NCBI GenBank assembly: GCA_903951425.1
Contig: CAJBBX010000151.1
Location: forward strand, 1 to 41,023
Direction: 5' to 3'
DNA from: an uncultured Chthonomonas sp.
GTDB lineage: Bacteria; Armatimonadota; Chthonomonadetes; Chthonomonadales; CAJBBX01
DNA: 41,023 nt
Every line of letters starts with the position of its first letter. Within the stretch, counting starts at the first letter, position 1. Both the position numbers and the translations under genes were made by a program. The notes beneath the pieces are model-generated. The model had not been told where the DNA came from. It did not search any database and saw only the letters and a list, made by a program, of their open reading frames with translations. Positions 1 to 41,023 of this stretch are shown here, piece after piece.

Positions 1-720
1 CGTACACTCAGCGTCGGGCGCAGCCGGGCCCTGGGCGAAGAACGCCTGGAGCACGGCGCGGCCGTCGGGGAAACGATCGGTCCAGTCTTCCGGATGGAAC
101 TGCACGCCCACAAGGGGCCGCTCCTCGTGCCTCATGGCCTGGATGCGGCACTCCGGGGTGGAGGCCAGCAGGCGGAAGCCCGGGGGAAGGCGCTTGATCT
201 CGCAGTAGTGCGACTCGCAGACGGCGGGCGGAGCGCCGCACGTGGCGAAGAGCGGGTCGCAGCCATGGAGGTCCAGCTCGTGGAAGCCAATCTCCATGAA
301 GTAGTCGGGGTGGTAGTGCGGGTTGAGCGCCGGTTCGCCGGGCTTGCGGAGGCGCATGGGTCTATCGACCGGCTGCGCGCCCCCCTCCAGTTCGCCATTG
401 TAGAGGTAGCCCAGAAGCTGGTGCGAGCCGCAGACGGCCAGCATGGGCACGTTCGTGACATCCAGCACCATACTACAGACCGCCTCCAGCGAGGCAGGGG
501 CGTACTGCTCGAACGACCGCGCGAAGCCGCTCAGAACAATGGCAGAGGGCTCCAGGCGCCGCACCAGGTCGGTGTCGGCCTGCAAGAACGAGACCGTGAG
601 GCAAGGCCTGCCGGCGCACTCCTCGAAACGGGCGGCGTGGCGCGCATAGGTCCCCGCCCAGTTGCCCCACTCGTCGGGTTGCGCAAAGCCGACATAGAGC
701 AGCGGCCGCTGCGCCGTCAT
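1..720 (-). CDS. Class I glutamine amidotransferase-like protein (3' end beyond the window)
   Basis: The reading frame is open from an ATG at 720 to base 1 without a stop, giving 240 residues of a protein whose C-terminus lies outside the window. The start is supported by a GGGGAGGG Shine-Dalgarno just upstream (about 723-730). A class I amidotransferase triad is visible: nucleophile Cys97 in LAVCGSHQLLGY, then His209 and Glu211 in VGVQFHPEDW. A CESHYCEIKRLPPGF stretch before the triad end is also typical of the fold. Such domains hydrolyse glutamine or gamma-glutamyl amides, either as a subunit of a synthase or as stand-alone hydrolases of the PuuD/GuaA-like type. No synthase partner domain is visible, so the substrate is unknown. 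It is divergent from the DeoR-type regulator at 1022. The frame and motifs are clear; the exact subfamily is not. Confidence 0.85.
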   Translation of the reverse strand, partial: MTAQRPLLYVGFAQPDEWGNWAGTYARHAARFEECAGRPCLTVSFLQADTDLVRRLEPSAIVLSGFARSFEQYAPASLEAVCSMVLDVTNVPMLAVCGSHQLLGYLYNGELEGGAQPVDRPMRLRKPGEPALNPHYHPDYFMEIGFHELDLHGCDPLFATCGAPPAVCESHYCEIKRLPPGFRLLASTPECRIQAMRHEERPLVGVQFHPEDWTDRFPDGRAVLQAFFAQGPAAPDAECT

Positions 721-1021
721 CGCGCCCTCCCCAACTTCGGGTGGAACCTGCTGATGTCGGCAGAGCCGCAGACGCGCCAACCGCGCTCGCAGCCTCGTGG
801 GGCCGCCACTTCCGCGTTGCCGGCACTGGTTGATGGCATCCGTCACTCTCCTGCCGTCGGGATGCCACACGGTACCCCAACGGCCCAATCAGGACGTCGC
901 GCGGGCAACTTTCGCCCCGACTCCGGCCCGGACCGCGCGAACACCCTCCATGATACGCTAAAATGTGAAGGGATTCAACGGCCAATCGCAAGAGAACGAA
1001 AGCAGACGGCGAGGTCGCACG
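721..1021. other. Divergent intergenic region between amidotransferase and DeoR regulator
   Basis: About 300 bases separate two divergently transcribed genes and hold no convincing gene; an open plus-strand frame crossing it is antisense to the amidotransferase. On the plus side TAAAAT (959-964) and TGATAC (951-956) are A/T-rich hexamers in an otherwise GC-rich stretch and could be a -10 element for the regulator, but neither has a good -35. DeoR-family proteins commonly bind next to their own promoter, so an operator here is plausible. I could not identify a clear repeat that would be one. Confidence 0.4.
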
Positions 1022-1825
1022 ATGACACACGCACCCATGACGCACCAGAACGCCATGTTCGCCGAAGAGCGGCATCGCGCCATCCTTGAAAGGCTGCGCG
1101 ACTCCGGCAAGGCGACGGTGGAGGAGTTGGCGGCGGCCTATCAGGTCTCGGCGCCCACGATTCGCTCCGACCTGGCACGACTCGAGCAGCAGGGCCTCCT
1201 GCGGCGAACCCACGGCGGCGCCCTCAGCGTCGACGGCACACTCTTCGAGCCGCCGTACGACCACCGTGAAGTGCTCCTCCACCGCGAGAAGCGCGCCATC
1301 GCCCGCATGGCGGCCGACGCGGTGAAAGACGACGAGACGGTCCTGCTCGACGCCGGCACGACTACCTGCGAGATCGCGCGCATCCTGAAGGATCGACGGC
1401 GGCTCACGGTGGTCACCAACTCGCTGGCCAACGCGGCCATCTTGATGGAGAACCCTGGGATCGAGGTGATCCTTGTCGGCGGCACCATGCAGGCCCAGAG
1501 GCGAGCGACGCTGGGGCCGCTGGCTGTCAGGTTCCTGACGTCGATCCACGTCGATCGAGCCTTCCTGGCGTTCAACGGCGTGCATCCCGACGCCGGCTTT
1601 ACAGTCGTCGACTTCGACGCCGCCGAGGTAAAGCGCCAGATGATGGCGCGAGCCGCCGAGGTCGTCGTCGTGGCGGACAGCGGGAAGATCGGGAGGTCGG
1701 CGTTCGCCGTGGTGGCGCCGGTCAGCGCCGCGCACCTGCTCATGACCGACGACGGCGCTCCGCCACATGTGCTGGCCCGCATCGCCGAGCAGGGGTTGCC
1801 GTACCGCGTCGCCAAGGCTGCATAG
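1022..1825 (+). CDS. DeoR/GlpR-family transcriptional regulator of sugar metabolism
   Basis: A 267-residue protein with a DeoR-type helix-turn-helix at about residues 16-70 (ERHRAILERLRDSGKATVEE followed by SAPTIRSDLARLEQQGLLRR and the family hallmark RTHGGA) and a DeoRC sugar-phosphate-sensing domain after it. The effector-binding loop DAGTTT (residues 110-115), VVTNSLANA and VGGTMQAQRRATLGPLA are all present. The family typically represses carbohydrate genes and is released by a phosphorylated sugar. The ATG at 1022 is preferred over the one at 965 because GAGG (1011-1014) lies 7 bases upstream and the family usually begins close to the HTH. It is divergent from the amidotransferase. Its targets are unknown; the sugar-enzyme genes in this window are candidates by context only. 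Confidence 0.93.
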   Translation: MTHAPMTHQNAMFAEERHRAILERLRDSGKATVEELAAAYQVSAPTIRSDLARLEQQGLLRRTHGGALSVDGTLFEPPYDHREVLLHREKRAIARMAADAVKDDETVLLDAGTTTCEIARILKDRRRLTVVTNSLANAAILMENPGIEVILVGGTMQAQRRATLGPLAVRFLTSIHVDRAFLAFNGVHPDAGFTVVDFDAAEVKRQMMARAAEVVVVADSGKIGRSAFAVVAPVSAAHLLMTDDGAPPHVLARIAEQGLPYRVAKAA

Positions 1826-1854
1826 CCGAGAGGACGAGAGCCGGACAAGATGAC

Positions 1855-1902
1855 AGCGGCCCGCTCCAGAGCCGGGGAGTTCCCCACTCGGAGCGGGCCG
1901 CT
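1855..1902. terminator. Bidirectional hairpin between convergent genes
   Basis: A perfect 13-bp inverted repeat: AGCGGCCCGCTCC at 1855-1867 and its complement at 1890-1902. The 22-base interior itself contains GGGGA/TCCCC, which can extend the structure. It sits between the converging ends of the DeoR gene (1825) and the lipoprotein gene (1933), so it can serve both. There is no U-tract on either side, so termination efficiency is uncertain. Confidence 0.7.
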
Positions 1903-1932
1903 GCATTACTGCGGTCCCTTGCCGGCCCGCCG

Positions 1933-2136
1933 CTACTTGGTCTGGGCGCCCGGCGCTGCCGGAGGCGGCGTCGCAAGCGACACAGGCGCATTGGCCTCAG
2001 GCTTGCCCGCGTTCTTCGATGGCGGCGGCGCCTTGTCGTCCTCGGCTGCCTTGTTGCCGGCGCAACCGACAAGCGACAGCGATACCAACGCCGTTAGCGC
2101 AGCGAGGCAGCACCGTACGCCGTACCGACCGGTCAC
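1933..2136 (-). CDS. Small proline/alanine-rich lipoprotein
   Basis: A 67-residue protein starting with GTG at 2136. It has a basic N-terminus (RYGVR), a hydrophobic stretch (LAALTALVSLSLVG) and a lipobox LVGC with the lipidated Cys at residue 25, followed by a short flexible tail rich in Pro, Ala and Lys (KAPPPSKNAGKPEAN) with no recognisable fold. The GTG overlaps the TAG stop of the pilin-like gene by one base (TAGTG), which implies translational coupling and a shared transcript. Its role is unknown; context suggests a membrane-anchored partner of the pilin-like protein. An upstream in-frame extension on this strand is antisense-like within the pilin gene and was not used. Confidence 0.72.
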   Translation of the reverse strand: MTGRYGVRCCLAALTALVSLSLVGCAGNKAAEDDKAPPPSKNAGKPEANAPVSLATPPPAAPGAQTK

Positions 2137-2978
2137 TAGTCGAGATCCCAGATGTACTGCGAGCGATCGATGATGTTGACGCTGCGAAACGCGCTGGCCG
2201 ACGTCCAGTTGGTGCCCGCGGCGAGGGCGCCCGGCCTCATGAACTTCACATGGCCGTCGCAGAAGGCTACGTTGCCGCCGTCGGAGTGCCGGGCCAGGAA
2301 GAAGCCCGTGTTGGTGATGCCGTTCAGTCCATACCACAGGTTGGCGTTGACGCCCCAGTCGCCGTAGGTGCAGGCGCCGTCGGACGATGTCAGCGCGCCG
2401 GGGGCGTAGGCAATCGCCGAACCGATGTTCGCATCGTTGCCGCTGCTCTGGCCGGTCTCGGTCAGCAGGACGGTCTCACCGACCTTGGCAATGCCGGCGA
2501 TGGCCATGGGCGGGCCGAACATGTTGCCGTCGGTGCGTAGCGGACCGAAGTCCGTGCAGCCCGGGGTCGTGCCCTTGTTCATGTAGGTCGCGTTCAGGCC
2601 GTACTGGACCGAGTACTTCCAGTAGGTGCCGTTCTCACGCGTGGGATCGCCCTGCCAGGCCGACGGAAGCTTGGGGCCACCGGACGGGCAGAACATCATG
2701 TCCCAGTTCTTGATGTACGGCTGGACACGATCAGTCCACAGGCTGCTGACCCTGGGATCGTTCCAGCTGATAGCCAGGGGCATGGTCTCATCGTAGTCCT
2801 GCAGGTACATGTGCACCGCTGTCGCAATCTGCTTGCTGTTCGAAAGGCACGCCGTCTGCCTCGCCTTCTCCCGGGCCTGAGCAAAGACCGGGAACAGAAT
2901 CGCAGCGAGGATCGCGATAATCGCAATCACGACCAGCAGTTCGATCAAGGTAAAGCCGGATCGCCTGTTCCGCTCCAT
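2136..2978 (-). CDS. Type IV pilin-like protein with prepilin N-terminus and H-x9-DG C-terminus (DUF1559-like)
   Basis: A 280-residue protein with a class III signal: basic leader MERNRRSG, the prepilin peptidase site G/FTLIEL with Glu at +5, and a long hydrophobic helix ([20 protein letters not shown]). [20 protein letters not shown] follows, typical of pseudopilins from Armatimonadota- and Planctomycetota-type bacteria. Near the C-terminus [17 protein letters not shown] gives the H-x9-DG signature of this family. The globular middle is cysteine-, aromatic- and glycine-rich. These proteins are exported and processed by a prepilin peptidase; most have no assigned function and many copies occur per genome. 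The start has a strong GGAGGAG Shine-Dalgarno about 6 bases upstream. It is first in a two-gene unit with the lipoprotein and is driven by a promoter at 3269-3297 with a leader of about 285 bases. Confidence 0.92.
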
Positions 2979-3262
2979 TATAGAGCTCCTCCCTCCCAGA
3001 GTGTTGGCGCCCGGCGGCGCGGTTCGCCGCCGAGGGCGTCTGCACGTTCAGCGCTTAACCGCCACTAGTCTGAAGCCGGTGCGCCGCGCACCCCGGAGCG
3101 CTCCTCCGGGGCCACGCCTACGCACGGCCTGGTCAGCATGCGGCGCACCGAACCCCCACTCCGCGGTTGCCCCCTCGGGCACAACTCAGGACTGATTCTT
3201 CGGGACGACCGCCGGCGGCCACCGCCCACAGCACGGAACGCAAGGGCCGCTACGAGCCGACA
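2979..3262 (-). promoter_or_regulatory. Long structured 5' leader of the pilin-like gene
   Basis: Between the predicted start of transcription (about 3262) and the ATG at 2978 lies a roughly 285-base non-coding leader. It contains a perfect 11-bp long-range stem (3077-3087 with 3140-3150). Enclosed in it is an 8-bp hairpin CCCCGGAG/CTCCGGGG (3091-3098 with 3104-3111, 5-base loop). A separate hairpin TGCCC-CCTC-GGGCA lies at 3168-3181. I checked by eye for common riboswitch cores (TPP, cobalamin, SAM, glycine, c-di-GMP-I) and recognised none. It may be a regulatory RNA element or simply a structured UTR. Confidence 0.5.
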
Positions 3263-3268
3263 TACACT

Positions 3269-3297
3269 AGGTTACAGCACCTGCCGCAGTCTGTCAA
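3269..3297 (-). promoter_or_regulatory. Sigma70-type promoter for pilin-like/lipoprotein unit
   Basis: On the minus strand TTGACA (3292-3297) is followed after exactly 17 bases by TAACCT (3269-3274). The -35 is a perfect consensus, and the element lies in the gap downstream of the outer-membrane protein gene and upstream of the pilin-like gene. This fixes the transcript start at about 3262. Confidence 0.75.
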
Positions 3298-3389
3298 GAG
3301 CTTTGGGCGTCACCTTGGGCCTGAGCACGCAAGATGAGGGCGAAGTCCGCCTCGCGAACGACGCCCCCGCCGCCCTACGGGGTCCTGGC

Positions 3390-3899
3390 CTAGAACCCAA
3401 ACCCCACCGACATGGCCCAGCCGTTGAGCTCGCCGTGGCTCTGGGTGACGCCCAGATAGCGAAGGTCAACGTTGATCGGGTTAACGCCGGGCTTCAGCGT
3501 GTATCCCACCAACAGGTTGTACGCCAGGCTCGAGAGGCCGCGGCTCGTGTCGTGGCCGTAGCTGACGCCGAGGCCCGCGCCATAGCGGAGCCCCTGGGAG
3601 GCGCCACGGGCGTTCAGGCAGATCGGGATGTTGTAGATGGTGCTGCTGCCACCCGCACCGTAGTAGTCGATGCTGAGGGTGCCCTTCCAACGGTCGGCCT
3701 CGTAGAAGGTCCGCTCGCCGCCCAGGGAGAACCAGACATCGCGGCCGGCCTCGCGCGCAGACTCACGCTCGGGCAGGAAGAACCCTACGCGGAGTTCCCA
3801 GTTCTTGGTAAGCTCGGAGTCACCCAACGTCTGGGCCTGGGCCGCACCACCGACGCCCAGCACGAGCGCCAGACCAACCAGCCATCCAAACCTTCTCAC
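3390..3899 (-). CDS. Outer-membrane beta-barrel protein
   Basis: A 169-residue protein with a Sec signal peptide (RRFGWLVGLALVLGVGGAAQA, cleavage after AQA). The mature part alternates polar and hydrophobic residues in short strands (WELRVGFFLPE, DVWFSLGGERTF, WKGTLSIDYYG, AYNLLVGYTLK, INVDLRYLG) and ends in MSVGFGF, a terminal Phe typical of a BAM-recognised barrel. About eight short strands fit the length, so it is a small barrel. It starts with GTG at 3899 behind AGGAGGG. No specific family is recognised; it could be a structural porin-like or lipid-interacting protein. Its presence supports a diderm cell envelope. Confidence 0.75.
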   Translation of the reverse strand: MRRFGWLVGLALVLGVGGAAQAQTLGDSELTKNWELRVGFFLPERESAREAGRDVWFSLGGERTFYEADRWKGTLSIDYYGAGGSSTIYNIPICLNARGASQGLRYGAGLGVSYGHDTSRGLSSLAYNLLVGYTLKPGVNPINVDLRYLGVTQSHGELNGWAMSVGFGF

Positions 3900-4017
3900 G
3901 TTTCGCCCTCCTGAGTTCGGCCCGGCGCCGTCGCACTATCCGTTGTTGCGTGCGCTGCGCGCGGTCCAGATCGATTCTCGGTCTCGCATGATCCGAGCCC
4001 GCTTATTGTACTTGATG

Positions 4018-5790
4018 TCACGCCGTAGCATCGCCGCCGTCGGCCCCCGCGGGGCCCGACGCCCTCTCCATCTTCGCAGGAGCCTCAATGCCCAAAAGGG
4101 CCAGGAGGTTACGCACCACGGTGGCGGTAGAGCGGAAGAGCGCCAGTCGCGCGCCGCGCAGGTCGTCCGGCACGCTCACCTTCAGGGCGGGACACTCCTC
4201 GTAGAACTGGTGCAGCGCCTGCCCGATCTCTCGCACGAAGCCCGCCAGCCGGTGCGGCGCCAGCAGGTCGGCGGCCATGCGCACCTCGCCCGGGTAGTCC
4301 GCCAGTTTCCGAAGGAGGTCGAGTTCCTTCTCGTGGGTCAGGAGTGAACGCGCCGCCTGGGAGGCCAGGGGAGCCGCGACGCCATCGTCCTCGGCGCGCT
4401 GCAGCACGCTGCAGCACCGCGCATGGGCGTATTGGGCGTAGAAGACGGGGTTCTCGGAGCTCTGCCGCTTGGCCAGCTCCAGGTCGAATGCCGCCGTGGT
4501 CTCGTAGGAGTTCATCAGGAAGTAGAAGCGCCCCGCGGCCCGGCCCACCTCGTTCACCAGGTCGACCAGCGGGATGATGTCTCCTGCGCGCTTCGAGCCG
4601 CGCACGGGCTCCCCGTCGCGCATGAGCATAACCATCTGCGTGAGGAGAACCTCGCACTGCTCGGCCGGGCAACCCAGGGCAGCGATGCCGGCCTTGAGGC
4701 GCGACACATAGCCGTGGTGGTCGGCGCCCCAGATGTTGATCAGCCGGTTGAAGCCCCTGTCGAACTTGTCGCGATGGTACGCGGCGTCGGCGGCGACGTA
4801 GGTCTCCTTCTCGTTGGAGCGCACCAGGACCCGATCCTGATCGTCGCCCGAGAGGACCGTGGTCTTCAGCCAGAGAGCGCCGTCCTTCTCGTAGGCGTAG
4901 CCCCGGGCCTTCATGTCCGCGATGGCCTTCCGCACGGCGCCGGTCTCGTAGAGCGAGCTCTCGAAGAACCAGCGGTCGAACTCAACGCCGAAAGCCGCAA
5001 GCGCTTGCCGCTGCTGGCCGATCATCTGCTCCGTTGCCAGTTGGCGGAACTTCAGACTCCGTTCGCCCACGGCGAGGCCGGCCAGCGAATCGCCCACCTG
5101 CGCGATGATCTCGCGCGCCATCTCGATGACATAGTCGCCTTGATAGCCGTTCTCCGGCATCACCACGGGCTGCCCTAGCTCCTGCAGGTAGCGGCAGGCC
5201 AGCGACTCGCCGAGCAGCTCCATCTGCGTCGAGTTGAGCGCGTCGTTCACGTAGAACTCGGTGCTGACCTCGGCCCCGCAGGCCTGCAGCAGGCGGCGAA
5301 GCGTATCGCCGAGGGCCGCCGCTCGGCCGTTCACCACGCTGATCGGACCGGTGGGGTTGGCGCTGACGAACTCGATGAGCGCCCGCACGCCGGCGTGGGC
5401 CCGGTTCGAGCCGTAGGCCTCGTCCTTGGTCTCGATTTCGACCATGACGTCATGCAGCCAGTCGGGGCGGAGGTGGAAATTCAGGAAGCCGGGGCCGGCG
5501 ATCTCGGCGCGCTCCACCAGGCCCGAGGGCGCCGGGATCCACTTCAGGATGCGCGCGGCCACGTCCGGCGCGGGCAGCCCCGTACTTCGGGCCAGCAGCA
5601 TCGGAAGGTTGCAGGCGTAATCGCCGAACTGCTTGCGGCGCGGCGGCTCCAGGACCACTGCGGGCAGTGGGCCGTCCAACTGCAACTCACCGGCCTGGCA
5701 CGCAGCCAGCACGGCTTCGCGGATCACGGTCGTCAGCCTATCGGTTACCACGTGGTCACTCCAGCGTCGGCTCGTATCGAGCTTTGTCAT
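4018..5790 (-). CDS. argS: Arginyl-tRNA synthetase with atypical HIGH signature
   Basis: A 590-residue cytoplasmic class I synthetase that charges tRNA-Arg. The N-terminal Add1-type domain (about 15-115, with KQFGDYACN and ERAEIAGPGFLNFHL) is followed by the Rossmann core beginning FVSANPTGPI (141-150). Later core motifs are STEFYVND, WGADHHGYV (354-362) and GSKRAGDI (398-405), the KMSKS equivalent. The C-terminal DALR anticodon-binding domain ends in LLALLGIEAPAKM plus a short acidic tail. The ATP-binding HIGH signature, normally H-x-G-H after NPTGPL, reads S151-V-V-N154 here, so both histidines are absent; the DNA clearly encodes this. It lies 89 bases downstream of the CBS-DUF1385 gene on the same strand. 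I see no strong Shine-Dalgarno at 5790. Identity is secure from the rest of the protein. Confidence 0.95.
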   Translation of the reverse strand: MTKLDTSRRWSDHVVTDRLTTVIREAVLAACQAGELQLDGPLPAVVLEPPRRKQFGDYACNLPMLLARSTGLPAPDVAARILKWIPAPSGLVERAEIAGPGFLNFHLRPDWLHDVMVEIETKDEAYGSNRAHAGVRALIEFVSANPTGPISVVNGRAAALGDTLRRLLQACGAEVSTEFYVNDALNSTQMELLGESLACRYLQELGQPVVMPENGYQGDYVIEMAREIIAQVGDSLAGLAVGERSLKFRQLATEQMIGQQRQALAAFGVEFDRWFFESSLYETGAVRKAIADMKARGYAYEKDGALWLKTTVLSGDDQDRVLVRSNEKETYVAADAAYHRDKFDRGFNRLINIWGADHHGYVSRLKAGIAALGCPAEQCEVLLTQMVMLMRDGEPVRGSKRAGDIIPLVDLVNEVGRAAGRFYFLMNSYETTAAFDLELAKRQSSENPVFYAQYAHARCCSVLQRAEDDGVAAPLASQAARSLLTHEKELDLLRKLADYPGEVRMAADLLAPHRLAGFVREIGQALHQFYEECPALKVSVPDDLRGARLALFRSTATVVRNLLALLGIEAPAKMERASGPAGADGGDATA

Positions 5791-5879
5791 TCCGGCGCGT
5801 AAGCACAGGATGAAAGAAAGAGCCTACCACCTAATACGCCCGAACTCGGCACATGCCGGGCTGATCACGCGCCCGCGGC

Positions 5880-7070
5880 CTACTGCAGGAGGGCTCGAAG
5901 CGTGAAGTAGCAGGCCTCCACGGCCGCAATCCCCGTGACGACGCCCGCCATGGTCTGCGGTGCGCCCATGCACCAGAGGCGCCGAAGCTGCGTAGGCGGG
6001 GCGGCAGGCGCCAGGTAGCCGGCCCGCATCAGATCGTTGGCCGCGCTGATCGCTGCGCGCAACTGGTGGTCGCTCGGCTCGCGAGTGGTGAACCAGCGCT
6101 GCAGCAACGGGCCCACCCGCTTGTAGAGCAGCCATGCCAGCGCACCGCCGATGAGGGCGCCGTCGGCATCGGCCAGCCCTGGGGGCCGGATCGCCGAGAG
6201 GGCCTGCGTCACCACGACGAATATGCCGAGCCCCGCGATGAGGTTCGTGCCGCAGCGCACGTGGACCCGCGACATCCGGCGCACCACGTCGAGCTCCAGC
6301 GGCTCGCCCTGGTCCATGGCATTGATCACCTTGTGCTCGGCGCCATGGTATCCCGCCAGCGGCAACGCACGAAGCAACAGCAGGAAGATTGGCGCGACGG
6401 CGAACTGCACCAGCAGCCACTGGACCTCGGAGGACCTCGGCGCTTCCACGGAGAGCCAGAGCGAGAACCAGGGCCATGCGGTGGCGCGTTCGGCGGCCCA
6501 GGCGCCCAGCCCCACCAGGCCGTGGGAGATGCCCAGCGCCGCACCCAGCAGCAGGCCGGTGGAGTAGATCGCCCAGTTGCCCGAGCCGCCGCGTGCAGAG
6601 CCGGTGGTAAGGTAGACGCCCCGCGGCGTCGCCATGCCGCCGGCGCCGATGGGCCGGTGGGCCAGGTCGGCCGGGGCCAGTTGGTCCGCCAGATACGCGA
6701 TGCCGACGTAGCGATCCGAGGCATCCACGACGACAACGGAGGACGTTTCTGCGGTCGCTGCCAGGACGGCGGCGCCGTCGCCCGGGCCGCCGGTGACTCG
6801 TGCCGGTTGGACCCCGACCTCCATCAGGCTGGAGACAGGGCCGTTCAGGTCGAAGCTCGGCTCCGTGGCCGCCGCCGCGAGTGCAGACGAGCGGACCGCG
6901 CCGACATAGGTACCACGGGCGTCCACAATCGCCAGGGAGGCCGACCCGGCGCCCCGCAGCAGGTCAACCGCCCTGCGGATGCTGCTGTTCGGCGACAGCG
7001 GAGGCACGGGTCGAATCAGCACGTGGGCGCCGTGGGCGCCGTGTGGTTCTTGGGCCGACGTTAGTTCCAT
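5880..7070 (-). CDS. CBS-domain pair fused to a DUF1385 membrane protein
   Basis: A 396-residue protein. Residues about 15-130 look like two CBS motifs (SIRRAVDLLRGAGSASLAIV... YVGAV and VSSLMEVGVQPARV... VVVVDASDRYVGIAYL), domains that usually bind adenosine nucleotides and tune an attached module. From about 141 the DUF1385 family begins (IGAGGMATPRGVYL), with its signature YHGAEHKVINAM (241-252) and SRVHVRCGTNLI (267-278). His, Glu and Cys in these motifs suggest a metal site. Several membrane segments flank it (about 168-192, 218-240, 277-294, 306-322 and a C-terminal one). DUF1385 proteins are inner-membrane proteins of unknown activity and normally lack CBS domains as far as I recall. 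No clear Shine-Dalgarno precedes 7070, whose start abuts the divergent rpmB promoter. Confidence 0.85.
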   Translation of the reverse strand: MELTSAQEPHGAHGAHVLIRPVPPLSPNSSIRRAVDLLRGAGSASLAIVDARGTYVGAVRSSALAAAATEPSFDLNGPVSSLMEVGVQPARVTGGPGDGAAVLAATAETSSVVVVDASDRYVGIAYLADQLAPADLAHRPIGAGGMATPRGVYLTTGSARGGSGNWAIYSTGLLLGAALGISHGLVGLGAWAAERATAWPWFSLWLSVEAPRSSEVQWLLVQFAVAPIFLLLLRALPLAGYHGAEHKVINAMDQGEPLELDVVRRMSRVHVRCGTNLIAGLGIFVVVTQALSAIRPPGLADADGALIGGALAWLLYKRVGPLLQRWFTTREPSDHQLRAAISAANDLMRAGYLAPAAPPTQLRRLWCMGAPQTMAGVVTGIAAVEACYFTLRALLQ

Positions 7071-7098
7071 TGGGGTTCAGGTCCGCTTGTGCTATACT
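7070..7098 (+). promoter_or_regulatory. Sigma70-type promoter for rpmB
   Basis: TTGGGG (7070-7075), a 17-base spacer and TATACT (7093-7098) lie upstream of rpmB; transcription would begin near 7105. The -35 touches the first codon of the divergent CBS-DUF1385 gene. A small GCCGG-TTCACG-CCGGC hairpin lies just after the predicted start. Confidence 0.6.
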
Positions 7099-7161
7099 GA
7101 CGCGCCGGTTCACGCCGGCATGATGGTAACGTGTGCTCATCGCGCAGGAGGCGCTGTCTCA

Positions 7162-7374
7162 ATGCAGCAGTGTGCAGTATGCGGCAAAGGCCCGCAGTTT
7201 GGCCAGAACATTCGTCACGTCCACTCCGGGGCGTGGGCGCTGAAGGCGCAGCGGACCAAGCGCCGCTGGCTTCCGAACCTTCAGACCGCTCGTATCAGCC
7301 TCGGCGGCACCACGCGCAAGGTTCGCGTGTGCGTCCGCTGCCTCAAGGCCGGCAAGGTGGCGCGGGCCGTTTAG
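7162..7374 (+). CDS. rpmB: 50S ribosomal protein L28
   Basis: A 70-residue basic protein of normal length. It has the L28 hallmarks GPQFGQNIRHVHSG near the N-terminus, RTKRRWLPNLQ in the middle, and VRVCVRCLKAGK near the C-terminus. Four cysteines in two CxxC pairs (C4/C7 and C57/C60) show the zinc-binding C+ form. The ATG at 7162 is preceded by AGGAGG (7146-7151), and the conserved family start MxxC agrees. It is monocistronic here: the next gene has its own promoter about 110 bases downstream. Confidence 0.97.
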   Translation: MQQCAVCGKGPQFGQNIRHVHSGAWALKAQRTKRRWLPNLQTARISLGGTTRKVRVCVRCLKAGKVARAV

Positions 7375-7483
7375 ACGGCTCCGCCACCCCGCGTCCCGCC
7401 TCCGCACTTCCCCTCCGCCTGACTGGCCAGTGGCAGGTGGCCTCTGCCCGCCCTGGAGCGAAACTGACGCACACCGGTGCGGT

Positions 7484-7512
7484 TTGACGCCACTCGCTCC
7501 GTATGATACACT
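7484..7512 (+). promoter_or_regulatory. Sigma70-type promoter for the 7582-15069 operon
   Basis: TTGACG (7484-7489) and TACACT (7507-7512) are separated by exactly 17 bases; an overlapping TATGAT (7502-7507) would give too short a spacer. Transcription would begin near 7519, about 60 bases before the ATG at 7582. The 207-base gap between rpmB and that gene holds nothing else that I recognise. Confidence 0.6.
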
Positions 7513-7581
7513 GGCAGGGCGCGGAGTAGACCCCGCGCAGCGCCTTTCCGCAGGTCAAATCACCCAGCGAGTGCTGCACCT

Positions 7582-10149
7582 ATGCCGACCCGGCTGTATA
7601 CCCTGACGGCTCTTCTGGTTCTGGCGGCTTGCTCCGCATCGGCGCAGCGGCCCCAGACGACGGGCACGTACGCCGATCGTACGGGCGCCAAGCAGCCCTG
7701 GACCATCACGGGCAACAACATGCTCGTCTGGAACGGCAAGCCCTGGACGCCTGTGGGGGGCATCTTCTGCCCTGCCGGTCTGGCGGACAAAGCAGACGAG
7801 GCCGCCTGGCAGCGTGATGTGGCGGATCTGGCCCTGCTCAAGGGCAAGGGCCTCCTCGATGTGCTGATCGAGCCTGGCCGCCCCCTCCCGGACGTGAGCC
7901 CCGCCGCGCTGCAGCGGCTGGTTGACCTACTGGACGCCGACGGCTTCCGCTACGGCCTCGGGTTCGGCGGCGGCGTGGCAAAATCGGCCTCCGGCTATGT
8001 CGTGCGGCCGGCCGCCTATCGTATCCCCGGAGTGCGCGAAGGCGCCGACACCTCCTGGGACGCCCGCGACGCCGACGTGGCGCGATATGTCCTGGTCGAT
8101 GACCGCGACGGTACGCAGATTGTGCAGGACGGCCTCCTCCGTGCCCGAGACGGCTCGTTCACGGTGATCGCCAGCCCCAGGGCGGGCGAAGGCTCCGTGG
8201 CGATCCTCTACCCCCACAAGACCGCGAACTCAAGCCGCGAAGGCGCCCTGCCGGATGTCTGGTCATTCTATGACGCCTACCGGGACCGGTTGATCCAGAC
8301 CCTGTCGGCGGTCAAGTTCGGATCCGGCCTGCGCTTCTTCATGGACCCGCTGGCGCAGCGCGTCTCCGTGGCAGGCGAGGCCGACTACCTGTTCCCCGAT
8401 TCGCGAGCCTTCCGCACAGAGTGGGAGGCCTATCTGGGCCGACGCTACTCTACGGTGGAGGAACTGCTCACGGGTTGGTCCATACTGGATCGTGAGATCA
8501 CCTCCGTGCGGGAGGCCGCCTCGCTCTGCCCCATGTGGGCCGACCAGAAGGGCATCCCGTTCCTGATGGACGTCGGCACCGGACGCCGATACCAGGTCAA
8601 CCCGGTGGAAAGCAAGTTCTGGTCGGACCTGCGCGAGTGCAGGAACGACTCGCTCGTCTACTACATGAACGGCATCGCCGACCTACTGAAGCGCGAGATC
8701 GCCAACGTGCCCGTGATCCATACGCACACGGCGCAGCATCGGCTTTTCTCGACGCCGGGCCGATCCGGCGGGTTCGATGGGCTGGGCATCGCCGCCTATG
8801 GCCGCGGTTCTGCGCTGGCCACCGCCGGCGCCGACGCCGCATACGGCCAGGCCACCGAGGCGTCGCATACCCTCTGGGTGCTGGTGAGCGAGACCATGGA
8901 AGTCACCACCTCGCCCAAGGCGCAGCCCGGCTACGGCTCGCAGGACACGATGCAGTACGACCTCGACTGGTTCCGTAGCCTCGGCGCCCGCGGCATCTTC
9001 GTCAACGCGTTCCGCGCTCCGGCCGGCGAGAAGTGGCGCAACTACTCTCTGCTCGACGTGCCGAACCAGCTGGACTGGCTCAAGGGCTTCGCCGACCGCA
9101 TGGCCCGACAAGCTACCGACGCCGCCTCGGCCCCCAAAATGCTCCCCTACCCCGCCTCGGCCGCCGGAATGGTGAAGTCAGGGCCCATCGGCAGCAAGGG
9201 CGTCTGGTGGGTCCCGTCGCTGGCCAAGGGGCAGGCGGTGGACTACGGAGCCGCCTACGCGGGCTACACCATCTCGCTGCCCGAGGGCGACACGCTCGTC
9301 CTCTGGTCGCAACGCGGCGACCGCGAGACCCGCCTCAGCGTGGCCGATCCGCGCAAGCTCGCGGCCACAACGCCCGAAGGTGTGCCGGTACCGATGAAGC
9401 TCGATCTCAAGGGACACATAGCCAAGCTGGTCATTACGGAGCAGCCGACCATCATCCGCACCGGCGGCCAGGACCTGCTGCCGGTCGAGGCCGCTGAGGA
9501 TGCGCTGAAGCAGCTGCGGCAACTCGTCGATCAAGCCGCGGCCCAGCGACTACCCGTCCAGGAGATTCGCTACCAACTGCAGCGCGCCGAGACCAAGGTG
9601 AAGGTGCGCGACCTGACCTTCGGCCTGGCCATCGCGCAGCAGGCCATCGCCGCCGTGGTCGACCTCCTGCAGCCGTTCACGTGGCGCGAGGCCGAAACCG
9701 CGGACTCCTCCACCTTCGGCGACTCCGCCCGCGACGAGGGCGCCTCCGGCAAGGCCTTCCTGACGCTCGACACAGACACGCGCCCTGCCTCCGAGGGCTA
9801 TACCGTGCAGTACAGGATCACCGTCCCGGCCGACGGCAGCTACACGCTCTGGGTCGCAGCGTCGCCGCAGACGCCCAATGCGAGCCGCTTTGCATGGACC
9901 ATCGACACCCGGGTCTCCGGCTCCAGCGCCGACGGCTCCGCCGTGGGCTCTTCCTACCTCGGAGACCGCTTCGTCTGGCAGAACCTGGGCAAGGCGCAGT
10001 TGGCGCGCGGGCCGCACACCATCACGCTGCGGGTCACCGACCGGACCGCCGCCACGAGCCGCTACTTCCTGGCCATGGACGCCGTCCTGCTCACACGCCA
10101 TGCGTTCACGCCCAGGGGTACGGCCAAGCCCAGCCCGGACGGCCTGTAG
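7582..10149 (+). CDS. Secreted/lipoprotein GH42-like glycoside hydrolase with C-terminal carbohydrate-binding-like domain
   Basis: An 855-residue protein. The N-terminus has a lipobox, LAAC with Cys17, followed by an ASAQ that could alternatively be a type I site, so it is exported and probably lipid-anchored. Residues about 45-520 resemble a GH-A clan barrel of the GH42 kind: NGKPWTPVGGIFCP at the start, EWEAYLGRRYSTVEELLTGW as in GH42 enzymes, and WVLVSETMEVTTS and RGIFVNAFRAP late in the barrel. The acid/base and nucleophile cannot be assigned safely. Residues about 690-845 begin FTWREAETADSST and include YTVQYRITVPADGSYTLWV, a beta-sandwich like those of CBM-type modules. It is the first gene of a likely four-gene operon. 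A glycosidase role is inferred from fold resemblance. Confidence 0.6.
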   Translation: MPTRLYTLTALLVLAACSASAQRPQTTGTYADRTGAKQPWTITGNNMLVWNGKPWTPVGGIFCPAGLADKADEAAWQRDVADLALLKGKGLLDVLIEPGRPLPDVSPAALQRLVDLLDADGFRYGLGFGGGVAKSASGYVVRPAAYRIPGVREGADTSWDARDADVARYVLVDDRDGTQIVQDGLLRARDGSFTVIASPRAGEGSVAILYPHKTANSSREGALPDVWSFYDAYRDRLIQTLSAVKFGSGLRFFMDPLAQRVSVAGEADYLFPDSRAFRTEWEAYLGRRYSTVEELLTGWSILDREITSVREAASLCPMWADQKGIPFLMDVGTGRRYQVNPVESKFWSDLRECRNDSLVYYMNGIADLLKREIANVPVIHTHTAQHRLFSTPGRSGGFDGLGIAAYGRGSALATAGADAAYGQATEASHTLWVLVSETMEVTTSPKAQPGYGSQDTMQYDLDWFRSLGARGIFVNAFRAPAGEKWRNYSLLDVPNQLDWLKGFADRMARQATDAASAPKMLPYPASAAGMVKSGPIGSKGVWWVPSLAKGQAVDYGAAYAGYTISLPEGDTLVLWSQRGDRETRLSVADPRKLAATTPEGVPVPMKLDLKGHIAKLVITEQPTIIRTGGQDLLPVEAAEDALKQLRQLVDQAAAQRLPVQEIRYQLQRAETKVKVRDLTFGLAIAQQAIAAVVDLLQPFTWREAETADSSTFGDSARDEGASGKAFLTLDTDTRPASEGYTVQYRITVPADGSYTLWVAASPQTPNASRFAWTIDTRVSGSSADGSAVGSSYLGDRFVWQNLGKAQLARGPHTITLRVTDRTAATSRYFLAMDAVLLTRHAFTPRGTAKPSPDGL

Positions 10150-10183
10150 GTCCACCGGCCGCCATGCCGGAGTTGCATACCCC

Positions 10184-12682
10184 ATGAGCCGCACCGCCTT
10201 CTGGGCCGGTGCGGCCCTATCCATGGCCGCCTCCTGCGCAGGCGCAGCCATGGACAGCGTCGATCTCGGCTCACGGATGTCGCGGGCGGCGCACAGGGTC
10301 ACCTACACGGCCTCCGTCCCCACCCGGCGGGCCCTGACCGTCGGCGCAACCACCCACGACGCTTCGGGCTTGACGCTTGAAGCGGGCGGTTCCGTCCGGG
10401 CGTCTCTGAAGGCCTGCAGGGGCGAGGGGCCCGGCTGCATCATCGTGACACTGGCCACGCCGCCTGAGCGCTACGGCAAGCTACAGCGATGGTCCGTATC
10501 CGTGGCCGGCGGCCCGGCGTTGGTGATCAGCGACCGCGACCCCGGCGCCGGCACTCGACGCAGCGCGTTCCTCGACGCCCCTGCCGGCGTTCGCGGGCTC
10601 ACCGTGGAGGTGCGGCGGCTGCCCGGCAGCGAGTGCCCCATCACGGTGCAGAGCATCAGTTCGGCGCCGCTGCACGCTCACCTCACCAAAGCCCTGGCGC
10701 CCATGGCGGTCAGCTTCCTCACGCCGCAAGGGTCGGGTTACTCGACCACCGTCGATGAGGTGCGAGCCGTACTGGGCCGTGTGCCGGTGAGCCCGTTCCT
10801 CCAGGCCCAGGCCGCGGTGCTGTACAACTTCTGCGTCCGCGACGCCGCCCAGAACCGCGCCGAGATCGCGCGCCTCGTGGGCCTCGCCGAGCAGGCCAAC
10901 GTACCCTTGCGGATCGCCTTCCAAATGCACTGGGCCGGCGCTCCCATCGGCGTCCCGGACGGCGCCGGCGGCACCTTTATGGACCTGCCCTACCAGCAGA
11001 TCACCTACGACCCCGCCGACAAGCTGGAGGCGCCGGGCGTGAAGGCGCTACTCGGCGACCTCTACCGACCGGGCTTCGGCCTCAGCGTGCCGAACCGGTG
11101 GTCCAACACCGCCTGGCTTACCATGAACCACCCGCGGCTGAACCAGCTCCGAAGGGCGCGCCTCTCCGACGCGGTTCGGGCGTGGCGCGACGAGCGGCTC
11201 CGGCTTGCCCGCGCGGGCCGGGCGCGGCTGCTCCCAGGCGAGCTCTCCACGGGAGAGGAGACCGTCTACTGGGCGGCCGACGTGGATGACAGCGCCTACA
11301 CGGCGGCCAACGGCGGCGCCGCACGAACCCAGCTGGCCGCCGACTTCAACCCGTTCACTGCCGCCGACGCATTCCGCGACGGGGTGACGCTGGACCCGCG
11401 CGACGGACTGAGCAAGGTGGAGAAGCTATGGCTCCACGGGAACCTGGCACGCTGGCAGCAGACCATTGTGGAATGGATGACCGGCGCCCTCGGTTCCGAG
11501 CCCATGCAAGCCGCCGATGATGAGACCGCCTACGCCGGCGACCTGGTGCGCCTGAACCTCTACACCGAGCCCTACGCCATGCCGCTCTACCCGCTCAAGG
11601 GCGTCACCCGCTTCCAGCCCGGACTGGAGCTCGGGTACGTCGAGGGCGGCCGGAGCGGCGGCGAGTACTGGAGCGGCGCCCAGATGCTGCCGTGGCTCCT
11701 CAAGTCCCGCGAGACGGGCCGGACAGCGCTGCCGAATCTCGAATGCACCGGCGCAGGCGATGACCAGGTCACCGCCTGCCTGGCCGCGGCCTACGGCACC
11801 GGAGCGCGCTTCAGCACACTGTACAACTGGCAGCACAGGCCGGGCATCACCGAGGTCATGAAGCGCCTGGCCCGCTGGATCGAGAACCCGCACGGGCTGT
11901 CATTCCTTCCGACTGCGGCGCCTACGACGACGCGTATGCGGACCTATACGGCCGCACCCGACGCCTACGCGGTCAACAGCGTCCGGTTCTGGTTGGTTCC
12001 GGGCGTTGAGCCGCCGGCGGGGCTATCGGTCACGGTGACGGACCCCGCTACCGGCACATCGGTAACCGTACCCGCTTCGGCCGCTACTGCAGGGACCGGG
12101 CCGCGGCGCTGCGATGCCCTCCTGCCCATGCCGTTTCATCAGGAACCGGGCAAGGACTACCGGGTGCAGATTAGCTGGGACGGCGCCCCGGCCCCGTGCC
12201 TGGCGGCATCCGCCGACGGCATGCCCGCGATGGGGGTGGCCATGGACCTGCAGGCCGAGCGGCGCAAGAGCCTCACGCTCCAGGACATCCGCGACGCGGC
12301 CAACGCCATCGCCACGGCGAAGCAGCGACTGGCTCCCTACCGCCAGCCGCCCCATCCGGAGGCACAGCTCAGGGCAGCCCAGCGCGCCTACGAAGAGGGT
12401 GACGTCCAAGGCGCCTACACGGCCGCAGTGCGGGCCATCCAGTCCGCCGTACCGGCCGCTTATACGGTCGCGGCGCCAGGCTCCATGCTCCGACCATACC
12501 CATTGCGCCTGGACTGCCCCGCTGGGCCGATCGAGGTGATCATCAACGAAGCCTCGCCGCGCCGGACGTCGGTGCAGGCCACCAGCGCCACCGGCGGCCC
12601 TGTAACGCTGATCCGCGGCCGATCACGGGTCAAGGCCGTGCTGACGCCGGGGGTATCGGCGCAGCTCACCATCATCCACTGA
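10184..12682 (+). CDS. Large secreted protein of unknown family (possible glycan-active enzyme)
   Basis: An 832-residue protein starting 34 bases after the previous gene. The ATG at 10184 is chosen because it begins a good signal peptide (SRTAFWAGAALSMAASCAGA); the longer open frame upstream overlaps the previous gene. A beta-rich N-terminal part (about 25-165, with LQRWSVSVAGG and SECPITVQSI) precedes a long middle region with barrel-like elements: ANVPLRIAFQMHWAGAP, NRWSNTAWLTMNHPRL, LLPGELSTGEETVYWA, ALPNLECTGAGDDQVTA. The C-terminal third has a beta-domain (VTVTDPATGTSVTV) and a helical hairpin (IATAKQRLAPYRQ). I do not recognise the family. The acidic residues in GELSTGEE and NLECTGAGDD would suit a hydrolase active site, but that is inference. 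It is probably co-transcribed with the GH42-like gene. Confidence 0.7.
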   Translation: MSRTAFWAGAALSMAASCAGAAMDSVDLGSRMSRAAHRVTYTASVPTRRALTVGATTHDASGLTLEAGGSVRASLKACRGEGPGCIIVTLATPPERYGKLQRWSVSVAGGPALVISDRDPGAGTRRSAFLDAPAGVRGLTVEVRRLPGSECPITVQSISSAPLHAHLTKALAPMAVSFLTPQGSGYSTTVDEVRAVLGRVPVSPFLQAQAAVLYNFCVRDAAQNRAEIARLVGLAEQANVPLRIAFQMHWAGAPIGVPDGAGGTFMDLPYQQITYDPADKLEAPGVKALLGDLYRPGFGLSVPNRWSNTAWLTMNHPRLNQLRRARLSDAVRAWRDERLRLARAGRARLLPGELSTGEETVYWAADVDDSAYTAANGGAARTQLAADFNPFTAADAFRDGVTLDPRDGLSKVEKLWLHGNLARWQQTIVEWMTGALGSEPMQAADDETAYAGDLVRLNLYTEPYAMPLYPLKGVTRFQPGLELGYVEGGRSGGEYWSGAQMLPWLLKSRETGRTALPNLECTGAGDDQVTACLAAAYGTGARFSTLYNWQHRPGITEVMKRLARWIENPHGLSFLPTAAPTTTRMRTYTAAPDAYAVNSVRFWLVPGVEPPAGLSVTVTDPATGTSVTVPASAATAGTGPRRCDALLPMPFHQEPGKDYRVQISWDGAPAPCLAASADGMPAMGVAMDLQAERRKSLTLQDIRDAANAIATAKQRLAPYRQPPHPEAQLRAAQRAYEEGDVQGAYTAAVRAIQSAVPAAYTVAAPGSMLRPYPLRLDCPAGPIEVIINEASPRRTSVQATSATGGPVTLIRGRSRVKAVLTPGVSAQLTIIH

Positions 12683-12700
12683 CCGCAGGAAGGGATGCCC

Positions 12701-13816
12701 ATGGATCGCGCCACAACCGGCCCGCTGGATGCCTCCAGGATCAGGGCCGCCGACGAGCATCTGCGGCGCGGCCTCGACGATGGGGCCTATGGCGCCGCCG
12801 TGCTGCTCGTGGCCGTCAGGGGCCACGTCGCCCACCGTTGCGTCATGGGCGAGCTGCATCCGGGCGGTCCTGCGTGCCGGATCGACAGCCTCTTCGACCT
12901 CGCCAGCCTCACCAAGCCCGTCACCGCCATGGCCGTGCTGACGCTGGTGGAACAGGGCGCCGTGCTCCTTACCGACCCCGTATCGCTCCATCTGCCCGAA
13001 TCCCAGGGAACGGCGCTGGGCGGCGTGACCCTGGTGCAGCTCGCAACGCATGTCTCGGGTCTGCCGGCATGGATACCCCTCTACGAGCATGGGTACGGCG
13101 CCGACGCGGCAATCGACGCCATCGTTCGTACCCCGTTGGCTCGTGAACCCGGCGCAGGCTACGAGTACAGCGACCTGAACTACGTGCTGCTGGGCCAGAT
13201 CGCCGCCGGGGTCGCGCACCTGCCGTTGGAGCGACTCGTAGCCGAGCGCGTGGGCCGTCGGCTCGGCTGGCGTGACACGGGCTACCTGCCCGGCAAGGCC
13301 CTGCGTGAGCGCGCCGCCGCCACGGGCAACTGCCCAGGCCGACCGGGGCGCCTGCTCCACGGCGAGGTGCATGACGCCAACGCGCACTTCATGGGCGGCG
13401 TCTCCGGCCACGCGGGCCTCTTCGGCACGGCCGAGGAGCTTATCGCGCTGGGATGCAGCCTCCTGCCCGGAGCGGCGCGCCCCCTGCTCTCCGCCGCAGC
13501 CGCGCGCCTGGCGACCACCAGCCGCATCCCGGCGTCGCTGGGTGGCCAAACGGTGGGTTGGTTTGCGTCGCCGAACCCGATGCTCCCACGCGGCGACCTG
13601 CTGTGCGACACCACTTTTGGCCACACCGGCTTCACGGGGACGCTGCTCACCGTCGATCCCGAGGCGCAACTCGTGGTGACGCTCCTGACCAACCGCGTCA
13701 TCGACGCCCGCAACAACGGGGCGATCCTGCGCACTCGCAAGCAAGTACTCAACGCCGTGGCATCGGCGCTCACGGGCGACCGGAGCCCCCAAACAACACT
13801 GGAGGCGGAACGATGA
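12701..13816 (+). CDS. Class C beta-lactamase-fold serine hydrolase
   Basis: A 371-residue protein of the beta-lactamase/transpeptidase-like family. The catalytic S-x-x-K is S69-L-T-K72 in LFDLASLTKPVTAMAVL. The second motif is YEYSDLNYVLLG (Tyr156; the usual Y-x-N has Asp at the third position), and the third is FGHTGFTG with His replacing Lys of KTG. Such proteins act as esterases, D-aminopeptidases or peptidoglycan-related hydrolases more often than as lactamases. No signal peptide is evident, so it is probably cytoplasmic. The ATG at 12701 is preferred over 12695 because GGAAGGG (12688-12694) sits at the right distance. It follows the unknown gene by 18 bases and its stop overlaps the next start (ATGA). 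The substrate is unknown. Confidence 0.88.
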   Translation: MDRATTGPLDASRIRAADEHLRRGLDDGAYGAAVLLVAVRGHVAHRCVMGELHPGGPACRIDSLFDLASLTKPVTAMAVLTLVEQGAVLLTDPVSLHLPESQGTALGGVTLVQLATHVSGLPAWIPLYEHGYGADAAIDAIVRTPLAREPGAGYEYSDLNYVLLGQIAAGVAHLPLERLVAERVGRRLGWRDTGYLPGKALRERAAATGNCPGRPGRLLHGEVHDANAHFMGGVSGHAGLFGTAEELIALGCSLLPGAARPLLSAAAARLATTSRIPASLGGQTVGWFASPNPMLPRGDLLCDTTFGHTGFTGTLLTVDPEAQLVVTLLTNRVIDARNNGAILRTRKQVLNAVASALTGDRSPQTTLEAER

Positions 13817-15069
13817 GAACACTGGCGCTGGCCGCCCTCTTGACGGCGACCGGCCTCGGCGCCAATGCCGATCTCTTTCGGATGCAGTGGATGCCCACCG
13901 GCGCGGCCGTCGTGGCCGGCCGCACCGCCATACAGCGGCTCCCCCTCGCCGCAGCGCCTCCAAGCGGGGTGCGCAAGGGAACCATGCCGGGGGCCCGGTA
14001 TGCCCAGCTCAGGCTTGGTCCCGCGTCCGGCAAGACCGCCTTCACCATCATGCTCGTGGAGCCTGCCGGGAGGCCTGCGCGCCTCTTCGTCGACGCTGAT
14101 GCAGACGGCAACCTGACCAACGACGTCCCGGTGGCGGTGCGCGCCTCGCGCTTTACCTCCCAGGGCGAGTCCCTCACGCAGCTCTCGGCCCAGGCGAGCC
14201 TCCGCGTGCCTTTCGGGCCCAACACCCGCAGCGTGGGCGTCATCCTCTATCGTTTCGCCAAGGGCGATCCAGCCCACGAGGACTTCGCCAACGCGCTGGG
14301 TGTGCAGCCCGACTTCGGGTCATCCGGCGAAGCACGCCTGGGGACATCCACGCACCGGGTGATGCTCATCGACGACTCCTGTGCGGGCAACTTCACGGCG
14401 GCCAATGCGTCGCTGCGCCTGCTCATCGATGTGAGCCAGGACGGCCGATTCGACAGCGGCTACGAGCTCTTCTCCTGCAAGGAGCCGTTCAACATCGGCG
14501 GCACGACCTATGAAGTGAAGTTCATCAACCCCGACGGCTCGACGCTGGAGATCATCAAGAGCGACCGCATCGCCGACGAGGCCGTGAACCCGTTCGCGCT
14601 GCGGGTCGGGCGCAAGGCGCTCCCGTTCGATCTGGAGACGCTGGACAAGAAGCTCGTGCGCATGCCGGGCGACTATGCGTCGCAGGTGGTGCTGGTGGAG
14701 ATCTGGAGCCTCGGCATGCCCGATGCGAAGGCATGGTGCGCCACGACGGCGGCGATCAGGAGGAAGCACAAGGCCGACGGCCTGGCCGTGCTGGGCGTGA
14801 ACGTGGACGGCATGGGTAAGGAGGAGGCCATCCGCGCCTTCTGCAAAGAGCAGGGCATGGAGTGGCCGCAGATCTACGACGGCCAGGGCGCCGACGCCGA
14901 GGCCGCGCAGCTGATGGGATCGCCCCGTCCGCCCTACCGGGTTCTGATCGACGGCGCGACGGCGAACATCCTAGCCATCGGCGCCATGCTCAACGACCAG
15001 AAGCTGGAGGCAGCCGTCGCCAGGGCCCTGAAGGCCCTCAAGGAGCCCAAACCAACCGCCGCGCCGTAG
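13813..15069 (+). CDS. Secreted thioredoxin-fold protein lacking the CxxC active site
   Basis: A 418-residue exported protein (signal RTLALAALLTATGLGANA). An N-terminal beta-rich region contains FVDADADGNLTND, an EF-hand/dockerin-like loop, and LLIDVSQDGRFDSG. FNIGGTTYEVKFINPDGSTL follows, and the C-terminal third is a TlpA-like thioredoxin fold (ALPFDLETLDKKLV, VVLVEIWSLGMPDA, LAVLGVNVDGMGKEE, PPYRVLIDG). The redox motif WATWCGPC of relatives reads W298-S-L-G-M-P-D-A here, so both cysteines are lost while the cis-Pro region is kept. The domain order is the same as in the protein at 21498-22793, which has the cysteines. The ATG at 13813 overlaps the hydrolase stop by 4 bases and has GGAGG 7 bases upstream. 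It cannot be a standard disulfide oxidoreductase; a binding or scaffold role is possible. Confidence 0.85.
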   Translation: MRTLALAALLTATGLGANADLFRMQWMPTGAAVVAGRTAIQRLPLAAAPPSGVRKGTMPGARYAQLRLGPASGKTAFTIMLVEPAGRPARLFVDADADGNLTNDVPVAVRASRFTSQGESLTQLSAQASLRVPFGPNTRSVGVILYRFAKGDPAHEDFANALGVQPDFGSSGEARLGTSTHRVMLIDDSCAGNFTAANASLRLLIDVSQDGRFDSGYELFSCKEPFNIGGTTYEVKFINPDGSTLEIIKSDRIADEAVNPFALRVGRKALPFDLETLDKKLVRMPGDYASQVVLVEIWSLGMPDAKAWCATTAAIRRKHKADGLAVLGVNVDGMGKEEAIRAFCKEQGMEWPQIYDGQGADAEAAQLMGSPRPPYRVLIDGATANILAIGAMLNDQKLEAAVARALKALKEPKPTAAP

Positions 15070-15078
15070 GAGCCGCCG

Positions 15079-16338
15079 CTACCGCAGGTCGCGAATGCTC
15101 GCCGGAGAGAGGCAGGCCGTCCCCTTGCTGAGCCACTTGCGGCCAATGCTCCGGACCTCGGCCTCGGTGGCCGCGGAGCCCAGCAGCACGCCGCAGGCGC
15201 GCCGCTCGGTCCATCGGTTCAGCTCCATGTCCTTGCACGTCTCCGCGTAGTCCGAGCCGAACGACTTGATCCGCCTGCCCGGCGGCACGAAGAACTGGCC
15301 GATGGACCCGAAGCTAAACGAGTATGGCGATCCGGGCTTCCAGTAGGAGGTCTGCGAGTTGAGCCAGCCGATGGGCCAGTGGTCCCAGATGCCCTGGCCC
15401 CACTCGCAGCCACCTTCGGCGCCCTTAGTGCAATGGTCGATCAGTTGGTTCCGGTCCGCCGTGAAGCCGCTGTTCGGCCCCAGGACGGCAAAGAGCAGCT
15501 TCTCCTTGAATGGCAGGATCAGCGCGCAGCCCCTCGACCGTGAGATGGCCGCCAGCGTAGCGTCGTCGCCCTTGCGCCGCACGCCGCCCTTGTCATCCCA
15601 GAAGAGGTCATAGCGCCGCGAGCTGTAGAGGTCGAGGGCGGTGTGGGTGCGGCAGTCGCCCTGCTTCCGGTCGCGTGGGAAGAGGTCAGCGATGGTGGCG
15701 CCCACCGGTGCAACGCCGAACAGCTCCACGGGCTGGGTGCTGTAGCCGACGATCTCGTCGGGCATGAGGCTCTCGTACGACATGCGGCGCAGGATCAGCC
15801 CGTTCGGATAGGCGAAGTAGTCCTCCGTACCGCGCAGCCGGGGCCTGGTGTCGTCCTTCATGTTCACGCAATGGTAGGTCCACCGCACCCAGACGCGGCG
15901 CCCGCCCGCCTCGACGATGTCGACATAGCTGTTCCGCTCCTTGCGTCCGGGATCGTTGAACAGTTCCGCGTCGCCCAGGTTCCCCTCGAAGAACTGGTTG
16001 CACATCGCAGCGCCGCTGGGTAGCTCCAGCAGCGGGCAGTAGCTCGCCTCGTGGCTGAAGATGAAGCGCTCCGGGCGATCCTTCCATAGCACGGCCACCG
16101 CGCGGCGCGCGTTCATGTCGGCATGCGGCGGGCTCGGGGCCATGGGGCCCTCGTAGTGGCCGGGAGCGTAATCCTCCACCTCCACCGCGCCCACGGCGGA
16201 TCGCAAGTGCGCCGCCGCCTGCGCCAAGGGGACCGGTTGCGGCTTGCGGAACGCGGCATCAGGCACGGCCTGCCCCGCCGCGACCTCAGCGATGCCGACG
16301 CAGACTGCCGCCGCCAGGACGATCGCAAACCTATCCAT
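15079..16338 (-). CDS. Secreted protein of unknown family
   Basis: A 419-residue exported protein with signal peptide MDRFAIVLAAAVCVGIAEVA and cleavage near AAG/QAV. It is rich in aromatic and charged residues, with well-conserved-looking blocks: RPERFIFSHEASYCPLLELP, NQFFEGNLGDAELFNDPGRK, VWVRWTYHCVNM, YPNGLILRRMSYESLMPDEI, DLYSSRRYDLFWDD and GIWDHWPIGWLNSQ. Nine or so cysteines in the mature part suggest disulfides in the periplasm. I do not recognise the family and no catalytic motif can be named. It converges with the cysteine-less redoxin gene (9 bases between stops) and is divergent from the heparinase-like gene. AGGAGG precedes the ATG at 16338. Context among glycan enzymes suggests glycan or surface work, by association only. 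Confidence 0.85.
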   Translation of the reverse strand: MDRFAIVLAAAVCVGIAEVAAGQAVPDAAFRKPQPVPLAQAAAHLRSAVGAVEVEDYAPGHYEGPMAPSPPHADMNARRAVAVLWKDRPERFIFSHEASYCPLLELPSGAAMCNQFFEGNLGDAELFNDPGRKERNSYVDIVEAGGRRVWVRWTYHCVNMKDDTRPRLRGTEDYFAYPNGLILRRMSYESLMPDEIVGYSTQPVELFGVAPVGATIADLFPRDRKQGDCRTHTALDLYSSRRYDLFWDDKGGVRRKGDDATLAAISRSRGCALILPFKEKLLFAVLGPNSGFTADRNQLIDHCTKGAEGGCEWGQGIWDHWPIGWLNSQTSYWKPGSPYSFSFGSIGQFFVPPGRRIKSFGSDYAETCKDMELNRWTERRACGVLLGSAATEAEVRSIGRKWLSKGTACLSPASIRDLR

Positions 16339-16488
16339 GTCCCCTCCTCACCGGAACCCTCGGCCGGCAGCGCCGCATACCACGTGCTACTGACGGAGAT
16401 CATACACCACGCCCTCGCGCGTGGTAGCCTAACGCCAATCAGCGCACGGCTCACTGGCCGTGCGGTCAGCCACGGGAGGGTCGGCCCC

Positions 16489-19257
16489 ATGCGCGTCATC
16501 GCCGCGTTGCTGTCGTTGGTCGGCGTCCTGGCCCTGACGGCACACGCGCGGGCCGACAGCATCCCCACGCTGGATGACATACTAAACGCGACGCAACTCG
16601 ATGCCCACTCCGGACCCGTGCCTCGTCTGCCCAACGTCGCCTCGGCGGCTATCGCGCCGGGCAAGCCGCTCGTCCAGCCGTTCCGCACCGGTCCCGGCGT
16701 CACGCGCATCGTCCGCGTCGCAATCTGGATGGCAGGCTGGAACGAGGCGTGGACGCCGGACAAGACGCTGGTCTGCACGCTGGTCGACGCCGAGGGCGCC
16801 CATGCCGGCGCCGCCCTGGCGCGCGCCACGGAGCCCTGGAGCCGCCGCCACTGGGAGGATGCCGTCCACCTTCTCCACCTCGATGCCGCCGCGCTGCCGA
16901 ACCATGCGTACCGGTTCGAGCTGTCTGCCGAGGGTGGCGACGGGATCCTCGACGGCGTGGCCACCGTGGGCGCCAACGCGGCGGTCTGGCACCAGGTCCA
17001 CGTCAAGCGAGCTGGCGACCGTGACGCGCTCTTCGCGCAGGCGTTCTCCTACTTCGACCTGACGCGGCCGCAACTGGCACGCGTCCGTTCGGCCGTCGCC
17101 CGGCGCGACTGGGGGTCCGCCCAGCGCGGGCTGGTGGCCTACTTCGAGGGCCGATCGACCTTCCCCAAGCGCCCCGCAACGCCCCGCTCCGACCCGAGGC
17201 CCGCCACCGAACAGGAACTCCTTCGGGACGCCGACCTGGTCTGCCAGGGCAAGTGGCGCGCCACGGACGAGACGGTCGACCTGGGCCCGCGCTGGAACCA
17301 CTTCGCGGCATGGCGCACGCGCGGCGGCGTGGGCCTGACGCGTACAGGACTCCGCGGATGCCTCGCCACGGCCTACCGCCTCACCGGCGACGAGAAGTAC
17401 GCTAGGACCTGGGACGCCATGCTCCGCTGCTTCCTCGCCGACATGCCCTCGCCGCTACGCTCGGGGGCCATGGCGCCGGACGCCAAGGACGTGCCGCCCA
17501 CCATGCCCGCCGGGATCGGCGGCGGCTCCATGTGGGCCTCCCTCTCCATCGGCGCGCGCATGGGCCACGGATTCGCCTACTACACCGCATTCAAGGACTC
17601 GCCCGGCTTTACGCTGGACACCCGGTTCGCCTTCATCGTCAACCTGGCCGAGATGGCCGAGGTGTTGGAGCGGATGAAGGGCGGCGGCAACTGGGAGGCG
17701 CAGAACACGTCGGCGCTCTTCGAGTTCGGGCAGGAGTTCCCCGAGCTACGCAAGGCCCGATCATGGATCGAGCGCGGCTTCGCCGGCGCCGCGGCCAGTT
17801 GCCTCGAGAACACGACCCCGGACGGCCCGCTGAAGGAAGCCACGGTCAACTACCACCTGCTCAGCCTTAACCGCTACCTCACGGTGCTGGAGCAGGCCGG
17901 CAAGGTGGGCCTGAAGCCGCCGCAAGCCATGCGGGACCGTGTGGAGAAGATGCTGGAGTACGTCATGGCCGCCACCATGCCCGACTGGCAGCTGCCCATG
18001 TGGGGCGACAGCAACCCGCCCTCCGACGGCCTGTCGCTACTGGCCAGGGGCGCTCGTTACTACGGGCGGTCGGACTTCCAATGGGTCGCCACCAAGGGCC
18101 AGGCCGGCAAGCGGCCGTCGGTGACCTCGGTCGCCTTCCCGAACGCCGGCTACTTCATCATGCGGACCGGCTGGGACCCCGACGCACGGTTCGCTATGTT
18201 CCACAACGGCCACTCCAGTGCGCACGGCCACGCCGATCAGAACTCCGTGGTCCTCACGGCCTACGGCGAGCAGATGATCATCGACCCGGGCATCTACGTC
18301 TACGGCACCTCCGAGGCCCGCGAACTGACCGCCACGCGCTCGCACTCCACGGCGACGCCGGACGGACGCGATACCGTGAACGACGGCGGGCCCAGCACGT
18401 TCAGCTCCGGCCGCTTCGCCGACTACTACGACGGCGTCAGCGCGGGCTACTCCCGGCTACCCCAGGCGCGCCACCGTCGGCGCGCGATGCTGCTCAAGCC
18501 CGAGACGTCCAGGAGCATCCTGGTCATGCTGGACGACTGCTGGGACGCGGAGCCGCACGAGTGGGTGACACGCTTCCGCCTTGCTTCCGGGCGCACCACT
18601 TGCGCCGATCGGGACTTCGTGTGGCAAGGGGCCTCGTCGCAGTTACGCATCTCCGGTATGAGCGGGATCTCGGGTTCGCGCGCCTTCGCGTTGGCCGCGG
18701 GCGGCTGGGAACGCAAAGCCCAGTTGCCGGTGTTCACCCTAACCACGCCGCCGCAGTCTCGGGCAACGATTGGCACCGTATTCTGGCCCACGCAAGGGAA
18801 AGGAACGGGGTCGGGCATCCCCTGGAACCGAGCAACCAGCGCCCCTGGGGACGCCCAACAGATTGCTGTGCTGGATGACTCGGTGAGCTACATCATCTAC
18901 TTCGCCGCCGCATCAGGGCCGGATGGCTTAAGACCGACCCTCCGAGGGGACTGCGAAGCCGCAGCCGCAGCCATAGACGGCGAACCGACCGGCACAACCG
19001 ATCCGCGGACGCTCCGCACCTTCGTGATGGTCGGCGGCACAAGCCTGGGCTACGGCTCCACGCCGCTGGTCTCCTGCGAGACCGAGACGGCGCACCTGGA
19101 GGCCACACGCCAGCGCGACCGCCTTGACGTCACCGTCCGCGCGCCGGGCCGGGCGCTCCGAGTGAACCCGCTCGGCGCACGCTGGATCACGGTGAACTGC
19201 GGGCCGAGGCGGCGCGTCCCGCCCGGAGCGGCGATGGTGGACCTTCCACTGCTGTAG
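16489..19257 (+). CDS. Secreted heparinase II/III-like polysaccharide lyase
   Basis: A 922-residue exported protein (signal RVIAALLSLVGVLALTAHARA). An N-terminal beta-sandwich (about 25-180) is followed by an alpha-helical toroid (about 195-520, with LGPRWNHFAAWRTRGGVGLT, NWEAQNTSALFEFGQEFPEL and PLKEATVNYHLLSLNRYL). A C-terminal Heparinase II/III-like beta-domain contains MFHNGHSSAHGHADQNSV (His579 and His581) and MIIDPGIYVYG. This arrangement fits alginate/heparin-lyase families such as PL12, PL15, PL17 and PL21, which cleave uronate polysaccharides by beta-elimination in the periplasm. Subfamily and substrate are not determinable here. The ATG at 16489 begins the signal peptide and has GGGAGGG at 16474-16480; a longer open frame upstream runs antisense into the divergent gene and is rejected. 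Confidence 0.88.
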   Translation: MRVIAALLSLVGVLALTAHARADSIPTLDDILNATQLDAHSGPVPRLPNVASAAIAPGKPLVQPFRTGPGVTRIVRVAIWMAGWNEAWTPDKTLVCTLVDAEGAHAGAALARATEPWSRRHWEDAVHLLHLDAAALPNHAYRFELSAEGGDGILDGVATVGANAAVWHQVHVKRAGDRDALFAQAFSYFDLTRPQLARVRSAVARRDWGSAQRGLVAYFEGRSTFPKRPATPRSDPRPATEQELLRDADLVCQGKWRATDETVDLGPRWNHFAAWRTRGGVGLTRTGLRGCLATAYRLTGDEKYARTWDAMLRCFLADMPSPLRSGAMAPDAKDVPPTMPAGIGGGSMWASLSIGARMGHGFAYYTAFKDSPGFTLDTRFAFIVNLAEMAEVLERMKGGGNWEAQNTSALFEFGQEFPELRKARSWIERGFAGAAASCLENTTPDGPLKEATVNYHLLSLNRYLTVLEQAGKVGLKPPQAMRDRVEKMLEYVMAATMPDWQLPMWGDSNPPSDGLSLLARGARYYGRSDFQWVATKGQAGKRPSVTSVAFPNAGYFIMRTGWDPDARFAMFHNGHSSAHGHADQNSVVLTAYGEQMIIDPGIYVYGTSEARELTATRSHSTATPDGRDTVNDGGPSTFSSGRFADYYDGVSAGYSRLPQARHRRRAMLLKPETSRSILVMLDDCWDAEPHEWVTRFRLASGRTTCADRDFVWQGASSQLRISGMSGISGSRAFALAAGGWERKAQLPVFTLTTPPQSRATIGTVFWPTQGKGTGSGIPWNRATSAPGDAQQIAVLDDSVSYIIYFAAASGPDGLRPTLRGDCEAAAAAIDGEPTGTTDPRTLRTFVMVGGTSLGYGSTPLVSCETETAHLEATRQRDRLDVTVRAPGRALRVNPLGARWITVNCGPRRRVPPGAAMVDLPLL

Positions 19258-19419
19258 GATCGCGGAAATGCAGCCGAAAGGGGTATCCGGACGCGCCGAC
19301 ACCGGGGTATGACGTTCAGCAACATCAGCCTGCCCGAGGAAGCGAACCCAGGGCGGGCCGCCGCACTGCGACAACCCATCACCACATGGCGGCTCCCGGC
19401 TGACGGGGGCGCCGAGGAC

Positions 19420-21426
19420 ATGCCACCCATGCCGACCGTGCAACCGCCCTACTTTGGCGCCGCCTACTATCCCGAGGACTGGCCGCTCGAGCAGATCGAC
19501 CGCGACATCGAGCTGATGCTCGAGGCCCGCATGAACTGCATGCGGATCGGCGAGTTCGCCTGGAGCTCCATGGAGCCGACCGAGAACGAGGTCCGCTTCG
19601 ACTGGCTCCATACCGTGGTCGAGAAGCTGGGTGCCGCAGGCATCGCCGTCATCATGGGCACGCCCACGGCCACGCCGCCGGCATGGCTGACGGAGCGTTA
19701 CCCCGAGATCCTCGCCGTCGCCGACAACGGCAAGCCGCTGCAGCACGGCGCCCGGCGCCACGTCTGCCCGACCAGCCCCGTCTACCGCGACCTTTGCGAG
19801 CGGATCGTCGACAAGATGGCGCGGGAGTTCGGCCGGGACGACCGCATTGTGGGCTGGCAGATCGACAACGAGGTCTACCCCATCGGCTTCCGCCCCACGC
19901 GCCCTTGCTGCTGCCCGAGCTGCTACGAGCGGTTCCTGCAGGCCATGGCGAGCAAGTTCGGCTCCATCGAGGCGCTGAACAAGGCCTGGTGCCTCAGCCT
20001 CTGGAGCCAGGAGTACCAGTCCTTCAGCCAGATCCCCCTGCCCCGTGCCGACACCTGGCACCACCCGTCGCTGCTGGCAGCCTATTCGCACTTCGCCAGC
20101 GACTCCTATGCCGAGTACTGCACCCACCAGGCGCGGGTCCTGCGGCGGCACGTGACCCAACCTATCGGTACTGACATGATGCCCTTCAGCGGCGTCGACT
20201 ACACGGACATGCACCGCGAGATGGACATGGTGCAGTTCAACCACTACAACGACGTCGACAGCCTCTGGCGCGCGGGCTTCTGGTTTGACTTCATCCGGCC
20301 GCTGAAGTCGGCGCCTTTCTGGAACACAGAGACGCAGGCCAACTGGAACGGCAGCGTCTGCATCAACGGCGGCGTGAAGCCCGAGGGCTGGTGCCGCGCC
20401 AACAGCTGGCTCCCCATCGTCCTGGGCGGCGAGGCGAACCTCTACTGGCTCTGGCGGCAGCACTGGGCCGGTCAGGAGCTGATGCACGGCGCGGTTGTCA
20501 GCACCGCGGGCCGGCCGCTCCCGGCGTTCAGCGAGGTGCAGGCCATTGGCGATGGCCTCAGCCGTAGCGGCGACTTCCTGCGCGCCACGCGGCCCACGCG
20601 CAGCGGCCTAGGGCTCTTCTACTGCCAGTACACGGCGCGGATGCTGCAGCACCAGCCCATCATGCCGGGGTTGGACTACGAGGGCGCGCTGCAGGAGCGC
20701 TGGTGGCGGCCCCTGACGGCGGGAGGATGGCGGCCGGACGTGATCGGCTGCGACGCCGACCTCTCGTCCTACCGGGTCCTGGCGGCGCCGCTACTGCTGA
20801 CGCTGGAGCACGAGGGGCTCGCCGACCGGCTGCACGGGTGGGTCCGTGCAGGTGGCACACTCATCATCGGGCCTCTGGCCGATGTCCGCAATGTTGAGGC
20901 CGCCAAGTATTGGCACGCCCCCTTCGGCCGCCTGGAGGAGTGGACCGGCGCGCGGGCGATCCATTGCGTGCCGGGTTCGCCGGTCCCGCAGCCCATCGTC
21001 GGCGCGGACGGCGCTCCGCTGGCCGCCTCGACCTGGTTCGACGGGTTCGAGCCCGGACCGTCCAGCGTCCATGCTACGTACCCCACAGGCCCGAGCGCGG
21101 GCCTCGCGGCCATCGTACAGGCCACGGTCGGAGCGGGCTCGATCCTCTGGCTCGGATGCCTGCCCGAGGCTGCGGAACTGCCGCGCATCATGGCCCTGGC
21201 CGTGCCCGATGGCACCGTGGGCCGCACCGACTGCTCCCCAGGCGTGGTCGCCGCGCCGCGCACGGGCCCGGGCGGCCATGGCATGGCCGCGGTGGAGGTG
21301 GATGGAACGTCGGGCTACGTGACCCTTCCCGAGCCGATGACCGACCTGCTCAGCGGCCGCGTGCTTGCCGGCAAGGTCGAGATGCAGCCCTACGGCGTGC
21401 TCGTCGCCCGCGCCGACGGGGCCTAA
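19420..21426 (+). CDS. GH42 beta-galactosidase
   Basis: A 668-residue retaining beta-galactosidase of family GH42, without a signal peptide, so probably cytoplasmic. The family opening FGAAYYPEDWP is followed by RIGEFAWSSMEP. The acid/base is Glu151 in WQIDNEVYP and the nucleophile is Glu304 in FWNTETQ. A zinc-cluster-type cysteine set is visible: C116 in HVCPTSP and C163/C165/C168 in PCCCPSC. The C-terminal part contains the trimerisation/glutamine-amidotransferase-like domain (VLAAPLLLTLEHEGL, GWVRAGGTLIIGP) and a small beta-domain ending SGRVLAGKVEMQPYGVLV. Start choice is uncertain: 19420 or 19429 (both near GAGGA at 19414) suit the family, and the frame is open back to 19309. It lies 162 bases downstream of the lyase gene and is followed by a strong hairpin. 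Confidence 0.95.
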   Translation: MPPMPTVQPPYFGAAYYPEDWPLEQIDRDIELMLEARMNCMRIGEFAWSSMEPTENEVRFDWLHTVVEKLGAAGIAVIMGTPTATPPAWLTERYPEILAVADNGKPLQHGARRHVCPTSPVYRDLCERIVDKMAREFGRDDRIVGWQIDNEVYPIGFRPTRPCCCPSCYERFLQAMASKFGSIEALNKAWCLSLWSQEYQSFSQIPLPRADTWHHPSLLAAYSHFASDSYAEYCTHQARVLRRHVTQPIGTDMMPFSGVDYTDMHREMDMVQFNHYNDVDSLWRAGFWFDFIRPLKSAPFWNTETQANWNGSVCINGGVKPEGWCRANSWLPIVLGGEANLYWLWRQHWAGQELMHGAVVSTAGRPLPAFSEVQAIGDGLSRSGDFLRATRPTRSGLGLFYCQYTARMLQHQPIMPGLDYEGALQERWWRPLTAGGWRPDVIGCDADLSSYRVLAAPLLLTLEHEGLADRLHGWVRAGGTLIIGPLADVRNVEAAKYWHAPFGRLEEWTGARAIHCVPGSPVPQPIVGADGAPLAASTWFDGFEPGPSSVHATYPTGPSAGLAAIVQATVGAGSILWLGCLPEAAELPRIMALAVPDGTVGRTDCSPGVVAAPRTGPGGHGMAAVEVDGTSGYVTLPEPMTDLLSGRVLAGKVEMQPYGVLVARADGA

Positions 21427-21433
21427 CCAACGG

Positions 21434-21467
21434 AGCGAGCCGGAGCGCATGGGCGCTCCGGCTCGCT
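21434..21467. terminator. 15-bp perfect hairpin between convergent genes
   Basis: AGCGAGCCGGAGCGC (21434-21448) pairs perfectly with 21453-21467 around a 4-base loop (ATGG). It lies 8 bases after the GH42 stop and 31 bases from the stop of the opposing redoxin gene, so it can serve both directions. No U-tract follows on either strand. Confidence 0.75.
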
Positions 21468-21497
21468 TGCCTGGCATAGGGGCCGACTCGGCCGCTG

Positions 21498-22793
21498 CTA
21501 GTCGACCTTGAGCCCCAGCTTCTTCAACTCATCCTCGACGCGCTTGTCGCCGTCCGAGAAACCCACCACCGAGGCGGCGACCTTGCCGTCCTTGCCGATG
21601 ATGTAGGTCGTCGGAATGCCGCTGACGTTGTAGAGCTTGCCCGCAATCGACTCGGCGCCGCGGCCGGCAGGATCATACGCGAACTGGTACGTGTACTTGC
21701 TCTGGTTCTCGGGCACCCACTTGGTATAGGCTTCCTTGCCGTCCCAGACGCACAGCGCCAAAACAACGGCGTCCTGCGATGACACCTTCTTGTAGACCTC
21801 TTCCAGATGCGGCATGGACTTCTGGCACGGGCCGCACCAGGTCGCCCAGAAGTCGAGGATGACCACCTTGCCCGCGTAGTCGGAGAGCTTCAGTTCGCCG
21901 CCGCCCCACTTCTCGGACGTGAAGTCGGGAGCCTTCGTCCCGGCAGCCAGCAGGGGCTTGCGCTCGGGGGCCTTGGGCGCCAGGTCCAGGGCAGGCTTCG
22001 TGGTGACATTAAGAGCGATGGTGGAGCCGTCCGGAGCCACCTGGGCCTCGTAGACCTTGCCTGCGAAGTTGAACGGGGCGCGGATGTCCAGCGTGCCGGA
22101 GCTGTACTTGCCGTCGTCGGCCATGTCGATCCGAAGCCAGACCGGCCGGGTCTTGGCCGCCTCGTCCTTGGTCGCCACGGGCTTGGAGTAGACGCCGTCG
22201 GAGTCGTTCTCGATCAGGAGAGCCTTGTGGGCCTTGCCGTCCACGACGACCGTGCCGGTGCGCGCGCTCTGCCGGTACATGAGCAACGCGTCGAGGTTGC
22301 TGAAGCGGTAGAAGGCCAGGCCGTAGTCGGCGCTGCCGGTCTCGCGCTTGCCACCGCGGGCGGCGTCGGCGTAGGACGCGCGGAGGGTGTACTCGTTGGT
22401 TCCGTACATGGTGCGCCCGCCGGAGTCCTTCTTGGCGGACCAGGCTCCGGCGCCGTCGTCGGACAGGTCGCCGTTGCGGTTCACGTCAAGGTAGATACGC
22501 CAGTCGCCGCCCTGCGGCTCGTCCACGGCGATCACATACTCGGACTTGGGGCCATTGCCCAGCTTGATCGTCGCATAGCGCGGAGTGGCCGCGTAGGTCG
22601 GCTCCTTCTTGACGGAGGCGGGCTTCTCGGCCTTTAGCTCCACACGGATGGGCATGTAGCCGACCCGCGCCGTAGTGGCGCCCTTCACATCGATGGTCAG
22701 CTTGTCCGGGGCCGCCAGGGCGGAGCCGGCCGCCAGGGCGGAGCCGGCCGCCAGGGCGGCGATCAGGCTCGCGCAGACTGTCGTTCTATGCAT
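21498..22793 (-). CDS. Secreted TlpA-like thioredoxin with N-terminal beta-rich region
   Basis: A 431-residue exported protein. The signal peptide (about residues 1-28) contains a duplicated AAGSAL block. The N-terminal region carries a calcium-loop-like YLDVNRNGDLSDDG (101-114), RIDMADDGKYSSG and FNFAGKVYEAQVAPDGSTI. The C-terminal thioredoxin domain (about 285-431) has LDFWATWCGPCQKSMPHL with the redox pair C320/C323, the cis-Pro loop VSGIPTTYIIGKDGKV and the family's central insert. TlpA/ResA-like proteins reduce disulfides in the periplasm. It is the last gene of the minus-strand unit, 52 bases after DUF1080. The same architecture without the cysteines occurs at 13813-15069. The redox domain is certain; the purpose of the N-terminal region is unknown. 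Confidence 0.92.
   Translation of the reverse strand: MHRTTVCASLIAALAAGSALAAGSALAAPDKLTIDVKGATTARVGYMPIRVELKAEKPASVKKEPTYAATPRYATIKLGNGPKSEYVIAVDEPQGGDWRIYLDVNRNGDLSDDGAGAWSAKKDSGGRTMYGTNEYTLRASYADAARGGKRETGSADYGLAFYRFSNLDALLMYRQSARTGTVVVDGKAHKALLIENDSDGVYSKPVATKDEAAKTRPVWLRIDMADDGKYSSGTLDIRAPFNFAGKVYEAQVAPDGSTIALNVTTKPALDLAPKAPERKPLLAAGTKAPDFTSEKWGGGELKLSDYAGKVVILDFWATWCGPCQKSMPHLEEVYKKVSSQDAVVLALCVWDGKEAYTKWVPENQSKYTYQFAYDPAGRGAESIAGKLYNVSGIPTTYIIGKDGKVAASVVGFSDGDKRVEDELKKLGLKVD
22714..22759. repeat. 18-base tandem repeat inside a signal peptide
   Basis: The unit GCCAGGGCGGAGCCGGCC occurs twice exactly (22714-22731 and 22732-22749), followed by a 10-base partial third copy (22750-22759). 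On the coding strand it is in frame and duplicates six residues (AAGSAL) in the hydrophobic part of the redoxin signal peptide. It looks like slippage and could vary between strains. Confidence 0.9.
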
Positions 22794-22845
22794 TCAATCG
22801 CTCCTATTGTCGCGAGCGCCACAGGCCCCTACGGAGCCCGCCACG

Positions 22846-23688
22846 CTAGTCGTCGTAGTCCTTCACTTCCCTGACCCATACGTTGCGGAACCGCACGATG
22901 GAACCGTGGTCCTGCAGTCCGAGGCGGCCCTTCAGGCCGTGCGCCTCGTACGTGGGGAACGTTCGGTGCAGGTTGCGGCCCATGAGGGCGGCCTTGTTGT
23001 GCACCAGCACGCCGTTGTGCAGCATGGTGACGAAGCCCGGCGTGTCGATCTTGCCGTCCTTGAAGCGCGGTGCAATGAAGATGATGTCGTAGGTCTGCCA
23101 CTCGCCTGGCTTGCGGCTGGCGTTCACCAGCGGCGGGTACTGGGCGTAGAGCGACGCCGCCGATCCGTCGGCGTAGGTCGGGTTGTTGAAGCTGTCCAGC
23201 ACCTGGACCTCGTAGCGGCCGTCAAAGAAGAAGACGCCGCTGTTGCCCCGACCCTGGTCATCGCCGGTGGGCGGCACGGCGCTGCAGAACTCCAGATGGA
23301 GTTGCACGTCGCCAAACTCGCCCTTGGTCACGATGTCGCCGCCACTGGGCTTGGGCGCGGCCGGCCGATGGAACTCGCCGTTCTCTACCGCCCATAGCGG
23401 CGCCTTGCCGTCGCGATGCTGCCACGCCGACAGGTCCTTGCCGTCGAACAGCACCGTGGCGTCCGACGGGGCGGTGCCGGCCTTCTCCTGCGTGCTTGCG
23501 ACGCCGGGCGTCACGACGAGCGGGCTGGGCCGCTTCGAGTCGTGCACGCGCCACTTGCCGCCAGGCAGCATGGGCGTATCGTTGTAGCCCTTGCCGGACC
23601 CGGGGCGGGTAGCAGGCTGTTGGGCGCAGGCCGCACAGGCGAGCGCCGCGGCGGCGAGGGCGAGGGGTAGCGAAGTGCGATGGATCAC
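22846..23688 (-). CDS. Secreted DUF1080 (3-keto-disaccharide hydrolase-like) protein
   Basis: A 280-residue exported protein with a GTG start at 23688 behind GGAGG. Its signal peptide ends in ACAACAQQ, and one of the cysteines could be lipidated, though neither site matches a lipobox perfectly. The DUF1080 lectin-like fold shows its usual landmarks: LFDGKDLSAWQHRDG, WAVENGEFH, GDIVTKGEFGDVQLHLEF, GNSGVFFFDGRYEVQVLDSF, GEWQTYDIIFIAPRF, TMLHNGVLVHN and HGSIVRFRNVWVREV at the end. The family includes 3-keto-glucoside/3-keto-disaccharide hydrolases and is very expanded in planctomycete- and armatimonad-type genomes. It lies between tag and the redoxin gene in the same direction. Activity is assigned by family only. 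Confidence 0.92.
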   Translation of the reverse strand: MIHRTSLPLALAAAALACAACAQQPATRPGSGKGYNDTPMLPGGKWRVHDSKRPSPLVVTPGVASTQEKAGTAPSDATVLFDGKDLSAWQHRDGKAPLWAVENGEFHRPAAPKPSGGDIVTKGEFGDVQLHLEFCSAVPPTGDDQGRGNSGVFFFDGRYEVQVLDSFNNPTYADGSAASLYAQYPPLVNASRKPGEWQTYDIIFIAPRFKDGKIDTPGFVTMLHNGVLVHNKAALMGRNLHRTFPTYEAHGLKGRLGLQDHGSIVRFRNVWVREVKDYDD

Positions 23689-23759
23689 GGAGGCCTCCCG
23701 ATGGTGGTTCTGCTGCCGCGCCTGGTCGGCGGCAGGTTCAGGTTACCCGCAAGGCCGCC

Positions 23760-24344
23760 CTACTCGACGGCGAAGGCAGCAGGAGCCACCCAACCGGGAT
23801 CGGCGCAGGCCATCCAGGGCGGGCTCAGGCGGGCGATCTGCTCGAAGGCCGGGCAGGCGCGCTCGTGTGCGTAGGGCAGGTAGCCGCTGCTGCTCAGAAA
23901 CTCGCCGACGATCTCCGGGCCCATGAAGACGAACGTGGCGCGGAAGAGCTTGACCCAGTCGGCGATCAGCCGGGGATGGTTCGCGGCCAGCCAGGCGGCG
24001 AAACTACCGTGGCTCTCGCGAAGGCCCTGAAGCCGACGGGCGTTCTCGATGGCGGCGCGGATCTTGGCCCGGTTGCGGATGATACCGGCGTTGCCCAGCA
24101 AGCGCGCCGTCTCCTCGTCCCCGTACGCGGCCACGCGGTCGATGGAGAAGCCGTCGAACGCGTCATGGAACGCACCGGCCTTCTTCAACACCGTCTCCCA
24201 GGAGAGGCCGGCCTGGTTCACCTCGAGCATGAGCCGCTCGAAGAGCACGTCATCGCCGGCCAGCGGGAAGCCGTAATGGGTATCGTGGTAAACGCGATGG
24301 ATGTTGTCGAGCGGCAGGATCCTGACGTACTCGCAATAGGTCAT
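23760..24344 (-). CDS. tag: DNA-3-methyladenine glycosylase I
   Basis: A 194-residue cytoplasmic enzyme that excises 3-methyladenine from alkylated DNA in base-excision repair. Family motifs are clear: VYHDTHYGFPLAGDD, LFERLMLEVNQAGLSWETVL with the active-site-region Glu41, AGIIRNRAKIRAAIENA and GSFAAWL. The zinc ligands of the E. coli enzyme (C4, H17, H175, C179) appear conserved as C4, H20, H160 and C164 (HERAC). The ATG at 24344 overlaps the TGA of the upstream beta-propeller gene (ATGA), so the two are translationally coupled. DUF1080 follows 71 bases downstream. A repair enzyme inside a run of exported proteins is an odd neighbourhood. A longer frame upstream is out of frame with the propeller and is not needed. 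Confidence 0.95.
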   Translation of the reverse strand: MTYCEYVRILPLDNIHRVYHDTHYGFPLAGDDVLFERLMLEVNQAGLSWETVLKKAGAFHDAFDGFSIDRVAAYGDEETARLLGNAGIIRNRAKIRAAIENARRLQGLRESHGSFAAWLAANHPRLIADWVKLFRATFVFMGPEIVGEFLSSSGYLPYAHERACPAFEQIARLSPPWMACADPGWVAPAAFAVE

Positions 24345-25765
24345 CGGCGCTTCCCCGCGGGCTTGGCTCCCAGCGCATAGAGGCTTCGCATGGTGGCGAT
24401 GTACACCTTTCCATTGGCTGCAACGGGCGCTCCGCTGACCGGCCCGTCCAGCCGATCGCTGCAGAGGACGCGCAATACGCGGCCCGCGGCGAGGATAGCC
24501 AGGTAGCCTTTGCGCGTGGCGACATAGACCTTGCCGTCGGCCACCAGAGTGGACGACCAGATCTCGCCGTCCATCTGGCGCGTCCAGACGGTCTTGCCCG
24601 TCGCTAGGTCGAGGCAGTGGACGACGCCCGCCCAGTCTGCGGTGTAGAGCAGGCCGTCGGCGATGGCCGGCGTCGACATAGCGTAGGCGTCGAGCCGGGC
24701 GCTCCAGACCTGGCCCGACTTGGTGATATCGCCCGAGCCTGACGGATCGATGCACTTCACCCAGCTCCAGGGCTTCCCGTGCCAGGGATCGCCGCCCGCC
24801 GTGACGTAGACCCTGCCGTTGTGGACGACCGGCGCCGACAGGATGGCGCTGGGCCCCTCCTTGCGGTTCTCCTGCCAGCGGAAGATATCGACCTTGGGTC
24901 CGTCGGGGTCGCAGTCGAAGCGCCAGACCTGCTCAAGATCGGCCACGCCCTGCTGACCCTTGCCCGCCGATGCATGGGACAGGGCCTTGTACGCATAGCA
25001 GATGCCGTCACCGCCACCCAGCACCACCAGCTTCCGGCCGCCCACCGAGATCAGCGCCGGCGGCGACCAGTTGCAGTGGATCGTGTTAGGGCCGATCCGC
25101 TCCGGATTGCGCGCCACGATGCGACCGGTGGCCTTCTCCAGCACAACCAGCGCGGGAGCGTCGAGCGCAGGCGTCTGCAGGTGCCGGTCGTCCACGCCCA
25201 GGCTGGTGTTCACATAGAGGAATGGTCCGTCGATGAGCGGGGAGCCGTGGGACTGGTCGTGGGGATGCACGCCTGCCTGAGCCACCAGGTCGGTCGACCA
25301 GACGCGGCTACCGTCCATTCGCAGGCAGACCACCTCGTCGCGGTTGGTGACCGTATAGATGCGGTCGCCTTCCACCGACGGCGGCGCAACCATGCCGGTG
25401 CGGGGCCAGTCCAGGTAGGGGCTCTCGCTCCGCTTGGGCGCGGTTAGCTGCCAGATGAACGCGCCCGTGGCCTCGGAGAGGCAGAGCAGCACACCCCGGT
25501 CGCCCGTCACCTTGGGGTCACGCGGCCGCTCGTTGTTGGTTCCAATGTAGACGCGGCCGCCCGCAACCACCGGCGTGGCATACGACTCCGTGCCCAGGTC
25601 CACGCGCCAGAGAACACCCTTGCCCTGCTCCACGGCCACTGATGCGGGCAGGCCGCGCTCGGCCGAGGCCATGTTGCGGGTTTGGAGCGCGCCGAACTGC
25701 CGCTGGTCGGCTGCGAACGCCGTGCTCGAGGCCATTGCGGCCGCCACCAAGAGGGACTTGATCAT
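24341..25765 (-). CDS. Secreted PQQ-like beta-propeller protein
   Basis: A 474-residue exported protein. The internal ATG giving signal peptide MIKSLLVAAAMASSTAFA is preferred over one seven codons upstream. The mature protein is built from repeated propeller blades of the PQQ/pyrrolo-quinoline type: VLWRVDLGTESYATPVVAGG, VYIGTNN, FIWQLTAP, VWSTDLVAQ, LLYTADWAGVVHCLDLATGK and VYVATRKGYLAILAAG. Many such proteins (BamB-like or uncharacterised) bind no cofactor and act as scaffolds; dehydrogenase-specific residues are not evident. It is first in the minus-strand unit propeller-tag-DUF1080-redoxin. Blade count looks like six to eight. The start could be off by a codon or two. Confidence 0.88.
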   Translation of the reverse strand: MIKSLLVAAAMASSTAFAADQRQFGALQTRNMASAERGLPASVAVEQGKGVLWRVDLGTESYATPVVAGGRVYIGTNNERPRDPKVTGDRGVLLCLSEATGAFIWQLTAPKRSESPYLDWPRTGMVAPPSVEGDRIYTVTNRDEVVCLRMDGSRVWSTDLVAQAGVHPHDQSHGSPLIDGPFLYVNTSLGVDDRHLQTPALDAPALVVLEKATGRIVARNPERIGPNTIHCNWSPPALISVGGRKLVVLGGGDGICYAYKALSHASAGKGQQGVADLEQVWRFDCDPDGPKVDIFRWQENRKEGPSAILSAPVVHNGRVYVTAGGDPWHGKPWSWVKCIDPSGSGDITKSGQVWSARLDAYAMSTPAIADGLLYTADWAGVVHCLDLATGKTVWTRQMDGEIWSSTLVADGKVYVATRKGYLAILAAGRVLRVLCSDRLDGPVSGAPVAANGKVYIATMRSLYALGAKPAGKRR

Positions 25766-26072
25766 GATCAGTGATGGTATCCCCATGCCCCGCCGGAGTC
25801 AAGCCTGCCGCCCTGTCGGCAGTCAGGCCCACCTAGCCCTAACAGCCATAGAGGGCCCGAAGTCGCGAGCTGATACGCAATACGCTCGAAAGACCCCCCA
25901 TTTCTGGGGGGCTGTGGCACCCAAGAGCGTAGGACTGACCGGTTCAAGGCGGCTATCCTGTCAGAGAGCGTACCAAGCGCCAACCCTATGCTTCAGCTGA
26001 GCAGCCAACTTGCAGATGACCGCCACAACCTTGTGAGCGATCGTACGCCATTCCGTACATGAGGACACACAT
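25766..26072. other. Divergent intergenic region with a G/C hairpin
   Basis: About 300 bases between the divergent propeller and SdrD_B-repeat genes contain no gene that I can support. On the minus strand a hairpin CCCCCC-AGAAAT-GGGGGG (25911 down to 25894) is followed by TCTTTC. It resembles a weak intrinsic terminator and, lying upstream of the propeller gene, could act as an attenuator or shield it from antisense reading. No confident promoter pair was found for either gene. Confidence 0.4.
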
Positions 26073-29000
26073 ATGCGCAATCTTCTAGTCTGGCGGACCA
26101 TGTGCGGGCTGATGCTGGCGGCTCTGACCGCAGCAGCAACGACCGCAGCCAACGCCCAGCTCGTCTCGGCTCTCCCAGACGCCGACGCCCGAAGCGGCCG
26201 CTTCATCAACGTGACAAGCGGCCTCTCAAGCATCGGCGAGAACGGAGCCAGCATCGGCCTGATTGCACCGGCCACGCAGGCCAAGCTCCGCTTCGGCATT
26301 TTCGACGGCGACCTCGGCGGCAAGTGGGATCCCTATACGGTCCCCGACCTTGACGCTGTTCGCTTCGCTCTCTATGCCGACCCGCTCGCGACCGCAAGCA
26401 CCGACGCCGCCAACCTCATCGGTGAATGGTACTCTGGCGGCATGCCGGATGACGCATGGTTCGACCTGTCCGTCGATAACGCCGCCCTGGCTCTCGATCC
26501 GGGACGCCCGCAGTACCGGTACAACCTCCGCGTGACGTGGAAGAGCACGGTCACCGGCAATGTCCAGAACAACTTCAAGGTCCGTACATTCGGCGCCGCC
26601 TGCGCCACCGGCCGCTCCAGCTTTGGCTTCATCGGCTACGCTCCGGACGACATCGACCAGGTCCGGTTCCCAAACACGACCTTCAACGGCAACTGGAGCT
26701 TCTACCTGGACGTTAACACCGCACCCACAGGCATCGCGCTGTGGAATGGCGATTTTGATCGCAAGGACGATACCGACGACCTCAACTCGCCGCCGTCGCC
26801 GCCGTTCCCGTACATCTGGGTTCCGGATTTCGGTGAGCGCGCCAAGGTCGGCGCACCCGCCGATGCGGACATCAACCAGAGCCTTGCCGCACCCGACGGC
26901 TCCTGGGTGGTCTCTGACTCGAACCCGTCGGGCGACAAGGAGTGGGAGAACCTTGCGATCTCCTTGGATCCAACCCTCAGCGCCGCTACCTCCGTGAATC
27001 CCGCCTTGCCCGGTGATGCCGACTGGAAGGTCCCATCGATGCCGGCGGGGCTCTACCGCTGGCATATCCTGGGTGCGGACGGCCGCAACACCCTCTTCCT
27101 CCATCCGGAGTACGACCTCTACGGCGCCTCACAGTTGGGCGACTTCGTCTGGGATGACCTGAATGCCAACGGCCTGCAGGATGCCGGTGAGCCCGGCGTG
27201 GCCAACGTCACGGTGCAACTTCTGGACGCAACCCTGGCGGTCATCGCTACAACCACTACTAACGCCTCAGGCGTCTATATGTTCGACAATCTTGCTCCCG
27301 GCGCCTATTCGGTTCGGTTCACGGCGCCCGGAGGCTATGTCTTTACGGTAGCCGGCGCCGGCACGAACCCCGAGGCCAACAGCCACGCTGACCTACAGAC
27401 CGGCGCGACTGATGCTGTCATTCTGGCAGCCGGGCAGTCCGCCTTCTTCCTCGATGCCGGCCTCGTTCGGCCCGCCTCCGTCGGCGACTACGTCTGGGAG
27501 GATATGAACTACAACGGCGTACAGGATGCCGGCGAGCCGGGCGTCAGCGGCGTCAAGGTTGAGCTGCTTACCAGCGCCGGCGAAGTTCAGGCCACTGCGA
27601 CGACGGCGACCGGCGGGCTCTACTCGTTCACCGGCCTCGTGCCCGGCACCTACTCGGTCCGGTTCGAGCCGCCCATCGGCTACCAGTTCACCCAACCGGC
27701 CACCGACCCCGACTCGGCGATCCAGAGCCACGCAGATGCGATCACCGGCGCCACCGAGCTCCGCGAAGTCCCTGCCGGCGGATCGATCACGATCCTGGAC
27801 GCCGGTCTGGTCCGCGTGGCCTCACTGGGCGACCGGGTCTGGGTCGACGCCAATCGCAATGGCACGCAGGACACGGACGAAGTCGGCCTGGCCGGCGTGG
27901 CCGTGAGGCTGATGGATGCCGACGGCGTGGTGCTCGCTGCCGATACGACAGGAACCGACGGCCGCTACCTCTTCAGCGACCTGGCTCCGGGCGTCTACAA
28001 GGTCGCGTTCACCGCTCCGGCCGGCTACACGTTCACCGCCCAGGCCGCCGGCACGGACCCGGAGGCGGACAGCGACGCCGACACGGCCACCGGCATCAGC
28101 GGCTCCGTCACGCTTGTCTCAGGCGAGAGCGTAACATCGGTTGACGCCGGCCTGATCGGCCCGGCGTCGCTTGGCGACAAGGTCTGGCTTGACACAGACA
28201 AGGACGGCATTCAGGATGCCGGCGAGACCGGCGCGGCAGGCGTCACAGTGAAACTGCTGAGCGCGACCGACGCCGTACTCACCTCTGTCGTGACCGACGC
28301 CGACGGCGAGTACCTCTTCAGCGACCTGGCGCCCGGAACCTACAGGGTCCAGTTCGTACTTCCGACCAACCATACGTTCACGCTCAAGGGAGTCGGCTCC
28401 GACACCGAAGCCGATAGCGACGCCGACACGACCAGCGGCATGACCGCAGCCGTGACGCTGGCCGCAGGTGACAATGTGACCTCGGTCGATGCCGGCCTCA
28501 AGCGCAACACATGCGTCCGGCCCGCGTCCCTTGGCGACCGGGTCTGGCTTGATGCCGACAAGGACGGGATTCAGGACTCCTGCGAAGTGGGTGTGGCAGG
28601 CGTCACTGTGAAGCTGCTCGACACGAGCGACACCGTACTGGCCACCACGGTCACCGGCAGCACCGGCCGCTACCTCTTCGGCAACCTGGCACCGGGTAGC
28701 TACAAGGTTCAGTTCGTACTGCCGGCCAACTACACCTTCACGCTCAAGGGCGTCGGGTCCAACCGTGCAGTCGACAGCGACGCAGATACCGCCACGGGCG
28801 TGACTGCGGTCGTCACGCTCGCGTCCGGTGACAGCGTCACCTACGTCGATGCCGGCCTGAAGCGTTCGTGTGTACGCCCCGCATCGCTGGGCGACCGCGT
28901 CTGGCTCGACGCCGACAAGGATGGAGTCCAGGACTCCTGCGAAGTCGGTGTGGCAGGCGTCACCGTGAAGCTGCTCGGATCAGACGACGAGGTCCTGGCC

Positions 29001-29729
29001 ACCACGGTTACCAGTTCCACGGGCGGTTACCTTTTCAACAACCTCGCCCCCGGAACCTACAAGGTCCAGTTCATCCTCCCTGCCGATTACGCGTTCACGC
29101 TCAAGGGCGTCGGCTCCAACCGCGCCGTCGATAGCGACGCTGACAGGACCACCGGTGTAACAGGCGCCGTCGTCCTCGCTTCGGGCGACAATGTGACATC
29201 GGTGGACGCGGGCCTCAAGCGCACGACGTGTACGCACCGCTACACCACCTACACCCAGGGCGGCTGGGGCTCCAAGCCTAGCGGCAACAACCCCGGGGCC
29301 CTGTTGGCAGCCAAGTTCTGCCGGGTCTACGGTTCCTGCGGCGTTACCATCGGCGGCTGCAAGACGCTGCGCTTCACCAGCGCCTCAGCCATCGAGGCGT
29401 TCCTCCCGCAGGGCGGCACGGCCCGTGCGCTGTCCTGCTCGGCGGTGAACCCGACCGGCCAACTCGGCGTGCTTGCCGGACAGGTCCTGGCTATGCGGCT
29501 GAACATCGACTTCTCGGCAGCCGGCATCACCCAGACCGGCCTTGGCAGTCTGCGCATCCAGTCCGGGGCATTCCGCGGCCTCACCGTCACGCAGTTCGCG
29601 GCCATCGCGAACAAGGCCCTCGGCGGCGGCGGCACCAGCGGCTATACCATGAGCCAGATCAACGACGCGGCAACGGCCATCAACGAGAACTTCGACAATG
29701 GCACGACCGACAATGGCTTCCTGAAGTAG
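26073..29729 (+). CDS. Large surface protein with six SdrD_B/CnaB-like repeats and a cysteine-rich C-terminal domain
   Basis: A 1218-residue exported protein (signal ending TTAANAQ). Residues about 30-350 form a unique beta-rich head. Six SdrD_B-type repeats follow, starting at residues 352, 468, 583, 698, 818 and 937. Each opens like ASLGDRVWLDADKDGIQDS, an acidic calcium-loop-like motif, and closes like VTSVDAGLKR. Repeats 5 and 6 each carry two extra cysteines, one in the linker (C-V-R-P-ASLGD) and one in QDSCEVG. The final domain (about 1051-1218) begins YTTYTQGGWGSKPSGNNPGA and holds more cysteines; I have seen similar tails on other bacterial surface proteins, without a function. No LPXTG or membrane anchor is visible, so retention must use another route. 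GAGGA (26061-26065) precedes the ATG. It probably forms an extended adhesive or scaffolding stalk. Confidence 0.92.
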   Translation: MRNLLVWRTMCGLMLAALTAAATTAANAQLVSALPDADARSGRFINVTSGLSSIGENGASIGLIAPATQAKLRFGIFDGDLGGKWDPYTVPDLDAVRFALYADPLATASTDAANLIGEWYSGGMPDDAWFDLSVDNAALALDPGRPQYRYNLRVTWKSTVTGNVQNNFKVRTFGAACATGRSSFGFIGYAPDDIDQVRFPNTTFNGNWSFYLDVNTAPTGIALWNGDFDRKDDTDDLNSPPSPPFPYIWVPDFGERAKVGAPADADINQSLAAPDGSWVVSDSNPSGDKEWENLAISLDPTLSAATSVNPALPGDADWKVPSMPAGLYRWHILGADGRNTLFLHPEYDLYGASQLGDFVWDDLNANGLQDAGEPGVANVTVQLLDATLAVIATTTTNASGVYMFDNLAPGAYSVRFTAPGGYVFTVAGAGTNPEANSHADLQTGATDAVILAAGQSAFFLDAGLVRPASVGDYVWEDMNYNGVQDAGEPGVSGVKVELLTSAGEVQATATTATGGLYSFTGLVPGTYSVRFEPPIGYQFTQPATDPDSAIQSHADAITGATELREVPAGGSITILDAGLVRVASLGDRVWVDANRNGTQDTDEVGLAGVAVRLMDADGVVLAADTTGTDGRYLFSDLAPGVYKVAFTAPAGYTFTAQAAGTDPEADSDADTATGISGSVTLVSGESVTSVDAGLIGPASLGDKVWLDTDKDGIQDAGETGAAGVTVKLLSATDAVLTSVVTDADGEYLFSDLAPGTYRVQFVLPTNHTFTLKGVGSDTEADSDADTTSGMTAAVTLAAGDNVTSVDAGLKRNTCVRPASLGDRVWLDADKDGIQDSCEVGVAGVTVKLLDTSDTVLATTVTGSTGRYLFGNLAPGSYKVQFVLPANYTFTLKGVGSNRAVDSDADTATGVTAVVTLASGDSVTYVDAGLKRSCVRPASLGDRVWLDADKDGVQDSCEVGVAGVTVKLLGSDDEVLATTVTSSTGGYLFNNLAPGTYKVQFILPADYAFTLKGVGSNRAVDSDADRTTGVTGAVVLASGDNVTSVDAGLKRTTCTHRYTTYTQGGWGSKPSGNNPGALLAAKFCRVYGSCGVTIGGCKTLRFTSASAIEAFLPQGGTARALSCSAVNPTGQLGVLAGQVLAMRLNIDFSAAGITQTGLGSLRIQSGAFRGLTVTQFAAIANKALGGGGTSGYTMSQINDAATAINENFDNGTTDNGFLK
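27126..29222 (+). repeat. Six tandem coding repeats (SdrD_B-like), about 345-360 bases each
   Basis: Units begin at 27126, 27474, 27819, 28164, 28524 and 28881. The first two are the most divergent and the last two the most alike at protein level. Their DNA differs largely at third positions, so the duplication is not very recent and the protein sequence has been under selection. Confidence 0.85.
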
Positions 29730-29757
29730 CGCGTACTCTGTCAGCGTAGGCGTTCTG

Positions 29758-29790
29758 AGGCGGCCCCGGCGCACCTTGCCGGGGCCGCCT
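29758..29790 (+). terminator. 13-bp perfect hairpin after the SdrD_B-repeat gene
   Basis: AGGCGGCCCCGGC (29758-29770) pairs perfectly with 29778-29790 around a 7-base loop, 28 bases after the stop codon. There is no U-tract (CTGTACG follows), so it may stop transcription weakly or protect the mRNA 3' end. Confidence 0.7.
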
Positions 29791-29844
29791 CTGTACGCCA
29801 GAGGCCGTTTCTTGCACCGCATGGATGCAATGCGCTCGCGGCTG

Positions 29845-29873
29845 TTGACTCCTACGTGGTTGCGGCCTAGAAT
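29845..29873 (+). promoter_or_regulatory. Sigma70-type promoter for the alpha-galactosidase operon
   Basis: TTGACT (29845-29850), exactly 17 bases, then TAGAAT (29868-29873): five of six matches to consensus at each box. Transcription would begin near 29880, about 28 bases before the ATG at 29908, which has GGAGG at about 29895. Confidence 0.8.
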
Positions 29874-29907
29874 GGACTAGAAAGTCCGCGTTCGGAGGCA
29901 AGATCGA

Positions 29908-32466
29908 ATGGGTTCAGGTTGGCAGCTGGTTTCGCTGGTCCTCTTCCTGGCCGCTGTGGCGGCCGCCCTCCCATCGACGGCCGCGCCCGGTGACCTCGAC
30001 CCCTCGGTTCCGCCAAAGGACCCGCTGCGGTCGGTCCGCACCTGGGCGGCCTCAGCCTTCGCCGGCGACGCCTCCAGCGCGGTTCGCGTGCCAATCACGG
30101 TGCTCCGACAGGACCATAGCGCCCTCCGGTTCGGGCAGTCGGCCATCGGCACGCCCATCACGCTGGACGGCAAGCGCTTCAGCCATGGCCTGGGCACCCA
30201 CGCTACGAGCCACATCCGCGTCGAGGTCCCCGGTGGCGCCGTGGAGTTCTCCGCGTCGGTCGGCGTGGATGACAACGAGGACACGCGCCGCGGCAACGCG
30301 TCCGTCGAGTTCGTCGTGGAGGCCGACGGCGTGGAGTTGGCTCGATCGCCCGTGTGCAAGGTCGGCCAGCCCGCGCTGAAGCTCCTCACGAGGCTGCCCA
30401 AGGGAACAAGCCACCTGGATCTGGTGGTCACCGATGGCGGCGATGGGCCTGGCTTCGACCAGGCGGACTGGGCCGATGCGCAGTTCGTGCTGGCCGACGG
30501 CGCCATCCGCTTCCTCGACGACAACCAGCCCGGCTCCCTGCTGCTGGATGAGGCGCCGCCTTTCTCCTTCGTAATCGGAGGCAAGCCGTCGGCCCAACTG
30601 CTGCCCGGCTGGAGCCGCAATGTGAAGTCGGCAGAAACCGGTGACCGCACCACCTGGACCGTCACCTGGAGCGACCCGGCCGGCGGCCTGCGCGTCGAAG
30701 CCGATGCGACCGCGTACAAGGGCTACGCCGCCTGCGACTGGGTGGTCCGCTTCACCAACACCGGCACGGCGGACACGCCCGTGATCGAGCAGATTCGTGC
30801 GGTGGACACACGCCTCCGCACCGGCTATGCTCGGACGCCTGTGGCCCTGCACCGCCTCCAGGGCGACGCCTGCGGCCAGACCTCCTTCCTGCCCATCGAG
30901 GATACGGTGGAGCCGGGGCGGCCTGTGCGCATGGCGCCATCGGGCGGACGTCCTTCGTCGGTCTCAGCATTCCCCTTCTTTGGCCTGGAGTACGCGGGCG
31001 ACGGCCTCTTCGCCGCCGTCGGCTGGTGCGGCCAGTGGTTCGCCGAGATCGATCGATCTAATGCCGGCCCCACCCGGCTCAGCGCAGGCATGGAGGGCGC
31101 CCGGTTCGTGCTGCATCCCGGCGAGACGGTGCGCACGCCACGCATCCTGATCATGGCATGGCGGGGCGACCGCCTGACCAACCACAACCGCTTCCGGAGG
31201 CTCATGCTGGCCCACTACTCGCCGAAGCTGGCCGGCAAGCCCGCGGAGCCGCCCTTCGCGCTTCAGTGCTTCGACCGCTATGTGGGCCGTCCCGATTGGT
31301 CCACCGAAGAGGGCCAACTCAAGGCCGCAGCCGTGGCAGCCGAGTTGGGCTTCGACGCCCTCTGGCTCGATGCGGCGTGGTTCCCCGGCGGCTTCCCCAA
31401 CGGCGTGGGCACCTGGTCGCACCGCAAGGCGGAGTATCCGCGCGGGCTGAAGCCGGTGTCGGACAAGGTCCATGCGAATGGCGGCCGGTTCGTGCTCTGG
31501 TTCGAGCCCGAGCGCGTGGCTCCTGGCTCAGACATCGCCAACGAGCATCCCGAGTTCGTCCACGGCGGCAAGGCCGGCGGCCTCTTCAAGCTCGATGACC
31601 CGGCGGCCAGGCGCTGGCTGACCGAACTGCTCATCGGACAGGTCAAGGCCTACGGCGTCGATGTCTACCGCAACGACTTCAACATGGACCCGCTGGACTA
31701 CTGGCGCCGGGCCGACGCGCCCGATCGGCAGGGCATCACCGAGATCCGCTACGTCGAGGGCCTCTACGCCATGTGGGACGAGATCCGCGCCAGATGCCCC
31801 GGCGTGATGATCGACAACTGCGCCAGCGGCGGCCGACGCATCGAGATCGAGATGTGCTCCCGCTCCGTTCCCCTCTGGCGCAGTGATACCGGCTGCAGCC
31901 CAGGCCATGCCGACTGGCACCAGGCGCAGGTCTGCGCGTTCGGCCTCTACGTCCCGCTGGCCTCCCTCTCCACGTGGACCACAGAGCCCTACGAGACACG
32001 CTCTAACGCCACCATGGGCGTCGCAGCCGAATTCGACTACATGAACCCGGCCTTCGTGAAGGCTTCAGCCAAGGAGGCCATCGCCGAGCTTCGGGTCAAC
32101 CGGCCCTACTGGTACGGCGACCTCTACCCCATCATGGCCGGAGACACAGCGGCAGACCGGTTTGCGGCATGGCAACTTCATCTGGCGGAGAAGGACTCGG
32201 GCATCGTGCTGGCCTTCCGGCGGCGCGAATGCAACCTGGCGGGCATCATCGCCGGCCTCCGCGCCGTGGACCCGGAGAAGACCTACCTCGTGGACCTGAT
32301 CGACGAACGCCGCAACTCAAGCCGCCGCCGCATGACCGGGGCGCAACTCCGCGAGGGCCTCACGCTGAAGATCGGCGCACCCGGTGAGAGCCTGCTCGTT
32401 CGGTATGCGCCGGCGCCCGCACCCAAGGCGACGCGCACGCCCGCCCCAGCGAAGACCAGGCCATGA
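29908..32466 (+). CDS. Secreted alpha-galactosidase-like enzyme (NPCBM + GH36-type barrel)
   Basis: An 852-residue exported protein. After the signal (LVSLVLFLAAVAAALPSTAA) comes an NPCBM domain (about 40-180) with KRFSHGLGTHATSHIRVEV and SVGVDDNED. A beta-supersandwich precedes a GH36-type barrel: FDALWLDAAWFPGGFP, FVLWFEPERVAPGS, DVYRNDFNMDP, MIDNCASGGRRIEIEM and LWRSDTGCSPGH. By family logic Asp590 (in RNDFN) is the nucleophile and Asp660 (in RSDTG) the acid/base. The usual K-W-D-M-N around the nucleophile is R-N-D-F-N here, so substrate preference may differ from classical alpha-galactosidases. The tail is Pro/Ala/Lys-rich. Its stop overlaps the epimerase start by ATGA. Reaction: release of terminal alpha-linked galactose (or a related sugar) outside the cytoplasm. 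Confidence 0.88.
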   Translation: MGSGWQLVSLVLFLAAVAAALPSTAAPGDLDPSVPPKDPLRSVRTWAASAFAGDASSAVRVPITVLRQDHSALRFGQSAIGTPITLDGKRFSHGLGTHATSHIRVEVPGGAVEFSASVGVDDNEDTRRGNASVEFVVEADGVELARSPVCKVGQPALKLLTRLPKGTSHLDLVVTDGGDGPGFDQADWADAQFVLADGAIRFLDDNQPGSLLLDEAPPFSFVIGGKPSAQLLPGWSRNVKSAETGDRTTWTVTWSDPAGGLRVEADATAYKGYAACDWVVRFTNTGTADTPVIEQIRAVDTRLRTGYARTPVALHRLQGDACGQTSFLPIEDTVEPGRPVRMAPSGGRPSSVSAFPFFGLEYAGDGLFAAVGWCGQWFAEIDRSNAGPTRLSAGMEGARFVLHPGETVRTPRILIMAWRGDRLTNHNRFRRLMLAHYSPKLAGKPAEPPFALQCFDRYVGRPDWSTEEGQLKAAAVAAELGFDALWLDAAWFPGGFPNGVGTWSHRKAEYPRGLKPVSDKVHANGGRFVLWFEPERVAPGSDIANEHPEFVHGGKAGGLFKLDDPAARRWLTELLIGQVKAYGVDVYRNDFNMDPLDYWRRADAPDRQGITEIRYVEGLYAMWDEIRARCPGVMIDNCASGGRRIEIEMCSRSVPLWRSDTGCSPGHADWHQAQVCAFGLYVPLASLSTWTTEPYETRSNATMGVAAEFDYMNPAFVKASAKEAIAELRVNRPYWYGDLYPIMAGDTAADRFAAWQLHLAEKDSGIVLAFRRRECNLAGIIAGLRAVDPEKTYLVDLIDERRNSSRRRMTGAQLREGLTLKIGAPGESLLVRYAPAPAPKATRTPAPAKTRP

Positions 32467-33344
32467 GGGCGCTCCTGACGGGCGGCGCCGGCAACATCGG
32501 CCGGGTGGCGCTCAGCCGGCTACTGCAGGCCGGGCACGATGTCACGGTGCTCGATGCGGTTCCCCTGCCCGAGGGCCTCGGCGCAGCGTCCATCGTCGCC
32601 GACCTGACGCAGCCCGCCGCCCTGGACGGGCTACCCGAGCCGCCGGAGGCCATCGTCCACCTGGCCGCCATACCCAACCCGTTTGTCGCCACATGGGACC
32701 GAGTGCTGGCCATTAACATGCTGACGACCTTCAACGTACTCCGCTACGCCGCCGAGAAGGGCGTGCCGCGCGTGGTCTTCGGCAGCAGCGAGTCGGCATC
32801 CGGCTGGGGCATCCACGGCAGGTTCTACAGGCCTGACTACCTCCCCATCGCCGAGAAGCACCGCGACCTGCCCTCGGAGGTCTATAGCTACACCAAGGCC
32901 TTCGGCGACCAGCTCTGCGCGGGCTTCAGCCGGGAATACGGCCTGACGACGCTGGCCCTACGGTACACGTATGTGGTCTACGAGCCGCACTATGCGGGCT
33001 TCCTCGGCGGCGTCCGGGCCGATGCGCCGCGCGACGCACTGGGGGCGACCTACGCCTGGATCGATGTGCGGGACGTGGCCGAAGCCATCGCGCTTGCCCT
33101 TGTGGCCGATGTGCCCACGGGCTCACACGAGGCCTTCTACCTGACGGCGCGCGACCAGTGCGGTACGGTGTCCACGGCCGAGTTGGCGCGCCGCAACTGG
33201 GGCGACGACCCGCCCGTGCCGCTGGACCAGACCTACTACGGCGATGAACCTTCACGTTCGTTCTTTGACATACGAAAGGCCGGGTCCATGCTGGGCTGGA
33301 AGCCCGCATGGGACCTCGGCAGACTGCTGCGCGAGAGGCCCTGA
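32463..33344 (+). CDS. NAD(P)-dependent sugar epimerase/dehydratase (extended SDR)
   Basis: A 293-residue cytoplasmic Rossmann enzyme. The nucleotide-binding TGGAGNIG (residues 6-13) starts the protein, an acidic residue at the end of strand 2 (VLDAV) favours NAD, and the catalytic triad is formed by Ser in GSSES (108-112) with Y141-S-Y-T-K145. HLAAIPNP and ALRYTYVV are typical of extended SDRs such as UDP-sugar epimerases and uronate dehydrogenases. It is translationally coupled to the alpha-galactosidase (ATGA at 32463) and 51 bases ahead of the GH172 gene, so it probably processes a sugar released by these enzymes. The specific substrate is not determinable. Confidence 0.9.
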   Translation: MRALLTGGAGNIGRVALSRLLQAGHDVTVLDAVPLPEGLGAASIVADLTQPAALDGLPEPPEAIVHLAAIPNPFVATWDRVLAINMLTTFNVLRYAAEKGVPRVVFGSSESASGWGIHGRFYRPDYLPIAEKHRDLPSEVYSYTKAFGDQLCAGFSREYGLTTLALRYTYVVYEPHYAGFLGGVRADAPRDALGATYAWIDVRDVAEAIALALVADVPTGSHEAFYLTARDQCGTVSTAELARRNWGDDPPVPLDQTYYGDEPSRSFFDIRKAGSMLGWKPAWDLGRLLRERP

Positions 33345-33395
33345 GCCCGCCCAAACCAGGGCGCGTCGGGCCGAGCACCGCAAGGAGGCGCGACT

Positions 33396-36281
33396 ATGAG
33401 CATGCATCTACCCAGACTACTTCGCCGAGCCGCCGGCAAGCTGCTGCCGGTGTACGCCGCCGCCGCGGCACTGCTCCCGGCCACTGGCGCCGCGGGACAG
33501 CCGCAGAGCTACATCGACCTCGTGAAGCGCCTGACCGACCTCGACGGTCTGACGCGACTACAGACCGGCATCACCGCGGGCCAGTTCTCCAGCTGGGATA
33601 GAAACATGACCAAGGCCTACGGGGCCAACGGCGACGCGGGCCAGTACCTCCGGGTCGAGCCCAACGGCGAGGCCGTGATGATGGACATCGACGGCCCCGG
33701 CTGCATCTGGCGCATCTGGTCGGCCAACCCGCAGGGCAAGATCCGCGTCTACCTCGACGGCGCAGAGAAGCCAAGCTACGAGTGGGACTTCAACCAGCTG
33801 TTCAAAGGCGACATCCCGCCCTTCGTCAAGCCGCTGGTCTGGCAGCGCGCCGACCGGCAGGCATCCGATGCGTACGTGCCCATCCCGTTCGCCAAGCACA
33901 TCAAGATCACCGCAGACCGGGCCTACGGCCAGTATTACCACTTCGGCTACCACCTCTACCCGAAGGAGCGCGCCGTCGAGAGCCTGAAGCTGCCGCTAAC
34001 GGGCGATGAGACCTCGGCGCTCTACGAGGCCGCGGCCGCCTGGGGCCGCAAGGGCGTCGATCCGAAGGAGCGCCTTGCGGGCCAGCAGACGGTCAGCACG
34101 CGCATCGAGGTGGCGCCGGGCGCCACCGTGAACCTGGCGTCGCTACGCGGACCGGGCATCGTTCGGGGAATCCGCATCAGCGCCGCGTCCGAGCAGCGCT
34201 ACGTCTGGCGCAAGGTGGTGCTGCAGGCGGTCTGGGACAAGGCGCCCTGGCCGCAGGTACTCACGCCGCTGGGGCCCTTCTTCGGCTTCGACTGGGAGGC
34301 GCCGGACTACGGCTCCGTGATCGCGGGCTGCAAGGGCAACCAGGCCTACAACTTCTACGCCATGCCGTTCCGGCGCTCCGGTGAAATCCAGGCCACAAAC
34401 TACCTGGATCGCCCCGCGCAGCTCGATGTGCAGATCGACTGGGCCCCCGTTGAGGCGTTGCCGGCCGATATGTGCTACTTCTACGCACGATGGCGCAGTG
34501 AGCCGGGCATCACCGGCTTCGACTATAGCTTCCTCGAGACGGCAGGCAAGGGCCACTTCGTGGGCGTCTCCATGCCGATCGACCACCCGCTGGGCGGGTG
34601 GTGGGGCGAAGGCGACGAGAAGGTCTGGGTCGACGAGGACGACTTCCCCAAGTGGGTCGGCACGGGCTCGGAGGACTACTTCGGCGATGCGTGGGGCATT
34701 CGGTACCTCTCTGGCGGCAGCTGGGGATGCTCGTCGCAGGTCGGGCATCGCACGTGCAACTACCGATGGCATTTCGCCGACTTCATCCCGTTCACCAAAC
34801 GCTTCCGAATGGTCATCGAAAACTATGGGCCCAACGGCGTCGGCCCGCGCGGCCACTATGAGTTCACCTCCACCGCGTTCTGGTACCAGGCCGAGCTGAC
34901 CCCGCCCTTCTCCGAACTGGCCAACGCCACGGTGACCGGCGGCCTTACGCCCAACGACCCGCCGAGCAAGGTGCGCTACAACACCCGCCCCTTCCGAGCG
35001 CTCGACGCTCAGGCTCTTCGGACCTATGGGTCCGGCGTCACGTTCGCCGACGAGGCTGAGGATGTGCTGCGCGATGCCGTACGGGCAGGGGCGGGATCGG
35101 TCCTCAGCGACTCCGGCCTGAAGGTGGAGTTCAGCCGCGAACGCGCCGTGGACTTCGGGCAGGCCGCGCAGGGCCAAAAGCTGGCCGACTTCACCCTCCG
35201 GGCTCCCAGGGCCGGCGTCTACTACCCGCAGCTCATCTCGGCCCTGCCCGACGCGGCGCCGCTGACGATGCTGGTGGCCGGTAGGACCCTTGAGATCACC
35301 GCCGCCACGCCGGGTGTCTCCGCACTGCAGGCGGTGGTCATCGACGGGAAGGGCGAACCCGCGTCCATCGTCACGGCGGCGGCAGGACGCGCCGTGTTGG
35401 ACTGCGTGCGCCTTGAGCCCGCCTGGGCCGAGGCCCGCGCCATCGAGATCGAGGAGCAGAAGCTGAGCGCCTCGGCGGGCGCACCGCAGCCGGAGACGCG
35501 GTTCGGCGACCGATCGATCAGCGGCGGCCGCCTGATCCGATGGGCGGCTTCAGAGGACGGGCAGTCGCTGACCATCAGCCTGGCAGCGCCTGCGCCGGAG
35601 ACGCGCGTCCTGGGCCTCAAGGCCCACGCAGGCCCCGCCGGCGGCCTCGTGCAGGCGTTCATCGACGGCAAGGCCATCGGGCCCGTCTTCGACCTCTACG
35701 CGCCCAAGGCCGGCCCCATGGCTGGCATCCTTCCGCTGGGCGTCATCCCCGCTGGAACGGCCTCGGTGGAGTTGCGGTGCGTCGGCAGGAACGCGGCATC
35801 GAGCGGCAGGACCGTTGAGGTCGACTACCTGCGCTATGAGCCGCAAGTGCTGGCGGAGGGCTCTGCCGATGGCGTCTGGATCCAGATCGGCGGCGTCAGC
35901 GGCGGAGGCTATGAGGCCCAAAACCTCGGGCCGGCCTACTCCGGCGGCCACCAGCTCTGGATCATGCCCAGCGGCCTCAACGCCGCCGTCGAGCTGCTGG
36001 TCCACGTGCCGAAGGAGGGGCAGTATGACCTGGCAGTGCGACTCACCACTTCGCACGACTACGCCGTCGTGCAGGCCGAACTGGATGGCTCGCCGCTCGG
36101 CCCACAGGTCGATACCTACACGCTGGACGTGAAGCGAGGGCCTGAGACCGTCCTGGGCAAGGTGAAGCTCACGGCCGGCATCCACAAGCTCCGCTTCAGG
36201 GCCGTCGGCAAGAACCCGGCATCCGACGGATCGGGGTACCTGATGGGCATTGACGATGTGAGCATCAAACTGGCGCCATAG
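33396..36281 (+). CDS. Secreted GH172/DUF2961 glycoside hydrolase
   Basis: A 961-residue exported protein (N-terminal LRRAAGKLLPVYAAAAALLP, cleavage near GAAG/QPQ). The DUF2961 core (about 50-520) shows SYEWDFNQLFKGDIPPF, YYHFGYHLYP, NFYAMPFRRSGEI, SMPIDHPLGGWWGEGDEKVW and the signature GTGSEDYFGDAW with Glu426, then GPRGHYEF. DUF2961 is now family GH172, whose characterised members act on difructose dianhydride/alpha-fructofuranosides or D-arabinofuranosides; SEDYF contains a catalytic Glu in that family. Two or more C-terminal beta-sandwich modules follow (about 590-790 and 800-961), each ending like RAVGKNPASDGSGYLMGIDD, probably for sugar binding. AGGAGG (33383-33388) lies 7 bases from the ATG. 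It is the third gene of the promoter-led operon. Confidence 0.9.
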   Translation: MSMHLPRLLRRAAGKLLPVYAAAAALLPATGAAGQPQSYIDLVKRLTDLDGLTRLQTGITAGQFSSWDRNMTKAYGANGDAGQYLRVEPNGEAVMMDIDGPGCIWRIWSANPQGKIRVYLDGAEKPSYEWDFNQLFKGDIPPFVKPLVWQRADRQASDAYVPIPFAKHIKITADRAYGQYYHFGYHLYPKERAVESLKLPLTGDETSALYEAAAAWGRKGVDPKERLAGQQTVSTRIEVAPGATVNLASLRGPGIVRGIRISAASEQRYVWRKVVLQAVWDKAPWPQVLTPLGPFFGFDWEAPDYGSVIAGCKGNQAYNFYAMPFRRSGEIQATNYLDRPAQLDVQIDWAPVEALPADMCYFYARWRSEPGITGFDYSFLETAGKGHFVGVSMPIDHPLGGWWGEGDEKVWVDEDDFPKWVGTGSEDYFGDAWGIRYLSGGSWGCSSQVGHRTCNYRWHFADFIPFTKRFRMVIENYGPNGVGPRGHYEFTSTAFWYQAELTPPFSELANATVTGGLTPNDPPSKVRYNTRPFRALDAQALRTYGSGVTFADEAEDVLRDAVRAGAGSVLSDSGLKVEFSRERAVDFGQAAQGQKLADFTLRAPRAGVYYPQLISALPDAAPLTMLVAGRTLEITAATPGVSALQAVVIDGKGEPASIVTAAAGRAVLDCVRLEPAWAEARAIEIEEQKLSASAGAPQPETRFGDRSISGGRLIRWAASEDGQSLTISLAAPAPETRVLGLKAHAGPAGGLVQAFIDGKAIGPVFDLYAPKAGPMAGILPLGVIPAGTASVELRCVGRNAASSGRTVEVDYLRYEPQVLAEGSADGVWIQIGGVSGGGYEAQNLGPAYSGGHQLWIMPSGLNAAVELLVHVPKEGQYDLAVRLTTSHDYAVVQAELDGSPLGPQVDTYTLDVKRGPETVLGKVKLTAGIHKLRFRAVGKNPASDGSGYLMGIDDVSIKLAP

Positions 36282-36360
36282 CTGGTAGGCTTTCCCGTTC
36301 GCGGCCCGTTCTGGGCGCTCAGTGGCGCTCGACCCGTGGTGCGCCACGTATACAACTTCG

Positions 36361-36390
36361 TGTGGGCGGCGCCGGGTCGGCGCCGCCACA
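36361..36390. other. Strong hairpin between GH172 and ferritin genes
   Basis: GGCGGCGCC (36365-36373) pairs with 36379-36387 around GGGTC; flanking TGTG and ACA extend the stem with one bulged base. It lies 80 bases after the GH172 stop and 53 bases before the ferritin ATG, so it may end the operon or form part of the ferritin leader. There is no U-tract. Confidence 0.55.
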
Positions 36391-36442
36391 ATCGACATGC
36401 ACTGGCCGGGCAGCGATCGCCCCGGCCCAGGGAGGGGACCAG

Positions 36443-36925
36443 ATGATCTCAAGCAACATGCAGAAGCGCCTGAACGACCACCTGAACCGGGAGTTCTACT
36501 CCTCGTACCTGTACCTCGCCATGGCGCAGTACTGCGAGACGATCAACTTCGCGGGCTTCGCCACCTGGATGCGGGTGCAGTCGCATGAGGAGCAGGTCCA
36601 CGCCACCAAGTTCATCCAGTACATGAACGACCAGGGCGCCACAGTCGAGCTACAGGCCATCGCCGCACCGCCCGTGCAGTTCCGCGGCCCGCTGGGCGTG
36701 TTCGAGGAGACCCTTGCCCACGAGCAGCAGATCACCGCGCAGATCAACGAACTCTACGGCGCGGCCGTTGCGGAGAAGGACTACGCGACGCAGATCTTCC
36801 TCCAGTGGTTCATTACCGAGCAGGTCGAGGAGGAGAAGTCCGTTCGTGACACGGTTGAGGTGCTCAAGATGTCCGGCGAGCACATCATCGTGATGGACCA
36901 TCGCCTGGGCAAGCGCGGCTCCTAG
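36443..36925 (+). CDS. ftnA: Ferritin (FtnA-like iron storage protein)
   Basis: A 160-residue non-haem ferritin that oxidises Fe(II) and stores it as ferric mineral in a 24-subunit cytoplasmic cage. All six ferroxidase-centre ligands known from E. coli FtnA appear at the same numbering: E17 (NREFYSSYLYL), E50 and H53 (SHEEQVHATKF), E94 (AHEQQ), Q127 and E130 (TEQVEEEK). The absence of a Met ligand at the dimer interface argues against bacterioferritin. The ATG at 36443 has GGAGGGG at 36431-36437. It stands alone, with a good terminator 15 bases after its stop. No Fur box could be identified with confidence. Confidence 0.95.
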   Translation: MISSNMQKRLNDHLNREFYSSYLYLAMAQYCETINFAGFATWMRVQSHEEQVHATKFIQYMNDQGATVELQAIAAPPVQFRGPLGVFEETLAHEQQITAQINELYGAAVAEKDYATQIFLQWFITEQVEEEKSVRDTVEVLKMSGEHIIVMDHRLGKRGS

Positions 36926-36939
36926 CCTGCGGCGCCATG

Positions 36940-36974
36940 GGTCCCGGACTGCCTTGCGTAGTCCGGGACCTTTT
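36940..36974 (+). terminator. Rho-independent terminator of ferritin
   Basis: GGTCCCGGACT (36940-36950) pairs with AGTCCGGGACC (36960-36970) around a 9-base loop, followed directly by TTTT (36971-36974). It is the only hairpin in the window with a clear U-tract on its coding strand. Confidence 0.85.
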
Positions 36975-37129
36975 CGGTTTGCTCCGTCCTGTATCCCGGC
37001 GCCTCGAGGCATCCGGTTGCAGGATGTCGTATGATTAGGAAACCGGGTGTGCGGCCCAAGGCCGGCGCCCTCACGCAGATTCAGCGGGCCCAGTGCGTTA
37101 GCCGGTAGAGAGAAGAGAGGAACCGAATA

Positions 37130-40100
37130 ATGGGAACCCCACGAGGGCCGCTCTGGTGCGCGGCTCTGGCAGCGGCATACCTGCTGCCGACGGTGCGCGC
37201 CGAAGGAGCGCCGAGCTACAAGACAAGGGTCTTTACCAGGGATGGTGTGGCCGTCGTCGCCTACGCGCCGCAGACGCGGTTGCGGGTCACCACCTACGGC
37301 AACAAGCAGGTGTGGAGCGGCTGGCTACCCAACACTCGCGTGACACGCGTGGCGCTGAAACCGGGCAACTACACACTGGAAGCCACCGACGAGATCAAGG
37401 TGATTTCCGTCGATCTGGCCGCCTATGATCGAGGCACGGTGCAGCCCGGCAAGCCCGCTCCGCGCCCCGCTCCGGTAAGCCGCGCCCCCTTCGTGCTGAG
37501 CGTCGTGCCGGTGCCGTGGGTTGCCGACGCCACGTTCGCCGACAATCCGCCCAGCTTCGCCAGCAGCCACGTCGTCTTCAATGGCGTGCCGACGCGCCTG
37601 AAGGCCGTCATCAAGGGTGGCGTCGCGCCATACACTGTGGCCTGGAACGCAGGTGACGGTTCGGTGGCTGCACCGTTCGCCACCAGCGACGCGGTCTCCG
37701 GCGCAGCCCTGACCCACACCTATACAGGCCTGCCGGTCAACACGCAGATAGCCGCCGGTGTGACGATCACCGACTCGCTCGGAGCCACCGGATCAGCCTC
37801 CTACTTCGTCGTGGTGGGCGATCCCGCTGTACGCGGAAACAGGGCCAACCGGGCCGCCGACGAGGGGCTCTGGTACCTCCATACCATCCTGTCCCGGAAC
37901 CCGGGCGTCGTCGTCGACAGCCAGCCGGCTGCCGATGACGCCTTCGTGCCCTATATGTACTACGGCCCCACCAGCACTTACGCTGCGGTTGCCGGATCCT
38001 CCATGGCCGCCATCGCCTTCGAGAACACCGGAAGGTCCGTCAGCGGGGGCAAAAACTACAGCAACGACGCCTCGAAGGACGCCTATGTCGAGGACCTCGA
38101 CCTTCTGATCAACTACCTGACGCGGGCCGACAATCTGACCAAGGTTAACGTCAGCGGCAGCACCATCACTTTCGCCTCCGGACGAACGCTGAACCCCGAC
38201 ACTCACGGTCCGGGCGGAGCCCCCAATGGGTTCGTGGCCAAGTCGCCCGCGGGCACGTATGAGGCCGGTCCGCAGCTTCAGGCCCTCTGCCAGGCCGGCT
38301 ACGTGATGAAGGCCATCCCCAACCGCAGCGATTACGCCACCTACTATGACCTGATCGGCGACATCGTCGATGCGTTCCAATGGTCGCAGGGCTACTCGGG
38401 CTATGCCGAAGGTGGATGGCGCTACGACCTGGCCTTCAACTACAACGACTCCGACGGCTCAACGGCCGCTTGGGCCTTCATCGGCCTCCGCGCCGCCGAG
38501 CACGCGCACCTGTTCACTCCCGGACCGCCGGCCCTCTATCCGCCGGCCATCGAGGTCTCGCCGATCACCAAGGCCGAGGCCGCCATCTGGCTCGCGAACG
38601 ACCAGGTTGCTTCGACCGAGAGCGCCACGTTCCCCATCCCGGACTACCGACAGGTCGGGACGCCCTCACTCCCGACACAGTATGCCGGAGGCTTCGGCTA
38701 CACGGTCGGCATGGAGGGCCCGAACGCAGCCAAGACGGCAGGCGGGCTTGCAGGGCTCAAGTTCGTCGGCGCGGCGAACACGTCCGACGGCGTCAAGGGC
38801 GCGCTGAGCTTCCTGTACCGCATCTTCTTCAGTCCGGACAGCCTCTGGAGCTGGTCCAGCGCGCGCGACGCCTATGGCATGTACAACATCTTCAAGGGGC
38901 TCCGCGAAGCTGAAGTGAACGTGCTGACCGACCCTTTGGGCACGGGCGGGAACTCCCTCGACGGGCGTCCGCTGCAGCCCTTCGACTGGTACAACACGCT
39001 GGTCGATTGGATCGCAGGGACGTCTGCCACGGACTTCGGGCACCAGAACTGGATCGGCAGCGCCGCTACCGGCACCACCTACTTCTCAGCAACGCCCGAC
39101 GGCCACTTCGAGCCCTCCGGTTACCAGACTACGGACTGGCAAGCGGGCGCATCTGACCAGAACGCGCAGGTGGGACTCGTCACAGGATGGGATATCGCCA
39201 TCCTGGCGGGCGCCGTCTTCACGCCGTCGCCGGTCGCCGTCATCGGCCACCCGGATGGCAACAACGGCGAAACCTACGTGCCGCTGCAGTCCAACGGGCA
39301 AGATCACTACGTGACCTTTGACCCGGCGGGCTCGTACGAACAGAACCCGTCTGCCCGGATCGTGCGTGTGCGATGGGAGTTCGGCGACGGCACAGTCGAT
39401 GAGTACAACCTGCCCACCCCGAGCTCGCAGGGCGGCGTCGTGCCGTCGGCGCCCGGCATGCATCCTGCCGGCAACCAGACGCGGCACCACTACACTGCCG
39501 AGCGTGACTTCACGGTTACCCTCACGGTCTATGACGACGCGGGCAACTCCGGCGTGGCCACCGTGGTAGTCCACGTGATCCCGCCGCCGTTCCCGCCAGT
39601 GGGCCTGCTGGACATCGAGCCGCTGAACGGCTCCAAGCAGTTGGAGGACACCTTCGGCGTGCTTGCCGACGGCACCCTGACACTCCGCATCAAGGCGGAC
39701 CGCTCCTTCAACCCGCGGCCCGACGTGGTGGGTAGCCCGGCCGACGCCCGGGGCATCAGCGCCATCTCCTTCGAGTGGCCGACGAACCCTGGCACGGGCT
39801 TCAACGGCGGACGCTCGGAGGTCCCGTCGCTGTTCGACCAGGGCGCCGATGCCGTAGCCGGTACCTACAACGCAGGCGGCAAGGACCCGGTTCAGACCTA
39901 CACGTTCCGCTTCGATCCGCAGGTGCTTCCCAACGCCATCAGCGTCGGCATCCGCGTGAAGTCCAATATCGCCTCGGTGAATGGCGTTCCGCCGGACACC
40001 GTTACGGTCCTTCGACAGATTCGCCTCCGGCGCAACGCCGACATGCGGGCTCCGTCGCAGACCGTCGGCGAGGCTGTCACAGGCGCCCGCGGCGAGACGG

Positions 40101-40948
40101 TGAACCTCAAGGCCACCGTTACCAGCGCCGGTTCGCCGCTGTCGGGCAAGACCGTGCAATTCACCGTACAGGGCGAGGCAGGGGCGATCACGGCGCCGAC
40201 CGGGGCCAACGGGTTCGCGACGGCTCCATTCACCGTCCCGCTCACCAAGCCAATCGGCGACTTCATCATCACGCCCAGCTTCGCAGGCGACGTCGACTAC
40301 GCGCCGTCGGCCGGCTCGGGCACGCTGACCGTCACCAACGACGAGATCAACGTACAGACCGCGATCACCGTGCCGAATGTGCGCCAGGTCTACGGCCGCC
40401 CGGCAGACATCACGGCTCGCCTCGTCCGCGTTCGCAACGGGCAGCCCGTATCCGGTAAGACCATCGTCTTCACCGTGGGCGGCTGGCCTGCCGGCTCCGC
40501 CGTGACGGGAGCTGACGGTTGGGCGATCATTACCTACCAGGCGCCGCCGGCCTGGGGCCTGCGCGACAACCGCATCGTTGCCACTTTCGCCGGCGATGCC
40601 AAGTTCCTGGCCTCCTCCGGCACGGGCACACTCACCGTGGCAGCGGCCACCGGCAACACCAAGGTTGTGGTTCGTGACGCGCAGGCGCGGTTGGGGCAGT
40701 CGGTTAACCTCATCTCGTTCCTGAACGTGAGCCGCACCAACACGCCGATCCGTAGCCGCACCATCGTGTACCAGGTCAATTCGGTCCAGGTCGGCTCAGC
40801 CGTCACCAACGTCTGGGGCTCGGCGACGCTGGCCTACACCGTTCCGGCAGGGTCGGGAACGGGCATCCGGCCCATCACCTGCATCTTCGCCGGTGAGGGC
40901 ATCTACGACTCCGCCGTAGGTTACGGAAAGCTCACCGTCGCTCCGTAG
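37130..40948 (+). CDS. Very large secreted protein: alpha/alpha-barrel-like core with PKD-like domains and three Ig-like repeats
   Basis: A 1272-residue exported protein (signal LWCAALAAAYLLPTVRA). After a short beta region comes a PKD-like domain (about 125-225, VAWNAGDGSVAAPF). Residues about 235-700 form a helical region with repeats resembling prenyltransferase/squalene-cyclase toroids: GYAEGGWRYDLAFNYNDSDG, STAAWAFIGLRAAE, AGGFGYTVGMEGPNAAKTAG. A second PKD domain (about 705-815) has RVRWEFGDGTVDEYN and RDFTVTLTVYDDAGN. Three Ig-like repeats of about 100 residues end the protein (from about 977, 1078 and 1178), each with a pattern like PVSGKTIVFTVGG... FAGDAKF... GTGTLTV. No anchor is visible. 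The toroid could bind or cleave a glycan or be purely structural; no active site can be named. A hairpin follows the stop. Confidence 0.9.
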   Translation: MGTPRGPLWCAALAAAYLLPTVRAEGAPSYKTRVFTRDGVAVVAYAPQTRLRVTTYGNKQVWSGWLPNTRVTRVALKPGNYTLEATDEIKVISVDLAAYDRGTVQPGKPAPRPAPVSRAPFVLSVVPVPWVADATFADNPPSFASSHVVFNGVPTRLKAVIKGGVAPYTVAWNAGDGSVAAPFATSDAVSGAALTHTYTGLPVNTQIAAGVTITDSLGATGSASYFVVVGDPAVRGNRANRAADEGLWYLHTILSRNPGVVVDSQPAADDAFVPYMYYGPTSTYAAVAGSSMAAIAFENTGRSVSGGKNYSNDASKDAYVEDLDLLINYLTRADNLTKVNVSGSTITFASGRTLNPDTHGPGGAPNGFVAKSPAGTYEAGPQLQALCQAGYVMKAIPNRSDYATYYDLIGDIVDAFQWSQGYSGYAEGGWRYDLAFNYNDSDGSTAAWAFIGLRAAEHAHLFTPGPPALYPPAIEVSPITKAEAAIWLANDQVASTESATFPIPDYRQVGTPSLPTQYAGGFGYTVGMEGPNAAKTAGGLAGLKFVGAANTSDGVKGALSFLYRIFFSPDSLWSWSSARDAYGMYNIFKGLREAEVNVLTDPLGTGGNSLDGRPLQPFDWYNTLVDWIAGTSATDFGHQNWIGSAATGTTYFSATPDGHFEPSGYQTTDWQAGASDQNAQVGLVTGWDIAILAGAVFTPSPVAVIGHPDGNNGETYVPLQSNGQDHYVTFDPAGSYEQNPSARIVRVRWEFGDGTVDEYNLPTPSSQGGVVPSAPGMHPAGNQTRHHYTAERDFTVTLTVYDDAGNSGVATVVVHVIPPPFPPVGLLDIEPLNGSKQLEDTFGVLADGTLTLRIKADRSFNPRPDVVGSPADARGISAISFEWPTNPGTGFNGGRSEVPSLFDQGADAVAGTYNAGGKDPVQTYTFRFDPQVLPNAISVGIRVKSNIASVNGVPPDTVTVLRQIRLRRNADMRAPSQTVGEAVTGARGETVNLKATVTSAGSPLSGKTVQFTVQGEAGAITAPTGANGFATAPFTVPLTKPIGDFIITPSFAGDVDYAPSAGSGTLTVTNDEINVQTAITVPNVRQVYGRPADITARLVRVRNGQPVSGKTIVFTVGGWPAGSAVTGADGWAIITYQAPPAWGLRDNRIVATFAGDAKFLASSGTGTLTVAAATGNTKVVVRDAQARLGQSVNLISFLNVSRTNTPIRSRTIVYQVNSVQVGSAVTNVWGSATLAYTVPAGSGTGIRPITCIFAGEGIYDSAVGYGKLTVAP

Positions 40949-40971
40949 CCCTGACCGGCCGTAGCCGATGC

Positions 40972-41005
40972 GCGAGGGCGCCCCCGATGCCTGGGGCGCC
41001 CTCGC
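40972..41005 (+). terminator. 13-bp perfect hairpin after the last gene
   Basis: GCGAGGGCGCCCC (40972-40984) pairs perfectly with 40993-41005 around an 8-base loop, 23 bases after the stop. CGCGTG follows, not a U-tract. The window ends 18 bases later. Confidence 0.7.
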
Positions 41006-41023
41006 CGCGTGTATGGAGCGCAG

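Follow-up and report, generated by a model that had tools for sequence, protein, structure and literature searches.

Genes and features at the locus

The window, by which we mean the whole 41,023-nucleotide stretch of DNA that was analysed, belongs to a lake-dwelling Armatimonadota bacterium and carries the genes of two putatively exported proteins, here called A and B. Both open reading frames are present at the positions given in Table 1, together with the serine hydrolase gene that is coupled to that of B.

Table 1. Features of the A–B locus (positions within the window).
Feature	Position	Strand	Basis or remark
Serine hydrolase (PF00144)	12695..13816	+	Stop overlaps start of B (ATGA)
Protein B, exported N-module and Cys-less TlpA-like domain, 418 aa	13813..15069	+	ORF; PF00578; orthologues
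N-terminal module of B, residues 42–258	13936..14586	+	Profile A3, E = 6e-89 (B is a profile member)
Asp/Gly loop 1 of B (VDADADGNLTND; residues 93–104)	14089..14124	+	Closes repeat 1
Asp/Gly loop 2 of B (IDVSQDGRFDSGYE; residues 205–218)	14425..14466	+	Closes repeat 2
PFNIGGTTYEVKFINPDGST block of B, residues 225–244	14485..14544	+	Aligns with PFNFAGKVYEAQVAPDGST of A
Thioredoxin-fold domain of B (TlpA/ResA-like, CxxC absent), residues 262–412	14596..15048	+	AlphaFold2, Foldseek, VIA
Pseudo-active site WSLGMPDA of B, residues 298–305	14704..14727	+	Aligned with WATWCGPC
cis-Proline P374 of B	14932..14934	+	Invariant in 110/110 relatives (position by alignment)
Protein A, exported N-module and active TlpA-like domain, 431 aa	21498..22793	−	ORF; PF00578
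TlpA/ResA-like thioredoxin domain of A	21501..21953	−	PF00578; Foldseek 3gl3, E = 3e-9
Active site WATWCGPC of A	21825..21848	−	Alignment
N-terminal module of A	21975..22649	−	Profile A3, E = 4e-86 (A is a profile member)

The two proteins are homologous from end to end (BLASTP: 26% identity over 396 aa, E = 3e-20), which bears out the common architecture proposed by the sequence-only reading; in separate comparisons, E is 6e-19 for the N-regions and 3e-4 for the thioredoxin parts. The FN-x-x-G-x-x-YE...DGST block is likewise found in both. The description of A and B as a paralogous pair holds as far as homology is concerned, but the pair is not a recent one, given the positions of the two far apart on the family tree. 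The PF00578 profile scores 84.7 bits on A (E = 6e-24) and 27.3 bits on B, against a curated cut-off of 26.

The shared N-terminal module

The N-region common to A and B is a module of about 220 residues, and the suggestion that it is undescribed agrees with the searches. An HMM built from clade-A N-regions only, without B, detects the N-region of B with E = 1.5e-22 (best of 500 shuffled decoys, E = 3.6), and sequence-level searches of Pfam, NCBIfam and the PDB returned no match. The module is widespread, occurring in 101 of 291 Armatimonadota genomes and almost always joined to a TlpA-like domain; two of the proteins (L141 and L142) have no thioredoxin tail at all. A plasmid search gave no match, and a scan of genome contigs with B as the query found only two congeners. 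The GEVED domain (PF20009) was considered and rejected as the identity of the module, which is not filed there, the resemblance being sub-threshold only: it was seen with 4 of the 8 members, at a lowest E of 0.038. Among the matches listed by Foldseek and VIA there was none to the module; because the thioredoxin domain fills these lists and the N-part is modelled with low confidence, a new fold does not follow from this.

Profile comparison resolves the module into an internal repeat of two copies (hhalign, 96%), each a strand-loop unit ending in an Asp/Asn-Gly loop of the form Asp-x-Asx-x-Asx-Gly. The two loop motifs quoted in the sequence-only reading are real, but VDADADGNLTND of B and LDVNRNGDLSDDG of A are one motif that occurs once per protein; the second loop, IDVSQDGRFDSG in B and IDMADDGKYSSG in A, had been missed. 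In 110 relatives, the first loop is conserved at D94 (99%), G99 (93%), L101 (90%) and D104 (85%), and the second at D206 and G211 (89% each). Loop positions D1, Asx3, Asx5 and G6 are conserved, with the next conserved acid at position 11, whereas the EF-hand/dockerin-like DxDxDG loop has 12. From the spelling of the loops we infer that they may bind Ca2+ or a similar ion, which would stiffen the beta-rich domain; pLDDT in loop 1 of the B model is below 50.

The thioredoxin-fold domain and the missing redox centre

Protein A carries the WCxxC motif of TlpA/ResA-like thiol-disulfide oxidoreductases as WATWCGPC. The alignment places WSLGMPDA of B opposite this site and the cis-proline is retained, as had been read from the letters. 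B had also been described as stripped of its cysteines: the redox site indeed has no Cys, and CxxC occurs nowhere in the protein or in its two orthologues, but C190, C222, C309 and C344 are present, are kept in 3/3 orthologues, and do not align with CxxC. Since C309 and C344 lie 35 residues apart on columns that are otherwise mostly M/L and mostly V/T/I/L, respectively, no relocated redox pair is evident, and a relocated CxxC was rejected. A peroxiredoxin in the strict sense (AhpC/TSA), which would have its peroxidatic Cys in a PxxxT/SxxC context, was rejected as well, since the columns of B that align with the active site contain no Cys. W301, the substrate-contacting Trp that precedes the first Cys, is lost in B, and Pro replaces Ile before the cis-proline.

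The AlphaFold2 model of B, built on an alignment of 5 sequences only, has a pLDDT of about 70–84 across much of the thioredoxin part. It matches 4nmu (Foldseek, E = 8e-8) and 3gl3 (VIA, Z 16.6, rmsd 2.0, 132 aligned residues). According to this model, the domain of B still folds as the TlpA/ResA/CcmG type.

CxxC is kept in 101 of the 110 fusions with a complete tail and is absent from 9. The losses are scattered on the family tree and represent at least three separate events. An intact paralogue accompanies the Cys-less copy, as the sequence-only reading had raised, in 7 of the 9 genomes; in G146 and G176, an intact paralogue with the N-module is lacking. The other pseudo-active sites (WMMGAGPP, WATWDAAS, WSMEDQSS, WATSNEKS, WASWDPDA and WSSLRQDC) are unrelated in sequence. 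Common to all complete Cys-less copies are W298, the structural Trp, and the cis-proline P374.

Conservation, selection and gene neighbourhood

Orthologues of B in two congeneric genomes (78% and 75% identity) have the same gene order, the same ATGA overlap (at L031 and L032) and WSLxMPxA at the site. Over the three congeneric genomes, dN/dS of B is about 0.23–0.27 overall, and the Cys-less thioredoxin domain (0.17–0.21) lies below the N-part (0.24–0.30). The length of B is identical in all three species, with frame and coupling intact. A sequencing error or frameshift was rejected because three assemblies agree, and the dN/dS values together with the conserved orthologues mean that B is neither an artefact of this kind nor a decaying copy, as had been concluded from its intact, hydrolase-coupled gene. 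The comparison of these sequences indicates that B is under purifying selection in its genus and that its redox centre was lost long ago.

No signal peptide is visible by eye in the serine hydrolase, and the upstream room is scant (a 377 aa frame for a 373 aa protein); the hydrolase and B are therefore probably in different compartments. As a physical partner of B, the hydrolase is unlikely, having no visible signal peptide. Its coupling to B is seen in this genus only. Beside the other Cys-less genes that were inspected, the neighbours seem unrelated when the beginnings of their translations are compared by eye.

Discussion

We propose that B is an exported pseudo-oxidoreductase whose Cys-less fold has no catalytic role but offers a partner in the envelope an interaction or scaffold domain, and we give this reading a probability of roughly one half. 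By sequence comparison, B consists of the N-module joined to a TlpA/ResA-type fold without CxxC in all three genus genomes examined. Such a domain should be incapable of dithiol chemistry and may act on a partner in the manner of the redox-inactive PDI domains, while thiol chemistry would be left to the active paralogues of the same genome, namely A and a copy on contig C12. The repurposing for binding advanced in the sequence-only reading is plausible but not established, with W301 lost and the pseudo-site loops not specially conserved. Retention of W298 and P374 would be expected for folding alone as well.

The conservation of the pseudo-active-site loops is the same as that of the remaining domain (26/34 versus 90/118 invariant positions, p = 1). 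A dedicated groove should show extra conservation in these loops; none was found. Such uniformity would suit a domain that is a structural spacer or stabiliser with an empty active site, the N-module doing the work, as would the altered W301 and residue before the cis-proline, the unrelated sites of the other Cys-less copies, and the two N-module proteins that dispense with the tail. The thioredoxin part of B is, however, more constrained than its N-module, and we regard a mere spacer as unlikely, though worth keeping in mind.

The genes for A and B, about 6 kb apart, belong to a single locus that is conserved across three species (in G002, the contig break falls between GH42 and A). This, and the frequent presence of an intact paralogue beside a Cys-less copy, would be expected if B were a pseudoenzyme regulator that competes for or holds the substrates of A. 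The distance between A and B in identity and on the tree, the loss of the substrate-contact Trp, the opposite strands of the two genes, and the two genomes without an intact N-module partner make this distinctly improbable.

Single-Cys or relocated thiol chemistry at C309 or C344, or a metal at M302 and C309, is more doubtful still: the four cysteines and M302 are kept in the three orthologues, but the two domain cysteines are widely separated replacements of mostly hydrophobic residues, the remaining Cys-less copies carry 0, 1 or 3 Cys in the domain with none in common, and their residue at the position of M302 is D, A, N or R. Slow decay of a domain without present function is already disfavoured and very improbable. 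In its favour, the dN of B (0.128–0.156) exceeds that of the neighbouring hydrolase (0.075–0.101) and A (0.028–0.035), but the low dN/dS of the domain and the equal length, intact frame and coupling in three species argue against it.

The non-catalytic interaction or scaffold domain that we favour for B can be set beside known systems. With the TlpA/ResA/CcmG oxidoreductases (PF00578/PF08534; 3gl3, 4nmu, 1st9, 2b1k), A and B have the fold, the cis-proline and export in common; WATWCGPC is shared by A only, and B differs in having neither the catalytic Cys residues nor the preceding Trp. The N-module of A and B is not covered by these structures. Mycobacterium tuberculosis DipZ has, besides its TlpA-like part, a C-terminal domain that is carbohydrate-binding-like. 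The extracytoplasmic TlpA-like domain is also combined with another domain in the DipZ C-terminal region (2hyx, 5cyy; 333 residues in 2hyx), but the match to B is limited to the TlpA-like part, and the other domain has no evident likeness to the N-module. ERp27 and ERp29, listed without CxxC (PMC12561257), resemble B as thioredoxin-fold domains of a secretory compartment but are eukaryotic b-type domains, have no N-module and are not TlpA-like; in PDI, a hydrophobic pocket of the redox-inactive b' domain is where a partner is bound (PMC12561257). CnoX/YbbN of E. coli, a holdase, also has a thioredoxin domain with a degenerate motif (SXXC; PMC11241051), but it is cytoplasmic, has a TPR partner domain and retains one Cys.

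For annotation, B calls for caution, as it scores above the Pfam AhpC-TSA cut-off and yet is incapable of CxxC chemistry. The N-module constitutes a sizeable domain family (117 distinct ORFs, all from the one phylum surveyed, Armatimonadota) that has no entry in the libraries searched. More tentatively, its fusions with TlpA may be an undescribed exported Armatimonadota family that repeatedly loses the redox centre but keeps the fold, TlpA folds being routinely turned into non-catalytic binders, mostly beside an active paralogue. The parallel losses of CxxC on one scaffold are a natural series that asks what role a non-redox thioredoxin fold plays.

Sequence comparison and the locus

The sequence-only reading proposed a common layout for B, which has no CxxC, and A, which does. 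The two proteins are indeed homologous end to end, with an identity of 28% by MAFFT and 26% by BLASTP (E = 3e-20), and both have, by eye only, a signal-peptide-like start. The alignment also confirmed WSLGMPDA in B at the position of WATWCGPC in A, with cis-Pro retained (context SPRPPY). Pfam matches were limited to AhpC-TSA/Redoxin and related thioredoxin families, with AhpC-TSA scores of 84.7 bits for A and 27.3 bits for B; B had no NCBIfam match.

Contig C151, which makes up the window, belongs to an assembly of 6.08 Mb. In public records, the nearest named genomes are those of an uncultured Chthonomonas sp. (CAISJD010000082) and of isolate LacPavin, an Armatimonadetes bacterium (JAPLCQ010000098). 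According to tblastn, the locus is common to three genomes, our own and two congeners, G002 and G003. Its carbohydrate-related genes encode heparinase II/III, GH42, 3-keto-disaccharide hydrolase and a PQQ-propeller protein; a Melibiase-like protein is encoded farther along. A contig break inside GH42 separates the sides of B and A in G002; the heparinase gene was not found by tblastn at the G003 locus, the rest of which is conserved.

Features of the window and thioredoxin-like proteins elsewhere in the genome
Feature	Location	Strand	Remarks
Protein without Pfam match	9878-12682	+	well conserved, 81-85% identity to congeners
B	13813-15069	+	418 aa
Protein without Pfam match	15079-16338	-	well conserved, 88-91% identity to congeners
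Heparinase II/III	16483-19257		flanked by DUF gene and GH42; not seen in G003 (L031 8527-8859)
A	21498-22793	-	431 aa
L152 / L011	C179:28644-28970	-	second Cys-less TlpA-like protein; FYTTSEGS
L155	C12:44356-44634	-	WSPASPDA in place of WCxxC
L146	C45:16759-17109	+	small, TlpA-like; WAFWCDTW, first active-site Cys only

In L152 / L011 the thioredoxin domain is preceded by a pair of beta-rich repeats that look LolA/DUF2092-like by eye; a protein on contig C115 (L145) is laid out similarly but has WATWCPPC. L155, a membrane protein in which several hydrophobic segments can be made out by eye, has its thioredoxin-like domain at the end.

Maintenance of B

The serine hydrolase stop and the B start share an ATGA, with GGAGG upstream. 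B's orthologues in the two congeners (78% and 75% identity; WSLDMPEA and WSLDMPDA at the site) have the same overlap and arrangement of neighbouring genes, which upholds the proposed coupling. The dN/dS ratio is 0.225-0.27 for the whole of B, lower in the Cys-less thioredoxin part (0.175-0.207) than in the N-part (0.24-0.30), and 0.07-0.10 for A. C190, C222, C309 and C344 are conserved in all three orthologues, so B is not "stripped of its cysteines". Taken together, the orthologues, gene order, overlap, low dN/dS and retained cysteines indicate that B is an intact gene under selection, not a decaying copy, with weaker constraint than on A.

The N-terminal module

A profile of eight N-regions (A3) gave nothing significant in Pfam (best E about 0.03) and no match in NCBIfam or PDB sequences, in line with the suggestion of an undescribed module; GEVED (E = 0.038, 4/8 N-regions) was below significance. 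A3 matched in 101 of the 291 Armatimonadota genomes searched. An HMM built only from the 46 members of clade A, a branch of the family tree, found the N-region of B with E = 1.5e-22 (best of 500 shuffles, E = 3.6) and those of the other Cys-less rows with E of 3e-12 or better.

The module contains an internal repeat (B residues ~62-102 and 171-213; hhalign probability 96.2%, E = 2.3e-9), scoring 42.6 against 14.9 for the best of 40 column-permuted controls. Each repeat closes with an Asp-x-Asx-x-Asx-Gly loop, D94 being conserved in 99% of rows and D206 in 89%, and these loops may bind calcium. Two loop motifs thus exist as claimed, but the pair quoted earlier is one motif, occurring once per protein, and each protein has a second loop.

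AlphaFold2 models, built from five sequences with overlap between the two runs, had mean pLDDT of 59 (B) and 53 (A). The thioredoxin part of B was modelled best (about 70-84 across much of it) and matched TlpA/ResA/CcmG structures (Foldseek 4nmu, E = 8e-8; 3gl3 (VIA), Z 16.6, rmsd 2.0, 132 aligned), as did A, with the same set. The N-parts show comparable series of strands, which is not independent evidence because the models share input sequences; their homology rests on the sequence profiles.

Loss of CxxC across the family

The fetched loci gave 117 distinct N-module ORFs; in 110 of them the tail reaches 130 residues or more and aligns to the TlpA-like domain. The module can exist without this domain, since L141 (G255:C26) and L142 (G179:C36) carry a non-thioredoxin C-terminal part. 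Tandem pairs of N-module redoxin genes on one strand occur at L065 (G051:C79), L089 (G052:C106) and L069 (G128:C10), the last combining a clade-A and a non-A member.

CxxC is present in 101 of the 110 proteins and absent in nine: the three orthologues of B, one more protein of G002 (WMMGAGPP), and copies in G146 (WATWDAAS), G040 (WSMEDQSS), G043 (WATSNEKS), G046 (WASWDPDA) and G176 (WSSLRQDC). A truncated copy in G039 (WSMADQNS) brings the total to ten in nine genomes. The first Trp is kept in all ten and cis-Pro in the nine complete copies, the G039 copy ending before that position. An intact CxxC N-module paralogue accompanies the Cys-less copy in seven of the nine genomes, but not in G146 or G176.

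The maximum-likelihood tree requires five changes of the CxxC label, at least three forced by strongly supported branches, and some Cys-less rows have CxxC sisters (G043 adjoins G042, support 100). Repeated loss is simpler than regain, which is possible in principle. Clade A (support 100) shows no losses versus 9/64 elsewhere (Fisher p = 0.01, descriptive, with rows counted as if unrelated).

Thioredoxin folds without Cys are already known. In the open-licence literature searched, we found no series of CxxC losses spanning a phylum on such a scaffold; because the search was limited to such papers, the novelty of the module and the series is provisional.

Possible role of B

Judging from its residues, B would be excluded from dithiol exchange at the usual site. 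The other Cys of its thioredoxin domain occupy columns that are mostly hydrophobic in the family, and Pro, not Ile, precedes cis-Pro. The Trp before the first Cys is a substrate contact in thioredoxins. It is lost in B. The pseudo-active-site loops are conserved no more than the remaining domain (26/34 invariant positions versus 90/118). The redox motif is missing, as "repurposed for binding" supposed, but binding is only one possibility, and with ordinary loop conservation the main rival is a plain structural role for the domain. On balance we favour a non-catalytic role for B, which may be that of an interaction partner or scaffold; in E. coli, CnoX/YbbN, whose thioredoxin domain has the degenerate motif SXXC, acts as a holdase (PMC11241051).
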